Shown here: positions 1 to 64,000 of the stretch, piece after piece
How positions within the stretch are numbered: position 1 is the first letter of the stretch
How the letters are laid out: every line of letters starts with the position of its first letter
DNA from: Sulfurimonas sp. HSL1-2
GTDB lineage: Bacteria > Campylobacterota > Campylobacteria > Campylobacterales > Sulfurimonadaceae
Length of the DNA stretch: 64,000 nucleotides
Direction of reading: 5' to 3'
Assembly: GCF_039645565.1 (NCBI RefSeq)
Contig: NZ_CP147914.1
Coordinates: 1,237,573 to 1,301,572, forward strand
Position numbers and translations under genes: made by a program
The notes under the pieces: model-generated
Database searches by the model: none
Told to the model about the DNA's origin: nothing
The model's input: only the letters and a program-made list of their open reading frames with translations

Positions 1-627
1 GGCGGGGAAAGGGAACTCTACTATGAACTTCACGAGCACGGCAACGCGGCCCTGCTGGCATTCTGGTTTATTCACCTTGTGCTGCCGCTCTACTTTACAC
101 TCGAAGAGATGTATGATTTTTTTCATGCAGGTGCCGTAGAGATCGACAATCGCCCCGTTCTATTCATCGCACCTTCCATGGGCGGGAAATCCACGTTGAC
201 AGATTATTTCCTGCAACAGGGGCATCCGCTCATTTCAGATGACAAGGTACCGACATTCGTCGACAGCGAAGCCTTCATAGCCGTCGGTTCGCATCCCTAT
301 CATCGCCCCTACAGGAAATTCGAAGAGCTCGGCTACCGCGTGGATGATTTCATGACGGAGTTCAAGCCTATATCTGCCTTTTATCTCCTTGAAAAGTCCG
401 ATGCCGGAGCCGCCATCGTGATTGAAGAGATGACGGGCTTCCATAAATTCGAGGCACTAATGCCCAATTATCTCTTTCTTTTCTCTTTTTTGAAAACAAA
501 ACGTCTGAAGTATCTCTCCTCACTACTCAACAAGGTAAGGGTTTACACGATCCAGGTTCCCCATAACCTGAATCGGCTCAGTGAAGTGCACAGGGCCATC
601 TGTACACATCACAGGAGAGTGCAATGA
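1..627 (+). CDS. HPr-kinase-like protein of the lasso-peptide locus (5' partial)
   Basis: The frame is open from the first base, so the start lies outside the window; 208 residues are visible. Counting from the window edge, residues about 57-65 form a P-loop (APSMGGKST), preceded by FHAGAV and followed by LISDDKV. This order of His-Ala, P-loop and paired Asp is that of the HprK/P C-terminal fold. Genuine HprK phosphorylates PTS HPr; short HprK-like proteins encoded beside lasso cyclases are known to phosphorylate the C-terminal residue of the precursor (paeninodin system). The stop overlaps the cyclase start (ATGA at 624-627), so the two are probably co-translated, and the nearby precursor ends in Ser. 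A GTG at 79 is in frame, but the frame stays protein-like upstream of it. Inference: tailoring kinase for the peptide encoded at 2564. Confidence 0.75.
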   Translation, partial: GGERELYYELHEHGNAALLAFWFIHLVLPLYFTLEEMYDFFHAGAVEIDNRPVLFIAPSMGGKSTLTDYFLQQGHPLISDDKVPTFVDSEAFIAVGSHPYHRPYRKFEELGYRVDDFMTEFKPISAFYLLEKSDAGAAIVIEEMTGFHKFEALMPNYLFLFSFLKTKRLKYLSSLLNKVRVYTIQVPHNLNRLSEVHRAICTHHRRVQ

Positions 628-2519
628 GCGGTATCTTCGGTGTTTTTAACCGGAACGGTACACCGGTAGAGGAAGCCACAGCGACTGCAATGCTTGATGC
701 TTTTTCATATTGGTCGCCGGATGAACAGGGTGTCAAACGGGACATTTCAGTTTTGCTGGGGCATACGATGCTTCACAACACCCCCGAATCACACCATGAG
801 CAGCTGCCGCTTGATCGGGGGCAGTACTTGTTGACAATAGACGCACGGATTGACAATCGGGAAGAATTGTTTGATCAGCTCATTCTGCCTGACAGCCCAG
901 CGAGCGAGATCGGCGACAGCGAGTTTATTCTGGCTGCTTACCGAAAATGGGGGAGCAGTTGCCCCCAGTATCTTCTGGGCGACTTTGCCTTTGCGATCTT
1001 GGACAAAGAAAAAAAGCAGCTCTTCTGCGCACGGGATCATATGGGGGTCAAGCCGTTTTATTATCACCTGGACGACGATGTTTTTATCTTCGGAAATGAT
1101 ATGAAAGGGCTCCTGGCATCTAAAGAGATTCCTACAGATTTCAGTGACGAGGCCGCGGCGATCTATCTGGAGAAAGGGGAGCTTTGGCACCCGACACTGA
1201 CCTTTTTTGAAGGGATCAAAAAACTCCCTCCTGCAGCGACGCTTACCGTAACGGATTCTTCGGCATCTTTCGATACATACTGGAATATTGAGGCGACACC
1301 TCTGCAGAAAATGGAGACCTTTGAAGCGTACCGTGGAAAACTGCGTGCATTGTTAGAGGACGCCGTTCGTGTGCGCCTGCGCACGGCATACCCGGTCGCA
1401 TCACATTTGAGCGGCGGACTGGACTCTTCAATGATCAGCGTCCTTGCTGCACGCCTGCTTGCACAGAAGAACCAAAAACTGAAGGCCTATAGTTGGATTG
1501 CAGCGCCGGGCACCGAAGATGATCATACCCATCATGAATGGGCGAATAGTCATCAGATTGCCCGTGAGGAAAACATAGAGCTGGAGCATATCGATCTTGA
1601 TGCTAAAACTTTGTCGGAAATATTGCTGGGTCTTGATATCGCATGGAACGATACTACTGACCTGTGGTATGAATTTGTGCTGCGGAAATCGGCGCAACAA
1701 CAGCACATCCGAACCGTTTTATCGGGGTGGGGCGGAGATGAGTTTATCACCTACCATGGCAGGGCGATCTATGCTGATCTTTTCCGGCATGGCAAAATTG
1801 TTCAAGCGCTAACGGGACTCTGGCATAAATGTACAAAGGCACAAAAACGCACACGCTGCTTCATTCTCCAATGCTACCGTGAACTTATTCTCCCTCTTGT
1901 GCCGCGCCGGATACTATGCTATATGCCGAAAGTGGATTGTCCCTTCCTTGGTTATGTCCAATTTGCCCAGAAACATTTTGCCCGTTATGTACGCAGTCGT
2001 ACCAAGCGTTCTACCTTTATGTACCAAAAGAGCATTCGCGGCGACCAGCTTTATCTCTATCGACAGGGCCATATCCTTGCCCGCTTTGAGTCATGGGCAT
2101 CCTCCGCGTTTGCCTGCCGGCTTGAGTACAGTTACCCGCTGCTTGACAAACGACTTGTAGAGCTTGCACTGTCGCAGCCCGCTGAACTCTATTACCGGGA
2201 GGGCGTGTCACGGTTTCTTTTTCGGCATGCCGTTGCCGATATCCTGCCGGAGGAGATCCGTACCGGGAACTTTAAGTATGAACCCAATCGGATCGAACAT
2301 ATTCTCAAAACCGAACAAGAGGCTTTTGCCTATCTTCTTGAAGCGTATTCGTGGGATGATGCATGCTTGCGGGAGCACCGATATATTGACAGGGATAAGC
2401 TCCGGCTGGCCATGGAAAAATTCGTTAATCGTGAGATTGCGTTCAAGAAAAATAATATACAAACAATAAATGAAATAGAAAAGGCGTTTCTGCTCGCTAC
2501 CCTAGGAAGTCGTCGATAA
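624..2519 (+). CDS. asparagine synthetase-like lasso-peptide macrolactam cyclase
   Basis: A 631-residue protein with an N-terminal class II glutaminase-like domain (about 1-210) and a C-terminal ATP-pyrophosphatase domain. The PPi-loop SGGLDSS is at 263-269 and a second conserved loop, LSGWGGDEF, at 366-374. True asparagine synthetases start MCGI and use Cys2 as nucleophile; here the start is MSGIFG, so Cys2 is Ser and glutamine hydrolysis should be lost. That substitution is typical of lasso cyclases (the C protein), which adenylate an Asp/Glu side chain and join it to the core N-terminus. It sits directly between the HprK-like kinase and the precursor gene at 2564. Alternative: an AsnB paralogue in surface-polymer synthesis, made less likely by the kinase, precursor and PqqD-like neighbours. 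Confidence 0.82.
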   Translation: MSGIFGVFNRNGTPVEEATATAMLDAFSYWSPDEQGVKRDISVLLGHTMLHNTPESHHEQLPLDRGQYLLTIDARIDNREELFDQLILPDSPASEIGDSEFILAAYRKWGSSCPQYLLGDFAFAILDKEKKQLFCARDHMGVKPFYYHLDDDVFIFGNDMKGLLASKEIPTDFSDEAAAIYLEKGELWHPTLTFFEGIKKLPPAATLTVTDSSASFDTYWNIEATPLQKMETFEAYRGKLRALLEDAVRVRLRTAYPVASHLSGGLDSSMISVLAARLLAQKNQKLKAYSWIAAPGTEDDHTHHEWANSHQIAREENIELEHIDLDAKTLSEILLGLDIAWNDTTDLWYEFVLRKSAQQQHIRTVLSGWGGDEFITYHGRAIYADLFRHGKIVQALTGLWHKCTKAQKRTRCFILQCYRELILPLVPRRILCYMPKVDCPFLGYVQFAQKHFARYVRSRTKRSTFMYQKSIRGDQLYLYRQGHILARFESWASSAFACRLEYSYPLLDKRLVELALSQPAELYYREGVSRFLFRHAVADILPEEIRTGNFKYEPNRIEHILKTEQEAFAYLLEAYSWDDACLREHRYIDRDKLRLAMEKFVNREIAFKKNNIQTINEIEKAFLLATLGSRR

Positions 2520-2563
2520 TTCTGCTAATGTGTTAATAATAAATCGGAATGCAGAGAAAAAAA

Positions 2564-2716
2564 ATGTCTAGTAAAGAAACATTGACCGAACGCAAAAAAG
2601 TATGGAAGCAGCCCGCCTTGAAAGTCCTGGATATTCAGTCGACAAAAAGCGGGCTGGTGGATTCAAATCAGGAAAACAAGAACCACTACGTCTTTGGCGG
2701 TGCAGCCGCCAGCTAA
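2564..2716 (+). CDS. putative lasso-peptide precursor (50 aa)
   Basis: Small reading frame 44 bases after the cyclase stop. Leader residues W14, P17 and L19 make a WxxPxL motif, equivalent to the YxxPxL signature read by RRE/PqqD-like proteins. Ten residues after P17 comes Thr27, the usual -2 Thr before the cleavage site (T27-K28). The predicted core is residues 29-50: S1 G2 start, Glu at core position 9 (E37), then an N-K-N-H-Y-V-F-G-G tail ending A-A-A-S. Position 9 is a permitted acceptor for a nine-residue macrolactam ring; if the core instead began at G30, E37 would be position 8. The C-terminal Ser matches the kinase upstream. A second in-frame ATG at 2549 would add five residues; the ribosome site is weak for both. 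No homologue search could be run. Confidence 0.72.
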   Translation: MSSKETLTERKKVWKQPALKVLDIQSTKSGLVDSNQENKNHYVFGGAAAS

Positions 2717-2739
2717 TACATTTAGCCAGCAGACAGACA

Positions 2740-3891
2740 TCACTGGATGGCGAGGTCCGGCCGCACAAGTCCGGCACCCTGTTCATCCGCAGGCAGTCCC
2801 AGGTCTTCGGCGCTGCTTTTTAATTTTGTTTTGACTTCATCCGGCGTAAGGGCAGGGAACACAGAAAGTACAAGCGCTGCCGATGCCGTCACGTGAGGCG
2901 TTGCCATACTGGTACCACTCATAGTCGTATAGCCCGCATTAAGGTAGGTGGAGTAGATACTTACTCCTGGAGCCGCGAGGTCAACTTCCGGGCCGTAGCT
3001 GGAGCTTGCCGCCAGGATTCCGTTGATATTGACGGAAGAGACCGCGATCGTTTCGGGATACCTGGCCGGGTAAAGCATGGTACCGCCCGAACTCCCGTTG
3101 TTCCCGGCGGCGGCCACTTGTACGATGCCCGCGGCATGCATAGCCGTAACGGCGTCTGCCAGGGATTGGACGGTACTCGTCGCTCCGAAGCTCATGTTGA
3201 CGACTTGCATGTGGTTGTCAATACACCACTGCATCCCGTCAAGAATATCCGACAGGTTCCCCGTATTGTCGCTGCCAAGCACTTTGACGACATAGAGATT
3301 GATCTGCGGAGCGGCACCGATCACCCCGATGGTGTTATTGGCGGCTGCAATGATCCCGCTGACATGGGTACCGTGCCCGTTATCGTCCACGGCACTTTTA
3401 TGCGGGTTGATCGCACTGAAATTCCCTTTGATGTTGTCGGTCAGGTCGGGATGGTCAAGATCCGCCCCCGTATCGAGTACGGCAACGTTGATCATCGTCC
3501 CGTTGGTCTCTGCCCAGGCAAGATCTGCTTCGATCCGGTCAATACCCCAGGTCAGCTCCTGTGGCGGCTGGGGGAGAGGATCGACGGGTTTTGCTGTTCC
3601 ATGCAGCACGATATCATCGTCAATGCGGAGAATATTCTGGTTGTCAAGACTTTGCAACGCCTCGAACGCTGCATCAGGAAGCGATACCGCAAAACCGTTG
3701 ATGATCCGCAGCGGTTTAACAGGAATTACCCCCATGTTTTTAAGCAGTGCAGCCTGTTGGACAGGGTTTGAAAATCCCGGTGCAAAGACAACGATTTTCT
3801 GTTTTACATTGGCTGCGAAAACATTACCGGCAAAGATAGTGGCGATAAACAGAACAAAAAGATACTGTATCGGACGAAAACGCTTCAACAT
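2740..3891 (-). CDS. secreted subtilisin-like serine protease (peptidase S8)
   Basis: A 383-residue preproprotease. From the chosen start: signal peptide (about 1-26, ending VFA-A), an I9-like propeptide (about 30-97), then the S8 domain with catalytic Asp140 (VAVLDTGAD), His173 (NGHGTHVSG), oxyanion Asn264 (AAAGNNG) and Ser328 (GTSMATPHV). An earlier in-frame start at 3918 exists, but a perfect AAAGGAGGT ribosome site at about 3901-3909 fixes the ATG at 3891. It converges on the lasso-type precursor with only 23 bases between the stops. It is probably exported and self-processing. Whether it serves the peptide (trimming, turnover, immunity) or is just a neighbour cannot be told from sequence; it is not the usual transglutaminase-like leader peptidase (B2). 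Confidence 0.9.
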   Translation of the reverse strand: MLKRFRPIQYLFVLFIATIFAGNVFAANVKQKIVVFAPGFSNPVQQAALLKNMGVIPVKPLRIINGFAVSLPDAAFEALQSLDNQNILRIDDDIVLHGTAKPVDPLPQPPQELTWGIDRIEADLAWAETNGTMINVAVLDTGADLDHPDLTDNIKGNFSAINPHKSAVDDNGHGTHVSGIIAAANNTIGVIGAAPQINLYVVKVLGSDNTGNLSDILDGMQWCIDNHMQVVNMSFGATSTVQSLADAVTAMHAAGIVQVAAAGNNGSSGGTMLYPARYPETIAVSSVNINGILAASSSYGPEVDLAAPGVSIYSTYLNAGYTTMSGTSMATPHVTASAALVLSVFPALTPDEVKTKLKSSAEDLGLPADEQGAGLVRPDLAIQ

Positions 3892-4095
3892 AGACAACCT
3901 CCTTTGAATAAGCTTCAATCATAACAAATTCAATCTTTATTGCCACTGTTTTTGTACAATTAAAAATAACCTAATTAAATATTGTTATTTGTTAATTATG
4001 GCACTATTTTTTTGCAACATGTCAAAAAATAATCACATTTCATACAAATAAAAATATATATACGATGTATAGTATAATTCTCCAAAGGATAAGCG
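3892..4095. other. AT-rich divergent intergenic region
   Basis: About 200 bases between the divergent S8 protease and PqqD-like genes, markedly AT-rich against the window. On the minus side a TATGAT-like -10 (about 3918-3923) and the strong ribosome site serve the protease; on the plus side TATAAT at 4073-4078 serves the RRE gene. No coding frame longer than about 16 codons was found. Confidence 0.5.
4073..4078 (+). promoter_or_regulatory. -10 box of the PqqD-like gene
   Basis: Perfect TATAAT 17 bases before the GTG start, preceded by an AT-rich tract with no clear -35, as is usual for Campylobacterota sigma-70 promoters. The ribosome site AAAGGAT follows at 4084-4090. Confidence 0.55.
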
Positions 4096-4368
4096 GTGGA
4101 TTACTCAAAGAGAATTGCGGTAGCGGATACGGTCTTTTCACAAATGGTAGACGACGAGATTGTTCTGCTCGATATGGCAAGTGAGAACTATTTCGGTCTC
4201 GACAGCGTGGCAACCGATATCTGGCAGCTGCTGCAGGAAGGAAAGACCCTCCAGGAAACCGTAGATGCACTTCGCAATATGTACGAAGTCGATCTTGATA
4301 TATTGAAAAAAGACCTTGAAACATTTATAGACACTTTAATTAACAAAAAACTCGCCAAACTCGCATGA
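4096..4368 (+). CDS. PqqD-like RiPP recognition element protein (lasso B1 type)
   Basis: A 90-residue protein with the PqqD/RRE pattern: a beta-rich N-terminal third (VLLDMASENYFGLDSVATDIW, residues about 23-43, key residues N31 Y32 F33 L35 and W43) followed by three helices with LQEGKTLQETVDAL and a C-terminal L-x-L tail. RRE proteins bind the leader of a RiPP precursor (YxxPxL-type in lasso peptides) and present it to protease and cyclase. GTG start with ribosome site AAAGGAT. It stands alone under its own promoter, separated from the kinase-cyclase-precursor run by the inverted S8 gene. No transglutaminase-like B2 protease follows; that partner, if present, must lie upstream of the window. 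Confidence 0.82.
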   Translation: MDYSKRIAVADTVFSQMVDDEIVLLDMASENYFGLDSVATDIWQLLQEGKTLQETVDALRNMYEVDLDILKKDLETFIDTLINKKLAKLA

Positions 4369-4374
4369 AAATGC

Positions 4375-4404
4375 TATAATCGCCGGTAACAAGCGCTTCC
4401 GGCG
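4375..4404 (+). promoter_or_regulatory. promoter -10 and leader hairpin before the OM barrel gene
   Basis: TATAAT at 4375-4380 is followed at once by a perfect 6-bp GC inverted repeat, CGCCGG (4381-4386) and CCGGCG (4399-4404). A transcript from this -10 would start within or just after the first arm. The repeat could equally be a weak terminator of the PqqD-like gene. Confidence 0.4.
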
Positions 4405-4461
4405 GCTCCCACACTCATTTGCCCCAATGATCAGCGTATATGCTCAGACTGAAGGAGTCCC

Positions 4462-5226
4462 GTGCCTTTCCCCTTGAAATCAATACTGCTGTGTTCTCTG
4501 ACAGTGATCACTCTTCAGGCTTTCGAAACAGACACTGAGATCGGGGCAGGGGTGTGGAATGCCAAAGCGTCGGGTGATTTGACCTATGATGAGAGTGGGG
4601 GGAGCGTCACCGCCGTCGGAGACCTGGGCTACAAGAACGAAAACAACTTCTATTTCTATGCAGTTTTCAAGCCGGTGAACATATCCCCCTTCGTGCCGAA
4701 CCTCAAGCTCGAGTACACGTCGATCGCCTATGAGGGGCGTACCGAAGGCTCAGTCACGTGGGGACCGTTTCTCTACCAGGCCGATGCACCGAATAAAGTG
4801 ACCGCGCTGGAGTACGATGCGACCTTCTACTATACGTTTGCCGACCTGATTTCATGGATGTCGATCGACGCCGGCATCAATGTGAAATACGTCAAAACGC
4901 GCTATACCATCGATGACAGCTCTTTTCATTATGATGAAAGCGACATTACAACGCTTCCGCAGCTCTACCTGCATGCCCGCGTTCCTGTCATGCAGCTGCC
5001 CGCCTCGGTCGATCTCTCCTACTACTATTATGATGAAGGCAGTTTCACCCTCTATGACTTCCGGTTGTCGGGACGGTATGATTTCGATGCGGTGACGACC
5101 CATTTCAGACCTTCGGTGGAACTCGGGTACCGTATTCACCGGCTCTGGCTCCAGAAACCGAGCTACAACACGAAGATCGATCTCCATTTGAGCGGCATTT
5201 ACCTGGACGCCTCGCTGCATTTTTAG
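4462..5226 (+). CDS. outer-membrane beta-barrel protein, TIGR04219-like
   Basis: A 254-residue exported protein: signal peptide of about 19 residues ending LQAF-E, then alternating aromatic/polar strands and a terminal Phe (ASLHF) as expected for insertion by the BAM complex. The opening TEIGAGVWNAKASGDLTYDE and the overall length resemble the TIGR04219 OM family common in Campylobacterota; function unknown. GTG start with a GAAGGAG ribosome site at 4451-4456. It is not obviously tied to the RRE gene in front (93-base gap with its own -10). Confidence 0.75.
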   Translation: MPFPLKSILLCSLTVITLQAFETDTEIGAGVWNAKASGDLTYDESGGSVTAVGDLGYKNENNFYFYAVFKPVNISPFVPNLKLEYTSIAYEGRTEGSVTWGPFLYQADAPNKVTALEYDATFYYTFADLISWMSIDAGINVKYVKTRYTIDDSSFHYDESDITTLPQLYLHARVPVMQLPASVDLSYYYYDEGSFTLYDFRLSGRYDFDAVTTHFRPSVELGYRIHRLWLQKPSYNTKIDLHLSGIYLDASLHF

Positions 5227-5265
5227 CAAACAGACACGAAAGCCGGGCCTGACTGTTTGGCGTGG

Positions 5266-5271
5266 TATAAT
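5266..5271 (+). promoter_or_regulatory. -10 box of nadK (leaderless-type)
   Basis: TATAAT ends only 7 bases before the nadK ATG, so transcription would begin at or next to the start codon; no Shine-Dalgarno sequence fits between. Confidence 0.55.
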
Positions 5272-5278
5272 CTGTCCC

Positions 5279-6145
5279 ATGAATGAAACAGCGCAGATTT
5301 CTCTGAAAAAAGTTGGTATTATCCTCCGCCCCTCGACGCCGGAGCTCAAAGAGGTGTTTTACCGGGTCAAGCAGATCTTCGAAGGTCATGGCATCGAAGT
5401 CCTCATTGACAACCTCAGCGGCGGTATGATCGGCGTGCTCGGGCAGCAGTTCGATATTCTCTGCCGGGAGAGTGATCTGCTGGCCACCATCGGCGGGGAC
5501 GGGACCCTTATCTCCGCGGTACGGCGTTCGCACAGTTTCGGCAAACCGGTGATGGGGATCCATGCCGGGAAACTGGGCTTCCTGGCCGACGTGGCGCTCG
5601 ATGAACTCGACGAGATTCTCTCCCAGATCAAAGCGGGAGAGTACCGTATCGACGAACGGGCGATGCTGCAGGCGGTCATTACGACCGCGGTGGGGGAGAA
5701 GCGTGTCGTCGCTTTCAACGACATCGTGATCACGCGCCCCTCCATCTCCAAGATGATCCACGTCGAGACCTTCGTCGACGGCAAGAACTTCAACACCTAT
5801 TTCGGCGACGGCGTCATTATCTCGACCCCGACGGGTTCGACGGCCTACAACCTCTCTGCCGGCGGCCCCGTACTCTTCCCGTTGACCAAAGTCTTCGCAT
5901 TGACCCCGATCTGCCCGCATTCGCTGACACAGCGGCCGGTCGTTCTGCCGGGGCAGTATGACATCGAAGTCAGAACGCCCGACCAGAGCGCACTTGCCGT
6001 TGTGGACGGGCAGGATATGTACGAGTTCGGCGAGGGGGACAGCATCCGCATCTCCCTGGCCGATATGCCGGCAAAACTGCTGCACCGAAAAGCTTTCAAC
6101 TACTTTGACGTGCTCAAAGAAAAACTGAACTGGGGTGAAGGATGA
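5279..6145 (+). CDS. nadK: NAD kinase
   Basis: A 288-residue ATP-NAD kinase that makes NADP+ from NAD+. Visible motifs: GGDGT at about 72-76 (phosphate-binding loop with catalytic Asp), GIHAGKLGFL (about 93-102), FNDIVI (about 141-146, place of the NE/ND motif) and PTGSTAYNLSAGGP (about 180-193). Length is normal. The stop overlaps recN's ATG by four bases, beginning a nadK-recN-tatD operon. The very close -10 box suggests a leaderless mRNA. Confidence 0.93.
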   Translation: MNETAQISLKKVGIILRPSTPELKEVFYRVKQIFEGHGIEVLIDNLSGGMIGVLGQQFDILCRESDLLATIGGDGTLISAVRRSHSFGKPVMGIHAGKLGFLADVALDELDEILSQIKAGEYRIDERAMLQAVITTAVGEKRVVAFNDIVITRPSISKMIHVETFVDGKNFNTYFGDGVIISTPTGSTAYNLSAGGPVLFPLTKVFALTPICPHSLTQRPVVLPGQYDIEVRTPDQSALAVVDGQDMYEFGEGDSIRISLADMPAKLLHRKAFNYFDVLKEKLNWGEG

Positions 6146-7701
6146 TCGAACATTTCCATATGCGTGACTGCTTGACGTTCGAAGAGGTCTCTATCGACCT
6201 GAAACCGGGGCTGATCGTCTTTTCCGGTCCCAGCGGCAGCGGTAAATCCGTTTTTATGCGCTCGATTCTCGCCTCATTCGGCCTGGACGACCCCATTGCA
6301 TCGCTCAGTGAATCGGTCGTCTCCTGGCAGATCGACGAAAGTGCCAGCGGGCTGCTCAATGAAAGCCCCAATGTCCTGCGGGAGGTCAAAAAAGAGAAAG
6401 CGCGCTATTTTTTCAACAATCAGGCCATCTCCCGTGCCGCTGCGGCAGAACTCAGCCGGACGCATCTGCGGCATCTGAGCCTCAAAGATTACAGTGATTT
6501 CGATTCGGATGCGCTCCTGCAGCTGATCGACATGACGGTAAGCCTTGCCGATGATAAGCACACCCACCGTCTTGAGCTCTATCACCAGGGCTACCTGAGA
6601 CTGAAACACCTTGAGCAGGAACTCGATCGCCTCAAGTCCGATGAACGCAAACTGCGCGATCAGGAGGAGTTCGCCCGCTTCGAGGTGAACAAAATCAATG
6701 AGATCGGTCCGGAAGCCGATGAATACGAGACCCTGCTCGAGGTCAAAAAGTCCCTCTCCAAAAAAGAAAAGATCGAAGAGAAGATCGTGCATGCCCAGCA
6801 GATCTTCGAGTATGAACACGTCGTCAATGAAGTGTTGGTCTCACTGGATGTCGACAGCGGCTTCTTCGATGATGCGATGAATGAACTGCGTACCCGCTTT
6901 GATTCGGCCCAGGAGCGCTTCAACGACCTGGAGGGGACGGATATCGAGCACGTGCTCGACCGGCTCGAACAGCTGTCGGATCTCAAACGCCGCTACGGCA
7001 GTATCGAAGAGGCGTTGGCCTACCGCGACAGCAAACAAAAAGAGCTCGAGGTCTACGAATCCCTCGAAGAGCACGTCAAAGCGATGCAGCAGGAGCTCAA
7101 TACCCTTTACACCTCCCTGACCCAGAGTGCGGCGCAGATCTCGCTTGCGCGCAGCGGGGCACTGTACGGGCTGAATGATTCCATCAACAGCTATCTGCAC
7201 CAGCTCTACCTCGACGGCGCCGAACTGACGCTGGCCCACGGTGATTTCGGCCCTGCAGGCCAGGACCGCGCCTCATTGCAGCTCAAAGGCGCATCGTTGC
7301 AGCAGATCAGCGCCGGTGAATTCAACCGCCTGCGCCTGGCCCTCCTGGCCGTCAAGTCCGAAGGGATGCAGGGGCAACAGGGTGTCCTGATGCTTGACGA
7401 GATCGATGCCAACCTCAGCGGCGAGGAGTCCATGAGCGTGGCCCGTGTACTGCGGACGCTCAGTCAGCATTTTCAGATCCTCGTCATCTCCCACCAGCCG
7501 CAGCTCACTGCCATGGGCGAGCAGCATTTCCTTGTCACAAAGGACGACCACAGCAGTGTACGGGAACTGGCGACGCAGGAGGAGCGCATGGAAGAGATCG
7601 CGCGGATCGTCAGCGGCGACACCGTTTCGGAAAAAGCGCGTCATCTCGCCCGCGAGCTCCTCGAAGCGGCCCATGGGAACAGCACCGGGAAGGCTGTATG
7701 A
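6142..7701 (+). CDS. recN: DNA repair ATPase RecN
   Basis: A 519-residue SMC-like protein in double-strand-break repair. It has a Walker A (GPSGSGKS, residues 29-36), long coiled-coil arms (about 150-340), and near the C terminus an ABC signature-like SAGEFNRLRLALL with Walker B GVLMLDEIDANLSGEE followed by the H-loop VISHQPQ. It is slightly shorter than the roughly 550-residue E. coli protein, as in other Campylobacterota. Start and stop overlap nadK and tatD by four bases each. Confidence 0.9.
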   Translation: MIEHFHMRDCLTFEEVSIDLKPGLIVFSGPSGSGKSVFMRSILASFGLDDPIASLSESVVSWQIDESASGLLNESPNVLREVKKEKARYFFNNQAISRAAAAELSRTHLRHLSLKDYSDFDSDALLQLIDMTVSLADDKHTHRLELYHQGYLRLKHLEQELDRLKSDERKLRDQEEFARFEVNKINEIGPEADEYETLLEVKKSLSKKEKIEEKIVHAQQIFEYEHVVNEVLVSLDVDSGFFDDAMNELRTRFDSAQERFNDLEGTDIEHVLDRLEQLSDLKRRYGSIEEALAYRDSKQKELEVYESLEEHVKAMQQELNTLYTSLTQSAAQISLARSGALYGLNDSINSYLHQLYLDGAELTLAHGDFGPAGQDRASLQLKGASLQQISAGEFNRLRLALLAVKSEGMQGQQGVLMLDEIDANLSGEESMSVARVLRTLSQHFQILVISHQPQLTAMGEQHFLVTKDDHSSVRELATQEERMEEIARIVSGDTVSEKARHLARELLEAAHGNSTGKAV

Positions 7702-8474
7702 TTATCGACACGCACATTCATCTCGACGATGAACGCTATGAAGAGGATCTCGAAGCGGTATTGGAACGTGCCGCAGAGCAGGGGGTTGAAGCACTGATCG
7801 TTCCGGGCGCGGACGCCGCCACCCTGCCGCGCGCCATCGCCATTGCCGAAGCACATGAAAACGTCTACTTCGCCGTCGGGATCCACCCCTACGACCTCGA
7901 AGGGTTTGACACCGCAGCTTTCGACGAGTTCCTTACGCATCCGAAGTGCGTTGCCGTCGGAGAGTGCGGGCTGGATTACTTTCGGCTTGAAGGCAGCGAA
8001 GCAGAGCAGGAAGCTGAGAAGCAGAAACAGGCCGAGATTTTCCGCGCCCAGATCCGGATCGCCCTGGCCTACGGTAAACCGCTCATTGTGCATATTCGTA
8101 ACGCCAGCCATGATGCCCGTGTAATCCTCGAGGAGGAGGGCGCGGCGAAAGTCGGTGGCGTACTGCACTGCTACAATGCCGACGAGGAGCTCCTCGTCCT
8201 TGCCGGTCAGAACTTCTACTACGGTATCGGCGGCGTGCTGACCTTTAAAAATGCACGCAAACTGGTACAGGTCCTGCCGAGTATCCCCAAAGAGCGGCTG
8301 CTCATCGAAACGGACGGCCCCTACCTGACGCCGCATCCACACCGTGGCGAACGCAATGAACCGGCCTATACGAAGCTGGTGGCACAGAAAATGGGTGAAC
8401 TGCTGGACATGCCCGCAGAGGCCGTCGAAACCCTGACAACAAAGAACGCATCACGCCTTTTCGGGATTTCCTAA
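7698..8474 (+). CDS. tatD: TatD family metal-dependent DNase
   Basis: A 258-residue amidohydrolase-fold hydrolase. Metal ligands visible: THIH near the N terminus (His6, His8), Glu in VGECGLDY (about 92), His in IVHIRNAS (about 131), His in VLHCYN (about 157) and Asp in IETDGPYLTPHPHRG (about 207). Last gene of the nadK-recN-tatD run; a new promoter follows. Likely 3'-5' exonuclease/DNase; the exact substrate is not settled for this family. Confidence 0.88.
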   Translation: MIIDTHIHLDDERYEEDLEAVLERAAEQGVEALIVPGADAATLPRAIAIAEAHENVYFAVGIHPYDLEGFDTAAFDEFLTHPKCVAVGECGLDYFRLEGSEAEQEAEKQKQAEIFRAQIRIALAYGKPLIVHIRNASHDARVILEEEGAAKVGGVLHCYNADEELLVLAGQNFYYGIGGVLTFKNARKLVQVLPSIPKERLLIETDGPYLTPHPHRGERNEPAYTKLVAQKMGELLDMPAEAVETLTTKNASRLFGIS

Positions 8475-8490
8475 CAACGTCTCACTATGC

Positions 8491-8496
8491 TATAAT
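8491..8496 (+). promoter_or_regulatory. -10 box of the mltD-mrdA envelope operon
   Basis: TATAAT about 25 bases before the mltD start, with GAGG ribosome site at 8509-8512. It heads a run of ten plus-strand genes without another intergenic gap. Confidence 0.55.
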
Positions 8497-8521
8497 AGGG
8501 CCCAAAAAGAGGTGGGTATTG

Positions 8522-9745
8522 GTGATCGGACGTATTTTTGCAGCTATTTTTTTGCTTCCGGCACTGCTTTTCGGGGCACTGACGTTTGAATCGAACTCGA
8601 ACCGGGAAGTCCAGATCGTACGGGCCTTCGACCTTCCGCTCTCTTTTCTCAACGACGCGAAACTCCAAAAAATCATCAGCAAAAAACGCAAAGAGTACCA
8701 GCGTCACGGCTTCTTTAAAAGCCTCGATCAGGCCTACCTGTTCATTCCCATGATCAAGGACTCCCTGGCCCACTCGGACGTTCCCGATGAGTTCCTCTTC
8801 CTCGCGATGGCCGAGTCCGGGTTTTCCATCGATGCCTACTCCCGTAAAAAGGCCTCCGGGCTCTGGCAGTTTATGCCGGAAACCGGGCGCATCTTCGGTC
8901 TGCAGATCAACGACTACGTCGACGAACGCAAAGACCTCCTCAAATCGACCAATGCCGCGCTTACCTATCTGGAGACCCTCCACGCGCGCTTCAACAAGTG
9001 GTACCTTGCCGCCATCGCCTACAACTGCGGGGAAGGGCGCCTTTTCAGGGCCATCAAGAAGGCGGGCACCGATGACATCAACGTGCTGCTCGACGAGAAG
9101 AAGCGCTACCTCCCCAGAGAGAGCCGCAACTACATCCGCAAGATCGTGGCGCTGACGCTGCTGGCGGCCGACGAGGACTTTATGATCAACCAGGAGTACG
9201 CCTACCTGCTCAACCGTGCAAACGCCTACTCCATCGCCCAGGTCGAAGTGGCCCGCGGCGAACGCATCAGCCGTGTCGCCAAGCTGATCAATATGCCGAC
9301 GTACAAGCTGGCATCGCTCAACCGTCATCTCAACTATGATTTCGTCCCGCCCCATGACAAAAAATACACGATCTACATCCCCTACGTCAAACTGAACGAG
9401 TTCCGTCAGAACTACAAGCCAGCACCCCTGGAGACGTTTTACATGCTGCACAGCGTCGAATCGGGCGAAAACCTTTCACGTATCGGCAAGAAATACCGTG
9501 TCCCCTACAAGATGATCAAGGAGTTCAACCGGCTGCACTCCAATGTACTTCGTATCGGTCAGAAGCTTGTCATCCCTGTCTCCAAACCGCTGGACCTCAA
9601 AAACGGCAAGTACATCGTCAAGCGCGGCGACTCGCTCGAGGCGATCGCCCGCAATTTCGAAACGACCGTCTCCAGCCTGAAAAAGCTCAATAACCTCCAG
9701 GGGAACCTGATCCGTGTCGGTGACCGGCTGAGTATCTATGATTAA
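8522..9745 (+). CDS. mltD: membrane-bound lytic murein transglycosylase D-like, LysM repeats
   Basis: A roughly 407-residue exported muramidase-type enzyme that cleaves glycan strands to 1,6-anhydroMurNAc ends. Signal peptide (VIGRIFAAIFLLPALLFG), SLT domain with catalytic Glu in MAESGFSIDAYSRK (about 100) and SGLWQFMPETGR, then two LysM modules at about 303-350 and 360-407 that bind peptidoglycan. TTG at 8519 and GTG at 8522 are both usable with the same GAGG; I prefer GTG. It overlaps rlpA by 8 bases. Confidence 0.9.
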   Translation: MIGRIFAAIFLLPALLFGALTFESNSNREVQIVRAFDLPLSFLNDAKLQKIISKKRKEYQRHGFFKSLDQAYLFIPMIKDSLAHSDVPDEFLFLAMAESGFSIDAYSRKKASGLWQFMPETGRIFGLQINDYVDERKDLLKSTNAALTYLETLHARFNKWYLAAIAYNCGEGRLFRAIKKAGTDDINVLLDEKKRYLPRESRNYIRKIVALTLLAADEDFMINQEYAYLLNRANAYSIAQVEVARGERISRVAKLINMPTYKLASLNRHLNYDFVPPHDKKYTIYIPYVKLNEFRQNYKPAPLETFYMLHSVESGENLSRIGKKYRVPYKMIKEFNRLHSNVLRIGQKLVIPVSKPLDLKNGKYIVKRGDSLEAIARNFETTVSSLKKLNNLQGNLIRVGDRLSIYD

Positions 9746-10529
9746 GCTGTTTCCTTTTCTGGCACTGGTCATCCTGATGGCCGGGTGCAGTACCCGTGGC
9801 GTGTCACCCCGTTCCGCGTATGAGGCACCGGCACCGGCCGTCGCCACCCGTACAACCCCAGCGGCATCGACCTACAAACACCCCACGATGCGGCCTTATA
9901 CGGTCAACGGACGCCGCTACTTCCCCACCGTCGTGCAGAAAGGCGACACCTTCGACGGAAGGGCCAGCTGGTACGGGCCCGACTTTCACGGCAAACTGAC
10001 CTCCAACGGCGAGCGCTACGATATGTATTCGGCCACCGCCGCGCACAAGACACTGCCGATGAACACCATCGTCCGCGTCACCAACAAACGCAACGGGCAG
10101 CAGACTGTCGTGCGGATCAACGACAGGGGCCCCTTCGTCGCATCGCGAATCATCGACCTCTCCAAAAAGGCGGCGACGGACCTGGATATGGTCGGGGCCG
10201 GGACAACGGACGTGCATCTTGAGGTGCTCGGTTTCGCCGGCAAGGGCGAACGCGTCATCCCGACGGAGGCAGCGCTGCGTGCGGGTCCGGCCGAGCAGAT
10301 CGTCACTGCCTTCTACATCCAGATCGGCGCCTTCCGGCGCTTCGAGGGGGCATCCATCACCCAGCAGAAATACAACGGGTTTGAAGGGTATAAAACGATC
10401 ATCAAGGATACTGAGTATAATAACGAAAGACTTTTCCGCGTCTGGCTCGGAAAGTTCAAAAGCGAGGCCGAAGCGCACGATTTTATTGCATCGTCACCCT
10501 TTGAGCACGCCTTTATCGTAAGGAAATAA
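9738..10529 (+). CDS. rlpA: RlpA-family septal lytic transglycosylase lipoprotein
   Basis: A 263-residue lipoprotein: lipobox LMAG-C with Cys17, a low-complexity Ala/Pro/Thr linker, the double-psi beta-barrel (about 70-165; GRASWYGPDFHGKLTSNGE, catalytic-type Asp in INDRGPF) and a C-terminal SPOR domain (about 190-263) that binds denuded glycan at division septa. RlpA enzymes cleave naked glycan strands, complementing MltD encoded just upstream. Start overlaps mltD; hisB follows after 2 bases. Confidence 0.9.
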   Translation: MIKLFPFLALVILMAGCSTRGVSPRSAYEAPAPAVATRTTPAASTYKHPTMRPYTVNGRRYFPTVVQKGDTFDGRASWYGPDFHGKLTSNGERYDMYSATAAHKTLPMNTIVRVTNKRNGQQTVVRINDRGPFVASRIIDLSKKAATDLDMVGAGTTDVHLEVLGFAGKGERVIPTEAALRAGPAEQIVTAFYIQIGAFRRFEGASITQQKYNGFEGYKTIIKDTEYNNERLFRVWLGKFKSEAEAHDFIASSPFEHAFIVRK

Positions 10530-10531
10530 GT

Positions 10532-11104
10532 ATGATCGTCAAAGAGCGCAATACCAAAGAGACGCAGATCCGTGTAGAGCTTGAACTCTACGGCGAAGGC
10601 AAAAGCAGCATCGACACCGGTGTGGGCTTTTTCGACCACATGCTCGAAGCTTTCTCTAAACACGCGCTGATCGATCTGAACGTCTCCTGTAAAGGCGACA
10701 CGCACATTGACGACCACCACAGCGTCGAAGATGTCGGCATCGTCATCGCCATGGCGCTGGCCGAAGCGATCTACCCGATCGAAAAGGTGGAGCGCTTCGG
10801 CAATGCCGTCGTCGTCATGGATGAAGCGAGCGTCAGCTGCGACATGGACCTGAGCAACCGCCCTTACCTCTATTACGACGTTCCCGTCAGCGGCAAGGTC
10901 GGAAATTTCGATACGGAGCTGGCCGAGGAGTTCTTCCGGGCCATCGTTTTCAACTCCCGTATTTGCGCCCATATCGTCATGCAGCGCGGTAAAAACCGCC
11001 ACCATGTCATCGAAGCGGCCTTCAAGGCCTTCGCCGTCGCGCTGCGCCGCGCGGTGACCCGCAACGAACGCGTCACCGTGCCGAGCACAAAGGGTGTTTT
11101 GTGA
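10532..11104 (+). CDS. hisB: imidazoleglycerol-phosphate dehydratase
   Basis: A 190-residue single-domain HisB (no phosphatase fusion) of histidine synthesis. Metal-binding repeats are visible: GVGFFDHMLEAFSKHA (about 30-45) and DDHHSVEDVGI (about 60-70), and the mirrored MDEA...HIVMQRGKNRHHVIEAAFKA. Ribosome site AAGGAAATAAG abuts the rlpA stop. It is an amino-acid gene inside an envelope operon; the stop overlaps kdsC by four bases. Confidence 0.95.
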   Translation: MIVKERNTKETQIRVELELYGEGKSSIDTGVGFFDHMLEAFSKHALIDLNVSCKGDTHIDDHHSVEDVGIVIAMALAEAIYPIEKVERFGNAVVVMDEASVSCDMDLSNRPYLYYDVPVSGKVGNFDTELAEEFFRAIVFNSRICAHIVMQRGKNRHHVIEAAFKAFAVALRRAVTRNERVTVPSTKGVL

Positions 11105-11598
11105 TCAAACTGCTCGTGCTGGACGTCGACGGCTGCCTGACCAACGGGCAGATCATCTACGGCGAAAGCGGGGAGGAGATCAAAGCTTTCAACGTCAAAG
11201 ACGGTCTGGCGATCAAAAGCTGGATGCGTCTCGGCCACGAGGTCGCCATCATTACAGGGCGCCGTTCGGGTATCGTCAAGCGCCGCGCCGATGAACTGGG
11301 GATCTTGCATCTCTACCAGGGCGTCAAGGACAAGCGCAAGCGTCTGGAAATGCTCTGCAGCGACCTTGACATCGAGGTGACGACTGAAGTGGCAGCCATC
11401 GGCGACGACCTGAACGACCTGCGAATGCTGGAACTGGCCGCGGTCTCCTTCGCACCCGCTGACGCGTCTTCTTACATCACCGGGCGCGTGGACCATGTCC
11501 TGGCGCGCCGGGGCGGCGAAGCGGCCGTACGGGAAATGATCGAAGCGTTGATGCGCCGCAACGGCGAGGAAGAAGCTTTCCTCGCGCAGTGGCAATGA
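11101..11598 (+). CDS. kdsC: 3-deoxy-D-manno-octulosonate 8-phosphate phosphatase
   Basis: A 165-residue HAD phosphatase (subclass C0, no cap) releasing Kdo from Kdo-8-P for LPS core. Motif I DVDGCLT (Asp8, Asp10), motif II ITGRRSG, and motif III/IV AAIGDDLNDLRML. GTG start overlaps the hisB stop. The adjacent lptC and lptA genes (LPS transport) support the KdsC rather than a general HAD assignment. Confidence 0.92.
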   Translation: MIKLLVLDVDGCLTNGQIIYGESGEEIKAFNVKDGLAIKSWMRLGHEVAIITGRRSGIVKRRADELGILHLYQGVKDKRKRLEMLCSDLDIEVTTEVAAIGDDLNDLRMLELAAVSFAPADASSYITGRVDHVLARRGGEAAVREMIEALMRRNGEEEAFLAQWQ

Positions 11599-12113
11599 GC
11601 GTCTCGACCTTTTACCTGCTCATCGGTGCGGTGCTGGGGAGCATCTTTTTCTTTTTCAAACCGCTGCAGGTCGATATCGCCACCCCAGGTGAATTGGCAC
11701 AGATTGAACTGGAGCATTTTACGGTTTACGAAGTCGCGGCTGACGGGGTCAAAACGATCCTCGCCGGCGCGCACGCATCACGCTTCCCCGACCGCTACGA
11801 GGTTGATGACCTTAACCTCACGGACCGCTCCGAGGGGCACGTCGAGACGATGCAGGCACGCAAAGGGATCTACAAAGAGCCGCTGATCTCCCTGGACGGG
11901 GATGTCCGTTTCCGGCGTGACGACGGCTACACCTTCGAAACGCAGAAGGCCGATTACAACCAGAGCTCCGGCGACGTGCGTGCCCCGGGCAGTTTCGTAC
12001 TGTGGCAGGCCGGTGACCGCGTCAACGGAAGGAACCTGTTCTACAACATTAAAAGCGGCGACATCGCCGCGAAAAAGATCGTCGGAGTTTATACCATGAA
12101 GGAGAAGATGTGA
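11595..12113 (+). CDS. lptC: LPS export protein LptC
   Basis: A 172-residue bitopic inner-membrane protein: N-terminal segment SVSTFYLLIGAVLGSIFFFF, then a periplasmic LptC/OstA-like beta-jellyroll that passes LPS from LptBFG to LptA. The ATGA overlap with the kdsC stop favours the ATG at 11595; a GTG at 11589 would add two residues. Followed, with a four-base overlap, by lptA, the usual order. Confidence 0.85.
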   Translation: MSVSTFYLLIGAVLGSIFFFFKPLQVDIATPGELAQIELEHFTVYEVAADGVKTILAGAHASRFPDRYEVDDLNLTDRSEGHVETMQARKGIYKEPLISLDGDVRFRRDDGYTFETQKADYNQSSGDVRAPGSFVLWQAGDRVNGRNLFYNIKSGDIAAKKIVGVYTMKEKM

Positions 12114-12589
12114 AGTCCGCTTTAGCCCTTATCGCCATCATTGCAGCGGCAGGGAGCCTCTGTGCAGCCGAGCAGCTCAAGATCGCTGCCGACGCTTTTA
12201 CGGCCAACGAGAAACAAGGGCGTTCGGTGTTCGAGGGGCATGTGCGCATCAAGATGGGGAGCGATGAACTCAATGCGTCGCGTGTCGAGGTTTATACCGC
12301 CGAAGATCGTACACCGACGAAGTATATCGCCAGCGGCGACGCCTCCTTTTTCCTCAAGGCCGACAACGGCGCGACGTACAGCGGTCGGGCGCAGAAGGTT
12401 ATCTACCTCCCGCTGAAAGAGCAGTACAGTTTCTACGGCGACGTGCACCTGATGCAGCACGATGAGCACAAGCAGATCGACGGCGAAGAGGTCGTCGTCA
12501 ATATCCAGGAGGGCACAGCCGCGGCCAGAGGGGCGGAGCGCCAGCCCGTCATCATGATCTTCAACCTGCCCGAGGAGAAAAAGAAGTGA
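12110..12589 (+). CDS. lptA: LPS transport periplasmic protein LptA
   Basis: A 159-residue periplasmic protein: signal peptide MKSALALIAIIAAAGSLCA-A, then an OstA-N/LptA fold (ADAFTANEKQGRSVFEGHV, DELNASRVEVYT, KYIASGDASFFL, GRAQKVIYLPLKEQYSFYGD). It forms the oligomeric bridge between LptC and LptD. GTG start placed directly behind AAGGAG at 12099-12104. Overlaps engB by four bases. Confidence 0.88.
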   Translation: MKSALALIAIIAAAGSLCAAEQLKIAADAFTANEKQGRSVFEGHVRIKMGSDELNASRVEVYTAEDRTPTKYIASGDASFFLKADNGATYSGRAQKVIYLPLKEQYSFYGDVHLMQHDEHKQIDGEEVVVNIQEGTAAARGAERQPVIMIFNLPEEKKK

Positions 12590-13209
12590 TCGAGGTCGTC
12601 GAAGCGCATTTCAACACCAGCGCCGCCAACATTTCCCAGTCTCCCGACAATGACACCGTCAACGAGATCGCCTTTATGGCACGCTCCAATGCGGGGAAAA
12701 GTTCGCTGCTCAACGCCCTTTGCAACCACAAGAACCTGGCCAAGGTCTCCGCGACGCCGGGCAAGACACGCCTGATCAACTACTTCGACGCGACCTTCAT
12801 GGACCGCGACAACCATGAAAAGCTTAATGCCCTGCTGGTGGACCTCCCGGGGTTCGGATACGCCAAAGTCTCCAAATCCCTCAAAAGCGACTGGGAAAAG
12901 AACCTTACAGACTTCATCACCCAGCGCGAACAGATCCGTGTCTTCGTACACCTTGTCGACGCCCGCCACCCCGACCTTCCCATCGATCGCTCCGTCGCCG
13001 ACTACCTCGAACAGATCCGCCGGCCGGGCCAAACGGTGCTACGCGTCTTTACGAAATCGGACAAGCTCAACCAGAAAGAGCTCGGCGCACTGCTGCGGGA
13101 CTACCCCGGCGCGTTGATTGTCTCCAGCAGCAAAAAGCGCGGTATCACAAAGCTGGCCGCGCGCCTTTACGATCTTCTCACCGGAACCGACGATGTCCAT
13201 CCACTTTAG
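12586..13209 (+). CDS. engB: ribosome biogenesis GTPase EngB/YsxC
   Basis: A 207-residue TRAFAC GTPase for 50S subunit assembly. G1 ARSNAGKSSLLNAL (about 28-41), G2 region ATPGKT, G3 DLPGFGYA, G4 TKSDK, G5 SSSKKRG. GTG start within the lptA stop. Its 3' end overlaps the next gene by 17 bases. Placement after lptA is common in Campylobacterota. Confidence 0.93.
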   Translation: MIEVVEAHFNTSAANISQSPDNDTVNEIAFMARSNAGKSSLLNALCNHKNLAKVSATPGKTRLINYFDATFMDRDNHEKLNALLVDLPGFGYAKVSKSLKSDWEKNLTDFITQREQIRVFVHLVDARHPDLPIDRSVADYLEQIRRPGQTVLRVFTKSDKLNQKELGALLRDYPGALIVSSSKKRGITKLAARLYDLLTGTDDVHPL

Positions 13210-13654
13210 AAAAGCGACGCTGGCCGATATCCCGGCCATGCAGCGCCTCGTAGCCCCCAAAGTCGAAGACGGTACCATCCTCGTGCGCAGCAACGATGAA
13301 CTGGCCACCAATATCCGCTCGTACATCCTCGCTTTTAACGGCGAACGCCTCATCGGCTTTACGGCGCTGCATGTGCATTCGCCGGAACTCGCCGAGATCC
13401 GCTCCCTGATCGTTGATGAACCCTACCGCAACCAGGGGATCGGGGCCGAACTCGTCAACCTCTCCATCGAAGAGGGGAAAAAACTGGGGCTCAAACGGGT
13501 ACTGGCACTCACCTATGCCGCCCGTTTCTTCGAAAAACTCTCCTTTTCCGAGATCCCCAAAGAGAGCCTGCCCGAGCATAAGATCTGGGCCGACTGCATC
13601 AAATGCAAGCACTTTCCGGTATGCAACGAAATCGCGCTGATCAAAACCCTCTGA
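13193..13654 (+). CDS. argA: short-type N-acetylglutamate synthase (GNAT)
   Basis: A 153-residue GNAT acetyltransferase. Acetyl-CoA loop in the EIRSLIVDEPYRNQGIGAEL region (Q/RxxGxG as NQGIGA) and the end IWADCIKCKHFPVCNEIALI, whose C-x-x-C...C pattern recurs in the short ArgA-like N-acetylglutamate synthases that replace long ArgA in several phyla. The likely reaction is acetylation of glutamate for arginine synthesis. The frame stays open to 13118, but the ATG at 13193 gives the family N terminus (MSIHFRKATLAD) and the smaller overlap with engB. Confidence 0.72.
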   Translation: MSIHFRKATLADIPAMQRLVAPKVEDGTILVRSNDELATNIRSYILAFNGERLIGFTALHVHSPELAEIRSLIVDEPYRNQGIGAELVNLSIEEGKKLGLKRVLALTYAARFFEKLSFSEIPKESLPEHKIWADCIKCKHFPVCNEIALIKTL

Positions 13655-14073
13655 CCTGGATTTTTTTCGCACTCCTCTTCGTACCGTACGAAGCGCTGAG
13701 CATGCACTATCTCTATCTGCCGCCGCTCTTCGGCGTCCTTTTTTTTCTCTATATCCGCGCGCTTGACAGGCACTCGTCCTTTGCCTTTTTCGTCATTGTC
13801 TCCCTGCTTGTCATCGCCGAAACCGCGAAAGGGTACCTGCTGCTCAGCACGCTCTTTTTCTACACCGTCAGCTATTTTCTCATCCTGCCGCGCATCAAGA
13901 GCATCGTCTCCTGCCATCTCTGCCTTAATGCCATTATCGTGCTGCTGGCCTATGTCGGTTACTGGGCCTTCACAGCGCTCTTTGCGAACATGTTTGCCCT
14001 TCCGCTGCCGCAGCTTGATTTCAAGGTCATCTTCTATATGATGATCGAGTTCTTCCTGGTGGGGCTGCTGTGA
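13621..14073 (+). CDS. small inner-membrane protein, MreD-like position
   Basis: About 150 residues with four to five hydrophobic helices (TWIFFALLFVPYEAL, YLPPLFGVLFFLYI, FAFFVIVSLLVIA, LNAIIVLLAYVGYWAF, FYMMIEFFLVGLL). It precedes and overlaps mrdA (PBP2) by four bases, the position mreD holds in many rod-shape operons, but identity to MreD is inferred from size, topology and context only. Starts at 13603 and 13621 are both possible and overlap argA; neither has a clear ribosome site, suggesting translational coupling. Confidence 0.6.
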   Translation: MQRNRADQNPLTWIFFALLFVPYEALSMHYLYLPPLFGVLFFLYIRALDRHSSFAFFVIVSLLVIAETAKGYLLLSTLFFYTVSYFLILPRIKSIVSCHLCLNAIIVLLAYVGYWAFTALFANMFALPLPQLDFKVIFYMMIEFFLVGLL

Positions 14074-15854
14074 GAACCCGTATCCTTATTGCCCTGTTCA
14101 TCTTTATCTGGGTCTCGCTGCTGAGCCGCGTCTACTACCTGAGCGTACACTCCAACCGCTACTACGAACAGCTTTCGACGGAAAACACCCTGAAAACGGA
14201 GCGTATCGCCCCGGTCCGCGGCGAGATCCTCGACCGAAACTTCAGACCGCTCGCCATCAACAAGCTGGGGTTCAAGATCGAGGTGATGCCGCACCTGAAC
14301 ACCCAGAAACGTCTCGAGAGCCTCCAGGACACCCTGGCGCGTATCCAGAAGCTTCTGCCGATGCTCGACGCGGAAAAGATGCTCAAGGTCTATAAGCAGA
14401 ACGACTCGCACTACAACCACCGTGAAATCGCCGTGGCAGACTTTATCTCCTACGAGGACATCCTGCCCGTCTACTCCGAGCTGAACCTGCTGGAAAACGT
14501 CAAGATCTCCCCGGCCCCGATGCGGTACTACCCCTACCAGAAGATCGCGGCGCACATTATCGGCTATACGGCGAAATCCAACCAGCAGGAGATCGAAAGC
14601 GATCCCGTCCTCAAGCTGACGGGCATCGTCGGGAAATCCGGGCTGGAGAAACAGTACAACACCTACCTCGAGGGGGTCCCGGGGGAGCGTACCGTGCAGA
14701 TGAACGCATTGAACGAGGAGATCTCCGTCCTCGAGACCCATAAACCGCTGGAAAACCGGAACCTTGTCCTGAGCGTCGACATGCGGCTGCAGCAGTACAT
14801 TACCAAAATGATGGAGGGGAACGCAGGTGCCGTGATCGTCATGAGCCTCGACGGCGAGATCCTCTCCGCGGGCAGTTACCCAGAATACAACCCCAACACC
14901 TTCGTATCGGGCATCTCGGCAAAAAAATGGAACGCGCTGATCAACGACCTGGATATGCCCTTTACCAACAAGATCGTCAACGGACTCTATCCCCCGGGCT
15001 CGACGATCAAGCCCTCGATCGGAATGATCTACCTCGACAGCGGCATCAGCCAGTGGTGGTACGTCACCTGCAGCGGGACGATGGAGCTGGGGAACCGGAA
15101 CTTCCGCTGCTGGAAGAGCTGGGGGCACGGCAAGACCGATTTGCACAAGGCGATCCGGGAGAGCTGCGACGACTATTTCTACAAAGGAAGCCTCAAGGTC
15201 GGGATCGAAAAGATCAGCGACGGGCTCAAAAACTTCGGTCTCGGCGATAAAACGGGTATAGACCTTCCCAACGAGTTCATCGGTACGATCCCCAACCGTG
15301 CCTGGAAGCGGGAACGCTACAACGAGCCGTGGTACATCGGGGAGACGCTCAATACCTCCATCGGGCAGGGGAGTGTGCTCGTCACGCCGCTGCAGATCGC
15401 CCAGAACACGGCGCTCATTGCCAGCGGGAGGCTGCCCCAGCCGCGGCTGGCCCGCATGATCGACAACAACCTGACCGAACCGGTCTACCGCGATGTCCTG
15501 ACCGCCAAGCAGAAAGCGGACCTCCCCATCATCCGCAGGGCGATGCGCCAGGTCTGCAGCCACCCCAAAGGCACCGCATCTTCGCAGATTACGACCAAGG
15601 TCGCCATCGCGGGCAAGACAGGGACCGCCCAGGTCATCGGGATCCCGCAGGCGACGAAAAAGCGCATCAAAGAGCAGGATATGGCCTACTATACACGTTC
15701 GCACGCCTGGCTGACGACCTACGGCCCCTACCGCCACCCGCAGTATGTCGTCACCGCGCTGATCGAGCACGGCGGACACGGGGCATCGGCTGCCGGCGAC
15801 ATCGTCTCCGGGATCTATGACAAACTTGTCGAGTTCGGCTATATCAAAAAGTAG
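14070..15854 (+). CDS. mrdA: penicillin-binding protein 2
   Basis: A 594-residue class B PBP, the elongasome transpeptidase that crosslinks lateral-wall peptidoglycan. One N-terminal membrane helix (about 4-24), pedestal domain with RGEILDRNFRPLA, and a transpeptidase domain with Ser in PPGSTIKPS (about 311), SCDDYF (about 364, the SxN position having Asp), and KTGTAQ (about 515). GTG start overlaps the preceding membrane gene. It closes the long envelope operon; the convergent antiporter gene ends 15 bases away. Confidence 0.93.
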   Translation: MRTRILIALFIFIWVSLLSRVYYLSVHSNRYYEQLSTENTLKTERIAPVRGEILDRNFRPLAINKLGFKIEVMPHLNTQKRLESLQDTLARIQKLLPMLDAEKMLKVYKQNDSHYNHREIAVADFISYEDILPVYSELNLLENVKISPAPMRYYPYQKIAAHIIGYTAKSNQQEIESDPVLKLTGIVGKSGLEKQYNTYLEGVPGERTVQMNALNEEISVLETHKPLENRNLVLSVDMRLQQYITKMMEGNAGAVIVMSLDGEILSAGSYPEYNPNTFVSGISAKKWNALINDLDMPFTNKIVNGLYPPGSTIKPSIGMIYLDSGISQWWYVTCSGTMELGNRNFRCWKSWGHGKTDLHKAIRESCDDYFYKGSLKVGIEKISDGLKNFGLGDKTGIDLPNEFIGTIPNRAWKRERYNEPWYIGETLNTSIGQGSVLVTPLQIAQNTALIASGRLPQPRLARMIDNNLTEPVYRDVLTAKQKADLPIIRRAMRQVCSHPKGTASSQITTKVAIAGKTGTAQVIGIPQATKKRIKEQDMAYYTRSHAWLTTYGPYRHPQYVVTALIEHGGHGASAAGDIVSGIYDKLVEFGYIKK

Positions 15855-15868
15855 AATGCGCCCCGGGA

Positions 15869-16798
15869 TCAGTGCCCGAGCGCGCTTTTGACGAAGAGGG
15901 CGAAGATCATCAGCAGGATGATCCCGCCGGCTTTGCTGTAGAGTTTGTTGGCAAGGACGAGGAGCAGGGCGAGGGAAGCGGCCATCATGATATAGATGTC
16001 GGCCAGGTTCGAACCGCTGATGGGCAGGGGACGGATCAGGGCCGCACCCCCGAGGACCATGGCGAAGTTCGCCACGTTCGAACCGATAATATTCCCGATG
16101 CTAAGATCCGCATTCCCTTTCTTCAGCGCGACCAGCGATACGACGAGCTCGGGCAGCGACGTCCCGAACGCGATCAGCAGAAGACCGATGACCCATTCGC
16201 TGACCCCGAGGCTTCGCGCGATCATACTGGCGCTTTCGACGACGAAGTGCGCACCGCCGATCGTCATCACGAAACCTGCAAGCAGCAGGGCGATCGTTTT
16301 CCCCCAGGCAAAGGCCTCTTTCTCCAGGCTCTCATCGATCTCTTCGGTCAGTTCCGCACCGTCCGTAGAGAAGAGGAAGTAGAGATAGGCCGCCATCAGC
16401 GTGACAAAGATCACCCCCTCGAAACGGCCGATGACACCGTCATAGGCCGCCAGGAAGTAGAGAATGACGGGGAAGAGGATCCAGGCGCTGTCGCGGTTGA
16501 AAAGGTCGCGGTCGGGGTTCATTTTTTTCGCCAGGACAAAGACCAGTCCCAGCACAAGGGTGATATTCATCGTCACGCTTCCGACGACGTTTGCGAGGGC
16601 CAATTCGGGTTTGGCATACCACGACGCCATCATGGATGCGGCCATCTCCGGAAGGGAGGTCCCGAACCCGACCAGGGTTGCACCGATGACGAAGTGGGAG
16701 ATGTTATAGTGCAGGGCGATCCGCTCGGATTCGCGAATGATAAAATCCGCCCCCCAGATCAGTGTAGCCATTGCGGCAACGAAAACAAGGTACTCCAT
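15869..16798 (-). CDS. calcium/sodium antiporter (CaCA family, YrbG-like)
   Basis: A 309-residue inner-membrane exchanger with about ten helices and the two inverted alpha-repeats: GATLVGFGTSLPEMAASM (about 42-59) and GLLLIAFGTSLPELVVSL (about 204-221), each containing the G-T-S-L-P-E ion-site motif. An acidic cytoplasmic loop (TDGAELTEEIDESLEKEA) separates the halves. It shares one base (TAATG) with ybeY upstream, so the two are probably co-transcribed. Confidence 0.88.
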   Translation of the reverse strand: MEYLVFVAAMATLIWGADFIIRESERIALHYNISHFVIGATLVGFGTSLPEMAASMMASWYAKPELALANVVGSVTMNITLVLGLVFVLAKKMNPDRDLFNRDSAWILFPVILYFLAAYDGVIGRFEGVIFVTLMAAYLYFLFSTDGAELTEEIDESLEKEAFAWGKTIALLLAGFVMTIGGAHFVVESASMIARSLGVSEWVIGLLLIAFGTSLPELVVSLVALKKGNADLSIGNIIGSNVANFAMVLGGAALIRPLPISGSNLADIYIMMAASLALLLVLANKLYSKAGGIILLMIFALFVKSALGH

Positions 16799-17223
16799 TA
16801 CGCCTCCTCTTCGGTACGGACGATAAGACTGCTCGGCAGCCCGAGCGCTGTGATGATCTCTTCCTCTTTGCGGCGCATTTCACCGTCATCGATCTCATGG
16901 TCAAAGCCCAGCAGGTGCAGCACCCCGTGCAAAAAGAGCAGGGCACACTCCTGTGCTTCGCTGTGGCCGAAACGCGCCGCGCCGCTTTTGACATGGTCGG
17001 CACTGATGACAATGCTCCCGATCGGCGCCATCGGCATGGGGTCATAGGGAAAGCTCAGCACATCGGTGGCTTTGTCGATGCCGCGGTGCTCCTTGTTGAG
17101 GACGCGGATCGTTTCGTCGTCACAGATGATGAGCTCCATATCGCCCGCGTTCAGCGTGTCGGCGATGGTCTCTATGAGGGTATAGTCCGGTTCAAAATCC
17201 GTCTGGTTATCGATATCAATCAT
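16798..17223 (-). CDS. ybeY: endoribonuclease YbeY (16S rRNA maturation)
   Basis: A UPF0054 zinc-dependent RNase with the signature HGVLHLLGFDH (HxxxHxxxxxH zinc ligands) near the C terminus and DVLSFPYDP in the middle. About 141 residues from the ATG at 17223 (MIDIDNQTDFEPDY); earlier in-frame starts at 17232 and 17256 are possible but add poorly conserved residues. Role: 16S 3'-end processing and ribosome quality control. Confidence 0.9.
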   Translation of the reverse strand: MIDIDNQTDFEPDYTLIETIADTLNAGDMELIICDDETIRVLNKEHRGIDKATDVLSFPYDPMPMAPIGSIVISADHVKSGAARFGHSEAQECALLFLHGVLHLLGFDHEIDDGEMRRKEEEIITALGLPSSLIVRTEEEA

Positions 17224-17286
17224 AGACGGCATTCTAGCCAATCTGTGCTTTAGCATGCCGTTACTGAAACGTTTTTACCGCTATGG

Positions 17287-17292
17287 TACAAT
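17287..17292 (+). promoter_or_regulatory. -10 box directly before the dehydrogenase small subunit
   Basis: TACAAT ends 6 bases before the ATG at 17299; as with nadK, a transcript from it would be leaderless and there is no ribosome site. Confidence 0.5.
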
Positions 17293-17298
17293 CGGTCC

Positions 17299-17808
17299 AT
17301 GATTACCCGACGAAGCCTCCTGCTGGGGGGCGCGGCGCTCCTGCTGCTACCTGTTGAGAGCAGCGCGGATTACGCCCGCCCCGTGACCATTCTCAAAGAG
17401 CCCTTCCAGACGATTGCCGCCGTGCAGCGCGACCTTTTTCCCGGGGGCGGAACGGCCCCTTCGCCGCAGTTGATCAAAGCGATTGACTATCTGGCCGGTG
17501 TGCTGAACGACCCCTACGTCGATGACGATACGAAACGGTTTCTCTCGGACGGCGCCCGCTGGCTTAACGAACGCACCGGTGAGGATTTCGGCAGTGCCTA
17601 CTACCGTCTCACACCGGCACAGCGAGAGGAGATTTTGCAGTGGCTCTCCGGCACTCCCTGGGGGGAGAGCTGGCTCTGGAGCCTTGTCTCCTACCTTTTC
17701 GAAGCGCTGCTGTGCGACCCCGTTTACGGGGCGAACACCCATGAGGCGGGGTGGCACTGGCTGGGGCATGAGCCCGGTTATCCGCGGCCGAAGGCTGCAT
17801 TGATATGA
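17299..17808 (+). CDS. gluconate 2-dehydrogenase subunit 3-like protein (Tat-exported)
   Basis: A 169-residue protein with a twin-arginine signal (MITRRSLLLGGAALLLLP) and the subunit-3 fold: FPGGGTAPSPQLIKAIDYLAG, LTPAQREEILQWL, and a C-terminal GANTHEAGWHWLGHEPGYPRP. In Campylobacter jejuni the equivalent small subunit (Cj0414) pairs with a GMC flavoprotein (Cj0415) to oxidise gluconate in the periplasm. It overlaps the GMC gene by four bases; the small subunit probably carries the folded large subunit through Tat. Confidence 0.82.
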   Translation: MITRRSLLLGGAALLLLPVESSADYARPVTILKEPFQTIAAVQRDLFPGGGTAPSPQLIKAIDYLAGVLNDPYVDDDTKRFLSDGARWLNERTGEDFGSAYYRLTPAQREEILQWLSGTPWGESWLWSLVSYLFEALLCDPVYGANTHEAGWHWLGHEPGYPRPKAALI

Positions 17809-19493
17809 AACAATATGATATCTGCATCGTCGGCAGTGGGGCGGGGGCGGCGCCCGTGGCCTATGAGCTGAGCCGCGCAGGCTACAGCGTCCTCGTGCTT
17901 GAGAAGGGTCCCTACCTGACGGAGAAGGATTTCACCAAGGACGAGATCGCCGTCAGCCGCCGCAGCATCTATACCCCGCGTCTCAAGGATGAACAGCACG
18001 TCGTCGAAACCTATAACAGCGACGGGAGCATCGACCGTGTCACCGCCGAAGCGTCGGGATGGAACTTCTGGAACGGCTCCATGGTCGGCGGCTCTTCGAA
18101 CCTGATGAGCGGCTATTTCCACCGGATGAAACCGGTCGATTTCAAACTCCGTTCCACCTTCGGGGCCATCGAGGGGGCCAACGTCGTCGACTGGCCCATC
18201 ACCTACGAAGAGATGGAACCCTATTTCACGAAGGTGGAGCAGGTCGTCGGCGTCTCCGGGAGGGTCGTGGAGCACCCTTTCCAGGAGCAGCGTTCCACCA
18301 GGGAGTTCCCGTTCCCGCCGACCTGGGAGCAGCCCATTTCCGGCTGGTTCGATGCGGCCTGCGAAGCGCTTGGCTACCACAGCATCCCCACACCGAGGGC
18401 CGTACTCCCCCACGACGCACTGGGGCGTAACGGCTGCTCCTACTCGAATTTCTGCGGCAGTTACGGCTGTGCAACCGGGGCCAAGGGGAACGCCCGCGCA
18501 GCGCTGCTGGAAAAGGCGAAGGCGACGGGCCGGTGCGATATCCTCCCGGATGTTTTCGTCTACAAGCTCGATGCGGACCGTCAGCGCGTCACGGCCGCAC
18601 ACTATTTTGATGCCGACGGCAATTCCCACACCGTCAAAGCGGGGACCTTCGTGGTGGCTGCGCAGGCGATCGAGAGTGTACGCCTGCTGTTCAACTCAAA
18701 GGGCGCCTTCCACCCCGACGGCCTCGGCAATGCCAACGGCCAGCTGGGGAAGAACCTTATTTTTTCCGCCGGCGGCAGCGGGCAGGGGAGGTTCGAGTTC
18801 TCCCGCCTCAACGAACGGCAGCGCTTCGAGCTGATGACCCGCGGCGCCTTTGTCAACCGCTCCCTGCAGGACTGGTACGTCTATCGCCGGGAGGGGCACA
18901 CCTACAAAGGGGGCACGATTGATTTTCTTTTTGAACACGCCAATCCCGTCAGCCGCGCCATGCGCGAACTTTATGATGGTGACGGACACCTGGTCTGGGG
19001 CAGCAGACTGCAGAAGCGCCTTGAACACGCCTTCAAAGCCTCGCGCGTTTTTGTATTCGAGGTCTTCAACGACTGGCTCCCGACGGACAACTGTTTCATC
19101 GGGGTCGACGAAGGGGTGAAGGACAAATGGGGCATGCCCGTCGGGAAGATCCGTCTTTACGGCCACCCGCATGACCTTGAAGTCGGTGCTTTCCTGGCCG
19201 ACAAGGCCGAAAACGTCCTGCGGCAGATGGGCGCGGTGGAGATCCGAAGCGATATTTCGTCCGCCCCGCCGCCGAACCTCGTTGCCGGGGGCTGCCGTTT
19301 CGGGAAGGACCCGAAAAACTCCGTACTGGACCCCTCGTGTAAAATGCACGGGATCGACAACCTCTACGTCTCCGACGGCAGCTTCATGCCCACGGGCGGC
19401 AGCGTACCCTACACCTGGACCATCTACGCCAACGCTTTCAGGGTCGCCGATGCCATCAAGGCGGCACTGAAAGCCAAGCCCAACAGGCTATAA
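17805..19493 (+). CDS. GMC-family FAD dehydrogenase (gluconate dehydrogenase-like large subunit)
   Basis: A 562-residue flavoprotein: Rossmann FAD site YDICIVGSGAGAAPVAYELS (GSGAGA at 10-15), the second FAD stretch NGSMVGGSSNLMSG (about 90-103), and the C-terminal GMC motif SDGSFMPTGGSVPYTWTIYA containing the active-site region. It has no export signal of its own and depends on the Tat-bearing small subunit. No cytochrome c subunit follows, unlike the classic three-subunit enzymes. The substrate (gluconate or another polyol/sugar acid) is inferred from family only. Confidence 0.85.
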   Translation: MKQYDICIVGSGAGAAPVAYELSRAGYSVLVLEKGPYLTEKDFTKDEIAVSRRSIYTPRLKDEQHVVETYNSDGSIDRVTAEASGWNFWNGSMVGGSSNLMSGYFHRMKPVDFKLRSTFGAIEGANVVDWPITYEEMEPYFTKVEQVVGVSGRVVEHPFQEQRSTREFPFPPTWEQPISGWFDAACEALGYHSIPTPRAVLPHDALGRNGCSYSNFCGSYGCATGAKGNARAALLEKAKATGRCDILPDVFVYKLDADRQRVTAAHYFDADGNSHTVKAGTFVVAAQAIESVRLLFNSKGAFHPDGLGNANGQLGKNLIFSAGGSGQGRFEFSRLNERQRFELMTRGAFVNRSLQDWYVYRREGHTYKGGTIDFLFEHANPVSRAMRELYDGDGHLVWGSRLQKRLEHAFKASRVFVFEVFNDWLPTDNCFIGVDEGVKDKWGMPVGKIRLYGHPHDLEVGAFLADKAENVLRQMGAVEIRSDISSAPPPNLVAGGCRFGKDPKNSVLDPSCKMHGIDNLYVSDGSFMPTGGSVPYTWTIYANAFRVADAIKAALKAKPNRL

Positions 19494-19494
19494 T
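19489..19494 (+). promoter_or_regulatory. -10 box of queC overlapping the GMC stop codon
   Basis: TATAAT spans the TAA stop of the GMC gene (19491-19493), giving queC its own promoter with a leader of about 25 bases and ribosome site GAGGGAT. Confidence 0.5.
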
Positions 19495-19525
19495 GGCATC
19501 TATAAATACATAAGAGGGATGTAAC

Positions 19526-20191
19526 GTGGGTAAAAAAGCGGTCTGTATCATGAGCGGAGGAATGGATTCGACACTGGCGGCCTATATGCTCCGCACCCAG
19601 GGGTATGAGATCGTCGCGGTCCATTTCAACTATGACCAGCGTACCCAGCAAAAAGAGCTTGAGTGCTTCCGCGCGATTGCCGCGCGTCTCGGCACCGCTC
19701 AAACCTACGAGATCGATCTGGACTTTTTCGCCGCCATCGGTGCCTCGGCCCTCACTGACAGGAGTATCGAGGTCCCGACGGGCGGCATCGAAGCCGGCGT
19801 CCCGGTCACCTACGTACCATTCCGCAACGGCATCTTTCTGAGCATCGCGGCCGCCATCGCCGAAAAAGAGGGGGCTACCGTCATCGGTATCGGCGTCGTC
19901 GAAGAGGACTCCAGCGGTTACCCCGACTGCCGTGAAGCGTATATCGAGGCGATGCAGCGTGCCGTCAACCTCGGGACGAAGGACGAAACGAACCTGACCA
20001 TCGCCATGCCGCTCGTGCACCTGAAAAAGGAGCAGATTGTCGCCGAGGCCGTCGCATACGATGTCCCGCTGGAGCTGACCTGGAGCTGCTACCGTGACGA
20101 GGCCGAAGCCTGCGGCGTCTGCGACAGCTGCCGGCTGCGCCTCAAAGGGTTTGAACTGGCCGGCGTCCGGGACCCTATTCCCTATCGTTAA
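19526..20191 (+). CDS. queC: 7-cyano-7-deazaguanine synthase
   Basis: A 221-residue ATP-dependent enzyme of queuosine synthesis turning carboxy-deazaguanine and ammonia into preQ0. PP-loop MSGGMDSTLAAY (SGGMDS 10-15) and a C-terminal zinc site CYRDEAEACGVCDSCRLR (four Cys). GTG start with GAGGGAT. Other que genes are not in the window. Confidence 0.94.
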   Translation: MGKKAVCIMSGGMDSTLAAYMLRTQGYEIVAVHFNYDQRTQQKELECFRAIAARLGTAQTYEIDLDFFAAIGASALTDRSIEVPTGGIEAGVPVTYVPFRNGIFLSIAAAIAEKEGATVIGIGVVEEDSSGYPDCREAYIEAMQRAVNLGTKDETNLTIAMPLVHLKKEQIVAEAVAYDVPLELTWSCYRDEAEACGVCDSCRLRLKGFELAGVRDPIPYR

Positions 20192-20225
20192 AAACGGTGT
20201 CTCCTAAGCCTGTCGAAAACTGTTG

Positions 20226-20231
20226 TACAAT
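20226..20231 (+). promoter_or_regulatory. -10 box of the EAL-HDOD gene
   Basis: TACAAT about 30 bases before the ATG at 20263, followed by AAAGGAG. A second overlapping TACAAT-like hexamer follows immediately. Confidence 0.4.
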
Positions 20232-20262
20232 ACAATAACGAAAGTTGATATAAAGGAGCCAG

Positions 20263-21483
20263 ATGACAGAGTTTGTACAAGTTGCGCGACAACCCATCAT
20301 CGATGCTGCCAATGCGACGTACGGTTACGAACTTCTACACCGCGAAGGTGAGAATAACGCCGCGAATCCCGCACTGACACATCGTCTTATGTCCGCGCAA
20401 GTAATGCTGAGCGTCTTCAATCTGATCGGCAGAGAGCGTGCAGTAGGGGAGGATCTTGCATTTTTCAACATCTCCCCCGCCTTTTTGATGACGGACATCA
20501 TTGAGGCCTTCCGCCCCGACCAGTGTGTCTTCGAGATTGCGGCAAACGAACCGCTGAGACACAATGAAATCGCCAAGCTGAAACTTCTGTTTGACAAGGG
20601 CTACTGCTTTGCCCTGGACAACTTCGTCGTTACGGCCAACAGTATTGCCCAGTTCCAGAGCGTTCTGCCCTACATTGCCTACCTCAAGATCGATATCCAG
20701 AATAACGATATTGAGCAGGTCGCCGAACATGTCGCTGCACTGAAGGCCAACCATAAGCTTATCGCCCAGAAGGTCGAAAGCATCGACGAGTTCTCCGCCT
20801 ACCAGGGGTTGGGGTTCGACTATTTCCAGGGGTACTATATCCAGCACCCGGTCCCGGTCAAACACTACCGCCTCGAGCCGAAGCACATCGGTGTCAGCCG
20901 CCTTTACAAGATGCTCGACACCGTCCCTTTCTATGAGTTTGCCAAAGAGTTCGAGCGCCACAACGAGCTTACCATCCAGTTCTTCCAGTATCTCATCTCC
21001 ACCGGGATGAAACGCTATGACGCCACGCGCTCCGTACGCGCGATGATCATGGACATCGGTCCCGATGTGATGCGCCGCTGGTTTATGCTCATTATCTATG
21101 CAAAGGGCGGGGCGGATATCAGCGTCGAAAAGGGACCGTTCTCACGCTTTTTCGAAGAGCGGATCGACCTGATGAACACCATTGTTTCCAATGTTCACAG
21201 CGCCGACCCGGAGCGCCGCAGCGACGAGCTGCGCCTGCTGGCCATCTTTTCGACCCTTATCGACATCTACCAGATCCCCTTTGATACGCTCATGGGCTCT
21301 TTCGAGATCACGAAGAACCTTGAAAAGTGGATCGCGGCGCGCAAAGGGCGTTTCAGCCTGCTGTACAAGGCCGTCAACCAGCTGCAGCACTCGCCCCTCG
21401 ATATCGAGAAGGTCAACCGCGTCCTCAAGGCTTTCAAGACCGACTACGACGAAGTCAGTGTCAAGATGAACCACCGGGTGTAG
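20263..21483 (+). CDS. EAL-HDOD domain signalling protein (YuxH-like)
   Basis: A 406-residue protein with an N-terminal EAL-like domain (about 1-195) and a C-terminal HDOD domain (about 205-390). The catalytic E-A-L is replaced (YELLHRE after QPI) and most metal-binding acids of active c-di-GMP phosphodiesterases are not evident, so enzymatic activity is unlikely; proteins of this layout act as regulators or c-di-GMP effectors. It ends directly against the start of the next gene (TAG-ATG) with no spacer. Confidence 0.82.
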   Translation: MTEFVQVARQPIIDAANATYGYELLHREGENNAANPALTHRLMSAQVMLSVFNLIGRERAVGEDLAFFNISPAFLMTDIIEAFRPDQCVFEIAANEPLRHNEIAKLKLLFDKGYCFALDNFVVTANSIAQFQSVLPYIAYLKIDIQNNDIEQVAEHVAALKANHKLIAQKVESIDEFSAYQGLGFDYFQGYYIQHPVPVKHYRLEPKHIGVSRLYKMLDTVPFYEFAKEFERHNELTIQFFQYLISTGMKRYDATRSVRAMIMDIGPDVMRRWFMLIIYAKGGADISVEKGPFSRFFEERIDLMNTIVSNVHSADPERRSDELRLLAIFSTLIDIYQIPFDTLMGSFEITKNLEKWIAARKGRFSLLYKAVNQLQHSPLDIEKVNRVLKAFKTDYDEVSVKMNHRV

Positions 21484-21981
21484 ATGCGCCTGGAACACCC
21501 CTTCGACCCCATTGCCGACGACCGTTCCCGCGTTCTGGTCCTCGGCTCTTTTCCCAGCATCGCCTCCTTCGAAGCCGATTTCTACTACGCCCACCCGCGA
21601 AACCAGTTCTGGCCCATTATGGAGCAGCTTTTTGAAGTCGCGCTCCCGGACAAAACGGCGCGGCGTGCATTTGCCCTGGAGCAGGGGATAGCCCTCTGGG
21701 ACAGCTACGCCTCCCTGGTGCGCAGCGAAAACAACTCCAGCGACGCCAACCTCAGCGAGCTTATCCCCAACGATATCCCCGCTCTCCTTGCAGCACATCC
21801 CGCCATCAGGCATATCTTCTGCACCGGCAGAAAAGCATACGATGGGTGCGTCAAAGCATTTCCGGGCCTTCCCGTCCCCTGTACGCTGCTCCCCTCGACC
21901 TCTCCGGCCTACGCGGCAATGCGCTTTGATGCCAAACTGGAAGCCTATCGCCAACTCAAAGCGGTCCTCGATGCAGTTTGA
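21484..21981 (+). CDS. DNA-deoxyinosine (hypoxanthine) glycosylase, UDG superfamily
   Basis: A 165-residue protein with the family-6 pattern: VLVLGSFPSIASFEADFYYAHPRNQFW (motif GSFPS near residue 19 and YYAHPRNQFW, whose Asn is the expected catalytic-site residue) and a late L-P-S-T-S-P-A loop. The family excises hypoxanthine from deaminated adenine. It starts on the base after the preceding stop and its end overlaps the YgjP-like gene by 11 bases. Confidence 0.82.
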   Translation: MRLEHPFDPIADDRSRVLVLGSFPSIASFEADFYYAHPRNQFWPIMEQLFEVALPDKTARRAFALEQGIALWDSYASLVRSENNSSDANLSELIPNDIPALLAAHPAIRHIFCTGRKAYDGCVKAFPGLPVPCTLLPSTSPAYAAMRFDAKLEAYRQLKAVLDAV

Positions 21982-22600
21982 ATGTGACGGTATCCGCGTC
22001 GAACACCGGATCAATCCCCGCATAAAGCATGCCTACCTGAGCGTCGCCGACGACGGTACGGTCGTGCTCAAGTCCAACGGCCGCGGACTAAGGCATTTGC
22101 AGGCATTCGTCGCTTCCAAGCGCGACTGGATTCTGCGCCAGCAGGCCCGTGTTTCATCGCAGCCTTCCATGCGGCTGGGCGAAAGCCTGCTCTATCTGGG
22201 CGATATCGTCTCGCTTGAGGAGATCGACACCGCGTTTCAGGCCCACTCGCCCGAAGCGCTCCGCCGAAGTTACGACCGCTTTTACCGTGATCGTGCCGAA
22301 GCGCTGCTGTGCGATAAGACCGCCATGTTCGCCGAACGGATGGGGGTCACGTACGAAGCGATCCGTTTCCGGAAAATGAAACGGCGCTGGGGGAGCTGCT
22401 CGAAGACGGGCGTCATCACCTATAACACCCTTTTGCTTCAGCTGGAAGAAGCGATGGTCGACTACACCGTGGTGCACGAACTGGCGCACCGCGTCCACTT
22501 CAACCACTCCGCCGACTTCCATGCCCTCGTCGCTTCGGTACTCCCCGACGAAAAGGCGCTGCGCCATCGGATGCGCCTCCGCAAAGCAAGCTACTACTGA
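21971..22600 (+). CDS. YgjP-like metallopeptidase domain protein
   Basis: A 209-residue DUF45/WLM-clan protein. Zinc site VVHELAHRVHFNHSADF (HExxH plus third ligand) and the upstream signature MKRRWGSCSKTGVITYN, both diagnostic of YgjP. The ATG at 21971 gives the family N terminus (MQFECDGIRVEHRINPR); longer in-frame starts run inside the glycosylase gene. Physiological substrate unknown. Confidence 0.85.
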   Translation: MQFECDGIRVEHRINPRIKHAYLSVADDGTVVLKSNGRGLRHLQAFVASKRDWILRQQARVSSQPSMRLGESLLYLGDIVSLEEIDTAFQAHSPEALRRSYDRFYRDRAEALLCDKTAMFAERMGVTYEAIRFRKMKRRWGSCSKTGVITYNTLLLQLEEAMVDYTVVHELAHRVHFNHSADFHALVASVLPDEKALRHRMRLRKASYY

Positions 22601-22658
22601 TACACCGTTTTTGAATGATTAATGCTCCCGCTCTATACTGATGGGATGAGGAGAAGCT

Positions 22659-23585
22659 ATGAAAATTTTTATACTGATTCTGACCCTGTTCCTGATCCCG
22701 GTTTTTGCAGCGGAGTCCGGCGCGTACAAGCCGGTAGGCAACTGGAAGCCGCTGAGCCCGCAGGAGGAAGCGGTCATCGTCCACAAAGCCACGGAGCGCC
22801 CCTACAGCGGCGAACTGCTCTACAACAAGGCGAAGGGCACCTACGTCTGCAAGCGCTGCGGGGCCAAACTCTACCGCTCCGAGGATAAATTCGATTCGCA
22901 CTGCGGCTGGCCGTCGTTTGACGATGAAATCCCCGGTGCCGTCAAACGCATTCCCGACCCCGACGGCTACCGTACGGAGATCGTCTGCGCCAACTGCGGC
23001 GCGCACCTGGGGCACGTCTTTGCCGGGGAGCACCTGACCCAGAAGAACCTCCGCCACTGCGTCAACTCCATCTCCATGGAGTTCATCCCCGACGTGAAGG
23101 TGGCCTACTTCGCCGGCGGCTGTTTCTGGGGTGTGGAGTACTATCTTGAAAAGATCCCCGGCGTCAATTCGGTCGTCTCGGGCTTCATGGGCGGATCGAA
23201 AAAAGATCCCGGTTATTACGATGTTGTCAAGGGAAATACGGGCCACCTCGAGACCGTCGCCGTCACCTACGACCCTTCAAAGGTCGACTACGAGACCCTC
23301 GCCAAAACCTTCTTCGAGATCCATGACCCCACCCAGGAGGGGCGGCAGGGGCCCGATGTCGGAGCCCAGTACCAGAGCGCGGTCTTCTATAACGACGCCG
23401 CGGAAAAAGCCGTGGTGCAGAAGCTCATCGACCGCCTTCGCAAGAACGGCTATAACGTCAAGACGAAACTGATCGAGGCTTCAGCGTTTTACAAAGCGGA
23501 GGACTACCACCAGGACTATTACGAGCGTCACCGCAAGCAGCCCTACTGCCACGGCTTCGTCGACCGCTTCAAAGAGAAGAATTAG
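22659..23585 (+). CDS. msrAB: exported MsrB-MsrA fusion methionine sulfoxide reductase
   Basis: A 308-residue bifunctional enzyme with a signal peptide (MKIFILILTLFLIPVFA-A). Order is MsrB then MsrA: MsrB at about 28-145 with zinc CxxC pairs (CKRCG, CANCG) and catalytic Cys in RHCVNSISMEF; MsrA at about 150-305 with GGCFWGVEY and the Glu/Tyr region. It reduces both R- and S-Met sulfoxides in the periplasm; many fusions have the A-B order, here it is B-A. Ribosome site GAGGAG. Its last four bases overlap the convergent TRAP gene. Confidence 0.92.
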   Translation: MKIFILILTLFLIPVFAAESGAYKPVGNWKPLSPQEEAVIVHKATERPYSGELLYNKAKGTYVCKRCGAKLYRSEDKFDSHCGWPSFDDEIPGAVKRIPDPDGYRTEIVCANCGAHLGHVFAGEHLTQKNLRHCVNSISMEFIPDVKVAYFAGGCFWGVEYYLEKIPGVNSVVSGFMGGSKKDPGYYDVVKGNTGHLETVAVTYDPSKVDYETLAKTFFEIHDPTQEGRQGPDVGAQYQSAVFYNDAAEKAVVQKLIDRLRKNGYNVKTKLIEASAFYKAEDYHQDYYERHRKQPYCHGFVDRFKEKN

Positions 23586-24715
23586 CGAACGTTGAGAAAG
23601 TAGCGCAGGCTGGCGTCGCTGAAGGTCTTGCTTTTGGCGAGATAGGCATAGGCACTCTCAAAGACACGTTTGAAATCACTGCTCTGGGCGCTCTGCTCGG
23701 TGACGACCTCCAGGAGCGCTTTCTTGGCGGCCTCGGTGACGGCGTCGGGAAAACGCATCAGCTTGACGCCGTTTGCTTCGAGCGAGGCCATCGCCTCTGC
23801 GTTTTTCGCCTGGAATTCAAAGGTCATCGTACTGTTGAGCTCATTGACGGCGCACTCGATGATCGCCTGCTGCTCTCCCGAAAGCCGCTCCCACGTATGC
23901 TTGCTGAACGTCATCTCCAGGATGGAACCCGGTTCGTGCCACCCTGAATAGTAGTACGGCGCGACCTTGTAAAAGCCCATCTTCATGTCCAGGTAGGGGC
24001 CGACCCACTCCGTCGCGTCGATGACGCCGCGCTCCAGGGAGGTGTAGATCTCCCCGGCAGGCAGCAGCACGGGATTGACGCCCAGCTTCGACATCACCTC
24101 GCCGCCGAGGCCCGGGATGCGCATCTTGAGGCCGTTCATATCCTCCAGCGTCTCGATCGGCTTTCGGAACCAGCCCCCCATCTGGATATTGGTGTTGCCG
24201 CCGGCGAAAGGGTAGAGGTTGTAGCGGCCGTAAAGTTCGCGCCACAGCTCCTGCCCGCCGCCGTACAGTATCCAGCCGTTGAGCTCCTCGGCCGTCATGC
24301 CGAAAGGAAAACCGCTGAAGAGGGAGAAGGCTGCATTCTTGCCTTTCCAGTAGTAGGGTCCCGAGTGGAATCCGTCGATCTGGCCGCTGCTGGCCGCATC
24401 GAAGACCGCGAGGGCAGGGACCAGGGTGTTTTTGGGAAAGAGTTTGATACTGAGCTGCCCGCCGCTGATCTGTGCAACGCGCTCGGCAAAGCGGTCTACG
24501 CCGGTGCCCATAATAGGGAAGTGCGCCGGCCAGCTCGTCGCGATTTTGAGCTCCGTCTTCTTGCCGCGGTTGACATGGACGGTTTTTTCGGCCGTGTCAT
24601 CGGATTTCGGATGCTTGCTGTAATCGATCGCCACGCGGTTGCCGTCGTTGCAGCCCTCCAGCAGCACGGCCGACGATGTCGCAGCTGCCGCGGTCAGGAA
24701 AGTACGTCTATTCAT
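23582..24715 (-). CDS. TRAP transporter substrate-binding protein (DctP family), orphan
   Basis: A 377-residue periplasmic binding protein with a Tat-like and lipoprotein-like N terminus (MNRRTFLTAAAATSSAVLLEGC, Cys22) followed by the DctP fold: LKIATSWP, RIPGLGGEVMSKLGVNPVLL, SLERGVIDATEWVGPYLD. The Arg in LKMRIPG is the residue that usually salt-bridges a carboxylate ligand, and the WVGP stretch resembles TakP-type 2-oxo-acid binders. No DctQ/DctM permease genes adjoin it. Ribosome site TAGGAG precedes the ATG. Confidence 0.85.
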   Translation of the reverse strand: MNRRTFLTAAAATSSAVLLEGCNDGNRVAIDYSKHPKSDDTAEKTVHVNRGKKTELKIATSWPAHFPIMGTGVDRFAERVAQISGGQLSIKLFPKNTLVPALAVFDAASSGQIDGFHSGPYYWKGKNAAFSLFSGFPFGMTAEELNGWILYGGGQELWRELYGRYNLYPFAGGNTNIQMGGWFRKPIETLEDMNGLKMRIPGLGGEVMSKLGVNPVLLPAGEIYTSLERGVIDATEWVGPYLDMKMGFYKVAPYYYSGWHEPGSILEMTFSKHTWERLSGEQQAIIECAVNELNSTMTFEFQAKNAEAMASLEANGVKLMRFPDAVTEAAKKALLEVVTEQSAQSSDFKRVFESAYAYLAKSKTFSDASLRYFLNVR

Positions 24716-24975
24716 CTATAATCTCCTATATAGTTGCCCACTTTTTTTCATGACGGCATCCGCGCAAAACAAGGGTACCGCTCGCGTAGCGATGTTTCCT
24801 CGAAAGCCCGGATACCTACGCTAACGCTGAGTTCGCTTCGGCAGCGTGCCCAGCGGCTTCGCCTTTATCCTCTGAAGATTGATGTTCCATTACGCTGCTG
24901 CCGGTAGCAGCAGTGTGCTTCAGTGCCACAGCGGCCAGCGTAGGCAAAGGGGCTTTTGCTCCTTTGCCGTTCCAA
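24716..24975. other. structured intergenic region between chaA and the TRAP gene
   Basis: About 260 GC-rich bases without a convincing gene but with many inverted repeats: CGCT-CGCGT-AGCG near 24780-24792, CCTACGCT (24815-24822) with AGCGTAGG (24937-24944), GCTGCT-GCCGGT-AGCAGC near 24892-24911, and GGCAAAGG/CCTTTGCC (24943-24968). It could be an interspersed repeat or a structured RNA; see findings. Confidence 0.4.
24943..24968 (-). terminator. hairpin after chaA
   Basis: Eight-base perfect stem GGCAAAGG/CCTTTGCC, seven bases beyond the chaA stop. There is no U-tract on the minus strand, so it may stabilise the 3' end rather than terminate. Confidence 0.4.
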
Positions 24976-26136
24976 TCAGTAAAACGCCGCAATAATGGCA
25001 TAACAGATAAAGAAAAAGAGGTGCGACGTCCCCTCGAAATAGTTCGTATAGCCGTCATCCGTCGTTTTCCATGCCAGTACAATGGTCAGGATCAGCGCCC
25101 CGACCTGCAGGGTGTTGAAGTCCAGCGTCAGCGGGTGGGCGGTCGTGTAGGAAAGCGCAAGCAGCGCCGGGACCGTCAGCATGATCGACACCGTCGAGGC
25201 CCCCATGGCGATGTTGATAACCCGCTGGATCTGGTCGTTGCGCGCCGCCGTAATCGCCGTCATGATCTCCGGGGCGACCGAGATGATCGCGATAATGAGA
25301 CCCGCCAGGCCGACCGGGAAGTCGTACTCCTGTACAAGCGACATCCCTTCGTCCGCGAAGATCTCCGCCACGATGCCGATCAGGGCGATCAGGGCGAAGA
25401 TGACCACAAAATTACCGACGGTCGAAAGGCGTTCGAAGGCGTCCGGCTGCTCCTCATCGGCCTCTTCGCCTTCTGCCAGGCGGCGCTTGTAGCGGAAGAT
25501 GCGGCTGCGGGCCGTCGCTTTGAAAAAGTGAGAGTGTGTCTTTGTCTGGAAAATGAAAATGACGATATAGAAACAGAAGAGTACGAACCCGATGATGTTG
25601 CTGGCAAGGATCAGGTCATGGTGCGACTCTGAGGTAAAGTGCATGATGCTCGGCACCAGCAGCGCGGAGGTCGCCACGAGCAGGATTGTCGTGTAGGTAC
25701 TGGAAGTATCTTCGTTGTGCTCCTGCTCTTTGAACGCCAGCCCGCCGATAAAGACCGCCAAGCCCAGCAGGACGTTCATGTCCACGATGACGGCGGAGAT
25801 GATCCCCCCTTTGACAGTGTCGACCGCTCTGGGGTCATTGTGCGACGTCATCAGGACCATGTAAAGCAGGATGATCTCGACGATCACGGCACTGAAAGTG
25901 AGTACGAAGGAGCCGTAGGGCTCTTCGAGACGCTCGGCGAGTACTTCGGCGACTTCTGCGACGGTCATGGAGAGCAGGGCAATGGATACGGCGGAGAGTG
26001 TCGTAGCAAGATAGGCGTTATGATAGTGATGGAAAACGAAAGCGATTACACCGAGTACAATCCCGTACACGGCGATTTTATTTTGAGAGAGTCCTTCCTG
26101 CAGCGTCAGGGGACTCGATGAGGGGTCTGCGTTCAA
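24976..26136 (-). CDS. chaA: calcium/proton antiporter ChaA-like
   Basis: A 386-residue CaCA exchanger with about eleven helices. Two alpha-repeats carry acidic ion-site residues: AERLEEPYGSFVLTFSAVIVE (about 67-87) and AIISVAPEIMTAITAARNDQ (about 285-304). A charged central loop (RRLAEGEEADEEQPD) separates the halves. TTG start with ribosome site TAGGAG eight bases ahead; the MurF-N-like gene ends 11 bases upstream, so they form one operon. Confidence 0.82.
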   Translation of the reverse strand: MNADPSSSPLTLQEGLSQNKIAVYGIVLGVIAFVFHHYHNAYLATTLSAVSIALLSMTVAEVAEVLAERLEEPYGSFVLTFSAVIVEIILLYMVLMTSHNDPRAVDTVKGGIISAVIVDMNVLLGLAVFIGGLAFKEQEHNEDTSSTYTTILLVATSALLVPSIMHFTSESHHDLILASNIIGFVLFCFYIVIFIFQTKTHSHFFKATARSRIFRYKRRLAEGEEADEEQPDAFERLSTVGNFVVIFALIALIGIVAEIFADEGMSLVQEYDFPVGLAGLIIAIISVAPEIMTAITAARNDQIQRVINIAMGASTVSIMLTVPALLALSYTTAHPLTLDFNTLQVGALILTIVLAWKTTDDGYTNYFEGTSHLFFFICYAIIAAFY

Positions 26137-26147
26137 CGCAATTGCTC

Positions 26148-27146
26148 CTAGAAGAGGGTTGGTGTTTCGGTTTTGATATGCATCGTCTCCAGCAGGCGTT
26201 TGTCCTGGCCGCCGATCAATGCAAAATGAAAAGGAACCGTTTTTAGTAGCTGCATTATATCTTCTTGGGTCTCATATAGCAAGAATGTGTCGTGATCGTC
26301 GGGTGCCATGGCGGAACCCTTCGGCATCAGATAGATGATTTTGGCCCACTTCGCTTCACTGCGGATAAAGTCCACCTCGCGCAGCAGCAAGGAGAGGTCC
26401 GGTTCGAAAATAAGCACCTTGCCTCCCTGCCCGAAAGTCTTGACCCGGAGGTCGTCGCCGACGAAGACGGGAACGAAGTGCGTGCTTCCCTGCATCCCGC
26501 CGACAATGAATGTCAGGCCCTGCGACTTGGCGAATTGATAAAGATGGCCGAGGTAGGGAAGGAAGAAGGGAGAGAGCTGCATCCGCTCGTAATAGACGTC
26601 ATCGAGGACGAAAGACGTTTCAAAGAGGGTCTGTTCCGCAATGTCGACGGGAACGTTGCCCGTCTTGGGAAGCGGCAGCACCTGAACGAAGAGATCCTCG
26701 CAGCGTTTGCGTTCGGGCACGAAGACCCAGCTGCCCTCACGAAGGTCCCAAAGATCATAGAAATGGGTGCGGAGCGTCCCCTGCCAGACGTAGCAGCGCG
26801 GATCTTTGAGCATCTGGGAGGCCACGGCGAGGGTGACGTCGTCGCAGCTGTAGACATGCAGCGACTTCTCCAGCATGCGGAAACGCAGCAGGCGCAGCAG
26901 CGTATATTCGACCGACTCCACTTTCAGCCAGGCGATCTCGGGGTCGGTGACCGTACACGCCTCTTCATAGAGCACTGCATAGGCGCCGTTGGCCACCGCC
27001 TTGGGGATGTCCGCCGCGTCAAAGGCGATAAAAAGATCACCCCGTCTCACCTTCTGGACGTCAAGAACAATGGCGTCGACAAGCGTCACCGCCGGGTCGG
27101 ACATCATCTCCGCCCCCGTCAATGAGAGGAGGTTCTGGAGCCTCAT
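26148..27146 (-). CDS. MurF N-terminal-domain-like protein of unknown function
   Basis: A 332-residue cytosolic protein. Residues about 22-80 (LVDAIVLDVQKVRRGDLFIAFDAADIPKAV..., G-A-Y-A-V-L) resemble the N-terminal substrate domain of MurE/MurF (S/D-R-x-V-x-x-G-D-L-F), but the ATP-binding GTxGKT loop and the rest of a Mur ligase are missing. A Gly-rich VGGMQGS lies near residue 219. Overlaps the metG stop by four bases. The function is not recognised. Confidence 0.6.
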   Translation of the reverse strand: MRLQNLLSLTGAEMMSDPAVTLVDAIVLDVQKVRRGDLFIAFDAADIPKAVANGAYAVLYEEACTVTDPEIAWLKVESVEYTLLRLLRFRMLEKSLHVYSCDDVTLAVASQMLKDPRCYVWQGTLRTHFYDLWDLREGSWVFVPERKRCEDLFVQVLPLPKTGNVPVDIAEQTLFETSFVLDDVYYERMQLSPFFLPYLGHLYQFAKSQGLTFIVGGMQGSTHFVPVFVGDDLRVKTFGQGGKVLIFEPDLSLLLREVDFIRSEAKWAKIIYLMPKGSAMAPDDHDTFLLYETQEDIMQLLKTVPFHFALIGGQDKRLLETMHIKTETPTLF

Positions 27147-29083
27147 CCGACGGAACTGCCTGCCTTTCTCGGTGCTTCGGGGCGCATCAGCGAGAGGCCT
27201 TCGTCATCCTTTGCCGCCAGCAGCATCCCTTCGGAGACCATGCCCATCAGCTTGGCCGGTTTCAGGTTCGCGACGACACAGACCTGCGTGCCGACAAGGC
27301 TCTGCGCCTCGTAATACTCGCGGATGCCCGCCACGACCTGGCGCGGTTTCTCCTCGCCGACGTCGACCTGGAGCTTGAGCAGTTTCTTGCTTTTTGGCAC
27401 CTCTTCGGCTTCGACGATGGTACCGATTTTGAGCTGGGTCTGGAAGAACTGGTCGATGGTGATCAGGTTGTCCGCTTCGACCGGTGCCGCCGCTTTCGCT
27501 TTTTTCGGCGCCTCCTCCTCTTTGGCATTGGGCTGTGCCGCCGGGGCCTGGTCCATCAGCGGGGCTTCGATACGCGGGAAGAGGGGCGGGACCTGCTTGA
27601 TCGTGAAGGTCGGCAGGAGCTTGCCGCCTTTGACGAGATCGTTATACGCATTGGTGTCGATGGCAAAACCGAGCGCATCCGCGATCGTCGCCGTCGTGGT
27701 CGGCATAAAAGGGTGCAGCAGCACGGAAGCTTTGGCAAGGATGTTGGCAACAAGGGCCACCAGCGCCAGCGCCTCCTCTTTTTTGCCCTCTTTCATCTTG
27801 ACCCACGGCGCATGCGCCTCAATCGCCTTGTTCCCGATGGTGAAGAGCTTCCAGAGCTCTTCGAGGAAGCGGTGCGTCTGGACCTCGTCCAGGAACCGCT
27901 CGACGCTGCCGAGTACGGCTTCGACTTCCTCCATCTCCGCTTTGTGGTAGGTCATGACATCGCTACTGTCGATGACGAAATCGGAGTATTTGCCGCTCAT
28001 CCCGATGATACGGTTAAGCAGGTTCCCCAGATCGTTGCTGAGATCGGAGTTGATCCGGTCGATCAGGGCGCGCTGGGAGAAGTCGCCGTCCTGACCGAAG
28101 GGGACTTCACGCATCATGAAGTAGCGCAGGTTCTCCAGGCCGTAGACGTCGGCGACCTCTTTGGGGCTGACGACGTTGCCTTTGGACTTGCTCATCTTCT
28201 CGCCGTCGCGGGTCCACCAGCCGTGGGCGCCGATGTGCTTGGGAAGCGGGAGGTCCAGGCTCATCAGGAACGCCGGCCAGTAGATGGCGTGGAAGCGGAG
28301 GATATCCTTGCCCACGAGCTGCATCTGTGCCGGCCAGAAGTCCATTTTCGCTTCGTCGCGGCCGTAGCCGAGCGCCGTGATGTAGTTGAGCAGGGCGTCG
28401 AGCCAGACGTACATGACGTGTTTGCTGTCGCCTACGGATTCGGGCAGCGGCACGCCCCAGGTGAAGCTCGTACGTGTCACGGAGAGGTCATTAAGGCCGC
28501 CCTTGACGAAGTTGATCACCTCGTTGCGGCGGGATTTCGGCAGGATAAAGTCCTGGTGCGCTTCGTAATAATCAAGCAGCTTCTGCTCATACGCCGAGAG
28601 TTTGAAGAAGTAGCTCTCCTCTTTGACGATAGTGGTCGAGCGGCCGCAGTCCGGGCAGAACTCCCCGTCGATGAGCTGGGTTTCGGGGAAGAAGGTCTCG
28701 CAGCTGACGCAGTAGTGACCCTCGTAATTGCCCTTGTAGATATCCCCCTTGGCATACATCTTCTCAAACGCCTTCTGGACACCGGTCATATGGTCCTTGT
28801 CCGTCGTGCGGATGAACTGGTCGAAACTGATGCCGAATTCGTCCCAGAGGTTGCGGAAGCTGGCGCTGATCTCGTCGGCGAACTGCTGCGTCGGTTTCTC
28901 AAACTTCTTCGCCGACTCTTCGATCTTCTGGCCGTGTTCGTCCGTCCCCGTCAGGAAATAGACCTCTTCGCCGATCAGACGGTGGTAGCGGGCCAGCGCA
29001 TCCGCGATGAAGGTTGTATAGGCGTGGCCGATGTGCGCCTCGCCGTTGACGTAGTAGATGGGGGTGGTGACGTAATAGCTCAT
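27143..29083 (-). CDS. metG: methionyl-tRNA synthetase
   Basis: A 646-residue class I synthetase. HIGH-type motif AHIGHAY (about 14-20), zinc cysteines CVSCETFF and CPDCG (about 127-147), KMSKSKGN (about 297-304), and a C-terminal EMAP/tRNA-binding domain (about 545-640: LKIGTIVEAEEVPKSKKLLKL). An Ala/Lys/Glu-rich linker precedes it. The frame is open to 29233, but MSYYVTTPIYYVNGEAHIGH at 29083 with upstream AAGGAT/AGAGAG is the real start; the extension would run through the next small gene. Confidence 0.95.
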   Translation of the reverse strand: MSYYVTTPIYYVNGEAHIGHAYTTFIADALARYHRLIGEEVYFLTGTDEHGQKIEESAKKFEKPTQQFADEISASFRNLWDEFGISFDQFIRTTDKDHMTGVQKAFEKMYAKGDIYKGNYEGHYCVSCETFFPETQLIDGEFCPDCGRSTTIVKEESYFFKLSAYEQKLLDYYEAHQDFILPKSRRNEVINFVKGGLNDLSVTRTSFTWGVPLPESVGDSKHVMYVWLDALLNYITALGYGRDEAKMDFWPAQMQLVGKDILRFHAIYWPAFLMSLDLPLPKHIGAHGWWTRDGEKMSKSKGNVVSPKEVADVYGLENLRYFMMREVPFGQDGDFSQRALIDRINSDLSNDLGNLLNRIIGMSGKYSDFVIDSSDVMTYHKAEMEEVEAVLGSVERFLDEVQTHRFLEELWKLFTIGNKAIEAHAPWVKMKEGKKEEALALVALVANILAKASVLLHPFMPTTTATIADALGFAIDTNAYNDLVKGGKLLPTFTIKQVPPLFPRIEAPLMDQAPAAQPNAKEEEAPKKAKAAAPVEADNLITIDQFFQTQLKIGTIVEAEEVPKSKKLLKLQVDVGEEKPRQVVAGIREYYEAQSLVGTQVCVVANLKPAKLMGMVSEGMLLAAKDDEGLSLMRPEAPRKAGSSVG

Positions 29084-29100
29084 ACTCTCTAATATCCTTG

Positions 29101-29304
29101 TTAAAATTCGAATCCGCCGGTCTCGCCCTTGGACATGCTGTCGTAGACGGCGGCGACGTAGCTCTTGCGCACGTCGCATCCCAGGCAGTGCTCGCAGGCG
29201 CTGCAGCTCTTGACGCCGTGCTCGGCCTGGCACGCCTGCAGTTTCTCGATCATCGCATCGAGCTGCAGTTCGAAACGGTCTTTTTCCGCGTCACTCTGCG
29301 CCAT
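29101..29304 (-). CDS. small cysteine-cluster protein
   Basis: A 67-residue protein with a helical N-terminal half ([20 protein letters not shown]) and five cysteines in C-x18[10 protein letters not shown], then [20 protein letters not shown]. The spacing suggests a metal or Fe-S site. It lies between fbp and metG, overlapping fbp by 14 bases, and looks co-expressed with both. No named family is recognised. Confidence 0.65.
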
Positions 29305-30145
29305 AGGCCGCTTTTACCTTGCCGATTTCATATTTGGAGCCGAAGAAGCAGGGGGTCGTTTCATGCGGGTCGCTGCAGGGCAGGTCCATCAGGCGGTTCC
29401 CTTTCTCGTCGACCGCCTCGCCGCCGGCCATCTCATAGACGAACGCAAACGGGAAAACTTCGAAAAGCTTGCGCAGTTTGCCGTCGGGTTTATCGGTCGT
29501 GCCCGGGTAGCTGAAGAGGCCGCCCCCTTTGAGCAGGATCTGGTGCAGGTCAGGGACCATACCGCCGGAGTAGCGCAGGCGGTACCCCTCGCCAAAGAGG
29601 CCGTCGATGAGCTGTTTGTGGTGGGAAGGCCAGTGCTGCTGGGTGCCGCCCGGCGCGTTGAGCTTGCCCTTTTCGCCGATTTTGATCTGCTCGAGCTCTT
29701 TGAAGCGGCCGTGGCGCCAGGTGTAGTGGCGGACGTTGTTCTTGTAGGCCGTCACCATTTCGGTGCGCGGGCCGTAGACGACGTAGACGGAAGCGATCAT
29801 TTTCTGCGCGCTCCATTCGCCGTCGTAGATGCCGAAAATGGAGCCGACGCTCAGGTCGACGTCGATCAGGCTGGAGCCGTCGAGGGGGTCGTAGGCGATG
29901 CAGAGCTGCCCGTCTTCGTGCAGGATCTCCTCCTCCTCTTTCTCCTCGCTGGCGATCGCCTTGACGAGCGGAATGCGGGAAAACTCCTCGGCGATGATCA
30001 GGTCGCTCTGGATGTCGAGCTTGAGCTGAACGTCTCCGGACTGGTTGGAGTGGGCCGAGTAATCGGTATCTTCGTTGGTGATCGCTTCGTGAATACGGTG
30101 CGCGGCACGTTCGATGGCTTCAAAGACGGGGGCGAGAGTCTGCAT
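29291..30145 (-). CDS. fbp: fructose-1,6-bisphosphatase class I
   Basis: A 284-residue enzyme removing the 1-phosphate of fructose 1,6-bisphosphate, the committed step of gluconeogenesis. Metal/phosphate motif [20 protein letters not shown] (about 86-105) with Glu-rich loop ASEEKEEEE before it. The ATG at 30145 follows AAGGAGATATA; it shares one base with the mobB stop. In an rTCA autotroph this enzyme channels fixed carbon to hexoses. Confidence 0.93.
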
Positions 30146-30648
30146 TATATCTCCTTGGCATGGTTGAGGATCCACCCGACGACGGCGTCGGGGTCGTTAA
30201 GATCGAGGACGGCGACCTTGTCGGGAAGGTCATAGTCGTCCAGCGTGACGCTGTCGTCGACGGCGAGGGCATTCATATAGGGGAAATAGGCCTCGTCGAT
30301 ACGGTCGCGGAAGATGCTGATCCGCGGCAGCGGCAGGGTTTTAAGCCCTTCGACGAGCAGGATGTCAAAATGGCCGAAGAGCTTGATCAGTTCGTCAAGC
30401 TCATGGTGGCGGTGGGAGAAGAGGGTGGTACGGCTGGGCGACGTCACGATCACCTCGGCGCCGGTATCGGTAAACTTGTAGCTGTCCTTGCCGGGGATGT
30501 CAAAGCGCGCTTTGTCCTTCGGATCGTTCTTGATGATGGCGACCTCTTTGCCGTGCTCATGCATCAGTTTGGCGGCCACTTTGACGATCAGTGTCGTTTT
30601 TCCGCTGTTCGAAGGGCCGGTAAAGGCAACGGCAAGACGTTTTTTCAT
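30145..30648 (-). CDS. mobB: molybdopterin-guanine dinucleotide biosynthesis protein MobB
   Basis: A 167-residue P-loop GTPase ([13 protein letters not shown], about 9-21) supporting Mo-bis-MGD cofactor assembly with Mob[14 protein letters not shown] is the family's downstream signature. A TATAAT -10 at 30690-30695 on the minus strand lies in the divergent spacer with the next lipoprotein gene. Confidence 0.88.
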
Positions 30649-30689
30649 GGTAACTGCATCCCCGGGAGCTCTCCCTTTAAATATGGGGG

Positions 30690-30695
30690 ATTATA
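30690..30695 (-). promoter_or_regulatory. -10 box of mobB-fbp operon
   Basis: Reads TATAAT on the minus strand, about 42 bases upstream of the mobB start. Confidence 0.45.
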
Positions 30696-30756
30696 GTCCA
30701 CAATGGTTGAAAATCTCTTAAGATGGGCGCAAATGGGCAGCAGGACGACATTCCGC

Positions 30757-30762
30757 TATAAT
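30757..30762 (+). promoter_or_regulatory. -10 box of the 30790 lipoprotein
   Basis: TATAAT about 27 bases before the ATG, followed by a CGGAGT ribosome site at 30781-30786. Confidence 0.45.
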
Positions 30763-30789
30763 GCTGCAAACCAAGTACTCCGGAGTCTT

Positions 30790-31263
30790 ATGCGCTATTG
30801 GCCTACCCTCTTGATCACCGCGGTGCTCTTTTCCGCCTGCAGCAAAGAGAGCGCTTTTACCCACTTCAGCAAGCTCGACAGCCGGCATGAAAGGGCGGTC
30901 GCCAACCTCAAACGCGTGACGCTGACCGACGAGGCCAACCGTACCGCCGCCCTGATCAGCATCCTGCACCTCAACCCCGTCGATCCGCAGCTCTACGGCA
31001 AACGGCCGTCATTCTTCGTCTCCCTTTTCGACCGCGGCGGACGGACGCTCGAGGAGTATAACATCACCCTCAACGGCAAAACGCCCGTCGGCCTGGCCCA
31101 GCTGGACGAGAACTGCTCTCTGCGGGAGCTGATGCCGCTGAACAACCCGTGGAACCGCTACTACCAGCTGCTTTTCCGTCCGACGAAGGAGGCGAATCTT
31201 ACTTTGTTTTTCGGAACCGGTCCGTCTTTGAAGGGTGAAGTAACGTTTCACACAGATCAATAA
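30790..31263 (+). CDS. putative lipoprotein
   Basis: A 157-residue protein with lipobox LFSA-C (Cys17, MRYWPTLLITAVLFSAC). The mature part holds a conserved-looking block: LNPVDPQLYGKRPSFFVSLF, NNPWNRYYQLLF, and an ending LTLFFGTGPSLKGEVTFH. No family recognised. The frame runs to 30703 upstream, but the lipoprotein start is clear. Its last 65 bases overlap the end of the convergent lytic transglycosylase gene. Confidence 0.72.
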   Translation: MRYWPTLLITAVLFSACSKESAFTHFSKLDSRHERAVANLKRVTLTDEANRTAALISILHLNPVDPQLYGKRPSFFVSLFDRGGRTLEEYNITLNGKTPVGLAQLDENCSLRELMPLNNPWNRYYQLLFRPTKEANLTLFFGTGPSLKGEVTFHTDQ

Positions 31264-32836
31264 GCGAGACCGGCTCGCCCAGGATCTTCTTGTAGACCAC
31301 GTAGTTGGTCAGCACTTTCTTTCCGTACTCCCGCGTTTCCGTCGTCCGCATCAGCTCCATGCTCAAAAAAGGCTCGTAGGGGCCGGGGTTGAACTTGTCG
31401 TCGAGCAGGTAGCGTTTGGTAAAGCCGATACCCCCGTTGTAGGCATAGGCGATGAAAAGGGGGTGGTAGACGCGGTACTGCAGCCAGGCGATATGGGGCT
31501 TGGCGTAGAGCAGGTTGATGTGCGGGTCGAACATGTCAAACAGCGTTTCGCGCCCGCAATCCACCTGGCCGTCCATCGCGCGGCACAGAAACGGCATCAT
31601 CTGCATCAGCCCCAGGGCGTAGGAGTGCGACAGCGCCGCCGGGATAAAGCGGCTCTCCTGGCGCATCAGCGCGTAGATGATCGCCTTTGTATCCGTATCG
31701 ACGTCCGTCAGCTCCGCATCATAGGGCATGACATAGCCCTGCAGCCGGTAGCGCGACGCCTTTTCGATGATAAACGACTGCAGCGGCACGAGGTTTTTCG
31801 CGTCGTACCGTTTGGCCAGCGCATAGAGTTCGTTTTTGGGCGTTCGGCCGATGGTGTCCAGCAGCTCGTTCCAGACAAAGGGGTCGGAGAGATTCAGGTC
31901 TGACACGGCATCGGACGTCTGCAGCTGCGAATAGTAGTTTTCCGGGAACGTCCCCGTCTTCTCCATCGCGTAAAGGGTGTAAAAGTTGATATCCCAGCTT
32001 TGTGCCAGCAGCTTCCACATCAGGTCGTTCTTCTCGGAAGCCAGCGCCTGCCAGAAGAGTGCCTTATCCTTGTCGCTCTGGTAGTAGGCCTTGTCGCCGG
32101 AGCGCTGGAAGAGTTCGATCGCCCGCGATTTTGATCCGCGCAGCAGCTGGTTGAGCCCCAGGTAAAAGAGTCCCCGCGGATCAAGCCCCTCGACGGCATC
32201 GACCTTGGTGAGGGCCCAGCCGAATTTTGAGAGCTTCTCATCATTGATCGTACTCATCACCGCCGTCGTAAAACCGGGCGCTTTCGCCAGCGCCTGCATA
32301 TAGTCGTAATCGGGGATGAAGTTGAACTGTCTGCGTTTGGAGTCGCCGTAGCTGCCGTTATAGACCCGCAGAAAGAGGGCGGGACTGTATTGCCTGTAGT
32401 GCGCAGAGAGGTTGGTGTCGTCAAGGACCTCGGCCGCCGTTTTGAGTCCGGGGTCGCCCACCAGGTCGACGACCCGTGCGCGTGCGTCTTTGTGCATCGC
32501 GGAGAGTTTTCCGACAGAGACTGCGAGCTTCGCGCACCCGGAATCGTCGGTACGGATCAGCTCCTTGACGCCCATTTTCATGCACTGCACGGTATAGGCG
32601 ACTTCAGGCCGGTCGCTCTTCTGCGCGTACGCAAAGAACATCCGCTGGCCGACATTGTGGACCAGGTAGAACGCTTCGTCGGCCTGTGCGGAGGTGATGT
32701 TCTGGTCGAGATACTGCCAGATCATGAAATTGCGGGCGTTTGAAGGGGGCTTGGAACGGATTTCGTCCAGGGTGATATCAGCGTACAGCGGCAGCACGCC
32801 GAGCAGCAGCGTTGCGAGGGCGGCCCGCAGAAACAT
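31199..32836 (-). CDS. soluble lytic murein transglycosylase (Slt-like)
   Basis: A 545-residue periplasmic enzyme: signal peptide MFLRAALATLLLGVLPLYA-D, a long alpha-superhelical region (about 20-390), and a C-terminal SLT domain with catalytic Glu in ALMRQESRFIPAALS (about 400), SYALGLMQMMP, and AYNGGIGF. It cleaves peptidoglycan exolytically. Followed after two bases upstream by yggT. Its 3' end overlaps the convergent lipoprotein gene by 65 bases. Confidence 0.88.
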   Translation of the reverse strand: MFLRAALATLLLGVLPLYADITLDEIRSKPPSNARNFMIWQYLDQNITSAQADEAFYLVHNVGQRMFFAYAQKSDRPEVAYTVQCMKMGVKELIRTDDSGCAKLAVSVGKLSAMHKDARARVVDLVGDPGLKTAAEVLDDTNLSAHYRQYSPALFLRVYNGSYGDSKRRQFNFIPDYDYMQALAKAPGFTTAVMSTINDEKLSKFGWALTKVDAVEGLDPRGLFYLGLNQLLRGSKSRAIELFQRSGDKAYYQSDKDKALFWQALASEKNDLMWKLLAQSWDINFYTLYAMEKTGTFPENYYSQLQTSDAVSDLNLSDPFVWNELLDTIGRTPKNELYALAKRYDAKNLVPLQSFIIEKASRYRLQGYVMPYDAELTDVDTDTKAIIYALMRQESRFIPAALSHSYALGLMQMMPFLCRAMDGQVDCGRETLFDMFDPHINLLYAKPHIAWLQYRVYHPLFIAYAYNGGIGFTKRYLLDDKFNPGPYEPFLSMELMRTTETREYGKKVLTNYVVYKKILGEPVSLIDLCETLLHPSKTDRFRKTK

Positions 32837-32838
32837 TT

Positions 32839-33135
32839 TTAGAGCGCACCTGCCAACGCGTAGACCAAACGGACGAAGATGACGTCGATCACCTGAAGAC
32901 CGATAATGATGATGAGCGGCGCGAGGTCGATGCCGTTAAAAACGGTCGGGACGTAGCGGCGAAGCAGGGCGTAGGCCGGTTCGGTCAGGCGGTAAAGCAC
33001 CTGCACGATAGGATTGGTCGGATCGGGGCGCACCCAGGTGAGCAGGGCGGCGATGATGACGACCCAGATGTAGACGTTGAGGAGCGTATGGACGATTCCG
33101 CCGAGACCGGCGATGATACTGCCGAGCGTACTCAT
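32839..33135 (-). CDS. YggT family membrane protein
   Basis: A 98-residue inner-membrane protein with two YggT helical units; the typical [20 protein letters not shown] segment (about 36-55) and a second [14 protein letters not shown] helix are seen. The family is linked to osmotic tolerance and division. It overlaps the gltX stop by four bases. Confidence 0.85.
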
Positions 33136-34430
33136 TTCACGATCTCCCCGAGGTAGGATTTGATCTCCGTATAGACGTCGGCCAGCTCCGGACCGTGTTC
33201 GGCACCGGTCAGCAGCAGGCGCAGGGATTTGAAGAGCTGTTTGCCCTTGATGCCCGTCGTATCGACGACATGCTGCTTGAGATCGTCGAAGGCTTCGAAG
33301 TAGGGCGCCGCTTTGATGGCGGCGCGGATCGCCTCGGCACTCTCGGCGAATTCATCCGGGATCTCCTTCGGCGCGAACACGGCTGCCACCTTCGACTTCA
33401 GCTCCTTGGTCGTGCTGGCCTCTTCCAGGTAGAGTTTGGCCAGTCTCCCGATAGCATCGTCGGCAAACCCGACGTAGCGCGAGAGCTCTTTGTCATCCAT
33501 ACGGCGGAGGTGTTCGCGGTTGATATGGCGCAGCTTGTCGATGCTGAAACGCGCCGGTGCGCGGGAGATGTTTTTAAGGTCGAACCAGGCCACCGCATCG
33601 GCCATCGTAAAGACCTCTTCAGGCGTCTTGTTGCCGATGAGAATGAGGTAGTTGGCGATCGCTTCGGGCAGGAACCCCTCTTCGAGCATCCATTTGACGC
33701 TCGACGCATTGTCGCGCTTGCTCATCTTCTTGCCCTCGTCGTTGAGGATGATGGGCAGGTGGGCGTATTCGACCTTCTTGTCATAGCCCAGGGCATCGCG
33801 GATCGCGATCTGCTTGGAGGTGTTGGAGAAGTGGTCCTCGCCGCGGATGACCAGGGAGATGTCGCCGAGCATATCGTCGATGGCACAGGCAAAGTTGTAG
33901 GTCGGGAACTTTTCCGCGCGCAGGATGATGAAACTGTCGATATCCGCCGGGTCGAACGTCGCCGAACCCTTGATGATATCTTCGACCGTGATCGGCGCAT
34001 CGGGGCGCTTCAGGCGGACCGTAAACGGGTTCTCGTTGTCGATCGTCGCTTCGGGCGGAAGGTGCGTACAGGCGTCATCATAGCGGAAGGGCTTCTTCTG
34101 TTCCTTGGCCAGTTCGCGTTTGCGGTCAAGCTCCTCGGGGGTACAGAAACAGTTGAAGGCCTTCTTCTCCTGCAGCAGCTGGATCGCCATGGCACGGTGA
34201 AAACGCAGGTTGTTGCTCTGATAGATAACGTCAATGTACTCGATCCCGAAAAGGGCCAGGATCTGCAGGATCTCTTTGTCCTTGCCTTCAATGTTCCGCT
34301 CTTTGTCCGTATCTTCGATCCGGATCAGCAGCGGCTCATTGCGCTGGCGTGAGAGGAGGGCGTTGAAAATGGCAACGCGAAGGTTTCCGATGTGCATATC
34401 TCCTGTCGGGCTTGGGGCAAAACGCAGCAT
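33132..34430 (-). CDS. gltX: glutamyl-tRNA synthetase
   Basis: A 432-residue class I synthetase: [15 protein letters not shown] at the N terminus (HIGN) and KKMSKRDN (about 235-242) as KMSKS. The ATG at 34430 ([10 protein letters not shown]) is behind AGGAACC; the frame runs further up to 34601 without likely coding. Campylobacterota usually carry two GltX copies, one charging tRNA-Gln with Glu for later amidation; which type this is cannot be settled here. Confidence 0.93.
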
Positions 34431-34572
34431 AGAAAGGTTCCTGATTTTTTTGTGAAATATTAACGAAACAAGCTTAATGGCGGAGCCGCCTATCACATTT
34501 AATCGTGACGACAACGCTGCGCCCGTCCGGCGGATTAGGCGGCCGCTATGTAAAATGGGGTAGACTGTCGCT

Positions 34573-35106
34573 ATGAAAGCATTATTGATTGATCCCGACA
34601 CCCAATCCGTTTCCGTCCAGGATTTCGACGGACAGCCCCACAGCCTTTACACCCTTTTCGGCTCCCTGCTCGTCGACGGCAACGCCCTGCTGAAGGCCCA
34701 TACGGTCTACAGCGGCGGCGAAGCGTTTGAAAAAGGGCAGAAGGGCTTCTTTCTGGGCGAAAAGCTGCTTTTCGGCAAGGCGCTGGTCGTCGGCATGGCC
34801 GATATCGAAGAGGTGGATGCGACCATCGAAGCGGAGACCCTGCAGCAGCTCATCCGGTACGACCTGCCGGCATTCTACCGCACGGCGATCTCCCTGCTGC
34901 CATCGGATTTCACCTTTGATCAGGTCTATGCGCTCGAAGGGATGGAGGGGGCGACCGCCGAATGGGTCCTCTACGCGTTCAGTCTCGCCGACGAAGCGAC
35001 ACAGGGCTATTTTCTCGATGAACTGAAAAAGACGGTATCGGGGGAAGAGGGGGTGCATCCCTACCTGGAGAAAATGGGTAATCTCGCCATCCGTTCGATG
35101 CAATAG
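34573..35106 (+). CDS. conserved hypothetical protein
   Basis: A 177-residue soluble protein, acidic, opening [20 protein letters not shown] with a DUF-like N-terminal strand pair and a helical C-terminal half. No signal peptide, no membrane segment and no recognisable catalytic motif. Divergent from gltX; a TAAAAT stretch at 34550-34555 is a possible -10. Coding looks genuine from length and codon use. Confidence 0.65.
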
Positions 35107-35115
35107 ATAGGCGAA

Positions 35116-35140
35116 AGGTGCCTCGCTCTGGGGCACACCT
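35116..35140. terminator. stem-loop between convergent genes
   Basis: GGTGCC pairs with GGCAC-A-CC (one bulge), placed between the end of the 34573 gene and the end of the minus-strand microprotein at 35159. Runs of A follow on the plus strand (U on the minus-strand transcript precede the stem), so terminator activity is uncertain in either direction. Confidence 0.35.
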
Positions 35141-35158
35141 CAAAAAAGGCACAAAACG

Positions 35159-35281
35159 TCACTCCTCGCGACGCCGGCGCTCCTCTTTTTCAAATCGACT
35201 GTTAATGTATTGTATGGATCCGATTCCTACAAAAGCGGCAAATAGTGCGATAATAACTAGAATAATTTCTTCCGCTGTCAT
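35159..35281 (-). CDS. 40-residue single-pass membrane microprotein
   Basis: Reading frame ATG to TGA encoding MTAEEIILVIIALFAAFVGI, then GSIQYINSRFEKEERRRREE: an acidic start, one 18-residue hydrophobic helix (about 6-23) and a strongly charged, Arg/Glu-rich tail expected in the cytoplasm. AGGAAA lies seven bases ahead of the ATG. Too short for default gene callers. Topology and ribosome site argue for a real gene; the function is unknown. Confidence 0.6.
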   Translation of the reverse strand: MTAEEIILVIIALFAAFVGIGSIQYINSRFEKEERRRREE

Positions 35282-35463
35282 GTGAGGTTTCCTCTGAATG
35301 CATATTTCGTATTCATCAGACAAATCTACTCCACGCGGAATAAAAAGCGGCTTCCATTACAAAAGGATCATTTAGGCATAAATTTGAACAAAGAATCGTA
35401 CAGAGTGGCAAAAGCGTTAAAGATGAAATAAACTTGGAAATGTTGAAAAAGGAAGTTTGGAAG

Positions 35464-35538
35464 TGGTGACCCCACGGAGACTCGAACTCCGGTAACCAGA
35501 ATGAAAATCTGGGATCCTAACCGCTAGACGATGGGGCC
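35464..35538 (-). tRNA. tRNA-Glu (UUC)
   Basis: Seventy-five bases including an encoded CCA. Acceptor GGCCCCA pairs with TGGGGTC (one G-U), the anticodon arm CCAGA-TTTTCAT-TCTGG reads anticodon TTC (plus-strand 35503-35505), and the T arm contains GTTCGAGTC. Discriminator A. Confidence 0.96.
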
Positions 35539-35568
35539 ACTTTGTAACAACAATTTTGTTGAGCCGAA

Positions 35569-35574
35569 ATTATA
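35569..35574 (-). promoter_or_regulatory. -10 box of tRNA-Glu
   Basis: TATAAT on the minus strand 31 bases upstream of the mature 5' end, leaving a short precursor leader. Confidence 0.5.
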
Positions 35575-35597
35575 TTTCCGGGACGCTTAACAATCTC

Positions 35598-35625
35598 TTA
35601 AATGCCGCGATCTTGCGGCATTTAA
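35598..35625 (-). terminator. stem-loop after the REC-RHH gene
   Basis: Perfect 11-bp inverted repeat TTAAATGCCGC (35598-35608) / GCGGCATTTAA (35615-35625) seven bases beyond the stop; an A/T-rich flank follows on both sides, so it may work for the minus-strand gene. Confidence 0.6.
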
Positions 35626-35631
35626 ATGAAA

Positions 35632-36177
35632 TTACATATAGAATTCGCGAAGGGCGCGGATAATGACCGCATTTTTGGAGATGCTTTCCGCCTTGGCGTT
35701 GTCGTTGACGAGGTCATACAGGTCAAGGGGCAGGGAGATGGAGAAGGTCTTCGTTTCAACTTTTTTCTTCCGCTTGACCATATTGGTGACGTTTTGAAGC
35801 AGTTCGATGATCTTTTTCGTATCGATAGGCTTCTGGATGAAGCTGTTGACACCGATTTCAATCGTCTCGGAGATCTTCTGGATATCGTTGCTTGCAGAGA
35901 TGACAACGACCATCTGCTGCGGGTTCATCTCACGGATCTTGCGTGCAAGCTCGATACCGTCCATTTCCGGCATGATAATGTCAACAAAGACGATATCCGG
36001 CTTTTTCTCTTTGAAAAGCTCCAGGGCTTCTTTACCATTGAATGCGGATGTAACATCCTTAAAGAAGTTCTTGAACGTTGAGCTGAGCAGTTCGTTTGCA
36101 ACTGCTTCGTCTTCAACGACCATCGCACTCATCTTTTTCGTCTCTTCGGTCAGCTGAACCAGGTCAACATTTTTCAT
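35632..36177 (-). CDS. response regulator with C-terminal ribbon-helix-helix-like domain
   Basis: A 181-residue protein: receiver domain (about 14-130) with acid pair VVEDE, phospho-acceptor Asp in VFVDIIMPEMDG (about 62), Ser in VISAS and Lys in IQKPID; a basic linker KRKKK; then a roughly 40-residue tail, TFSISLP-LDLYDLVNDNAK-SKNAVIIRALREFY, reading as strand-helix-helix like MetJ/Arc/CopG domains. The tail would let the regulator dimerise and bind DNA. Ribosome site AGGAAA. No histidine kinase gene adjoins. Confidence 0.75.
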   Translation of the reverse strand: MKNVDLVQLTEETKKMSAMVVEDEAVANELLSSTFKNFFKDVTSAFNGKEALELFKEKKPDIVFVDIIMPEMDGIELARKIREMNPQQMVVVISASNDIQKISETIEIGVNSFIQKPIDTKKIIELLQNVTNMVKRKKKVETKTFSISLPLDLYDLVNDNAKAESISKNAVIIRALREFYM

Positions 36178-36278
36178 TTCTGTTTCCTCATGATGATTTC
36201 TGTCTGTATTTTACACTGTTATTCAGCAAACAACGTTAATGGAATTAAAATTGTTTACTCGTGATATTACGTTGCAAA

Positions 36279-36284
36279 ATTATA
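36279..36284 (-). promoter_or_regulatory. -10 box of the REC-RHH gene
   Basis: TATAAT on the minus strand in a very AT-rich spacer, about 100 bases before the start codon. Confidence 0.4.
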
Positions 36285-36324
36285 GTAACAATTAAATTAC
36301 ACAAACTTAAATTTATGGGAAAAA

Positions 36325-36522
36325 TCAATATTTTTTAAATTGCTCGAGCCATTCGAGGTTGGATTCGACCGTTTTTTCCTTCTGTTCCAGGAGAGAAACG
36401 ATGATCGATTTGAGGGTCTGCTCGTCCATGAATGCGAGCATATCGGGGTTGATATGGGTATCACCGCCGTAGCCGTTCAACAGTTTTTCAATGTCGTGGA
36501 TCAATTCCTCTTTTTTACTCAC
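36325..36522 (-). CDS. small conserved protein downstream of gltA
   Basis: A 65-residue helical acidic protein (KKEELIHDIEKLLNGYGGDT, SIIVSLLEQKEKTVESNLEWLEQF). GTG start overlaps the gltA TGA (GTGA), so it is translationally coupled to citrate synthase. No recognised domain. Confidence 0.6.
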   Translation of the reverse strand: MSKKEELIHDIEKLLNGYGGDTHINPDMLAFMDEQTLKSIIVSLLEQKEKTVESNLEWLEQFKKY

Positions 36523-37793
36523 TCAGGTACACTCCTTGTTTCAGGCCCGATATAGCGTTGACGCGGACGGGCGATCTTTTTCTCCGCATCGGCATGGAAT
36601 TCTAGCCACTGTGCAAGCCATCCGACGGTACGGCCTATCACAAATATAATTGTAAACATCTCCTTGGGGATTTTGAGCGCCGTCAGGATCAGCCCCGAAT
36701 AGAAATCGATGTTAGGGTAGAGCTTGCGTGAAATAAAATAGTCGTCGCTGAGGGCAACCGATTCAATCTTCTCGGCAATCTGCAGCAGTTCGCTGTCGAC
36801 ATCGAGCTCGTCTTTCATCTCGTCAAGAAGCTTTTTCAGGATTTTAGCACGCGGATCAAAATTTTTGTAAACGCGGTGGCCGAATCCCATCAGCCTGAAA
36901 TCGTCATTGGGATCCTTGGTACGGGCGATAAACTCGTCAACACGCTCCACGGAGCCGATGAATTCAAGCTGTGCGATGACCGACTCGTTCGCCCCGCCGT
37001 GGGCCCGCCCCCACAGGGCATTGATACCCGCCGTAATCGCTGCATAGGGGTGCGCCCCCGTCGAGGCAACGGACCGAACCACCGTCGTCGAGGCATTCTG
37101 CTCATGGTCGGCATGGAGTGTGAAGATCGTATCGAGGGCGCGCACCTGCACCTCGGGGATCTTCAGGTTCTGCCCGGGATAGGCGTGGATCATATAGAGA
37201 AAATTTTCGGTAAAGGAGCGCTCAAGGTCGGGATAGATGAAGGGAATCCCGAGGGAACGCCGGTAGGCGAACGCCGCCAGGGTAGGGACCTTGGCAAGCA
37301 GACGGCGGCGCATCACCTGCAGGTCCTCGTCGTTGCGCATCATGATATGTTCCGAATAGAAGGTCGAGAGCGCAGAGACGGCGGAGGAGAGCATCGCCAT
37401 GGGGTGGGCGTTGTCCGGAAAAGAGTAGAAGAGGTTCTTCAACCCTTCATGGACATACGCCCTCTTGCGAAATTCATAATCGTACGCAGCCAGTTCCTCA
37501 GGAGAGGGGAGTTCGCCGTTGAGCAGCAGGTAGCAGACCTCAAGATAGCTCTTTTTCATCGCCAGTTCTTCGATAGGGTAGCCGCGGTAGCGCAATTCAC
37601 CCTTGGCCCCATCTATATAGGTAATGGTTGAGCTGCAGCTGGCCGTCGAAGTAAATCCGGGATCGTAGGTAAACATCCCCGTCTGTTTGAATAGATCCCG
37701 AATATCGATCACATCCTGACCTACGGTCGGATGCATGATACTGAATTCGTAGCTGTTTCCAGTGCGATTGTCTGTCAAGGTCACGGTGGCCAT
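36519..37793 (-). CDS. gltA: citrate synthase
   Basis: A 424-residue type II (hexameric-type) citrate synthase condensing oxaloacetate and acetyl-CoA. Catalytic regions: LHADHEQNASTTVVR (His), GRAHGGANE (His) and MGFGHRVYKNFDPR (with the Asp further on). The ATG at 37793 lies behind AAGGAG; the frame extends to 37934 without likely coding. With icd and oor it closes the oxidative arm; in rTCA organisms it coexists with ATP-citrate lyase, not seen here. Confidence 0.95.
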   Translation of the reverse strand: MATVTLTDNRTGNSYEFSIMHPTVGQDVIDIRDLFKQTGMFTYDPGFTSTASCSSTITYIDGAKGELRYRGYPIEELAMKKSYLEVCYLLLNGELPSPEELAAYDYEFRKRAYVHEGLKNLFYSFPDNAHPMAMLSSAVSALSTFYSEHIMMRNDEDLQVMRRRLLAKVPTLAAFAYRRSLGIPFIYPDLERSFTENFLYMIHAYPGQNLKIPEVQVRALDTIFTLHADHEQNASTTVVRSVASTGAHPYAAITAGINALWGRAHGGANESVIAQLEFIGSVERVDEFIARTKDPNDDFRLMGFGHRVYKNFDPRAKILKKLLDEMKDELDVDSELLQIAEKIESVALSDDYFISRKLYPNIDFYSGLILTALKIPKEMFTIIFVIGRTVGWLAQWLEFHADAEKKIARPRQRYIGPETRSVPE

Positions 37794-37955
37794 GGCGAAC
37801 TCCTTTCCGATGTATTCTTCCAGAGGATACCTGAAAACGAGCGCAAAGCGCTGAACATTTCTGAATCCTTTATGATCGTTTTTTTTTCCGATGCCCAATG
37901 CTTTCCGATATGAAACAGAGGAGGAAATTTGCACAGTGCGTACACACTTGGCAGG

Positions 37956-37961
37956 TATGAT
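37956..37961 (+). promoter_or_regulatory. -10 box of copAB
   Basis: TATGAT 19 bases before the copA ATG, followed by AAGGAG at 37970-37975. Confidence 0.4.
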
Positions 37962-37980
37962 GATTTAAGAAGGAGCAGAA

Positions 37981-39717
37981 ATGTATGATCATCCGGACAA
38001 AAAAAGACGTCTCCTCCTCCAGGGTATGGCAGCTTCAGCAATGCTGGCCGGGAGTGGGATGTCGGCGACGGAAGGGGCGGAGGAGACTACTCCTTTAAAG
38101 CGGCAGGAGAGCGTTGTGCTTGAGGGGACGGAGTTCCATCTGACGATCGATCGCACTATCGTCAATGTCAGCGGCCGTGACATTATGGCGACAACGGTCA
38201 ACGGCATGCTCCCCGGGCCGACGCTCAAATGTCGCGAAGGCGATACCGTGACGATTCGCGTCACGAACAACCTCCCGGTCTCGAGCTCCATCCATTGGCA
38301 CGGCATTATCCTTCCCTTTCAAATGGACGGTGTCCCCGATATCAGTTTCAAGGGTATTGCCCCCGGTGAGACGTTCACGTACCGTTTTCCCGTACGCCAG
38401 AGCGGAACGTTCTGGTACCACTCGCATACCGGTTTTCAGGAGCAGAGCGGCGTACACGGTACACTTGTCATCGTTCCGAAGGACGAAGACCCCGTCGTCA
38501 GCGACCGCGACTATGTTGTCTCGCTGTTTGACTGGAGCGACGAAAAACCCGAAACGATCTACCGGAAACTCAAGCTGCACAGTGACTATTACAACTTCAA
38601 CCAACGCACCGCGGGCGATTTCATAAGCGAAATGAGGGCCGAAGGGTTTTGGGATGCATTGCAGCACCGTGCGATGTGGAACCGGATGCGCATGAGCGAC
38701 AGGGACCTTTCGGATGTCACAGGCTATACCTATACCTATCTGCTCAACGGATTCACGAACGCAGAGGATTGGCATGCGCTTTTTGAAACCGGCGAAAAGA
38801 TACGGCTGCGTTTTGTCAACCAGTCAGCGATGACGATCTTCGATGTCCGCATCCCCGGCCTGAAGATGACGGTCGTCGCGGCGGACGGCAACCCGGTGAA
38901 GCCCGTAGAAGTCGATGAATTTCGCATCGCCGTCGCGGAGACCTACGATGTGATCGTAGCGCCCGAAGAGAGGGCCTACTGCATCTTTGCGCAGAGCATC
39001 GAACGCTCGGGATATGCCGCAGCGACCCTCGCCCCCAAAGCGAAGATGCATGCCGCGCGGCCGGCAATGGATCCTCCCCAGCCCCTGACGATGGACGATA
39101 TGGGTATGGGCGGCATGACCGGGGAGGGTGGTACCGATACGGGCGCCATGAAGTGTGGCGGAGGCATGCAGATGCCGAAAGAGGAGAAGCGCAGCTGGCC
39201 GATCACCCCGCTGCCGATGCGGCGCGGGATTGGAACGACAATGAAAGCGGCCAACCCGCGCTACCGGCTGGACGATCCGGGCGTAGGGCTCCGGGAGAAC
39301 GGCAGAAGGGTGCTGACCTACGCCGATCTGCGCAACTACTATTCCACCGCCGACGCCCCGCCGCCCGACCGGGAGATCGTGCTGCACCTGACGGGCAATA
39401 TGGAGCGGTACATGTGGTCGATCAACGGCATCAGGTATGCCGATGCGGCCCCGCTGACGTTTCATTACGGCGAACGGCTCCGTATCACTTTCGTCAACGA
39501 CACGATGATGATCCACCCGATGCACCTTCACGGCATGTGGAGCGACCTGGAGACGGGCGACGAGGCAGGGCTGGTGCGCAAACATACGGTGCTGGTGCAG
39601 CCCGGCAGCAAGATCAGCTACCGGGTAACCGTCGATGCCGAAGGGGCCTGGGCCTATCACTGCCACATGCTCTACCATATGCCCGGAATGTTCCGAAAAG
39701 TGGAGGTAGTCTTATGA
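37981..39717 (+). CDS. copA: CopA-type multicopper oxidase (copper resistance)
   Basis: A 578-residue periplasmic cuproprotein with a Tat-like N terminus (DKKRRLLLQGMAASAMLAG). Three cupredoxin domains; copper ligands are visible in SSIHWHGI, FWYHSHTGFQEQSGVHG, MIHPMHLHGMW and the terminal AYHCHMLYHMPGMF (type 1 Cys and Met). A Met-rich insertion (about 363-400, MDDMGMGGMTGEGG...MKCGGGMQM) resembles Cu(I)-binding loops of CopA/PcoA. It overlaps copB (ATGA). Role: Cu(I) oxidation and sequestration. Confidence 0.92.
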   Translation: MYDHPDKKRRLLLQGMAASAMLAGSGMSATEGAEETTPLKRQESVVLEGTEFHLTIDRTIVNVSGRDIMATTVNGMLPGPTLKCREGDTVTIRVTNNLPVSSSIHWHGIILPFQMDGVPDISFKGIAPGETFTYRFPVRQSGTFWYHSHTGFQEQSGVHGTLVIVPKDEDPVVSDRDYVVSLFDWSDEKPETIYRKLKLHSDYYNFNQRTAGDFISEMRAEGFWDALQHRAMWNRMRMSDRDLSDVTGYTYTYLLNGFTNAEDWHALFETGEKIRLRFVNQSAMTIFDVRIPGLKMTVVAADGNPVKPVEVDEFRIAVAETYDVIVAPEERAYCIFAQSIERSGYAAATLAPKAKMHAARPAMDPPQPLTMDDMGMGGMTGEGGTDTGAMKCGGGMQMPKEEKRSWPITPLPMRRGIGTTMKAANPRYRLDDPGVGLRENGRRVLTYADLRNYYSTADAPPPDREIVLHLTGNMERYMWSINGIRYADAAPLTFHYGERLRITFVNDTMMIHPMHLHGMWSDLETGDEAGLVRKHTVLVQPGSKISYRVTVDAEGAWAYHCHMLYHMPGMFRKVEVVL

Positions 39718-40394
39718 GAGCGGTGCCATACGCCGCGGCGCTGTTGCTTGCCGCTTCCCTTTTCGCGGAAATGAACGACGATCCCCTACGCGCGACGCTG
39801 CTTGCCGACCGCCTGGAGACGGCTTCGGGGAAGTGGAGCAGGTGGGAGCGTCTGGTGTGGGACGTCTCCGCTTACGCCGGCTACGATCTTGACAAAGCCT
39901 ATCTCTACAGCGAGGGGAGCGAAGAACCCGGCGAGAGCGAAAGCCAGAACGAGCTGCTCTACAGCCGAGCCCTAGCACCGTTTTGGGATATACAGATCGG
40001 CGCGGAAGCGGATACCGCCGACGGAAAAAGCGTCGGCTGGGGAGTAGTGGCCCTGCAGGGAGTTGTCCCGTACTATTTTGAAACACGTCTGCGGCTGATG
40101 GTCAACGACCAGGCCGTGGCGCTCAATGCCGAAGCAGAATATGAGATGCTATTGAGGCAGCGTTTGGTATTGACGCCGCGCATCGAACTGCAAGCCTACA
40201 GCAGTGACGTCGAAGAGTTGGGAGCAGGGGCCGGTCTCTCTTCGATCGAAACGGGACTGCGGCTGCGCTACGAATTCATACGGGAGTTCGCACCCTATAT
40301 CGGTGTTGCATACGCTGGAACTATCGGCAATACTAGAAAATACACGCCTAGGGACGAGGTAATGGCGGTTGTCGGTATACGATTCTGGTTCTGA
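39714..40394 (+). CDS. copB: outer-membrane copper resistance protein CopB
   Basis: A 226-residue OM protein: signal peptide MRAVPYAAALLLAASLFA-E, then CopB/PcoB-type strands (LVWDVSAYAGYDLDKAYLYSEG, ELLYSRALAPFWDIQIG, RLVLTPRIELQAYSSD, APYIGVAYAG) and C-terminal Phe (GIRFWF). The Met/His-rich N-terminal extension of classical PcoB is absent, so it is a short form. Start lies within the copA stop. Confidence 0.85.
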   Translation: MRAVPYAAALLLAASLFAEMNDDPLRATLLADRLETASGKWSRWERLVWDVSAYAGYDLDKAYLYSEGSEEPGESESQNELLYSRALAPFWDIQIGAEADTADGKSVGWGVVALQGVVPYYFETRLRLMVNDQAVALNAEAEYEMLLRQRLVLTPRIELQAYSSDVEELGAGAGLSSIETGLRLRYEFIREFAPYIGVAYAGTIGNTRKYTPRDEVMAVVGIRFWF

Positions 40395-40587
40395 GAGCGG
40401 GGCGCGGAGTGAATAGAAGTGCCTATCTGTCATATTGAATATTATTTAGTTAACATAATGTATATTCTCTTGAAATAAGTTTTCTGTTGCCGTTCCCCCA
40501 TTCTGTGTTGAGGCTGTAGTCACGATAGACATTATTTAATATGAGTAGTTACATTAAATAATATGGCAACAAGGAGCAAGTAAAAAA
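40395..40587. other. AT-rich spacer with inverted repeats between convergent genes
   Basis: Holds ATTATTTAAT (40531-40540) and ATTAAATAAT (40553-40562), a perfect 10-bp A/T-only inverted repeat, plus a related imperfect repeat (GAATAT...ATATTC) at about 40437-40468. No GC-rich terminator stem and no gene were found. Confidence 0.4.
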
Positions 40588-41220
40588 CTATTTTGGCATA
40601 AGCGGTCTCGGTACCGGATGGATAGCCGGACGCGTAATTAACATGTCCAGGATCAGCAGTTTCGGTACCCAGCGGCTTTTAAATGCGGAGTTGTCACCGT
40701 CAAGCACCAAAATGCTCTTAAACGCTTCCAGATTGGCTACATGAACGCTGCCGACTCTCTCAAGCGCTTCTTCCATCTGTGCCGCACTGAGACCGTAGAT
40801 CATCTTAATACCGCGTTGATGCATGTTCTGGGCAACCGTGAGCAGGACGCCGCCCTCTTTCCATTCGATGGCATAGAAGCCGAGGTTACCGATACGGTCG
40901 ATTTGCGTTACCTTCCTGGCCGCAAAAATAAGATCAAGCGAACGTCCCAGCTCATAGTGATAGTGATAAGGCGGCTGTGTCACGGCCAGTTCGTAGACGA
41001 CATGCCGTCCCCCCTGCACTTCATACAGCGTACGCCTGATCGTGAGACCCTGCATGCCGATACGGTCTTCGGCGATCTTTTCCGTACTGAGGGCCAGACG
41101 TTCCTGTCCGATTTCAAACCCTAGAAGCAGATCATCTTTTTCAATAATAGTGGGTGAACTGCAGCCGATAAAAAGCACGCTGCAAATACTGATAAATAGC
41201 GGTTTCAATCTCAACTCCAT
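40588..41220 (-). CDS. putative lipoprotein divergent from tetR
   Basis: A 210-residue protein with lipobox LFIG-C (Cys20: MELRLKPLFISICSVLFIGC). Mature part is mixed alpha/beta with RTLYEVQGGRHVVYELAVT, LDLIFAARKVTQIDRIGNLGFYAIEW and an Arg/Pro-rich end; no family recognised. Divergent from the TetR gene across a spacer with four operator-like sites, so it is a likely regulatory target. Confidence 0.65.
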   Translation of the reverse strand: MELRLKPLFISICSVLFIGCSSPTIIEKDDLLLGFEIGQERLALSTEKIAEDRIGMQGLTIRRTLYEVQGGRHVVYELAVTQPPYHYHYELGRSLDLIFAARKVTQIDRIGNLGFYAIEWKEGGVLLTVAQNMHQRGIKMIYGLSAAQMEEALERVGSVHVANLEAFKSILVLDGDNSAFKSRWVPKLLILDMLITRPAIHPVPRPLMPK

Positions 41221-41266
41221 ATAAAAAAATATCAATAGCTGACAAATGCGATTTTAAGACCTAATG

Positions 41267-41272
41267 ATTATA
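41267..41272 (-). promoter_or_regulatory. -10 box of the lipoprotein gene
   Basis: TATAAT on the minus strand about 46 bases before the ATG at 41220; TetR site A (41304-41320) sits just upstream of where its -35 would be. Confidence 0.5.
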
Positions 41273-41303
41273 GCGGACCGGCACTTGACTGTTTATAAAC
41301 AAA

Positions 41304-41415
41304 ATGAACATACGTTAATTTACTGTGCGAACAAAAAGAACAATCGTTCACTTTTGATTAAGGATAAATTAACGGACGTTCATATACACTTTCCAAAACA
41401 TGAACATTCGTTAAT
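41304..41415. promoter_or_regulatory. four-site TetR operator array
   Basis: Four copies of the partial palindrome GAAC-N4-GTT(A/C): site A 41304-41320 (ATGAACATACGTTAATT), B 41337-41351 (GAACAATCGTTC core), C 41367-41383 (reverse orientation, ATGAACGTCCGTTAATT), D 41400-41415 (ATGAACATTCGTTAAT). Centres are about 32 bases apart, close to three helical turns. Site C overlaps the region expected for the tetR -35 and D lies in the tetR leader just before the ribosome site. Confidence 0.65.
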
Positions 41416-41427
41416 AAGGAGTCATTA

Positions 41428-42051
41428 ATGCCCGAAAACAGGGAGTTTAAGAAAGGTGGCGATACAAAGAAGCTGATCGAGGAAGCTGCCATGGATCTCT
41501 TCGCGGAACATGGCTACAAAGGTGCTTCAGTACGCAAAATCGCTGCAAAAGTCGGGATCAGGGAGAGTGCGCTTTACAACCATTTTGAAAACAAAGAAGC
41601 GATTTTCCTGGCCGTCGCCGGGAGGGTTTTCGCCTCGCCTTTTGCCCACCAGAAGACCGATGATTTTGTACAGGAAAATGCGAAAAAGGGAAGGTCTTTC
41701 CTGCATAAATTCATGACCGAATTCAAGCTGATGACGTTCGATAAAAAGTACGAAAAACTCTTCCGTTTCATGCTGATCGAACTGATGCAGAATGACGTGT
41801 TGCGCAGCGGTTTCCGGCAGGAGTTCCATGAGGCGAATATCAAGGTACTCTCTTCGGGTTTCTTCATCATGATGCAGGAGGGCCTTATCCGCTCCAATGA
41901 CCCTATGACGCTCGCCAATGCCTTCCTGGGACAGCTTTTCTACCTGCGGCTGCAGGTCAGTCTCCTGAAGGCTGACGGTATGCCTACGACGGCACTGTCG
42001 ACGGCATTTGAAAAACAGCTCGACCTCTTCTGGTCATCGATCAGTGAATAA
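41428..42051 (+). CDS. TetR/AcrR family transcriptional regulator
   Basis: A 207-residue repressor-type protein: N-terminal TetR helix-turn-helix (about 17-58: AAMDLFAEHGYKGASVRKIA and KVGIRESALYNHFENKEAIF) followed by a helical ligand-binding domain of unknown specificity. Ribosome site AAGGAG. The divergent lipoprotein and the palindromic sites in the spacer suggest autoregulation plus control of the lipoprotein, possibly of more distant genes. Confidence 0.9.
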   Translation: MPENREFKKGGDTKKLIEEAAMDLFAEHGYKGASVRKIAAKVGIRESALYNHFENKEAIFLAVAGRVFASPFAHQKTDDFVQENAKKGRSFLHKFMTEFKLMTFDKKYEKLFRFMLIELMQNDVLRSGFRQEFHEANIKVLSSGFFIMMQEGLIRSNDPMTLANAFLGQLFYLRLQVSLLKADGMPTTALSTAFEKQLDLFWSSISE

Positions 42052-42081
42052 ATATATGGGAAAAAAGAGATAAGGAAGAAA

Positions 42082-42397
42082 GGTACAACGGTAAGCCGGG
42101 TTCTGTTGATGCGATAATTTATCTACTGCATCCGTTACCGGATGCCTCCAGCGAAACAAAAGCATTGTAAGACGCTTACCATCTGTTTCTTGCTGCCAGG
42201 CTGGGTTTACATAGCTTCCGCCATTGCTGGCGGAACTGGTAGGCTCTTACCCCACCGTTTCACCCTTACCGCTTGCGCGGCGGTCTGCTCTCTGTTGCAC
42301 TGTCCCTCGGCTTGCGCCGGCCATCCGTTAGATGGAGCCCTGTCTTACGGCAGCCCGGACTTTCCTCTTGAAAATCAAGCTATCGCTCGTTGTACCG
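42082..42397 (-). ncRNA. rnpB: RNase P RNA
   Basis: On the minus strand the hallmark 5' element GAGGAAAGTCCGGGCT and the 3' element ACAGAACCCGGCTTAC are both present, as are the conserved GAAACGGTGGGG-type and AGAG-A cores. The P1 helix is formed by GGTACAAC (near 42396) with GTTGTACC (near 42082), which sets the ends at about 42397 and 42082. Catalytic subunit of the tRNA 5'-processing enzyme. Any long plus-strand frame across this region is spurious. Confidence 0.95.
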
Positions 42398-42402
42398 GTG
42401 AT

Positions 42403-42408
42403 ATTATA
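42403..42408 (-). promoter_or_regulatory. -10 box of rnpB
   Basis: TATAAT on the minus strand six bases upstream of the deduced P1 5' end. Confidence 0.6.
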
Positions 42409-42670
42409 GCATATGACCGGCGATCAGAACAGGAAGCATATTATATAATATTACAATACTCATCCAAATACCAATCATCCCGCCCTGCTCTTAAAATACA
42501 TGCGAGACCATTTTGGTCATTTGTAGAGATACGGGGAGATTTTTTTTGCGGCATTGTAGCCGGCCCAAAAAAGAATAATGGATTGCGATCCTATGAACGG
42601 CGCCCTCTTCTACTGTTTTCTTGGGTTAAGTGGCTATATAAGATATTATATAATATTAGTTATTGGCTCA
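42409..42670. other. gene-free AT-rich region with a 16-bp direct repeat
   Basis: Between the rnpB promoter and the oor terminator. ATATTATATAATATTA occurs at 42438-42453 and again at 42643-42658; the unit is itself nearly palindromic. Between them lie a GACC-ATTTT-GGTC hairpin (near 42507-42519) and a T8 tract, but no convincing gene. Confidence 0.4.
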
Positions 42671-42696
42671 AAAAAAAGCGGCCCGATGCCGCCTTT
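42671..42696 (-). terminator. rho-independent terminator of the oor operon
   Basis: On the minus strand: GC stem GCGGC (42688-42692) / GCCGC (42678-42682) followed by seven T (A7 at 42671-42677), starting a few bases after the oorC stop. Confidence 0.85.
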
Positions 42697-42699
42697 TCC

Positions 42700-43263
42700 T
42701 TACGCTGCGAGCGTAACGCCGGACTCGATTGCGTACTTGACGCCGAGTTCCCATGCTTTGAGGTTCGCTTCGTGTACTTTTTTCGGTACTTTGGAGAGCA
42801 TGACCTCTTGGAGGGATTCCGGGTTGAGAACGCTTGTGATCTGGTTGGCAATTGCCATCGCAACAACAGACTGCGTAATCACGTTACCGACCTCTTCTTT
42901 TGCGATCGTAATAATGGGGATCTCAACGATAGTCCATGTCTGACGGTCTTCGTCTGTCGGGTGAACCAGGTTCGGGTCGACAACGATAACGCCGCCCGGC
43001 TTTACACCCTTCTTGAAAGACTGGTAGCTGACGTCCGCAACGGAAAGCATGAAATCGATCTCGCCTTCGTTCGCGTACGGGTAGCGGATCTCTTCATCGT
43101 CAAGCGTAATGTCAACGACGGTCGGGCCGCCACGGACCTGGGAAGTATAGGTCGCAGTCTTCAAACCGAAACCACCGTCTTTGATCTTACAGGCCGCCAT
43201 GATTTCGCCGGCGAGGAGAACCCCCTGCCCGCCTACACCGGTAAAGCGCAATGTATGTCTCAT
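42700..43263 (-). CDS. oorC: 2-oxoglutarate:ferredoxin oxidoreductase gamma subunit
   Basis: A 187-residue gamma domain (LRFTGVGGQGVLLAGEIMAAC at the N terminus, the GxGGQG loop of the family). With OorA, OorB and OorD it interconverts 2-oxoglutarate and succinyl-CoA using ferredoxin/flavodoxin, reversible and hence usable in the reductive TCA cycle. Last gene of the operon, directly before a terminator. Confidence 0.93.
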   Translation of the reverse strand: MRHTLRFTGVGGQGVLLAGEIMAACKIKDGGFGLKTATYTSQVRGGPTVVDITLDDEEIRYPYANEGEIDFMLSVADVSYQSFKKGVKPGGVIVVDPNLVHPTDEDRQTWTIVEIPIITIAKEEVGNVITQSVVAMAIANQITSVLNPESLQEVMLSKVPKKVHEANLKAWELGVKYAIESGVTLAA

Positions 43264-43274
43264 TTCATGTCTCC

Positions 43275-44129
43275 TTAGATCTTTTTCTCGAAGTCGTCTT
43301 GCGTCAGTTTCGCACGCTTGCCTTGTGCAGCCGCTTTGATCTGATCGTAAGATTCACAGTACTCAGGCTCCTGAACTTCTTTAAGGACACCTGTCGGGAA
43401 TACATTTTTCTTCTCTTCGTCAGAGAGGGCTTCCCACTTGCGCAGCGGCATAGTGATGCTGTCGATCCACTCGAGGTTCTGCATCGCGCTCGCCATTTTG
43501 TTTTTACGGCCAAGGTTGATGTGGCAGTTAGACATGATGTCGAAGAAAGAGAAACCTTTATGGCTGAAGCCTTTGACCAGGATTTTTTCGAGTTTCTTCG
43601 GATCGAGCATCGTTTCGCGTGCAACAAAAGAGGCACCCGCACCGATCGCCAGCGCACATGCGTCGAACGTCGGGTCGATGTTACCGTTCTTCTGGCTGAC
43701 GGTCCACATACCCTGCGGCGTCGTCGGGGACGTCTGGGAGTTTGTCAGACCGTAGATGAAGTTGTTGATCAGGATGAAGTTCAGGTCGATGTTACGGCGG
43801 CAACCGTGGATGGTGTGGTTACCACCGATCGCCAGACCGTCACCGTCACCGGCGACAACGATAACATGCGCCTGCGGTTTTGCAAGCTTGACACCGGTGG
43901 CGTACGCAACGGTACGACCGTGTGTCGTGTGAATCGTATTACAGTTGATGTAAGAACTGAAACGTCCTGAACAGCCGATACCGGAAACGACACAGACTTT
44001 GTCCATGTCCCATCCCATCTTCTCGATCGCGCGGATCGTCGCTTTGAGGATGACACCGTCACCACAGCCCCAACACCAGAGTGTCGGCATCTTGTCTACA
44101 CGAAGGTATTTGTCGTAGTTAAAAGCCAT
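43275..44129 (-). CDS. oorB: 2-oxoglutarate:ferredoxin oxidoreductase beta subunit
   Basis: A 284-residue TPP-binding subunit: MPTLWCWGCGDG (Cys pair near residue 19-22), VSGIGCSGRFSSYINCNTIH, and the TPP/Mg site VVAGDGDGLAIGGNHTIHGCRRNID with NNFIYGLTNSQTSPTTPQG. It shares one base (TAATG) with oorA. Confidence 0.94.
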   Translation of the reverse strand: MAFNYDKYLRVDKMPTLWCWGCGDGVILKATIRAIEKMGWDMDKVCVVSGIGCSGRFSSYINCNTIHTTHGRTVAYATGVKLAKPQAHVIVVAGDGDGLAIGGNHTIHGCRRNIDLNFILINNFIYGLTNSQTSPTTPQGMWTVSQKNGNIDPTFDACALAIGAGASFVARETMLDPKKLEKILVKGFSHKGFSFFDIMSNCHINLGRKNKMASAMQNLEWIDSITMPLRKWEALSDEEKKNVFPTGVLKEVQEPEYCESYDQIKAAAQGKRAKLTQDDFEKKI

Positions 44130-45283
44130 TACATCATCTCCTTAACTTTTGCTACCATCTCTGCCGGCGCGATAGGGCGACCGTTTGCTTTGAGCAGGCG
44201 CGTGAAATCGTTACGGCGAACGATACGTTCGATTTCCGTAGAGTACTGACCCATGTTCAGCTCGGTCACCATGATCTTGTCACCGAAGCGTTCGCCGATC
44301 TTGCGGATCGCGGCTTCCGGGCTCGGCCACATCATGATCGGGCGGAAGAGACCGGCTTTGATCCCTTCTGCACGCAGTTTCTGAACCGCTTCGAAGGCAC
44401 CCAGCGCGATGGAACCGTATGCGATGATACAGACTTCCGCGTCATCCATCAGGACCTCTTCGTAATCCGGGAGATCGTCAAGGCCGTCGTTTTGTGCAGC
44501 GACCGTGTTGATCTTGCCGGTGAGGCGTTCGATGTTGAATTCGCACTGTTCCGCGTCTTCCGTCGGGAAGCCTGTCGGTCCGTGGTGCAGACCCGTAACG
44601 TGGTAGCGGTACCCTTCGAACATCGGGTTCAGGACCGCCGGCTGGTTCATCGGAACGTCGTACGGGCGGTAGTCCGCCGGCGCACCGTCGAAGGTCGCGC
44701 GGTTCACGATGCTCGCTTCGACCTCTTCGAGGTCCGGGAGTTCCGCCTTACCGTGCATGTGACCGATCGTCTCATCCAGAAGCATGAAGACCGGTGTCAT
44801 GTACTTTTCCGCGAGGTTGAAAGCGCGGACCGTCTGCGTATAACACTCTGTCAGGGAACCTGCACAGAGGGTAATAGAGGCGTAGTCACCGTGTGTCGGG
44901 TATTTCGCCTGGCCGATATCCGCCTGGGAAACACGTGTCGGCAGACCCGTTGACGGGCCGCCGCGCATGACGTTGACGATAACGAGCGGGATCTCGGCGA
45001 TAAAGCCCAGACCGATCTGCTCCGCTTTGAGGGAGATACCCGGGCCTGATGTCGCCGTGAACGACTTCGTACCGGTCATGGAAGCACCGAGGGCTGCGGA
45101 AATACCGCCGATCTCATCTTCCATCTGGATCGCGACGCCGCCGACTGCCGGCAGCAGATCGGATGCTTCGTGCATAACTTCGGAAGACGGTGTAATCGGA
45201 TAACCGCCGAAGAAACGTGCGCCGGCATCAACGGCAGCCTTCGCCGCCAGTTCGTTACCTGTTGAAATTACAATTCTTGACAT
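44129..45283 (-). CDS. oorA: 2-oxoglutarate:ferredoxin oxidoreductase alpha subunit
   Basis: A 384-residue pyrimidine-binding/transketolase-like subunit opening SRIVISTGNELAAKAAVDAG with GGYPITPSSEVMHE (substrate-recognition Y-P-I-T-P) and MEDEIGGISAALGAS. Nine bases after oorD. Standard length for the four-subunit enzyme of Campylobacterota. Confidence 0.94.
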   Translation of the reverse strand: MSRIVISTGNELAAKAAVDAGARFFGGYPITPSSEVMHEASDLLPAVGGVAIQMEDEIGGISAALGASMTGTKSFTATSGPGISLKAEQIGLGFIAEIPLVIVNVMRGGPSTGLPTRVSQADIGQAKYPTHGDYASITLCAGSLTECYTQTVRAFNLAEKYMTPVFMLLDETIGHMHGKAELPDLEEVEASIVNRATFDGAPADYRPYDVPMNQPAVLNPMFEGYRYHVTGLHHGPTGFPTEDAEQCEFNIERLTGKINTVAAQNDGLDDLPDYEEVLMDDAEVCIIAYGSIALGAFEAVQKLRAEGIKAGLFRPIMMWPSPEAAIRKIGERFGDKIMVTELNMGQYSTEIERIVRRNDFTRLLKANGRPIAPAEMVAKVKEMM

Positions 45284-45292
45284 TCCTACTCC

Positions 45293-45610
45293 TTACTGCT
45301 CAAGTGACATATAGTTGTTAGCAACGATCGCCGCCTGGCGTGCCTTTGCTTCGTCTGTCAGCTTCGCAAATTTGTACTCTTTCTTATCTGCAACATAAAT
45401 CGCAAAGTCCGGACATGTGAGTTCGCACTCGTTACAGCCGATACACGCTTCCGGGTGGTCGATGGAGATCATCGCGCCCAGTGTAGATGTCGGTTCATAA
45501 CGCATCCCCAGAACGCCCGAAGGGCAGACGGAAACACAGATATCACATGCTTTACAGTTGTTGGTGTTGACCCAGACAGGGACGTCACCCGGTTTTTCAG
45601 TCTGAAACAT
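45293..45610 (-). CDS. oorD: 2-oxoglutarate:ferredoxin oxidoreductase delta (ferredoxin) subunit
   Basis: A 105-residue protein with two 4Fe-4S motifs, CKACDICVSVCP and CIGCNECELTCP, passing electrons between the TPP subunits and the external carrier. ATG at 45610 follows GGAGGAG; the frame extends to 45649 but would read through the intergenic hairpin. Confidence 0.93.
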   Translation of the reverse strand: MFQTEKPGDVPVWVNTNNCKACDICVSVCPSGVLGMRYEPTSTLGAMISIDHPEACIGCNECELTCPDFAIYVADKKEYKFAKLTDEAKARQAAIVANNYMSLEQ

Positions 45611-45639
45611 TAATACTCCTCCATTTATTTGCGAGATAA

Positions 45640-45682
45640 GGGATCTCATAAAAGACTCCTGCGAGTCCTTTATGAGGATCCC
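45640..45682 (-). promoter_or_regulatory. long bulged stem-loop between the HMA gene and oorD
   Basis: GGGATC-TCATAAA-AGACTC (45640-45658) pairs with GAGTC-C-TTTATGA-G-GATCCC (45663-45682), about 18 base pairs with two single-base bulges and a 4-base loop. It begins right at the end of the HMA gene. No U-tract follows in the minus direction, so mRNA processing or stability control is as likely as termination. Confidence 0.6.
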
Positions 45683-45979
45683 CTACTCATCGCTTTTGGT
45701 TGAAAATTTTCCGACGGCGCAGGAGACGAAGCTTTTCGCTTTCAGTCCCGCTGCGTCCAATCCGCTGACCTGCTCTTCTGCAAGAGGATAACCCAGGCCA
45801 CGTAAAATCGATTTGAATAGTGCTGATCGCGCCTCGTCGCCAACATCTGCTGTTACGATACGAGGCTCACACGTCAAATCGACTTCAACGGATGTAAACC
45901 CTTCGGCTTCGAGTGCCTTTGTAATCGTCGCCGCACAACCGCTGCAGCGGACGTTAGCGACGGCGACACTCTCTTTCAT
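45683..45979 (-). CDS. heavy-metal-associated (HMA) domain protein
   Basis: A 98-residue protein: HMA fold (about 1-65) with the metal motif RCSGCAATITKAL (Cys12, Cys15) and a 30-residue tail with one more Cys (SFVSCAVGK). Such domains bind Cu(I) or other soft metals and usually serve CPx-ATPases; here it sits inside the TCA operon, its start directly abutting sucD. Role not evident. Confidence 0.75.
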   Translation of the reverse strand: MKESVAVANVRCSGCAATITKALEAEGFTSVEVDLTCEPRIVTADVGDEARSALFKSILRGLGYPLAEEQVSGLDAAGLKAKSFVSCAVGKFSTKSDE

Positions 45980-46851
45980 TACTTTGAAAGGACCTCTGCG
46001 ACCGCTTTGCCGATCTCGGCAGGCGAAACGACGACTTTGACACCGGCCGCTTCGAGGGCTGCCATCTTCTCGGCCGCCGTACCGGCTGCACCGGAGACGA
46101 TCGCTCCGGCGTGGCCCATACGTTTACCTTTCGGCGCGGTCTGGCCCGCGATAAAAGCTACAACCGGTTTGGTGATATTTTCCTTAATAAATGCGGCTGC
46201 CTGAATTTCCAAGTCTCCGCCGATTTCACCGATCATAACGATCGCTTCCGTTTCCGGGTCCGCTTCGAAGAGCGGGAGCAGCTGCTTATAGGAAAGACCG
46301 ATGATCGGGTCACCGCCGATACCGACGGCCGTCGTGATACCGAAGCCCTGCTTGACGACCTGGTTTGCACCTTCGTACGTCAGGGTACCGGACTTGGAGA
46401 TCAGGCCGACGTTCCCTTTTTTGAAGATCATACCCGGCATGATCCCGATCTTGCACTCTTCGGCAGTGATGATACCCGGGCAGTTCGGCCCGATCGTCTT
46501 CATCCCTTTTTTCGTCGCGTACATTTTCGCGTACATCATGTCGCGGACCGGTGCGCCTTCGGTAATGATGACGGCCAGTTCGATACCGGCATCCGCCGCT
46601 TCCATGACGGCGTCACCGACGAATGCCGGCGGAACGAAGATCATGGAGACGGTGGCACCCGTCGTGTCTACCGCGTCTTTGACCGTATTGAAAACCGGTT
46701 TGCCCAGGTGCTCCTGGCCGCCTTTGTTCGGGGTAACACCGCCGACGATCTGTGTGCCGTAGGCGATACACTGCTCAGCATGGAAAGTACCCTCTTTCCC
46801 TGTGAAACCCTGAACGATAACTTTGGTATCTTTGTTTACAAGAATTGACAT
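45979..46851 (-). CDS. sucD: succinyl-CoA ligase alpha subunit
   Basis: A 290-residue CoA-binding subunit: N-terminal Rossmann region ([15 protein letters not shown]), [20 protein letters not shown], and the phosphohistidine loop [12 protein letters not shown] (His about 247). With SucC it interconverts succinate and succinyl-CoA. Three bases separate it from sucC. Confidence 0.95.
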
Positions 46852-46854
46852 TAA

Positions 46855-48024
46855 TTACTCTCCTTTCGCTGCTGCGACGGCTTTGGCTGCACCGTCTGCA
46901 AGGTCTTCCGCCGCGATAACGTTCGCGATATTGGCGTTTCTGAGGATCTCCGCCGCTTCCGGGGCGTTCGTACCGTCGAGGCGGACGATGACCGGGACAT
47001 GGACGTCGACCAGTTTTGTTGCTTCGAGAATACCGTTGGCAATACGGTCACAGCGGACGATACCGCCGAAGATGTTGACGAAGATCGCTTTGACGTTCGG
47101 GTTCTTGAGGATGATCTCAAAGCCCTTTGCAACGGTTTCCGCGTTCGCTTTACCGCCGACGTCCAGGAAGTTCGCCGGCGTACCGCCCATATAGTTGATG
47201 GTGTCCATCGTCCCCATTGCGAGGCCCGCACCGTTAACCATACAGCCGATCTCGCCGTCGAGGGAGACATAGGAGAGGCCGAAGCGGCTTGCTTCGCGCT
47301 CGTCCGCGTCTTCTTCGGAAATGTCGCGCATATCCTCGATGTCCGGGTGGCGGCCCAGTGCAGAGTCGTCAAAGCCCATTTTGCCGTCGAGTGCGAGGAA
47401 GTCGCCTGCGCCGGTTTTGATCAGCGGGTTGATCTCGATCATCTCCGCGTCGTTTTCCATGTAGACGTTATAGAGCGCTGCGGCAAATTTGATGAACTTG
47501 CCCTGCTCCTCTTTCGGCAGACCGAGGCCGAAAGCGAGTTCGCGGCCGTGGAAGCCCTGGAAACCGATCGTCGGGTCGATGGCGACCTTGATGATCTTCT
47601 CCGGTGTCTCTTCAGCAACCTTCTCGATCTCCATACCGCCTTCGGTGGAGGCCATGATAACCGGCATCTCTTTCGCACGGTCGAGGACAACGCCGAGGTA
47701 GAGTTCGTCTTTGATGTCCGCACCCTCTTCGATGTAGACCTTCTGGACGAGTTTGCCTTCCGGGCCTGTCTGGTGTGTCACCAGATTCATGCCGAGGATC
47801 TGCGTCGCCAGTTCACCGACTTCATCAAGCGAACGTGCCAGTTTGACACCGCCGCCGAGGCCGCGGCCCCCTGCGTGGATCTGCGCTTTGACAACCCAGA
47901 TGTCGCCACCCAGTTCTGCAGCGTTTCTTACCGCCTGGTCTGCCGTATTGGCAACGATGCCGCGCGGCGTCGGGACACCGTATTTGGCAAAAATCTGTTT
48001 CGCCTGATATTCATGGATATTCAT
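46855..48024 (-). CDS. sucC: succinyl-CoA ligase (ADP-forming) beta subunit
   Basis: A 389-residue ATP-grasp subunit, starting MNIHEYQAKQIFAKYGVPTP, with VKAQIHAGGRGLGGGVKLA (nucleotide loop), EINPLIKT, and VNIFGGIVRCD (metal/active-site region). Ribosome site GGAGGAG. Twenty-four bases downstream of fumC. Confidence 0.95.
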   Translation of the reverse strand: MNIHEYQAKQIFAKYGVPTPRGIVANTADQAVRNAAELGGDIWVVKAQIHAGGRGLGGGVKLARSLDEVGELATQILGMNLVTHQTGPEGKLVQKVYIEEGADIKDELYLGVVLDRAKEMPVIMASTEGGMEIEKVAEETPEKIIKVAIDPTIGFQGFHGRELAFGLGLPKEEQGKFIKFAAALYNVYMENDAEMIEINPLIKTGAGDFLALDGKMGFDDSALGRHPDIEDMRDISEEDADEREASRFGLSYVSLDGEIGCMVNGAGLAMGTMDTINYMGGTPANFLDVGGKANAETVAKGFEIILKNPNVKAIFVNIFGGIVRCDRIANGILEATKLVDVHVPVIVRLDGTNAPEAAEILRNANIANVIAAEDLADGAAKAVAAAKGE

Positions 48025-48048
48025 ATTCTCTTCTCCTCCTTTATTAGG

Positions 48049-49440
48049 TTACGCTTTCGGGGCGATCATGTCACCCGGAACGACGTATTTATCGAACTCT
48101 TCGGCACTCAGCAGGCCGAGGTTGACCGCCTCTTCCTTGAGGGTCGTGCCGTTTTTGTGCGCCGTTTTGGCGATCTTCGCCGCATTTTCGTAGCCGATAT
48201 GCGGGTTGAGCGCCGTAACGAGCATCAGCGAGTCGTTGAGGAAGTGTTCGATATTCTCAACGTTTGCCTTGATGCCGACGGCTGCATTGTCGTTGAAAGA
48301 GACGATGCTGTCGGCGAGCAGGCGGACGGACTGCAGGAAGTTGTAGGCGATCACCGGCTTGAAAACGTTCAGCTCGAAGTTCCCCTGGGACGCCGCAAAA
48401 CCGATCGTCGCGTCGTTCCCCATGACCTGGCAGGCGACCATCGTGACCGCTTCGCTCTGCGTCGGGTTGACCTTGCCCGGCATAATGGAGGAACCCGGCT
48501 CGTTTTCCGGGATGGAGATCTCGCCGATGCCGCAGCGCGGGCCGGATGCGAGCCAGCGGACGTCGTTGGCGATCTTCATCATGTCCGCCGCCAGCGCCTT
48601 GAGAGCGCCGTGCGCGAAGACAAGCGCGTCGTGGGACGTCAAGGCGTGGAACTTGTTCGGTGCCGTGACGAAATCGTGGCCCGTCAGTTCGGACAGTTTC
48701 GCCGCGACGCGTTCACCCAGTTCCGGGTGGGCGTTGAGGCCCGTACCGACTGCCGTTCCGCCGAGCGCGAGTTCGCGCACCGCTTCCAGGGAGTCTTTGG
48801 CCATCTTTTCGGACTTGGCGAGCATCTCGACCCAGCCGCTGATCTCCTGACCGAGGGTCAGCGGTGTCGCGTCCTGAAGGTGCGTACGGCCGATCTTGAC
48901 CAGATCGGCAAACTCTTCGCTTTTCGCCTGGAGCGTCGCTTTGAGCTTGGCGATCGCCGGGAGCAGGCGCTCTTCGACGGCGATGACAGACGCGACGTGC
49001 AGGGCCGTCGGGTAGGTATCGTTGGAGCTTTGGGACTTGTTGACGTCGTCGTTCGGGTGAACAAGCTTCTCTGTGCGGAAGTCTCCGCCGAGGATCTCCG
49101 TCGCTCGGTTGGCAAGGACCTCGTTGTTGTTCATGTTCGACTGCGTACCGGAACCGGTCTGCCATACGACGAGCGGGTAGTTGCCGTCGAGTTTGCCCGC
49201 GAGCATCTCGTCCGCCGCCTGGGCAATCGCCTCCGCTTTTTTCGCATCAAGCTTGCCCAGGTCCATGTTGACCAGGGCAACGGCTTTTTTCAGATAGGAA
49301 AACGCACGGGTGATCTCGTACGGCATCGTCTCTTCACCGATGCGGAAATTCTGGATCGAACGCTGCGTCTGGGCACCCCAGTACGCATCTTTGGGGACCT
49401 GCATCTCCCCCATCGTATCCTTTTCGATTCTGTAGTCCAA
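48049..49440 (-). CDS. fumC: fumarate hydratase class II
   Basis: A 463-residue FumC (iron-independent) converting fumarate and malate; signature [15 protein letters not shown] near residue 313 and [14 protein letters not shown] near 95. A TTG at 49440 is the likely start: GAGGAGG lies at 49446-49452, six bases ahead, whereas the only longer frame (TTG at 49455) begins upstream of that site. One base separates it from the mdh stop. Confidence 0.93.
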
Positions 49441-49441
49441 A

Positions 49442-50398
49442 TTAGGCCTCCTCAAAAAATTTATTTTCGTTCAGCGTGTCGATCAGGGTCTGGACCGAAT
49501 TGCACGAGCGGGCAAACATCTCTTTCTCTTTATCATTGAGCGTGACTTCGATGATCTTTTCCGCCCCGTTGGCACCGATCATAACCGGGACGCCGGAAAC
49601 GACGTCGTCGTAGCCGTACTCGCCTTCGAGGTAAACGGCACACGGATGGATCTGCTTCGTGTCTTTCAGGATCGCTTCGACCATGATCGCCGTCGATTTC
49701 GCCGGGGCGTAATACGCCGAACCGGTCTTCAGGTAGCCGACAATCTCGGCACCGCCGTGGCGGGTACGGTCGACGATCTCGTCAATCTCATCTTCGCTGA
49801 GAAGGTCGGAGAGCGGGACACCGGCAACGGTGGAGTAGCGCGGAAGCGGTACCATGTCATCCCCGTGGCCGCCCATGACGGAGGCACGGATCTGCCCGCC
49901 GCCGTAGCCCAGTTTTTCCTGGATGAAAGCCGCCATGCGGGAGCTGTCGAGGATACCGGCCATGCCCAGGACGCGGCTGCGGTCGAAGCCGCTCTCTTTG
50001 AGCGCGACATAGGTCATCGCATCCAGCGGGTTGGAGACCATGATGATGATCGCATTCGGGGAGTATTTCGCGATACCGCTTACGACTTCTTTGGTGATGT
50101 TGGCGTTGATCATCAGCAGGTCGTCACGGCTCATACCCGGCAGACGCGGGCTGCCCGCCGTCACAACGACGACGTCGCAGTCCGTGAGCTCTTCCATGCT
50201 CTCGGCGACGCTGACAACCGTGTGGCTGCGGACCGCTGCCGCCGCCTGTGACATATCGAGTGCCTTCCCTTTCGCCACTTCGATCTTGTTGTCGCGCAGA
50301 ATGATTTCATGGCACGAACCGAGCATCGCCAGTGAGTATGCGACGGTGGCACCTACGTTTCCGGCGCCGACGATTCCAACACGTTTACCCTGATTCAT
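49442..50398 (-). CDS. mdh: malate dehydrogenase
   Basis: A 318-residue LDH-like NAD-dependent malate dehydrogenase: [17 protein letters not shown] at the N terminus, substrate Arg in [11 protein letters not shown] and catalytic His in [15 protein letters not shown] (about 176). The ATG at 50398 follows AAGGAC; the frame extends to 50467 without support. First gene of the mdh-fumC-sucCD-HMA-oorDABC run. Confidence 0.93.
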
Positions 50399-50443
50399 TG
50401 GTTGAAGTCCTTTTCGATTAATTGGCTCTTCTGCACCGATATA

Positions 50444-50460
50444 CACATAAGCAATATGTG
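50444..50460. promoter_or_regulatory. palindrome in the mdh leader
   Basis: CACATA-AGCAA-TATGTG, a perfect 6-bp inverted repeat located between the putative -10 (50501-50506, minus) and the start of mdh; possible operator or leader hairpin. Confidence 0.35.
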
Positions 50461-50500
50461 CGAACACACACCATTATGCATACATGGCAGAAGATTGTAC

Positions 50501-50506
50501 ATTATA
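50501..50506 (-). promoter_or_regulatory. -10 box of the mdh-oor operon
   Basis: TATAAT on the minus strand, giving a leader of roughly 95 bases before mdh. Confidence 0.5.
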
Positions 50507-50547
50507 AGTAAAATAAGGTTAAGCCCACGTCGTGAACCTATTGGAAT

Positions 50548-50595
50548 GGTAGAAAGGTAACACCTACCCTTCTACCGTGTTCCGAAACGGAACAC
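50548..50595 (-). terminator. tandem hairpins after icd
   Basis: Two back-to-back inverted repeats: GTGTTCCG-AAA-CGGAACAC (50577-50595, perfect 8 bp) and GGTAGAA...TTCTACC (50548-50576, 7 bp plus an inner GGTA/TACC). They start 11 bases after the icd stop. Neither has a following U-tract, so they may limit rather than fully stop read-through into mdh. Confidence 0.5.
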
Positions 50596-50606
50596 ATGTT
50601 ATGCGC

Positions 50607-52781
50607 TTAGATAGCGTCGATAATCGCGTTGAGCGTTGCAGACGGGCGCATTGCCGCTTCCGCTTTTGCATCATCGGGGTGGTAGTAACCGCCGATATCC
50701 TGCGCTTTGCCCTCTGCGGCCATCAGCTCTTCCATGATCTTCGCTTCGTTCTCTTTGAGCGCTTTCGCTACCGGCGTAAACTTCGCCTGCAGTTCAGGAT
50801 CCAAAGAGTCCGCCAGTGCCGTTGCCCAGTACTGCGCGACATAGAAGTGGGACGCTTTGTTGTCCGGCTCGCCCGCTTTGCGGCCCGGGGCCTTGTTGTT
50901 GTCAAGGTACTCCTGGTTTGCGACGTCAAGCGCTGCAGTGACTGCCGCCAGCTTGGCGTTCGGGCTCTTCTGCTCGATCATGCGCAGTGACTCTGCCAGG
51001 GCGAGGAATTCACCCAGGGAGTCCCAGCGGAGGTGACCCTCTGCCAGGAACTGGTCGACGTGCTTCGGTGCAGAACCGCCGGCACCCGTCTCAAACAGGC
51101 CGCCGCCCGCGAGCAGCGGAACGATGGAGAGCATTTTCGCCGATGTACCGAGCTCGAGGATCGGGTACATGTCGGTCAGGTGGTCACGCAGGACGTTACC
51201 GGTAACGGCGATCGTGTCTTTGCCGGCACGGATACGCTCGTTCGTGAAACGTGTCGCAGCGGTGATATCCATAATGTGGATTTCCAGACCGTCCGTATTG
51301 AACTCCGGCATGTATTTTTTGACCTTCGCGATCATCTGTGCATCGTGTGCACGGTTTTCATCCAGCCAGAAGACAACCGGGATCTGCTCGATCTGGCCGC
51401 GTTCGAATGCGAGGCGGATCCAGTCTTTGATCGGGATATCTTTCGCACGGGACATACGCCAGATGTCACCCGCTTCACATTCGAAGCTCATCAGAACCGT
51501 ACCGTCTTCAGCAGTGACCGTCACCGTACCCGCTTCTGTAAGTTCAAACGTTGTCGGGTGTGAACCGTACTCTTCTGCTTTCTGCGCCATCAGGCCGATG
51601 TTCTGCATTGTACCCATGGTCGTGACGTCGAACTGCCCGTTTTTCACACAGTCAGCGAGCATCTCTTCGTGGAACAGACCGTAAGTAGAGTCCGGAATGA
51701 CCGCAACACACTCGAGTGCGTCACCGTTGCGATCCCACTGCTTGCCGCCTTCGCGGACGACGACCGGCATGGAAGCATCGATGATGATGTCGTTCGGCGC
51801 GTTGAAGTTCGTCGTACCCTTGTCAGAGTCGACCATAGCGATTTTCGGGCTGTCGGAATCTACGACCGCCTTGAAAGCCGCCTTGATCTCGGCTTCTTTC
51901 GCATGGCCCTTGATTTTCTTCTCGAGGTCGGACATACCGAGGTTCGGGTTGACACCGACCTCTTTGAAAGTATCCGCATACTTTTTGAAGACGTCTTCGA
52001 AGAAGATTTCGAAACCGTGACCGAACATGATCGGGTCGGAGATCTTCATCATTGTCGCTTTGAGGTGAACCGACCAGATGACGCCTTTCGCTTTCGCGTC
52101 TTCGATCGTCTTCTTGTAGAAGGCACGCAGTGCGCTGACAGACATAAACGTACCGTCAAGGACTTCACCCTCGAGCGCATCGATTGTCTTGAGCGTATTG
52201 CCGTTGAGCGCGATCGTCACCTTCTGTGCTTTGTCCATCGTGACGGACTTCTCGTTGCCGTAGAAGTCGCCCTTGCCTTCCATGTGCGCAACATACGCTT
52301 TGGAGTTCTCAGAGTACGCTTTGAGGCGGTGCGGGTTTTTCTGCGCGTAGTTCTTGACCGCTTTCGCTGCACGGCGGTCGGAGTTTCCTTCGCGGAGAAC
52401 CGGGTTGACCGCAGAGCCCAGGCAGGTGCTGTACGTTGCCTGGAGCGCTTTTTCTTCATCGTTCGCCGGATTTTCAGGGTAGTTCGGGATATCGTAACCC
52501 TGGCTCTGAAGTTCGGCGATACAGTCTTTGAGCTGACCGACGGATGCAGAGATGTTCGGCAGCTTGATGATATTACCTTCAGGCTTCAGGACAAGCTCGC
52601 CCAGTTTTGACAGTTCATCTTCACCTTTACCCATCGCGGCAAGGACACGACCTGCAAGTGAGATATCGCTTTGTTCCAGTTCAACGCCGCCCTCAGCGCA
52701 GAATTTGGAAGCAATCGGAAAGAACGAGTATGTAGCCAAAGCCGGAGCTTCGTCAATTTTCGACCAGATGATTTTAGACAT
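50607..52781 (-). CDS. icd: monomeric NADP-dependent isocitrate dehydrogenase
   Basis: A 724-residue single-chain IDH (type II), unlike the 420-residue dimeric enzyme; the opening SKIIWSKIDEAPALATYSFFPI and blocks NSDRRAAKAVKNYAQKNPH, DASMPVVVREGGKQW and WYLD-type DENRAHD are characteristic. In rTCA organisms it carboxylates 2-oxoglutarate. ATG at 52781 follows GAGGAT; an in-frame start at 52814 lacks support. Confidence 0.95.
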   Translation of the reverse strand: MSKIIWSKIDEAPALATYSFFPIASKFCAEGGVELEQSDISLAGRVLAAMGKGEDELSKLGELVLKPEGNIIKLPNISASVGQLKDCIAELQSQGYDIPNYPENPANDEEKALQATYSTCLGSAVNPVLREGNSDRRAAKAVKNYAQKNPHRLKAYSENSKAYVAHMEGKGDFYGNEKSVTMDKAQKVTIALNGNTLKTIDALEGEVLDGTFMSVSALRAFYKKTIEDAKAKGVIWSVHLKATMMKISDPIMFGHGFEIFFEDVFKKYADTFKEVGVNPNLGMSDLEKKIKGHAKEAEIKAAFKAVVDSDSPKIAMVDSDKGTTNFNAPNDIIIDASMPVVVREGGKQWDRNGDALECVAVIPDSTYGLFHEEMLADCVKNGQFDVTTMGTMQNIGLMAQKAEEYGSHPTTFELTEAGTVTVTAEDGTVLMSFECEAGDIWRMSRAKDIPIKDWIRLAFERGQIEQIPVVFWLDENRAHDAQMIAKVKKYMPEFNTDGLEIHIMDITAATRFTNERIRAGKDTIAVTGNVLRDHLTDMYPILELGTSAKMLSIVPLLAGGGLFETGAGGSAPKHVDQFLAEGHLRWDSLGEFLALAESLRMIEQKSPNAKLAAVTAALDVANQEYLDNNKAPGRKAGEPDNKASHFYVAQYWATALADSLDPELQAKFTPVAKALKENEAKIMEELMAAEGKAQDIGGYYHPDDAKAEAAMRPSATLNAIIDAI

Positions 52782-52926
52782 TCTATATCCTCGAAGTGTG
52801 AAGTTGATCGGCATTACTAAATATAATTTAGAACCGCCGATTGAAAATTACAGGGTCATCATATCACTTCAATCGTGTTTCAAGCCAAATCAAGAATAAA
52901 CGGGGGAGAATATTTGGATTACTGTA

Positions 52927-53853
52927 TCATTTTGTAACACGGTTAATGTTGCGTAAGTGTGTAGAATAGTAACGTGAAAAGCGGTGCTTGCCGTCCGCGC
53001 CTTTCGTAAAATAGAGGTACTCCGTTTTGGCCGGGAAGATCGCCGCCCTGATCGCCTCAAAGCCCACATTACAGACCGGTGCGGCAGGCAATCCGTTGTG
53101 CAGATAGGTGTTGTATTCGCTTTTGTCCGAACGGATCCGGGCGGCGGTGATCCGCTCGTGGGAGTAACGGCCGTAATTGAGCGTACCGTCCATCTGCAGT
53201 TTCATCCCCTTGGCCAGGCGGTTGGCAATGACGGAGGAGACCAGCGGCATCTCCGCGTTGTCTGCCGCCTCTTTCTGGATGACGGAGGCGATGACGATAT
53301 AGTGGTACCATTTGCGCTCATTGTAGAGGCCGAAGATCTTCTCCGACCAGGCGCGCTGTTTCGTTTCGGCGTAGTGCAGCAGCAGACGGACCGCGTCGGA
53401 TTCGGTAATGCCGATGGGGAGCTGGTAAGTGTCGGGGACCAGCGCACCCTCCTGATAGGGGCTCTGCTCCCGGAACGCTGCCATCAGCCGCTGCGGATCA
53501 AGCCCGTGGCTCTCGGCGAGCTGTGTAAAAAAGACATGGGTCGTCTCCCCGGGGACGAGGGTGACCGGTTTCATCGCCGCCTTGGAGGTCGTAATGCGGT
53601 AAAGGAAGTCGCCGTGGCTCATCGCCGTACCGCCCAGGTCGATCCAGCCGTGCTGCGGCTGTCCGACGAATCGCAGCAAAAAGGCGTCCAGACGGTTGAG
53701 CTGCGGGTTGGCGGTTTCGAGGTGTGTTATAATCTTGCGAATTGATCCCTGGGGAATATAGAGCACCTTCGATGTCGTGAGCCCCATATTCAGGTAATAG
53801 ATGAACGACAACGCCATCAGCAGAGCGATTGCACAAACCCATTTGACGATCAT
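52927..53853 (-). CDS. mltG: endolytic murein transglycosylase MltG (YceG-like)
   Basis: About 308 residues: one N-terminal membrane helix (VKWVCAIALLMALSFIYYL), then the YceG domain with EGALVPDTYQLP and ASVIQKEAADNAEMPLVSSVI (catalytic Glu region) and MDGTLNYG. It cuts nascent glycan and sets strand length. Starts at 53883, 53862 and 53853 are possible; even the shortest overlaps the divergent AsmA-like gene by 53 bases at the 5' ends. Confidence 0.88.
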   Translation of the reverse strand: MIVKWVCAIALLMALSFIYYLNMGLTTSKVLYIPQGSIRKIITHLETANPQLNRLDAFLLRFVGQPQHGWIDLGGTAMSHGDFLYRITTSKAAMKPVTLVPGETTHVFFTQLAESHGLDPQRLMAAFREQSPYQEGALVPDTYQLPIGITESDAVRLLLHYAETKQRAWSEKIFGLYNERKWYHYIVIASVIQKEAADNAEMPLVSSVIANRLAKGMKLQMDGTLNYGRYSHERITAARIRSDKSEYNTYLHNGLPAAPVCNVGFEAIRAAIFPAKTEYLYFTKGADGKHRFSRYYSTHLRNINRVTK

Positions 53854-56800
53854 CTCCGTCATTGCCTTCTGTCTGGTCGTCATTACCGTTCTCTACCTCA
53901 CCCTTTCAAGCGGAATCCATCTGGGCAAGCTGAAACTCGGCCGCCTCTATGCGGAGCAATTATACCTCAAGTGGGACAATGCCCTCCGCGTCGAAATCGG
54001 GACGATCGCCCTCGCCCCTTCCGACGCACCGGAGGAACCCAGCAGCCTCCTGGACCTTCAGCGGCGCGTTGCCGCCGCCCTGCGTCACATGGACGACCTC
54101 TGGATCGGCAGCCTGCGCATCGACCGCATCCGGATCGGCAACGAAATGAACGGATCGGTCCTCTTCGATCCGCACCACCGCAGTCAGCTCCTCCTGGCCT
54201 CACCAAAGCAGGGGCACGTGGCACTGACCCTCTCGCCCGTGCGGTTTTCGGATGCCTATAAGGTAGAGTGCTACGGGGATATGCACGATTTCAACGGGAC
54301 GTTCCGGCTCGAGGGTGTCCTGCAGCCGGAACAGGGCGAGCTCTACCTGGGCGGTGCCATCGATATCGCTGCGGATATCCATCTCCGCCTGGGGCTGCAT
54401 GCGACGCAGGATGCCCTGACACTCAACACCTTCTCGACCGAACCGTTTGCAAGTGTCGCACCGATCGTTGAGCCCCTGCACCTCTCCGATCATGTCGAGC
54501 CCTGGATCGTCGCGCGGGCCCAGGGCGGGCCGGTAATGCTGCACACCCTGCAGACGACCCTCCCCTATGCCGAGCCGGCCAAAGCCTTCGACAATCTTTT
54601 CGGCCACCTGACGTTTCAGAATGCCCGCTACCGGTTTGCCAATGTCCCGGAGGACTTTGAACCCGCCCTTGCCCCGAACGTGACCGTCCGCTTCGAACGT
54701 AAAACCCTGGATATCCGTCCGGAAAATGCCACCTTCTACGGCCAGCCCGGCGGCGATACCCGAATTGCGATCGATTTCGGCGGCCATGCGCCGCAGCTGC
54801 GGCTCTCCATCCTCACCGCGGCACAGTTCACCCCGCCGCTGCAGCGCCTGACCGCTTCGTACGGCATCGACCTCCCCTTTACGCAGACCGCCGGGCTCAC
54901 CGATACGAACCTGAGCCTGACCGTTAACCTCAACGACTCCCACACGACGGCGGAGGCGCAGTTCAGCACGGCCAAAAGCCGCATCGACCTCTCCGGTCTC
55001 CCCATTTCCGTTTCCCGGGCCGCGGTCGATCTGAAAGGTTCCGAGGTGACCCTGCGCTCCGTCGAGGCGGCGCTCTTTGATGGCAACGTGACGGGGCGGG
55101 TCAGCGGTACCTTCAACCCGGCCAAGCATAACGGTGCCCTGCGCTTCAATATCGGCGAAGTGCGCTACCCTGTCGGCGCCGGCCCCATTAGTCTCGATCC
55201 GGTCACCGTGCCGCTGCATTTCGAATACCGCTTCCACCCCAAAGGCGACACTATCGGGTTCGACGCCTCCCGCTGGCACTATATGGAGCACAATCTCTCC
55301 GCCGATGCCTTTACCGCACCGTTCAATCTGAAAAAACTCCTGCTGACCATCCCCAAAACGGCCGTCGCCGTCGATAAGACGGCACGGGCGACCGTCGAGG
55401 GCGAGATCTCCCTTGCCGATCCCTCGGCGTCTCTGCTCGTGGACCTGCTATCACTCCGGGCCGGGACACTCAAGACCGCGCGGGCACACGCCCGCTTTCA
55501 TATCCGAGCCGACGAAAACATCACGGTGACCAGCAGCGCGGAAACACACTGGGCACTGGATGAAACGCCGGTCTCTATCTCCCCCTTTACCCTGTCGCGC
55601 CAGCACGGGATCTTCAGGCTCTCACCGGCCGTCGTCTCGATTGAACACCAGCTGACCGGCTCCGTGGAAGGGATCTTTGAGCCGGCCACCATGGCGACCG
55701 AACTCAACGTGTCGAAATTCCGACTGGAAGACGAAGGGCTCGGCAGACTGCTGCAGGGGATGGAACAGTTCAGCGTCTATATCGTCCCCATCGATAATGA
55801 GTACGACATCGTCATCCCGTCGATCAATATGGTCTACTCCACGCTCGGGCACGGATGGCGCCTGCATTTTTTCTCCCTCGATGCTTTTACGCGACACTCC
55901 CCGCTGCTGCGCGACTACAACCTGACCGACAGTACCATCTCCGCCTGGTCAGAGAGCGGCGGCTATCCTGTCAGCTTCGAAGGCACCGTCGACTACCCCT
56001 ACGCCCTGACGGCTTTCGACGGGAAACCGGTCAACACCTATCAGTTCAAAGGTCAGATCGAGCAGAACGGCTCGCTTGAATCGACAATCAACGACCGCAT
56101 CACGGTGGAGCGTGGCGATACAATCCGCATCCGCTCGAACGGCGTCGCATTCAGCCAGCCCGAACTGACCCGTTTCTACCGCGAGCACCACTTCAGCAGC
56201 GACGACAATACGAGCGAATCGAACACCACGATCCATATCGACGCGAATAATACGGCGATCCTCTTCCCGGGCGGCCGCAAGGCCAAAGCCGACCGCATCA
56301 CCATCGACTACAGCAACAACCATATACAGGGGCAGCTCTACAAAGCCGACGGGGGCGCCAAACTCGAGGTAAAAGGCGAAACGTTCTACCTCTTCGGGTA
56401 CCGGCTCGACGACGACTTCATGAACCACTTTTTCAACCTCACCAAAGTCAAAGGCGGTACCCTGGACTTTTACCTTATCGGAGAAAAGGATGATTTCAAG
56501 GGTCTGGCCAAGATCAACGATACGACCGTACGCGATTACGTGCTTTTCAACAATCTCTTTGCCTTTATCAATACCGTTCCCGCCCTCGTCACCTTCTCGC
56601 TCCCTTCGTATGAGACCAACGGGATCAAAGTGCGATCCGCCTACGCCGAACTCGCGTTTCATGAGAAAGTGCTGTCGATCTCAAACATCAAGATCGACAG
56701 CAAGGAGCTCGATTTTGCCGGCCAGGGTGCCATCGACTACAATGCGGAAAGCATCAAGATGCAGCTGACCGTCAAGACCCGGGCCGCGGAAAATATCCGG

Positions 56801-57061
56801 AAAATCCCGCTGGTCGGCTACATCCTTGTCGGCGACGACCAGTCCGTACTGACGACGCTGAACGTCTCAGGCCCGCTGAGTGACCCGAAGGTGGAAAACA
56901 CCATCGCAAAAGATATCATCGTCAGCCCCTTCAACATCCTCAAGCGCACCCTCGATTTCCCGGTCCACTATCTCAAAATGCTGGACAGCGGCTCCGACGG
57001 CGAGACCGAAAAGGAAAACGGTACCCCGTCCATCACTTCCGGCGTTCCTCCCATTAATTGA
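53801..57061 (+). CDS. large AsmA-like/YhdP-family inner-membrane protein
   Basis: A 1086-residue protein: one N-terminal helix (TIISVIAFCLVVITVLYLTL, about 16-36), a very long beta-rich periplasmic body with repeated short strands, and a C-terminal AsmA/DUF3971-type region (LKVKGGTLDFYLIG-like block, IRKIPLVGYILVGDDQSVLTTLNVSGPLSDPKV). Proteins of this group form periplasm-spanning bridges for phospholipid transport to the outer membrane. A TTG at 53843 would remove most of the 5' overlap with mltG. The mla genes at the window end fit the same theme. Confidence 0.8.
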   Translation: MNDNAISRAIAQTHLTIISVIAFCLVVITVLYLTLSSGIHLGKLKLGRLYAEQLYLKWDNALRVEIGTIALAPSDAPEEPSSLLDLQRRVAAALRHMDDLWIGSLRIDRIRIGNEMNGSVLFDPHHRSQLLLASPKQGHVALTLSPVRFSDAYKVECYGDMHDFNGTFRLEGVLQPEQGELYLGGAIDIAADIHLRLGLHATQDALTLNTFSTEPFASVAPIVEPLHLSDHVEPWIVARAQGGPVMLHTLQTTLPYAEPAKAFDNLFGHLTFQNARYRFANVPEDFEPALAPNVTVRFERKTLDIRPENATFYGQPGGDTRIAIDFGGHAPQLRLSILTAAQFTPPLQRLTASYGIDLPFTQTAGLTDTNLSLTVNLNDSHTTAEAQFSTAKSRIDLSGLPISVSRAAVDLKGSEVTLRSVEAALFDGNVTGRVSGTFNPAKHNGALRFNIGEVRYPVGAGPISLDPVTVPLHFEYRFHPKGDTIGFDASRWHYMEHNLSADAFTAPFNLKKLLLTIPKTAVAVDKTARATVEGEISLADPSASLLVDLLSLRAGTLKTARAHARFHIRADENITVTSSAETHWALDETPVSISPFTLSRQHGIFRLSPAVVSIEHQLTGSVEGIFEPATMATELNVSKFRLEDEGLGRLLQGMEQFSVYIVPIDNEYDIVIPSINMVYSTLGHGWRLHFFSLDAFTRHSPLLRDYNLTDSTISAWSESGGYPVSFEGTVDYPYALTAFDGKPVNTYQFKGQIEQNGSLESTINDRITVERGDTIRIRSNGVAFSQPELTRFYREHHFSSDDNTSESNTTIHIDANNTAILFPGGRKAKADRITIDYSNNHIQGQLYKADGGAKLEVKGETFYLFGYRLDDDFMNHFFNLTKVKGGTLDFYLIGEKDDFKGLAKINDTTVRDYVLFNNLFAFINTVPALVTFSLPSYETNGIKVRSAYAELAFHEKVLSISNIKIDSKELDFAGQGAIDYNAESIKMQLTVKTRAAENIRKIPLVGYILVGDDQSVLTTLNVSGPLSDPKVENTIAKDIIVSPFNILKRTLDFPVHYLKMLDSGSDGETEKENGTPSITSGVPPIN

Positions 57062-57118
57062 GACTCACTCTCAAAAAGTTACCAAACGTGACAAAAATGT
57101 TTTTCATCCTTCATTTTT

Positions 57119-57136
57119 GATAATGATTGTCATATC
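57119..57136. promoter_or_regulatory. Fur-box-like site
   Basis: GATAATGATTGTCATATC agrees closely with the Fur consensus GATAATGATAATCATTATC and sits immediately upstream of the -35 of the porin promoter. Confidence 0.6.
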
Positions 57137-57138
57137 TA

Positions 57139-57168
57139 TTGACATTTAGAACTGAAATCGCCTATACT
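57139..57168 (+). promoter_or_regulatory. porin promoter (TTGACA-18-TATACT)
   Basis: -35 TTGACA at 57139-57144 and -10 TATACT at 57163-57168 with an 18-base spacer, unusually complete for this genome. About 70 bases of leader before the ATG. Confidence 0.6.
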
Positions 57169-57235
57169 TCACTCATAATTTTGGGAATGATTCTTGAAAT
57201 CATGGAATCAATCACCACGTCAAAAGGATAACTTG

Positions 57236-58480
57236 ATGAAGCACATCGCACTTTCACTGGCAGCTGCCCTCCTGGCAGGCACGGCACTCTATGCAAACGA
57301 ACTGGACGAACTCAAAGCGCAGATCGCCGAACTTCAGGAAAAGACGGATGCCCTGATCGACGAAACGTCGAATCTGAAGACCGGCTTCAATTATACGACG
57401 GTCGACACGAACGCCTCCGTCAACGGCATGGGGCCGGCAGCCTCCAAGGTCTACTACTCCAAGTCCCCGCTCTCCATCGGCGGGTACGGCGAAATGTTCT
57501 GGTCTTCGCCGGACAACGACGGTGCGGCCGGTGACGCCTATACGGACGTCTACCGCTTCGTTCCCTATATCGGGTACAAGTTCAGCGACAATATCGTTCT
57601 CAACACCGAGCTCGAGTTCGAACACGGCGGCGAAGAGATCGCCATCGAGTTCATGTACCTCGACTTCCTGCTCTACGAGGCGTTCAACCTCCAGGTCGGC
57701 AACCTGCTGGTACCGATGGGGCTCATCAACCAGCGCCATGAACCGACGCTCTTCAATACGGTGCAGCGCCCGGACGTCGAAAAATACCTGATCCCGTCCA
57801 CCTGGCATGAGACGGGTATCCTCGCCTACGGGAGCTTCAGCGACATCGGGCTGAGCTATACGGCCGGGATCATCAACGCCCTGGCGCTGAACAATGACAA
57901 CAATATGCCCGGTTCCGTCAATAAAAAGTGGATCCGCAGCGGCCGTATCGGTTCGGAGGAGAACGGCCCGATGCAGCGCGTCGCCTTCGTCGGCCGCGTC
58001 GACTACAGCGGCATCAGCGGCCTGCTCCTGGGGACTTCCGCCTATTACGGTGCCGCAACACAGGGACGCCCGAGCGGCGTAAACGCCTTTATGTACGACT
58101 TCCACGGCCAGTATGAAAAAGCGGGCTTCAAGCTCAAAGGGCTCTACACGGCCACCAGCGTCTCCGATGCGGAGAAGATCTGGGCCGAAGCGGCGGACGG
58201 TGCGGAAGGGTACTACGTCAATGCAGAGTACGACGTGCTCGCGACGCTTTCCACGCGCTACCGCCTGCCGGTCTTTGTCCAGTATGAGAACTACGACCCC
58301 GTCTCCTCCGTCGCCGGCGGCACGCGCCCCGACCTCGAGCAGACCAACACGACCGTCGGCGTGAACTTCTTCCCGCACGAGCAGGTCGTCCTGAAAGCCG
58401 ACTACGCCATGACCGACTACCACGACAGCGCCCTCGAGGACTACAATGTCATCAGCGTCGCGATGGGCTTCGTTTTCTAA
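57236..58480 (+). CDS. OprO/OprP-like outer-membrane porin
   Basis: A 414-residue porin: signal peptide MKHIALSLAAALLAGTALYA-N, a short N-terminal coiled coil (LDELKAQIAELQEKTDALIDE), then many amphipathic strands with GYGEMFW, FEHGGEEIAIEFMYLDFLL, GNLLVPMGLINQRHEPT and the C-terminal Phe (MGFVF). The layout is that of phosphate-selective-porin-like proteins. ATG at 57236 with AAAGGAT; an ATG at 57194 is in frame but lacks a signal sequence. The Fur-like site ahead suggests iron-dependent expression, so an iron-linked substrate is possible. Confidence 0.82.
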   Translation: MKHIALSLAAALLAGTALYANELDELKAQIAELQEKTDALIDETSNLKTGFNYTTVDTNASVNGMGPAASKVYYSKSPLSIGGYGEMFWSSPDNDGAAGDAYTDVYRFVPYIGYKFSDNIVLNTELEFEHGGEEIAIEFMYLDFLLYEAFNLQVGNLLVPMGLINQRHEPTLFNTVQRPDVEKYLIPSTWHETGILAYGSFSDIGLSYTAGIINALALNNDNNMPGSVNKKWIRSGRIGSEENGPMQRVAFVGRVDYSGISGLLLGTSAYYGAATQGRPSGVNAFMYDFHGQYEKAGFKLKGLYTATSVSDAEKIWAEAADGAEGYYVNAEYDVLATLSTRYRLPVFVQYENYDPVSSVAGGTRPDLEQTNTTVGVNFFPHEQVVLKADYAMTDYHDSALEDYNVISVAMGFVF

Positions 58481-58556
58481 AACGGCTTTCGCGGGAGAGC
58501 CCGGCATGCAGGTTTCTCCCTCCTGCTTCCCGGGGTTCGCCGTTGCCGTCGTGTGT

Positions 58557-58562
58557 TATAAT
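58557..58562 (+). promoter_or_regulatory. -10 box of the FMN-binding protein gene
   Basis: TATAAT about 70 bases before the ATG at 58631; the leader contains the hairpin at 58580-58608. Confidence 0.5.
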
Positions 58563-58579
58563 TTTTTGCCGAACCGATC

Positions 58580-58608
58580 ATCAAGCCCCCTTATCCCAGG
58601 GGTTTGAT
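58580..58608 (+). promoter_or_regulatory. leader hairpin before the FMN-binding gene
   Basis: ATCAAGCCCC (58580-58589) pairs with GGGGTTTGAT (58599-58608), ten base pairs with one G-U, ending about 15 bases before the ribosome site. No U-run follows. Confidence 0.45.
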
Positions 58609-58630
58609 AATCCGTTTACAAGAGAGATCC

Positions 58631-59158
58631 ATGCTGAAAAATCTGATAATAACCGTCTTTTTCCTCTGTGCCGCTGCAGAAGCCGCGCCGCTCATTTCGC
58701 CCATCGAAGCGATGCAGCACGCCTTCGGTGCCCAGAGTGAAGTGACGAAGAAAAATAAACTGATCAACAGTGAACAGGCCGCCGCCGTCACCAAGCTTGC
58801 CAAACTCAAGCTCGAGACGAAGATCTACCGTTTTTATACCGCAGCAATCGACGGCAAGGCCGTCGGGTACGGGGTGCTCATCACGCGCCAGGTCCGCCAG
58901 AAAGATGCCACGGTGCTCTACATGATCGCCCCCGAAGGCACGATCCGCGCCATCGAAATCGTTGCCTTTAACGAACCGCCGGAGTACATGCCGCAAAACA
59001 CCTATCTCGAGCAGTTCAAGGGCAAGGACGCCAACGCGACGCTGCGCGTCGGCAAAGACATCCCGACCATCAGCGGGGCGACGCTGAGCGCGCGCAACGT
59101 GACCGACGGCGCCCGCCTGGCCCTGGCGCTCTTCGAGACCGTTATCAGGAAGCATTGA
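58631..59158 (+). CDS. exported FMN-binding (flavinylated) protein
   Basis: A 175-residue periplasmic protein: signal peptide MLKNLIITVFFLCAAAEA-A and an FMN_bind/RnfG-NqrC-type domain. The ApbE target motif is SGATLSARNVT (about 149-159), whose Thr would carry covalent FMN; the upstream DATVLYMIAPEGTIRAIEIV matches the family core. The apbE gene lies 1.4 kb away. It is directly coupled (TGATG) to two membrane protein genes, suggesting a small flavin electron-transfer complex. Confidence 0.82.
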   Translation: MLKNLIITVFFLCAAAEAAPLISPIEAMQHAFGAQSEVTKKNKLINSEQAAAVTKLAKLKLETKIYRFYTAAIDGKAVGYGVLITRQVRQKDATVLYMIAPEGTIRAIEIVAFNEPPEYMPQNTYLEQFKGKDANATLRVGKDIPTISGATLSARNVTDGARLALALFETVIRKH

Positions 59159-59640
59159 TGCGCTTCACCCTCGTCAAGGACCTGCGCAGCGATGCGCTGA
59201 TGCGTCCGCTGCTCAACGGCCTGCTCCTCTTTGCGGGGAGCTTCCTCGTCGCCGACGCCTTCCTCAAACGCGACCATATCGGCCTCGACCGCGAGCGCCT
59301 CTCCAACACCCTCTACGGTAACGAAGCGGAGTTCATCGACCCTGTCAGCGAGCATTTCGTGCTCGAGCTCCTGCACAGCGACATCTTTTTCATGATGATG
59401 ACCCTGCTGACCCTCTCCGCCGTCTATGCGCGCCTCTGCCCGCTCAAGCGCATCGCCGCGGTCGTGATCAACCTGGCGATGATCGCCGCCGTTGCGGACG
59501 TCGTTTTGTTCGCGCTGGCCTATTACAGGGGAGACGCCTATCTGCTGCCGTGGCTGGGGGCTTTCTGGACCTGGCACGGCGCGGCACTTTTCATGGCCTC
59601 CGCCTCGCTGCTCTATCTGAACGTCCTCAAGAAGCCCTGA
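59158..59640 (+). CDS. membrane protein of the flavin module (four helices)
   Basis: A 160-residue inner-membrane protein with about four helices (LLNGLLLFAGSFLVA, HSDIFFMMMTLLTL, VVINLAMIAAVADVVLFALA, HGAALFMASASLLYL). Conserved-looking His in LLHSDIFF and TWHGAALF could ligate haem. Start and stop overlap its neighbours by one base each (TGATG). Not recognised as a named family. Confidence 0.7.
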   Translation: MRFTLVKDLRSDALMRPLLNGLLLFAGSFLVADAFLKRDHIGLDRERLSNTLYGNEAEFIDPVSEHFVLELLHSDIFFMMMTLLTLSAVYARLCPLKRIAAVVINLAMIAAVADVVLFALAYYRGDAYLLPWLGAFWTWHGAALFMASASLLYLNVLKKP

Positions 59641-60107
59641 TGCAGCGCGCCTACCGATTCGCCATCACCTATTTCGCCCTCTTCGGCCTGCTGCTGCTGG
59701 CCTCGGCCGCTGCGCTCTTTGCCAGCAAGATCGGCTTCTCCGTGCAGGGCATAGAGCTTTACTATCTGGGCAGTGACACCGTCCCGGGCAAAAGCCCCTA
59801 CGGCCTCCTGGAGAGCGCCGTCCCGCACCTGGGTGCAATGGGGCTTTTTATCATGGTCGGTGCGCATTTTATGCTCTTCGCGCCCGCACGTGCCAAACGG
59901 CGCACGCTTTACCTTGCACTCGCCCTTTTCGCCGCCGCCCTGCTCGACATCGCCGGCGGCTACATTATCGCTTCGGGCGCCGCATCATGGGTCTGGGTGA
60001 AACTCGCCGCCTACATCACCCTCAGCCTGCTGGGCACCCTGCTCATGCTTCAGCTGCTGTATTACGCTTTTTGGCATAGCTTGTTGCCGCCACGACATCC
60101 CCGATAA
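59640..60107 (+). CDS. second membrane protein of the flavin module
   Basis: A 155-residue protein with four helices (FAITYFALFGLLLLASAAAL, HLGAMGLFIMVGAHFMLFA, LYLALALFAAALLDIAGGYI, LAAYITLSLLGTLLMLQLLYYAF). His residues sit within or near the helices (PHLGAMG, GAHFM). With the previous gene it looks like a paired membrane subunit set. Its last 65 bases overlap the convergent PH-domain gene. Confidence 0.7.
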   Translation: MQRAYRFAITYFALFGLLLLASAAALFASKIGFSVQGIELYYLGSDTVPGKSPYGLLESAVPHLGAMGLFIMVGAHFMLFAPARAKRRTLYLALALFAAALLDIAGGYIIASGAASWVWVKLAAYITLSLLGTLLMLQLLYYAFWHSLLPPRHPR

Positions 60108-60543
60108 TGGCGCGGTGGTAGGCAAAAGGGGCTTTGATGTGGCTGATGACGTAGCGGCCGCCCGAGGTCGTCAGCACCTCCAGCGTCCCCACGTCGATGC
60201 GGTTTTTGAACCGTTCATTGTAGGGTTTGATATAGATGGTCCGGATCTCTTCGAGGTTGATCGGGATGATCTCACGGTTTCTGAACCCCTTGTGAATAAT
60301 GAGACGTTTGGGGGTCAGGACGCAGTGGTAGTGTTTCTTTTCCCGGATCTCCTGCAGGTGCATGTAAAAGGTGCGCAGAATCAACACCAGCCCGATCACC
60401 CCGATCTCGTACTCGTAGCCGATGAACAGCAGCAAAGCCCCCAGCCCGTACAGGGAGAGGATGCCGTTATAAAAGGTCTTTGAAATCTCCGCGGCCACCA
60501 GGATCTCCTCTTCCGGGTGCAGCATCTTATCAATCGTCTTCAT
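60043..60543 (-). CDS. bacterial PH-domain membrane protein
   Basis: A 166-residue protein: hydrophobic pair (GILSLYGLGALLLFIGYEYEIGVIGLVLIL, two helices, about 27-56) followed by a bPH_2/YdbS-like domain (KKHYHCVLTPKRLIIHKGFRNREIIPINLEEI). It overlaps the apbE stop by 14 bases, so both are probably one transcript. Function unknown. Confidence 0.65.
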   Translation of the reverse strand: MKTIDKMLHPEEEILVAAEISKTFYNGILSLYGLGALLLFIGYEYEIGVIGLVLILRTFYMHLQEIREKKHYHCVLTPKRLIIHKGFRNREIIPINLEEIRTIYIKPYNERFKNRIDVGTLEVLTTSGGRYVISHIKAPFAYHRAIIGDVVAATSYAKKRNTAAEA

Positions 60544-61465
60544 GCTTTGCCTCCAACGCCCTCAGGTAGTGCGACAGGTTGTCGCTTTTGACCATTGTAC
60601 CGTCATTGTAGATCAGGACATAGCCCACGGGCAGCGTCCGCAAAAAGGCGACGCTCTTCTCCGGCGGCATCACGGCCGCTGCCGTCGTCCAGGCGTCAAG
60701 GTCCCCGCTTCGGACGGTACCGACAAGGGTGATCGAGGCGAAGCTGCGCTCGGGGGTGCGCGTTTTGGGGTCGATCAGGTGGTTATGGCTTTTATCCCCG
60801 ATAAAGCGCCGGTAGTCGCCGCTTGTGCTCATCCCCGTTTCCGGGGCCACGCTCTCGAAGGCCATCAGCGTCCTTTCCGAGAAGGGGTCCTGGATCGCCA
60901 GGAGGCAGCGGCCGATGCAGCGGATATCCCCGCTGAGCGCCACGGTGCCCTCGCGCACCCCGCACTGACGCAGCGCAGTGACGGCGGCATCGACCCCCAC
61001 CCCCTTGCCGAAACCGCCGAAATCGAGCATGGCGCCGGGTGCGAGCCTCGCGGTCGTCGTATTGAACTCCAGCAGTTTCAGGCCGATCGGGAGTCCGGCG
61101 ATTTCCGCCCTGCCCGGCAGCCGCTCCTTCTCGCCGAAACGGTAGGCCCCGCGGCTCAGGGCGCCGATGGTGATATCGAAATAACCGCTGCTCTGTACGT
61201 AGTAACGCTCCGCGCTCTGCAGGGCATCATAGAGCGCCGGCGAGATCGCCAGCGTTTTATCGCGGTTGAGACGGTAGACCTCCGCGGCGGGGTCGTAGGA
61301 TGAGAGCGCCTTCTCGACGAAGGTCATCGCCGAGAAGGCCCTGTCGATGCACCCGGCCCCGGCATCCGGTACGGAGACGGTGGCAAAAGTACCCATCATG
61401 ACGCGGGTGCGCTCTGCGGCCTGCAGCGACGCGAGCAGAAGCAGCAGCAGAACGAACGGCTTCAT
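60530..61465 (-). CDS. apbE: FAD:protein FMN transferase ApbE
   Basis: A 311-residue exported flavin transferase: signal peptide MKPFVLLLLLLASLQA-A, then ApbE motifs MMGTFATVSV, LDFGGFGKGVGVDAA, the Mg site HLIDPKTRTPERSFASITLVG and DAWTTAAAVM. It attaches FMN through phosphate to Thr/Ser in periplasmic FMN-binding domains, here most likely the protein encoded at 58631. ATG at 61465; longer frames reach 61579. Stop of the HAD gene lies two bases ahead. Confidence 0.92.
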   Translation of the reverse strand: MKPFVLLLLLLASLQAAERTRVMMGTFATVSVPDAGAGCIDRAFSAMTFVEKALSSYDPAAEVYRLNRDKTLAISPALYDALQSAERYYVQSSGYFDITIGALSRGAYRFGEKERLPGRAEIAGLPIGLKLLEFNTTTARLAPGAMLDFGGFGKGVGVDAAVTALRQCGVREGTVALSGDIRCIGRCLLAIQDPFSERTLMAFESVAPETGMSTSGDYRRFIGDKSHNHLIDPKTRTPERSFASITLVGTVRSGDLDAWTTAAAVMPPEKSVAFLRTLPVGYVLIYNDGTMVKSDNLSHYLRALEAKHEDD

Positions 61466-61466
61466 T

Positions 61467-62093
61467 TCAGACAATCTCAAGCAGCGCTGCAGGGTGTTCG
61501 ATGACGATGTCGCCCTCGCCCTCCGCGCTGAAGCCCCAGGTGGAAAAGATGCCGGTGATACCGGCCTGTCGTGCCGCATCGATATCTTTGCTGTTGTCGC
61601 CTACCATCCATGCCCGGTGCTCTCCCGCATGGAATCCGAGCGTATCAAGGATCAGGTGCAGCATCGCCGGATCGGGCTTCGACGCCCCGGCGATATCCGG
61701 ACCGACGATATGCTCAAAGTATCCCGCCAGGCCGAGATGGGTGATCATCCGCGTCGCAAAGCTGCTCGGGGCATTCGTCGCCACGGCAAGCCGAACCCCG
61801 CCTGCGTGCAGCGTCTCGACCGTTTCCCTTATCCCCGGATAAAGGACGGGGTTCTTGATGCACTGCTCATGATAGTGGGCCTCGAACAGCTCGCGGTCGC
61901 GCGCCTCGTAGGTCTCCGTTCCGTAAAAAAGTTTGGGCAGGTTGCGCAGGGGACGGTTGATCCACTCGACGACGCTGCGGCTCTCTACCGCCGGCAGCGC
62001 ATGGTTCACGGCGCGGACATGGTTGATGGAACAGGTGATGTCCTGCTGCGAATCGATCAGCGTTCCGTCCATGTCAAAGATCACAATACGCAT
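61467..62093 (-). CDS. HAD hydrolase, phosphoglycolate phosphatase-like
   Basis: A 208-residue HAD subfamily IA phosphatase: motif I FDMDGTLIDS (Asp9, Asp11), motif II (ATNAPSSFA), motif III/IV (SKPDPAM, WMVGDNSKDIDAARQAG). Phosphoglycolate phosphatase is the usual annotation, but substrates vary. ATG at 62093 behind GGGAAG; an in-frame start at 62174 is less likely. Confidence 0.82.
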   Translation of the reverse strand: MRIVIFDMDGTLIDSQQDITCSINHVRAVNHALPAVESRSVVEWINRPLRNLPKLFYGTETYEARDRELFEAHYHEQCIKNPVLYPGIRETVETLHAGGVRLAVATNAPSSFATRMITHLGLAGYFEHIVGPDIAGASKPDPAMLHLILDTLGFHAGEHRAWMVGDNSKDIDAARQAGITGIFSTWGFSAEGEGDIVIEHPAALLEIV

Positions 62094-62203
62094 GTTTTTC
62101 TTCCCTACCGGTGATTTCGCGCTATTATAGCGAAGCCGTTTTCCGGGGCGTATTACGTGACGTTTCTGTATCAAATTGCAGTGACATATTTAAACATTTT
62201 GGG

Positions 62204-62209
62204 TACAAT
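62204..62209 (+). promoter_or_regulatory. -10 box of mlaA (near-leaderless)
   Basis: TACAAT ends 10 bases before the mlaA ATG; the leader would be only a few bases and no ribosome site is visible. Confidence 0.45.
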
Positions 62210-62219
62210 CGTGAAATTT

Positions 62220-63035
62220 ATGAAAAGACTGTTTTTAACGATGATATTGGGGTTTTCGCTGCTTTATTCCCAGGAGGGAGCATCGGCCGCACCCGCCCCG
62301 TCAGACCAGATCGGCCCCCTTGCACACCTCTCCGGTCCCGAAGACGAGGTCTTCGACGACGGCTTTGACATCGGGGGCTTCGAAGATGAGTTTACGGATG
62401 TGGCCGCGGAACCGGTCTATGACCCGCTCGAAGGGTACAACCGTTGGATGACCGGCTTTAACAACACCCTCTTCGATTACCTCCTCGATCCGGTCATCAG
62501 TACCTACAATTTCATCCTGCCCGAACCGATCCGGGTCTCCATCAACAATATTTTCAACAACCTCTATTACCCCGTCAGCCTGGTCAACAACCTCCTGCAG
62601 CTCAAATTCGAGTACGCGCTGAGCGAGACCGGGCGTTTCATCATCAACTCCACTTTCGGCTTCGCGGGGATGTTCGATACGGCCATGCAGATCGGCGTGG
62701 AACCCCATGTCGAGGACTTCGGCCAGACCCTGGGCCATTACGGCGTCGGGAACGGCATGCCGATCGTCCTTCCCTTCTTCGGTCCGAGCAACCTGCGCGA
62801 CATCACCGGCGATCTGCTCGATTTCTACGTCAACCCTGTCTACTACGTGGAGCCGAGAACGTATAATATTCCCCGCAATACATACGAGGGGTGGGGACTG
62901 GTCGGCGCCAAGCGTTTCAACAAGTTCTCCCTCTACAAACAGGAGTACCTGCAGATCCGCAGGGAAGCCCTGGATTTCTACCCCTTTATGCGCGATGCCT
63001 ACGAGCAGAACCGCAACAAACTGATATCGGAGTAA
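62220..63035 (+). CDS. mlaA: MlaA/VacJ family protein
   Basis: A 271-residue MlaA homologue that extracts mislocalised phospholipids from the outer-membrane outer leaflet. Core: YDPLEGYNRWMTGFNNTLFDYL, PEPIRVSINNIFNNLYYPV, and GHYGVGNGMPIVLPFFGPSNLRD. The N terminus looks like a signal peptide (MKRLFLTMILGFSLLYSQEG) without an obvious lipobox Cys, unlike typical MlaA lipoproteins. The mlaC and MMPL genes follow within a few bases. Confidence 0.9.
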   Translation: MKRLFLTMILGFSLLYSQEGASAAPAPSDQIGPLAHLSGPEDEVFDDGFDIGGFEDEFTDVAAEPVYDPLEGYNRWMTGFNNTLFDYLLDPVISTYNFILPEPIRVSINNIFNNLYYPVSLVNNLLQLKFEYALSETGRFIINSTFGFAGMFDTAMQIGVEPHVEDFGQTLGHYGVGNGMPIVLPFFGPSNLRDITGDLLDFYVNPVYYVEPRTYNIPRNTYEGWGLVGAKRFNKFSLYKQEYLQIRREALDFYPFMRDAYEQNRNKLISE

Positions 63036-63039
63036 CCTT

Positions 63040-63624
63040 ATGAAAAAACTGTTCTATCTTGTCCTCATCTCCCTGCTGCTGCCGCTCTCCGCAGCCGCCA
63101 TGGAAGCCAACGAGATCGGCAGCGTTATGCGCCAGAAGGTCGATGTCGTTTTGTCGATCCTTAACGACCACAATCTGAGCAAAACCGAACGCAACAGCGC
63201 CATTGAAACCGAGATGGACCCCTATTTCGATTTTGTACTGATGGCAAAACTCAGCCTCGGCAAAAGCGGCTGGCAAGAGGCGACCCCCGCGCAGCGCAAA
63301 GAGTACGTCGTGCTCTTCGAACGCCGCATCAAGGACTTCTATATGAGCAAGCTCGACCTCTATAAGGACGAGGTGATCACCCTGGAAACACCACAGGAGG
63401 TCAAGAACCGCATCTATCTCAACAGCTATATCGTCGAAAAGGGCGAGAAGAAAGAGGTGCTTTACAAGTTCTACCATGCCAAAGAGGGGTGGCTCATCTA
63501 CGACGTCGACGTCCTGGGTGTCAGTATCATCCAGTCCTACCGCAGCCAGTTTGCCGGCGAACTCGAGAACGGTTCGATAGAGCAGCTCCTCATCAAGCTG
63601 CGCCAGCCACAGCCTGATGCTTAA
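63040..63624 (+). CDS. mlaC: MlaC/Ttg2D family periplasmic lipid shuttle
   Basis: A 194-residue periplasmic protein with signal peptide MKKLFYLVLISLLLPLSAAA-M and the Tol_Tol_Ttg2 fold (DPYFDFVLMAKLSLGKSGWQ, WLIYDVDVLGVSIIQSYRSQF). It carries phospholipid between MlaA and an inner-membrane complex. Four bases after mlaA; overlaps the next gene by eight bases. Confidence 0.88.
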   Translation: MKKLFYLVLISLLLPLSAAAMEANEIGSVMRQKVDVVLSILNDHNLSKTERNSAIETEMDPYFDFVLMAKLSLGKSGWQEATPAQRKEYVVLFERRIKDFYMSKLDLYKDEVITLETPQEVKNRIYLNSYIVEKGEKKEVLYKFYHAKEGWLIYDVDVLGVSIIQSYRSQFAGELENGSIEQLLIKLRQPQPDA

Positions 63625-64000
63625 ACGCTTCTATACCGGTTTCGTTTTCCGCCACCCGTGGCTCGTCATCGCCATCGTGCTGCTGACGGCGGCAGTGATG
63701 GGAACACAGGCCGTCAAACTCAGTGTTGACGCCTCGGCCGAAACCCTCCTGCTTGAAAACGACAAGGACCTCGCCTACTCCCGCCTCGTCGCCAAACGCT
63801 ACCGCGGCCAGGACTTCCTCGTCATCACCTACACGCCCGAAGCCGACCTGCTCGCCCCGCGGACCCTTGAAGACATACGGACCCTCGCTGCGGCGCTCCT
63901 GAAGATCGAAGGGGTCGACTCCGTCAACTCCATCTTGAACGTGCCGCTCCTGGAGAGCCCCCCGAAACCCGTCAAAGAGCTGCTCGAGAAGATCCCCTCG
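63617..64000 (+). CDS. MMPL/RND-family transporter (3' partial)
   Basis: Start ATG at 63617; 128 residues visible to the window edge. One N-terminal helix (HPWLVIAIVLLTAAVMGTQA), then the start of the periplasmic domain with SVDASAETLLLENDKDLAYS and GQDFLVITYTPEAD, as in MMPL/HpnN-type RND proteins that often follow mlaA-mlaC. In this layout it probably drives lipid traffic in place of an ABC complex. Confidence 0.82.
   Translation, partial: MLKRFYTGFVFRHPWLVIAIVLLTAAVMGTQAVKLSVDASAETLLLENDKDLAYSRLVAKRYRGQDFLVITYTPEADLLAPRTLEDIRTLAAALLKIEGVDSVNSILNVPLLESPPKPVKELLEKIPS

Follow-up and report, generated by a model that had tools for sequence, protein, structure and literature searches.

Characterised lasso-peptide kinases share the catalytic residues His-Lys-Asp-Asp and target the C-terminal serine of the linear precursor (PMC9266682; PMC8498205), whereas the kinase BsfK phosphorylates Ser3 and not a C-terminal serine (PMC10368454). 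The paeninodin-type clusters of Bacillota, such as the annotated one of Priestia aryabhattai pB2.3 (L077), resemble the locus described here in their split B1 and B2, lasso cyclase, ABC exporter, short precursor with a W/YxxPxL motif and Thr(-2), and HprK-like kinase with the HKDD motif. They differ in gene order (C-A-K-B1-B2-D versus D-B2-K-C-A-(S8)-B1 here), their cyclase falls in a separate clade, and their kinase is ~25% identical over half its length. The BsfK-type lassos of Bradymonadales, likewise from a Gram-negative host, also pair an HprK-like kinase with separate B1 and B2 proteins, but have Ile(-2) and Ser3 phosphorylation (PMC10368454) in place of the Thr(-2) and C-terminal serine found here. 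For B1, the closest solved relative is the lasso RRE TbiB1 (PDB 5v1u/5v1v; E 4.5e-18), whereas the B1 gene here lies behind an inverted protease gene. Loci in Sulfurovum and Campylobacterales metagenome-assembled genomes (MAGs; L047-L056, L067, L101 and L105) carry the same gene set, mostly in the same order, with cyclases in the same fully supported clade (100/100). They lack the S8 protease, which is specific to the sub-lineage of our locus, and several Sulfurovum loci occupy a dsbC-rsmG site instead of the aspS-nadK site.

Here we analyse a 64,000-nucleotide stretch (the window; bases 1237573-1301572 of a 2.52 Mb genome on one contig), which begins inside a complete lasso-peptide gene set of a Campylobacterota genome; the product of this set is probably phosphorylated. 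Gene content, protein families, motifs, conservation and a cyclase tree make it very likely that a lasso peptide is the exported product of the locus, and from these we infer the chemistry, threading, phosphorylation site and export discussed below. The cluster is ordinary in kind, a kinase-bearing lasso system, but it is complete, conserved and located in a neglected phylum, where it is one of a family of lasso clusters that has drawn little notice. It would extend the sources of lasso peptides to this phylum, including sulfur-cycling bacteria.

Gene content and layout of the locus

The edge of the window splits the cluster, with the exporter gene D and B2 sitting directly upstream. Read from there on the plus strand, the genes encode an ABC exporter (593 aa), B2 (161 aa), a kinase (298 aa), a cyclase (631 aa) and a precursor (50 aa). 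Operon-like overlaps of 4 to 16 bases join D to B2, B2 to K and K to C, and 44 bases separate the cyclase from the precursor. A gene for a secreted subtilase follows in inverted orientation, and after it comes B1, back on the plus strand, giving the full order D-B2-K-C-A, subtilase, B1 (Table 1). All parts named in the initial annotation (kinase, cyclase, 50-residue precursor, inverted protease and PqqD-like protein) indeed lie within the first 4.4 kb. Its remark that their order departs from the textbook layout is true, although much of the difference is due to the window edge, and Sulfurovum MAGs likewise show D-B2-K-C-A followed further downstream by B1.

Table 1 Features of the lasso locus and its right flank, in window coordinates
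Feature	Position	Strand	Remarks
HprK-like lasso-peptide kinase K	1..627	+	C-terminal 208 of 298 residues in window; gene start ~270 bases upstream of window
Lasso macrolactam cyclase C	624..2519	+	MSG start; motifs SGGLDSS and SGWGGDE; NF033535 E 1.6e-124; placed by tree
Precursor A, 50 aa	2564..2716	+	Leader ending ...QSTK; core SGLVDSNQENKNHYVFGGAAAS; E 1.9e-5 against paeninodin family NF033524
Secreted S8 subtilase, accessory candidate	2740..3888	-	PF00082 E 6.7e-61
B1, PqqD-like RRE	4096..4368	+	Leader binding expected; PqqD E 2.3e-16; NF033536 E 3.6e-13
Promoter-like site TCGCCA-17-TATAAT	4352..4380	+	Overlaps B1 3' end
TIGR04219 outer-membrane protein	4462..5226	+	Right flank, outside cluster; adjoins aspS in cluster-less sister genomes

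B2 matches the NCBIfam lasso B2 model NF033537 with 79.8 bits, over the cut-off of 33, as well as the transglutaminase-like family PF13471 (E 4.9e-21). B1 reaches 49.5 bits against the lasso PqqD chaperone model NF033536, under its 80-bit cut-off. The cyclase and the precursor likewise stay under their curated NCBIfam cut-offs, which is a point against our reading. The full gene content, the cyclase tree and the conservation of the precursor nevertheless agree on a lasso-type RiPP locus, as had been proposed initially. The promoter-like site at the end of B1 probably serves the downstream outer-membrane protein gene.

The cyclase groups with lasso cyclases

The best family for the cyclase is the lasso cyclase model NF033535 (417 bits, under the 525-bit cut-off), which is also the best model for all five cyclases of Campylobacterota relatives that were scanned. 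Behind it follows the asparagine synthetase family TIGR01536 (E 4.6e-68), a match that speaks for a surface-polymer or other AsnB-like amidotransferase with coincidental neighbours. However, the protein lacks Cys2 and begins MSG, whereas AsnB proteins, among them one encoded in this genome, begin MCG. In a tree of 38 proteins, it groups with Sulfurovum and Campylobacterales MAG cyclases in a 14-row clade (support 100/100), nested in a lasso clade (100/99) that contains an annotated lasso cyclase and one adjoining an annotated lasso B2, with the AsnB proteins outside. Several branches of this tree are long and some deep positions unsure, but the placement of the window cyclase is unaffected. 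On the tree, a surface-polymer AsnB is rejected and, with B1, B2, precursor and exporter all adjoining, any AsnB-like amidotransferase is extremely improbable.

The precursor and its predicted product

The precursor consists of a leader (...KKVWKQPALKVLDIQSTK) and the core SGLVDSNQENKNHYVFGGAAAS. It shows the W/YxxPxL leader motif (WKQPAL), Thr(-2) and an Asp/Glu at core positions 7-9 (E9), and its core features are Ser1, Glu9 and a C-terminal serine. Applied to the 455 short open reading frames of the window, this pattern matched the precursor and one 32-codon frame elsewhere, which argues against a chance match. Against the paeninodin precursor family NF033524, the window precursor scores 24.3 bits, below the cut-off of 27, and precursors of relatives score 23.9 and 22.6 bits. 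The cyclases and precursors of this clade are hence easily missed by current curated models.

In relatives, the precursors adjoin the cyclase and share W/YxxP, Thr(-2), a small residue 1 and usually Gly2. By a fixed rule, 13 of 14 precursors carry an acidic residue (Asp or Glu) at core 8 or 9, and the remaining one fits when the usual Trp-to-Thr spacing of 13 residues is applied; the joint shuffled-core probability, with all 14 counted as fitting, is ~1e-11. Five further Sulfurovaceae precursors were read by eye; four fit and one (L106) misses, with its acid at position 10. The initial annotation had named two findings that would tell against it, a cyclase placed within surface-polymer AsnB proteins and a precursor frame not conserved in relatives that keep the cyclase; given the tree and the precursors kept beside the cyclase, neither was obtained.

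In the proposed pathway, B1 as the RRE would bind the Trp-x-x-Pro-x-Leu leader, and the HprK-like kinase would phosphorylate the linear precursor, most likely at the C-terminal Ser22. B2 would then cleave after Thr(-2)-Lys(-1), and the ATP-dependent cyclase would link the Ser1 amino group to the Glu9 side chain, forming a 9-residue ring around the tail before the ABC transporter exports the product. The predicted product is thus the Ser1-Glu9 macrolactam of the 22 residues SGLVDSNQENKNHYVFGGAAAS, with a computed mass of 2246.04 Da, or 2326.00 Da as the monophosphate. This probably phosphorylated peptide is directly testable. The core shows no obvious bulky plug residues, so a macrolactam RiPP whose ring closes without threading has to be weighed as well. 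We regard it as improbable, since every lasso-defining protein is present and characterised systems with the same protein set are established to give lassos (PMC9266682).

In the sister species G191, the cyclase frame continues in frame, without a stop, into the precursor (699 aa; L012 7496-9595). Since the G191 precursor also starts with an ATG of its own, together with a Shine-Dalgarno-like GAGAGG, the continuity may be due to chance, to gene fusion or to an error in sequencing.

Kinase and site of phosphorylation

By sequence alone, the likeness of the kinase to HprK is weak. Its predicted fold (mean pLDDT 83) has an HPr kinase as best Foldseek match (E 2.8e-6), and the catalytic His-Lys-Asp-Asp is kept in 19 of 19 aligned kinases, Bacillota ones included. 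The model thus indicates an HprK fold with the catalytic motif of lasso kinases. A plasmid search with the kinase returned two matches only, both weak and from Bacillota.

For the target residue, we slightly favour Ser22. The precursors of the window, G371, G249 and L053 all end in serine, the residue targeted by the characterised Firmicute and proteobacterial kinases. Many kinase-bearing relatives lack it, however, and their precursors end in SG (G191), TQ (L049), LG (L050), PA (L052) or PL (L055). Together with the Ser3 activity of BsfK (PMC10368454), these endings keep Ser22 at the level of a prediction and lend a substantial, though smaller, probability to a lasso pathway in which the kinase targets a residue other than Ser22 (Ser1 or Ser6, for instance) or has a different role.

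A separate arrangement recurs in Campylobacterota, in which an HprK-like kinase is joined by a PqqD-like protein and often a nucleotidyltransferase (L034 6339-9034, L035 6188-9441, L107 4549-7486, L029, L032 and L132). It adjoins short proteins with a Tat-like signal (RRxFLKKxxYxAP) and variable tails, and no lasso cyclase was found within the stretches read. Possibly, it represents another kinase-dependent peptide modification. Other B1 matches of the family (genus g72, G399 and G303) lie in an HprK-PqqD arrangement where the stretch read contains no lasso cyclase, and were rejected as lasso loci.

The secreted subtilase

Read from its sequence, the subtilase has a signal-like N-terminus and the D/H/S motifs. 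Its orthologue in G191 is 88% identical and occupies the same inverted place. Since other lasso loci are without an S8 subtilase, a mere local neighbour was favoured at first; this was dropped on the evidence of G371, whose cyclase is the closest one outside the genus and which has a broken, likewise inverted orthologue beside B1. No further orthologue at that level was found among 100 Sulfurovaceae or 61 family genomes, which ties the subtilase to the sub-lineage of the window among the genomes searched. We tentatively regard it as an accessory confined to this sub-lineage; our first guess at its role, action on the exported peptide, we consider rather doubtful.

Apparent exchange of the core cassette

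Compared with G191, synonymous divergence (dS) is 0.16-0.29 in the flanks, 0.6-0.7 in B1 and the subtilase, and 1.3-1.9 from D to C; these estimates are near saturation, and other pairs compared are saturated throughout. The machinery genes are under purifying selection (dN/dS 0.09-0.17). In the pair L051/L052, K and C reach a dS of 2.2-2.4 versus 0.7-1.1 elsewhere, and in L014/L049 the divergence of kinase and cyclase likewise exceeds that of B1 and the flanks. In the simplest reading of these sequence comparisons, alleles of the core cassette appear to have been exchanged between relatives. An extended version, for the lasso loci of Campylobacterota in general, would be a fixed chassis with an exchangeable cassette: B1 (in Sulfurovum also exporter and B2) resident at one site, K, C and A swapping or diversifying as a unit, and the subtilase as a dedicated accessory of one sub-lineage. 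This is a speculative model that we hold to be less likely than its opposite. Because divergence or exchange is so much greater in the core genes than in their neighbours, our guess for the role of the peptide is competition with close relatives. Sister genomes with, without and with an exchanged cluster make both the evolution and the ecological role of the locus testable.

Site history

The cluster lies between aspS and an outer-membrane protein gene adjoining nadK. From its AT-richness, the initial annotation had taken a hint of acquisition. GC is indeed about 0.50 in the lasso region versus a window mean of 0.56, with both GC and GC3 below those of the flanks. The lowest-GC kilobases of the window lie elsewhere, though, at 35-37 and 41-42 kb (GC is 0.445-0.48 over 35001-37000 and 41001-43000), so that AT-richness by itself says little for acquisition. 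An island of recent foreign origin would also account for the D-to-C divergence far above that of the flanks and for the absence of B1 and S8 from five of the seven members of the genus, of which two are complete genomes.

Against a recent insertion stands a relic in another genus of the family (G404, L028 8119-10368), where the aspS-nadK site holds pieces of the exporter gene and a B1 that is still intact. Furthermore, the sister genomes G305 and G288 are without the cluster, and their junction keeps ~75 bases matching the end of B1, including its last 12 codons, and the sequence beyond. This junction looks like a deletion scar, although the stretch overlaps the promoter-like site and could be conserved for itself. 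Both the relic in G404 and the B1-like remnant point to a locus that is probably old and has been lost more than once, which weakens the recent island to an unlikely reading. The hint of acquisition thus holds in part, for core alleles that look exchanged but not for the locus, which looks old.

In Sulfurovaceae, orphan-like B1 genes lie beside rsmG (L129 2923-3201 and L134 7757-8044), and the stretches read there show no lasso cyclase. It is possible that they are RRE genes left after loss of the cassette.

Distribution in the phylum

The Campylobacterota host given in the initial annotation was borne out, the genome being akin to named Sulfurovum and Campylobacterales records. Of 397 genomes sampled across the phylum, 5 contained the cyclase at E below 1e-60, and more cyclase loci came from named Sulfurovum, Campylobacterales and a few Pseudomonadota and 'Deltaproteobacteria' MAGs. 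Within the order, 26 of 399 genomes carried kinase relatives, a count that includes the HprK-PqqD arrangement without a lasso cyclase. Our search of the open-access literature returned no paper on lasso clusters of Campylobacterota; automatic predictions of such clusters probably exist. The statement that they are rarely reported from this phylum therefore stands for the open-access literature, while in genomes the clusters are not very rare.

Two loci contain two cyclases each, L013 7557-11183 (G371) and L101 3353-8011 (G547), the latter also with two kinases and two precursors, which suggests duplicated or stacked lasso cassettes.

Follow-up and report, generated by a model that had tools for sequence, protein, structure and literature searches.

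A probable lasso peptide precursor gene in a kinase-bearing, subtilase-linked gene set of Sulfurimonas sp. HSL1-2

Does a 50-residue open frame of Sulfurimonas sp. HSL1-2 encode the precursor of a lasso peptide, and which genes would mature its product? The frame lies in a stretch of 64,000 nucleotides, referred to here as the window (G000:C1:1237573-1301572), within a genome of 2.52 Mb in one contig. It spans positions 2564-2716 of the + strand and its product is MSSKETLTERKKVWKQPALKVLDIQSTKSGLVDSNQENKNHYVFGGAAAS. An initial annotation, based on the letters of the window, had read it as a lasso precursor with W14, P17, L19, T27, K28, S29 and E37 as key residues; the translation agrees and places G30 next to S29. 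As the window start truncates the gene set, with D, B2 and the start of K lying upstream, we recovered these genes by adding the upstream DNA as L010 (window position = L010 position minus 9573). The features are:

L010:7056-8837: D, ABC exporter
L010:8834-9319: B2, leader peptidase (PF13471, NF033537)
L010:9304-10200, 3' part at 1..627 of the window, + strand: K, HPr-kinase-like, full gene 298 aa (weak HPr-kinase matches, invariant residues)
624..2519 (L010:10197-12092), + strand: C, asparagine-synthetase-like lasso cyclase, 631 aa (NF033535, PF00733, GATase_7)
2564..2716 (in L010, 12122 or 12137 to 12289), + strand: precursor gene A, 50 aa (precursor model, motif, homologues adjoining cyclases)
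2564..2647, + strand: leader, residues 1-28, with W14 (-15), P17 (-12), L19 (-10) and T27 (-2)
2648..2713, + strand: predicted core, 22 aa, placed by the leader register
codons 2648-2650 and 2672-2674, + strand: predicted ring, Ser1 to Glu9 (register; acid position in relatives)
codon 2711-2713, + strand: tail-end Ser22 of the predicted core
2740..3918, - strand: S8 subtilase gene, convergent with A and inside the unit described below (PF00082, 206.5 bits)
4096..4368, + strand: B1, PqqD-type RiPP recognition element, 90 aa (PF05402; TbiB1 match)

Exporter, leader peptidase, HPr-kinase-like kinase, cyclase and precursor are thus arranged in the order D-B2-K-C-A. D, B2, K and C overlap one another by 4 to 16 bases, and 29 or 44 bases separate C from A, depending on the start chosen. 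B2 matches PF13471 above its cut-off (75.8 bits) and NF033537 with 79.8 bits (cut-off 33), and it carries Cys and His in the context of a transglutaminase-like leader peptidase. The best model for C is the lasso cyclase NF033535 (416.9 bits, below the cut-off of 525), and the cut-offs of PF00733 and GATase_7 are passed. C starts with Met-Ser, the Ser replacing the catalytic Cys2, and accordingly is an asparagine-synthetase-like cyclase without the glutaminase Cys, in which the ATP motif SGGLDSS is intact. The Met-Ser start recurs in all nine lasso C genes listed; the asnB gene in L018 begins Met-Cys. B1, encoded 1.4 kb downstream of A, is the sole PqqD protein in the whole genome. It scores 60.3 bits with PF05402 (cut-off 23.4), and its best solved match is the lasso B1 protein TbiB1 (68.7 bits, E 4.5e-18, over 82 residues), a likeness that concerns the B1 proteins alone. 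It is a leader-binding protein of the PqqD/RRE kind that misses the cut-off of the lasso B1 model NF033536 (49.5 against 80 bits).

Cyclase, leader peptidase, B1, ABC exporter and kinase all adjoin A, which supports the lasso reading of the initial annotation. Judged from the sequence, A is in all probability a genuine gene that encodes the precursor of a knot-shaped lasso peptide, within a complete, kinase-bearing set. We are highly confident that its product is of the cysteine-free, paeninodin type and would be made by a stepwise B1/K/B2/C/D pathway. This reading starts from what is observed in the DNA: the reading frame, a complete gene set, a leader register and an acceptor position that relatives keep, catalytic-type residues that B2, C and K retain, and the gain or loss of D to B1 as a unit. 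The order of the steps, the point of cleavage, ring closure, phosphorylation and threading are predicted by comparison with characterised relatives, as follows. B1 would bind the leader via W(-15)-x-x-P(-12)-x-L(-10), and K would phosphorylate the precursor, most likely at its C-terminal Ser. B2, as a Cys/His peptidase, would then cleave past Lys28, one residue behind Thr(-2). C would activate Glu9 with ATP and form the amide to the Ser1 amino group, enclosing the tail in a ring of nine residues, and D would export the finished product.

A longer in-frame ATG at 2549 would extend A to 55 aa. We favour the start at 2564 since the same-genus homologue starts at the matching codon, with W as residue 14 in both; a purine-rich stretch precedes this start in A and homologue alike. 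A has the Y/WxxPxL leader, the Thr at -2 and the Asp/Glu within core positions 7-9 of a lasso precursor, and it scores 24.3 bits (E 1.9e-5) with the precursor model NF033524. As the curated cut-off of 27 is not reached, we class A as paeninodin-like and not as an NF033524 member, and a pipeline leaning on this model would skip it.

The likeness to paeninodin from Paenibacillus dendritiformis extends from the leader to the cluster. Both precursors share the aromatic residue at -15, P at -12, L at -10, T at -2, Gly2, the acid at 9 and the terminal Ser. The ten residues from P to T, given in the initial annotation, agree with the paeninodin precursor printed in PMC11594732, which also has the aromatic residue at -15. 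Both clusters combine an HPr-like kinase, split B1/B2 and C followed by A. However, the leader aromatic residue is Trp here and Tyr in paeninodin, the ring would join Ser1 and Glu9 rather than Ala1 and Asp9, and the order C A K B1 B2 D contrasts with D-B2-K-C-A followed by S8 and B1 in a Campylobacterales host, with a score under the family model cut-off. The same gene set occurs in Proteobacterial A B1 B2 C K D clusters (PMC5067487), in which A is first in the operon; here, A is last and B1 is split off behind the convergent S8. The BsfA/BsfK system of Bradymonas sediminis is likewise a Gram-negative, kinase-bearing split-B lasso cluster with the kinase pattern H-x20-K-S-x15-DD; it differs in its core Ser3 target, a leader with Ile at -2 and the aromatic residue at -17, and an extra nucleotidyltransferase (PMC10368454).

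With Thr27 at -2, the predicted core of A begins SGLVDSNQE and is without cysteine. The computed macrolactam mass of the Ser1-first, 22-residue core is 2246.0352 Da, matching the 2246.04 Da calculated by hand in the initial annotation, and the phosphorylated lasso product is predicted at 2326.002 Da. A cut one residue later, which that annotation had also allowed, would make Gly30 residue 1, place Glu at 8 and Thr at -3, and give a computed mass of 2159.0032 Da. Such a Gly-first lasso peptide fits too because all five aligned precursors have Gly at core position 2, and many cores in the table of PMC12427821 start with Gly; in paeninodin, however, the same leader register is followed by Ala1-Gly2, so that the conserved Gly is position 2 there as well. 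Moreover, PMC10368454 states that Thr as a rule occupies -2, and Ser1 has precedents in lariocidin and moomysin (PMC12427821). We regard the later cut as improbable and favour the nine-residue Ser1-Glu9 ring, which the initial annotation had put forward and which stands as the better of two options, as inferred from the register.

The initial annotation was right about the precursor, but had overlooked the linked subtilase, the kinase and the terminal Ser on which that kinase probably acts. K is only weakly HPr-kinase-like (best NCBIfam E 4.4e-4; best solved structure E 0.0011), and the window-truncated protein reaches 16.3 bits with Pfam Hpr_kinase_C, short of the cut-off of 33.3. It nevertheless has the His-Lys-Asp-Asp motif of an HPr-like kinase in the cluster: His132, Gly152, Lys153, Ser154, Asp170 and Asp171 are invariant in 18/18 aligned homologues, an alignment that omits more distant ones. 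The His/Lys/Ser/Asp-Asp spacing equals that of BsfK (H148, K169, S170, D186, D187; PMC10368454), two Walker-A glycines of which are replaced in K (Ala147, Met150). The predicted structure of K, with a mean pLDDT of 61, was of insufficient quality for use.

PadeK, the kinase of the paeninodin cluster, phosphorylates the Ser at the C-terminus of its precursor, a residue that is conserved in company with the kinase (PMC9266682). The C-terminal residue of A is such a Ser (Ser50, core Ser22). A terminal Ser occurs in 9/17 candidate cores, that of A included, against 3.1 expected (reached in 17 of 20,000 tail shuffles), and Ser or Thr is among the last two residues of 15/17 cores against 6.7 expected, a number reached by none of 20,000 shuffles; as the precursors are related, these statistics overstate independence. 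The rule of a terminal acceptor Ser is not strict, since the same-genus L016 precursor ends Ser-Gly and those of L064 and L074 have neither Ser nor Thr at the last two places. BsfK phosphorylates core Ser3 (PMC10368454). By analogy with PadeK, we infer that the C-terminal Ser of A is the most likely target of K.

Could K and B1 instead act on A to give a linear phosphorylated peptide without a ring, comparable to the linear polyphosphorylated peptides of Bacillota in PMC13381572? Several Campylobacterales loci do combine K with B1, with no cyclase found. At the locus studied here, however, C and B2 lie in the same operon with intact motifs and A directly follows C, which makes a linear product very unlikely. 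In L067, L068, L069, L071, L073 and L075, the kinase gene adjoins a PqqD gene and no lasso cyclase was detected on the stretch; these loci may be linear phosphopeptide systems like those of PMC13381572.

We further surveyed relatives of A and its neighbours. A composite motif ([WY]xxPx[LIVM], T ten residues past P, a short tail and an acid at core 7-9) has a single match across all six frames of the window; 60 Markov-shuffled windows together also gave one match, or about 0.02 per window. The same-genus homologue has the same leader at the same place, where the DNA is 56-66% alike. To find precursors, up to 600 bases from 19 lasso-type Campylobacterales cyclase genes were scanned for [WYF]xxPx[LIVMFC], with neither Thr nor acid required; a cyclase-like gene (L070:98-1936) and the asnB gene (L018:11220) were left out of the 19. 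A small motif frame adjoins 16/19 cyclase genes, including that of A. Fifteen were clear by the scan, and the L016 precursor was found by tblastn and counted by hand, as the script had not listed it because its open frame continues from the cyclase frame. No motif frame was present within 600 bases of the other three cyclases (second gene of L017, L066, L085), all at contig ends. Side matches without a leader were dropped, and the motif matches L019:5614, L070:5937 and L081:11588 were discarded as chance, being either away from a cyclase or not leader-like. That A itself is a chance frame, with the true precursor elsewhere, can be rejected as the least credible reading: short frames are common and A misses the NF033524 cut-off, but the rarity of the motif, the same-genus homologue and the frames beside 16/19 cyclases speak against it.

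The initial annotation had proposed aligning small frames beside similar cyclases, with loss of the motif in relatives as the outcome that would count against it. W/Y, P and the leader Thr are retained in all 16 precursors and the cores vary, with starts such as GGNNPKNNE (L016), TGSSQWKQE (L018), SGKPHTHE (L024) and SGAPWTSE (L059). With Thr set at -2, the acid is at core 8 or 9 in 13/16, a count taken from the scan without acid or Thr filter; an earlier count had been biased, as most rows came from a filter demanding an acid at 7-9. In the remaining three, the Y-type precursors L060:8276-8458, L065:12682-12813 and L080:10932-11093, the usable acid is at core 10 if Thr is at -2, and these would either be cut one residue later or form a ten-residue ring.

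Counting the genome of the window, a cyclase (E <= 1e-60) occurs in 5/397 sampled genomes of the phylum and the lasso B2 model in 8/397; the kinase alignment matches in 26/398 genomes of the order (E <= 1e-30) and in 3/8 of the genus (E <= 1e-20). Named kinase relatives include Sulfurovum and Epsilonproteobacteria records. A scan of genome contigs with the cyclase alone found no relative, and a scan with the kinase alignment gave seven loci, of which L022 and L024 were new and five apparently duplicate G371, G526, G251, G284 and G249. A plasmid search with the cyclase returned 17 records, all below 60% identity. Altogether, 16 further candidate precursors came from the same order; seven were scored with the curated precursor model and none reached its cut-off. 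Lasso peptides of this kind are already known and the example is new, the linked subtilase and the block-wise exchange described below being unusual. Among the literature matches listed there was no prior report of a Campylobacterales lasso peptide, to which our analysis adds a defined, mass-predictable candidate together with the 16 further precursors.

The candidates fall into two leader classes. Eight precursors, A included, have WxxP leaders and adjoin cyclases of the type of C, with ten residues from P to T in 7/8. Nine have YxxP leaders, with twelve residues from P to T in 8/9; seven of these nine adjoin a second cyclase type, and the cyclase of L060 scores poorly with both types. The 17th candidate, L061, is Y-type, with no cyclase on the available stretch. 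In Bacillota, Trp or Tyr at the leader site decides the pairing with the recognition protein, and a lasso precursor there has W at -15 (PMC13381572), the same register as in A. Both cyclase types occur together in two loci. G509 (L059) also has two kinases and a WxxP as well as a YxxP precursor, its second cyclase being truncated where the contig stops; in G371 (L017) no W-type precursor was seen before the contig ends. These dual-cyclase loci are a natural case for leader discrimination. The W-type precursor L064:6290-6415 has Ile at P+10, Thr at P+11 and no terminal Ser/Thr, and may be compared with the Ile(-2) leader of BsfA.

Between A and B1 lies the S8 subtilase gene, an arrangement present in both G000 and G191. 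Its product has a hydrophobic, signal-like N-terminal stretch, which makes it look secreted, and contains the Asp, His and Ser subtilase motifs. A close homologue (E <= 1e-60) occurs in 3/398 genomes of the order, adjoining a lasso B1 in 3/3. The G371 copy, next to B1 where a contig begins, has a broken frame, and we infer that this contig and the cyclase contig belong together. The gene is absent from both empty-site genomes, G288 and G305. S8 is hence a consistent neighbour and unit member whose role in the pathway is unproven. Rather speculatively, it could be a working part of the system that meets the peptide after export, beyond the cytoplasm, and shortens its Gly/Ala-rich tail or removes the product, a task of isopeptidases in other Gram-negative clusters. 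As D-B2-K-C-A would be swapped as a block while S8 and B1 stay, one leader-binding protein would serve successive products. Isopeptidases belong to other Gram-negative lasso clusters (PMC5067487), and no link between a subtilase and a lasso cluster appeared in the titles and abstracts among the literature matches listed.

The history of the locus was traced in related genomes. The unit lies between aspS and the OMP/nadK genes. The same-genus genomes G288 and G305 align with L010 as far as 7004 or 7022, and the match resumes at 13903 or 14022; these empty sites show that D-B2-K-C-A-S8-B1 is one gained-or-lost unit. In a third same-genus genome, G536 (L083), the same nadK has a distinct lasso cluster (B1, K, C, A) as its neighbour, which suggests that insertion or exchange recurs at this slot. 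Synonymous divergence between G000 and G191 amounts to 0.16-0.29 for the flanking genes, 0.60-0.72 for S8 and B1, and 1.1-1.9 for D, B2, K, C and A, the larger values being rough owing to saturation. DNA identity between the two genomes changes in steps at the start of D and just past A. Read most simply, this reflects exchange of the whole D-to-A block in one piece between two close species. Together, the unit and the block exchange let one ask which genes of a lasso cluster move jointly, and whether the subtilase is among them. Downstream, at 4462-5226 of the window, lies a gene for a TIGR04219 outer-membrane beta-barrel protein (112.9 bits, cut-off 105), which is outside the gained-or-lost unit, as it also occurs in the empty-site genomes.
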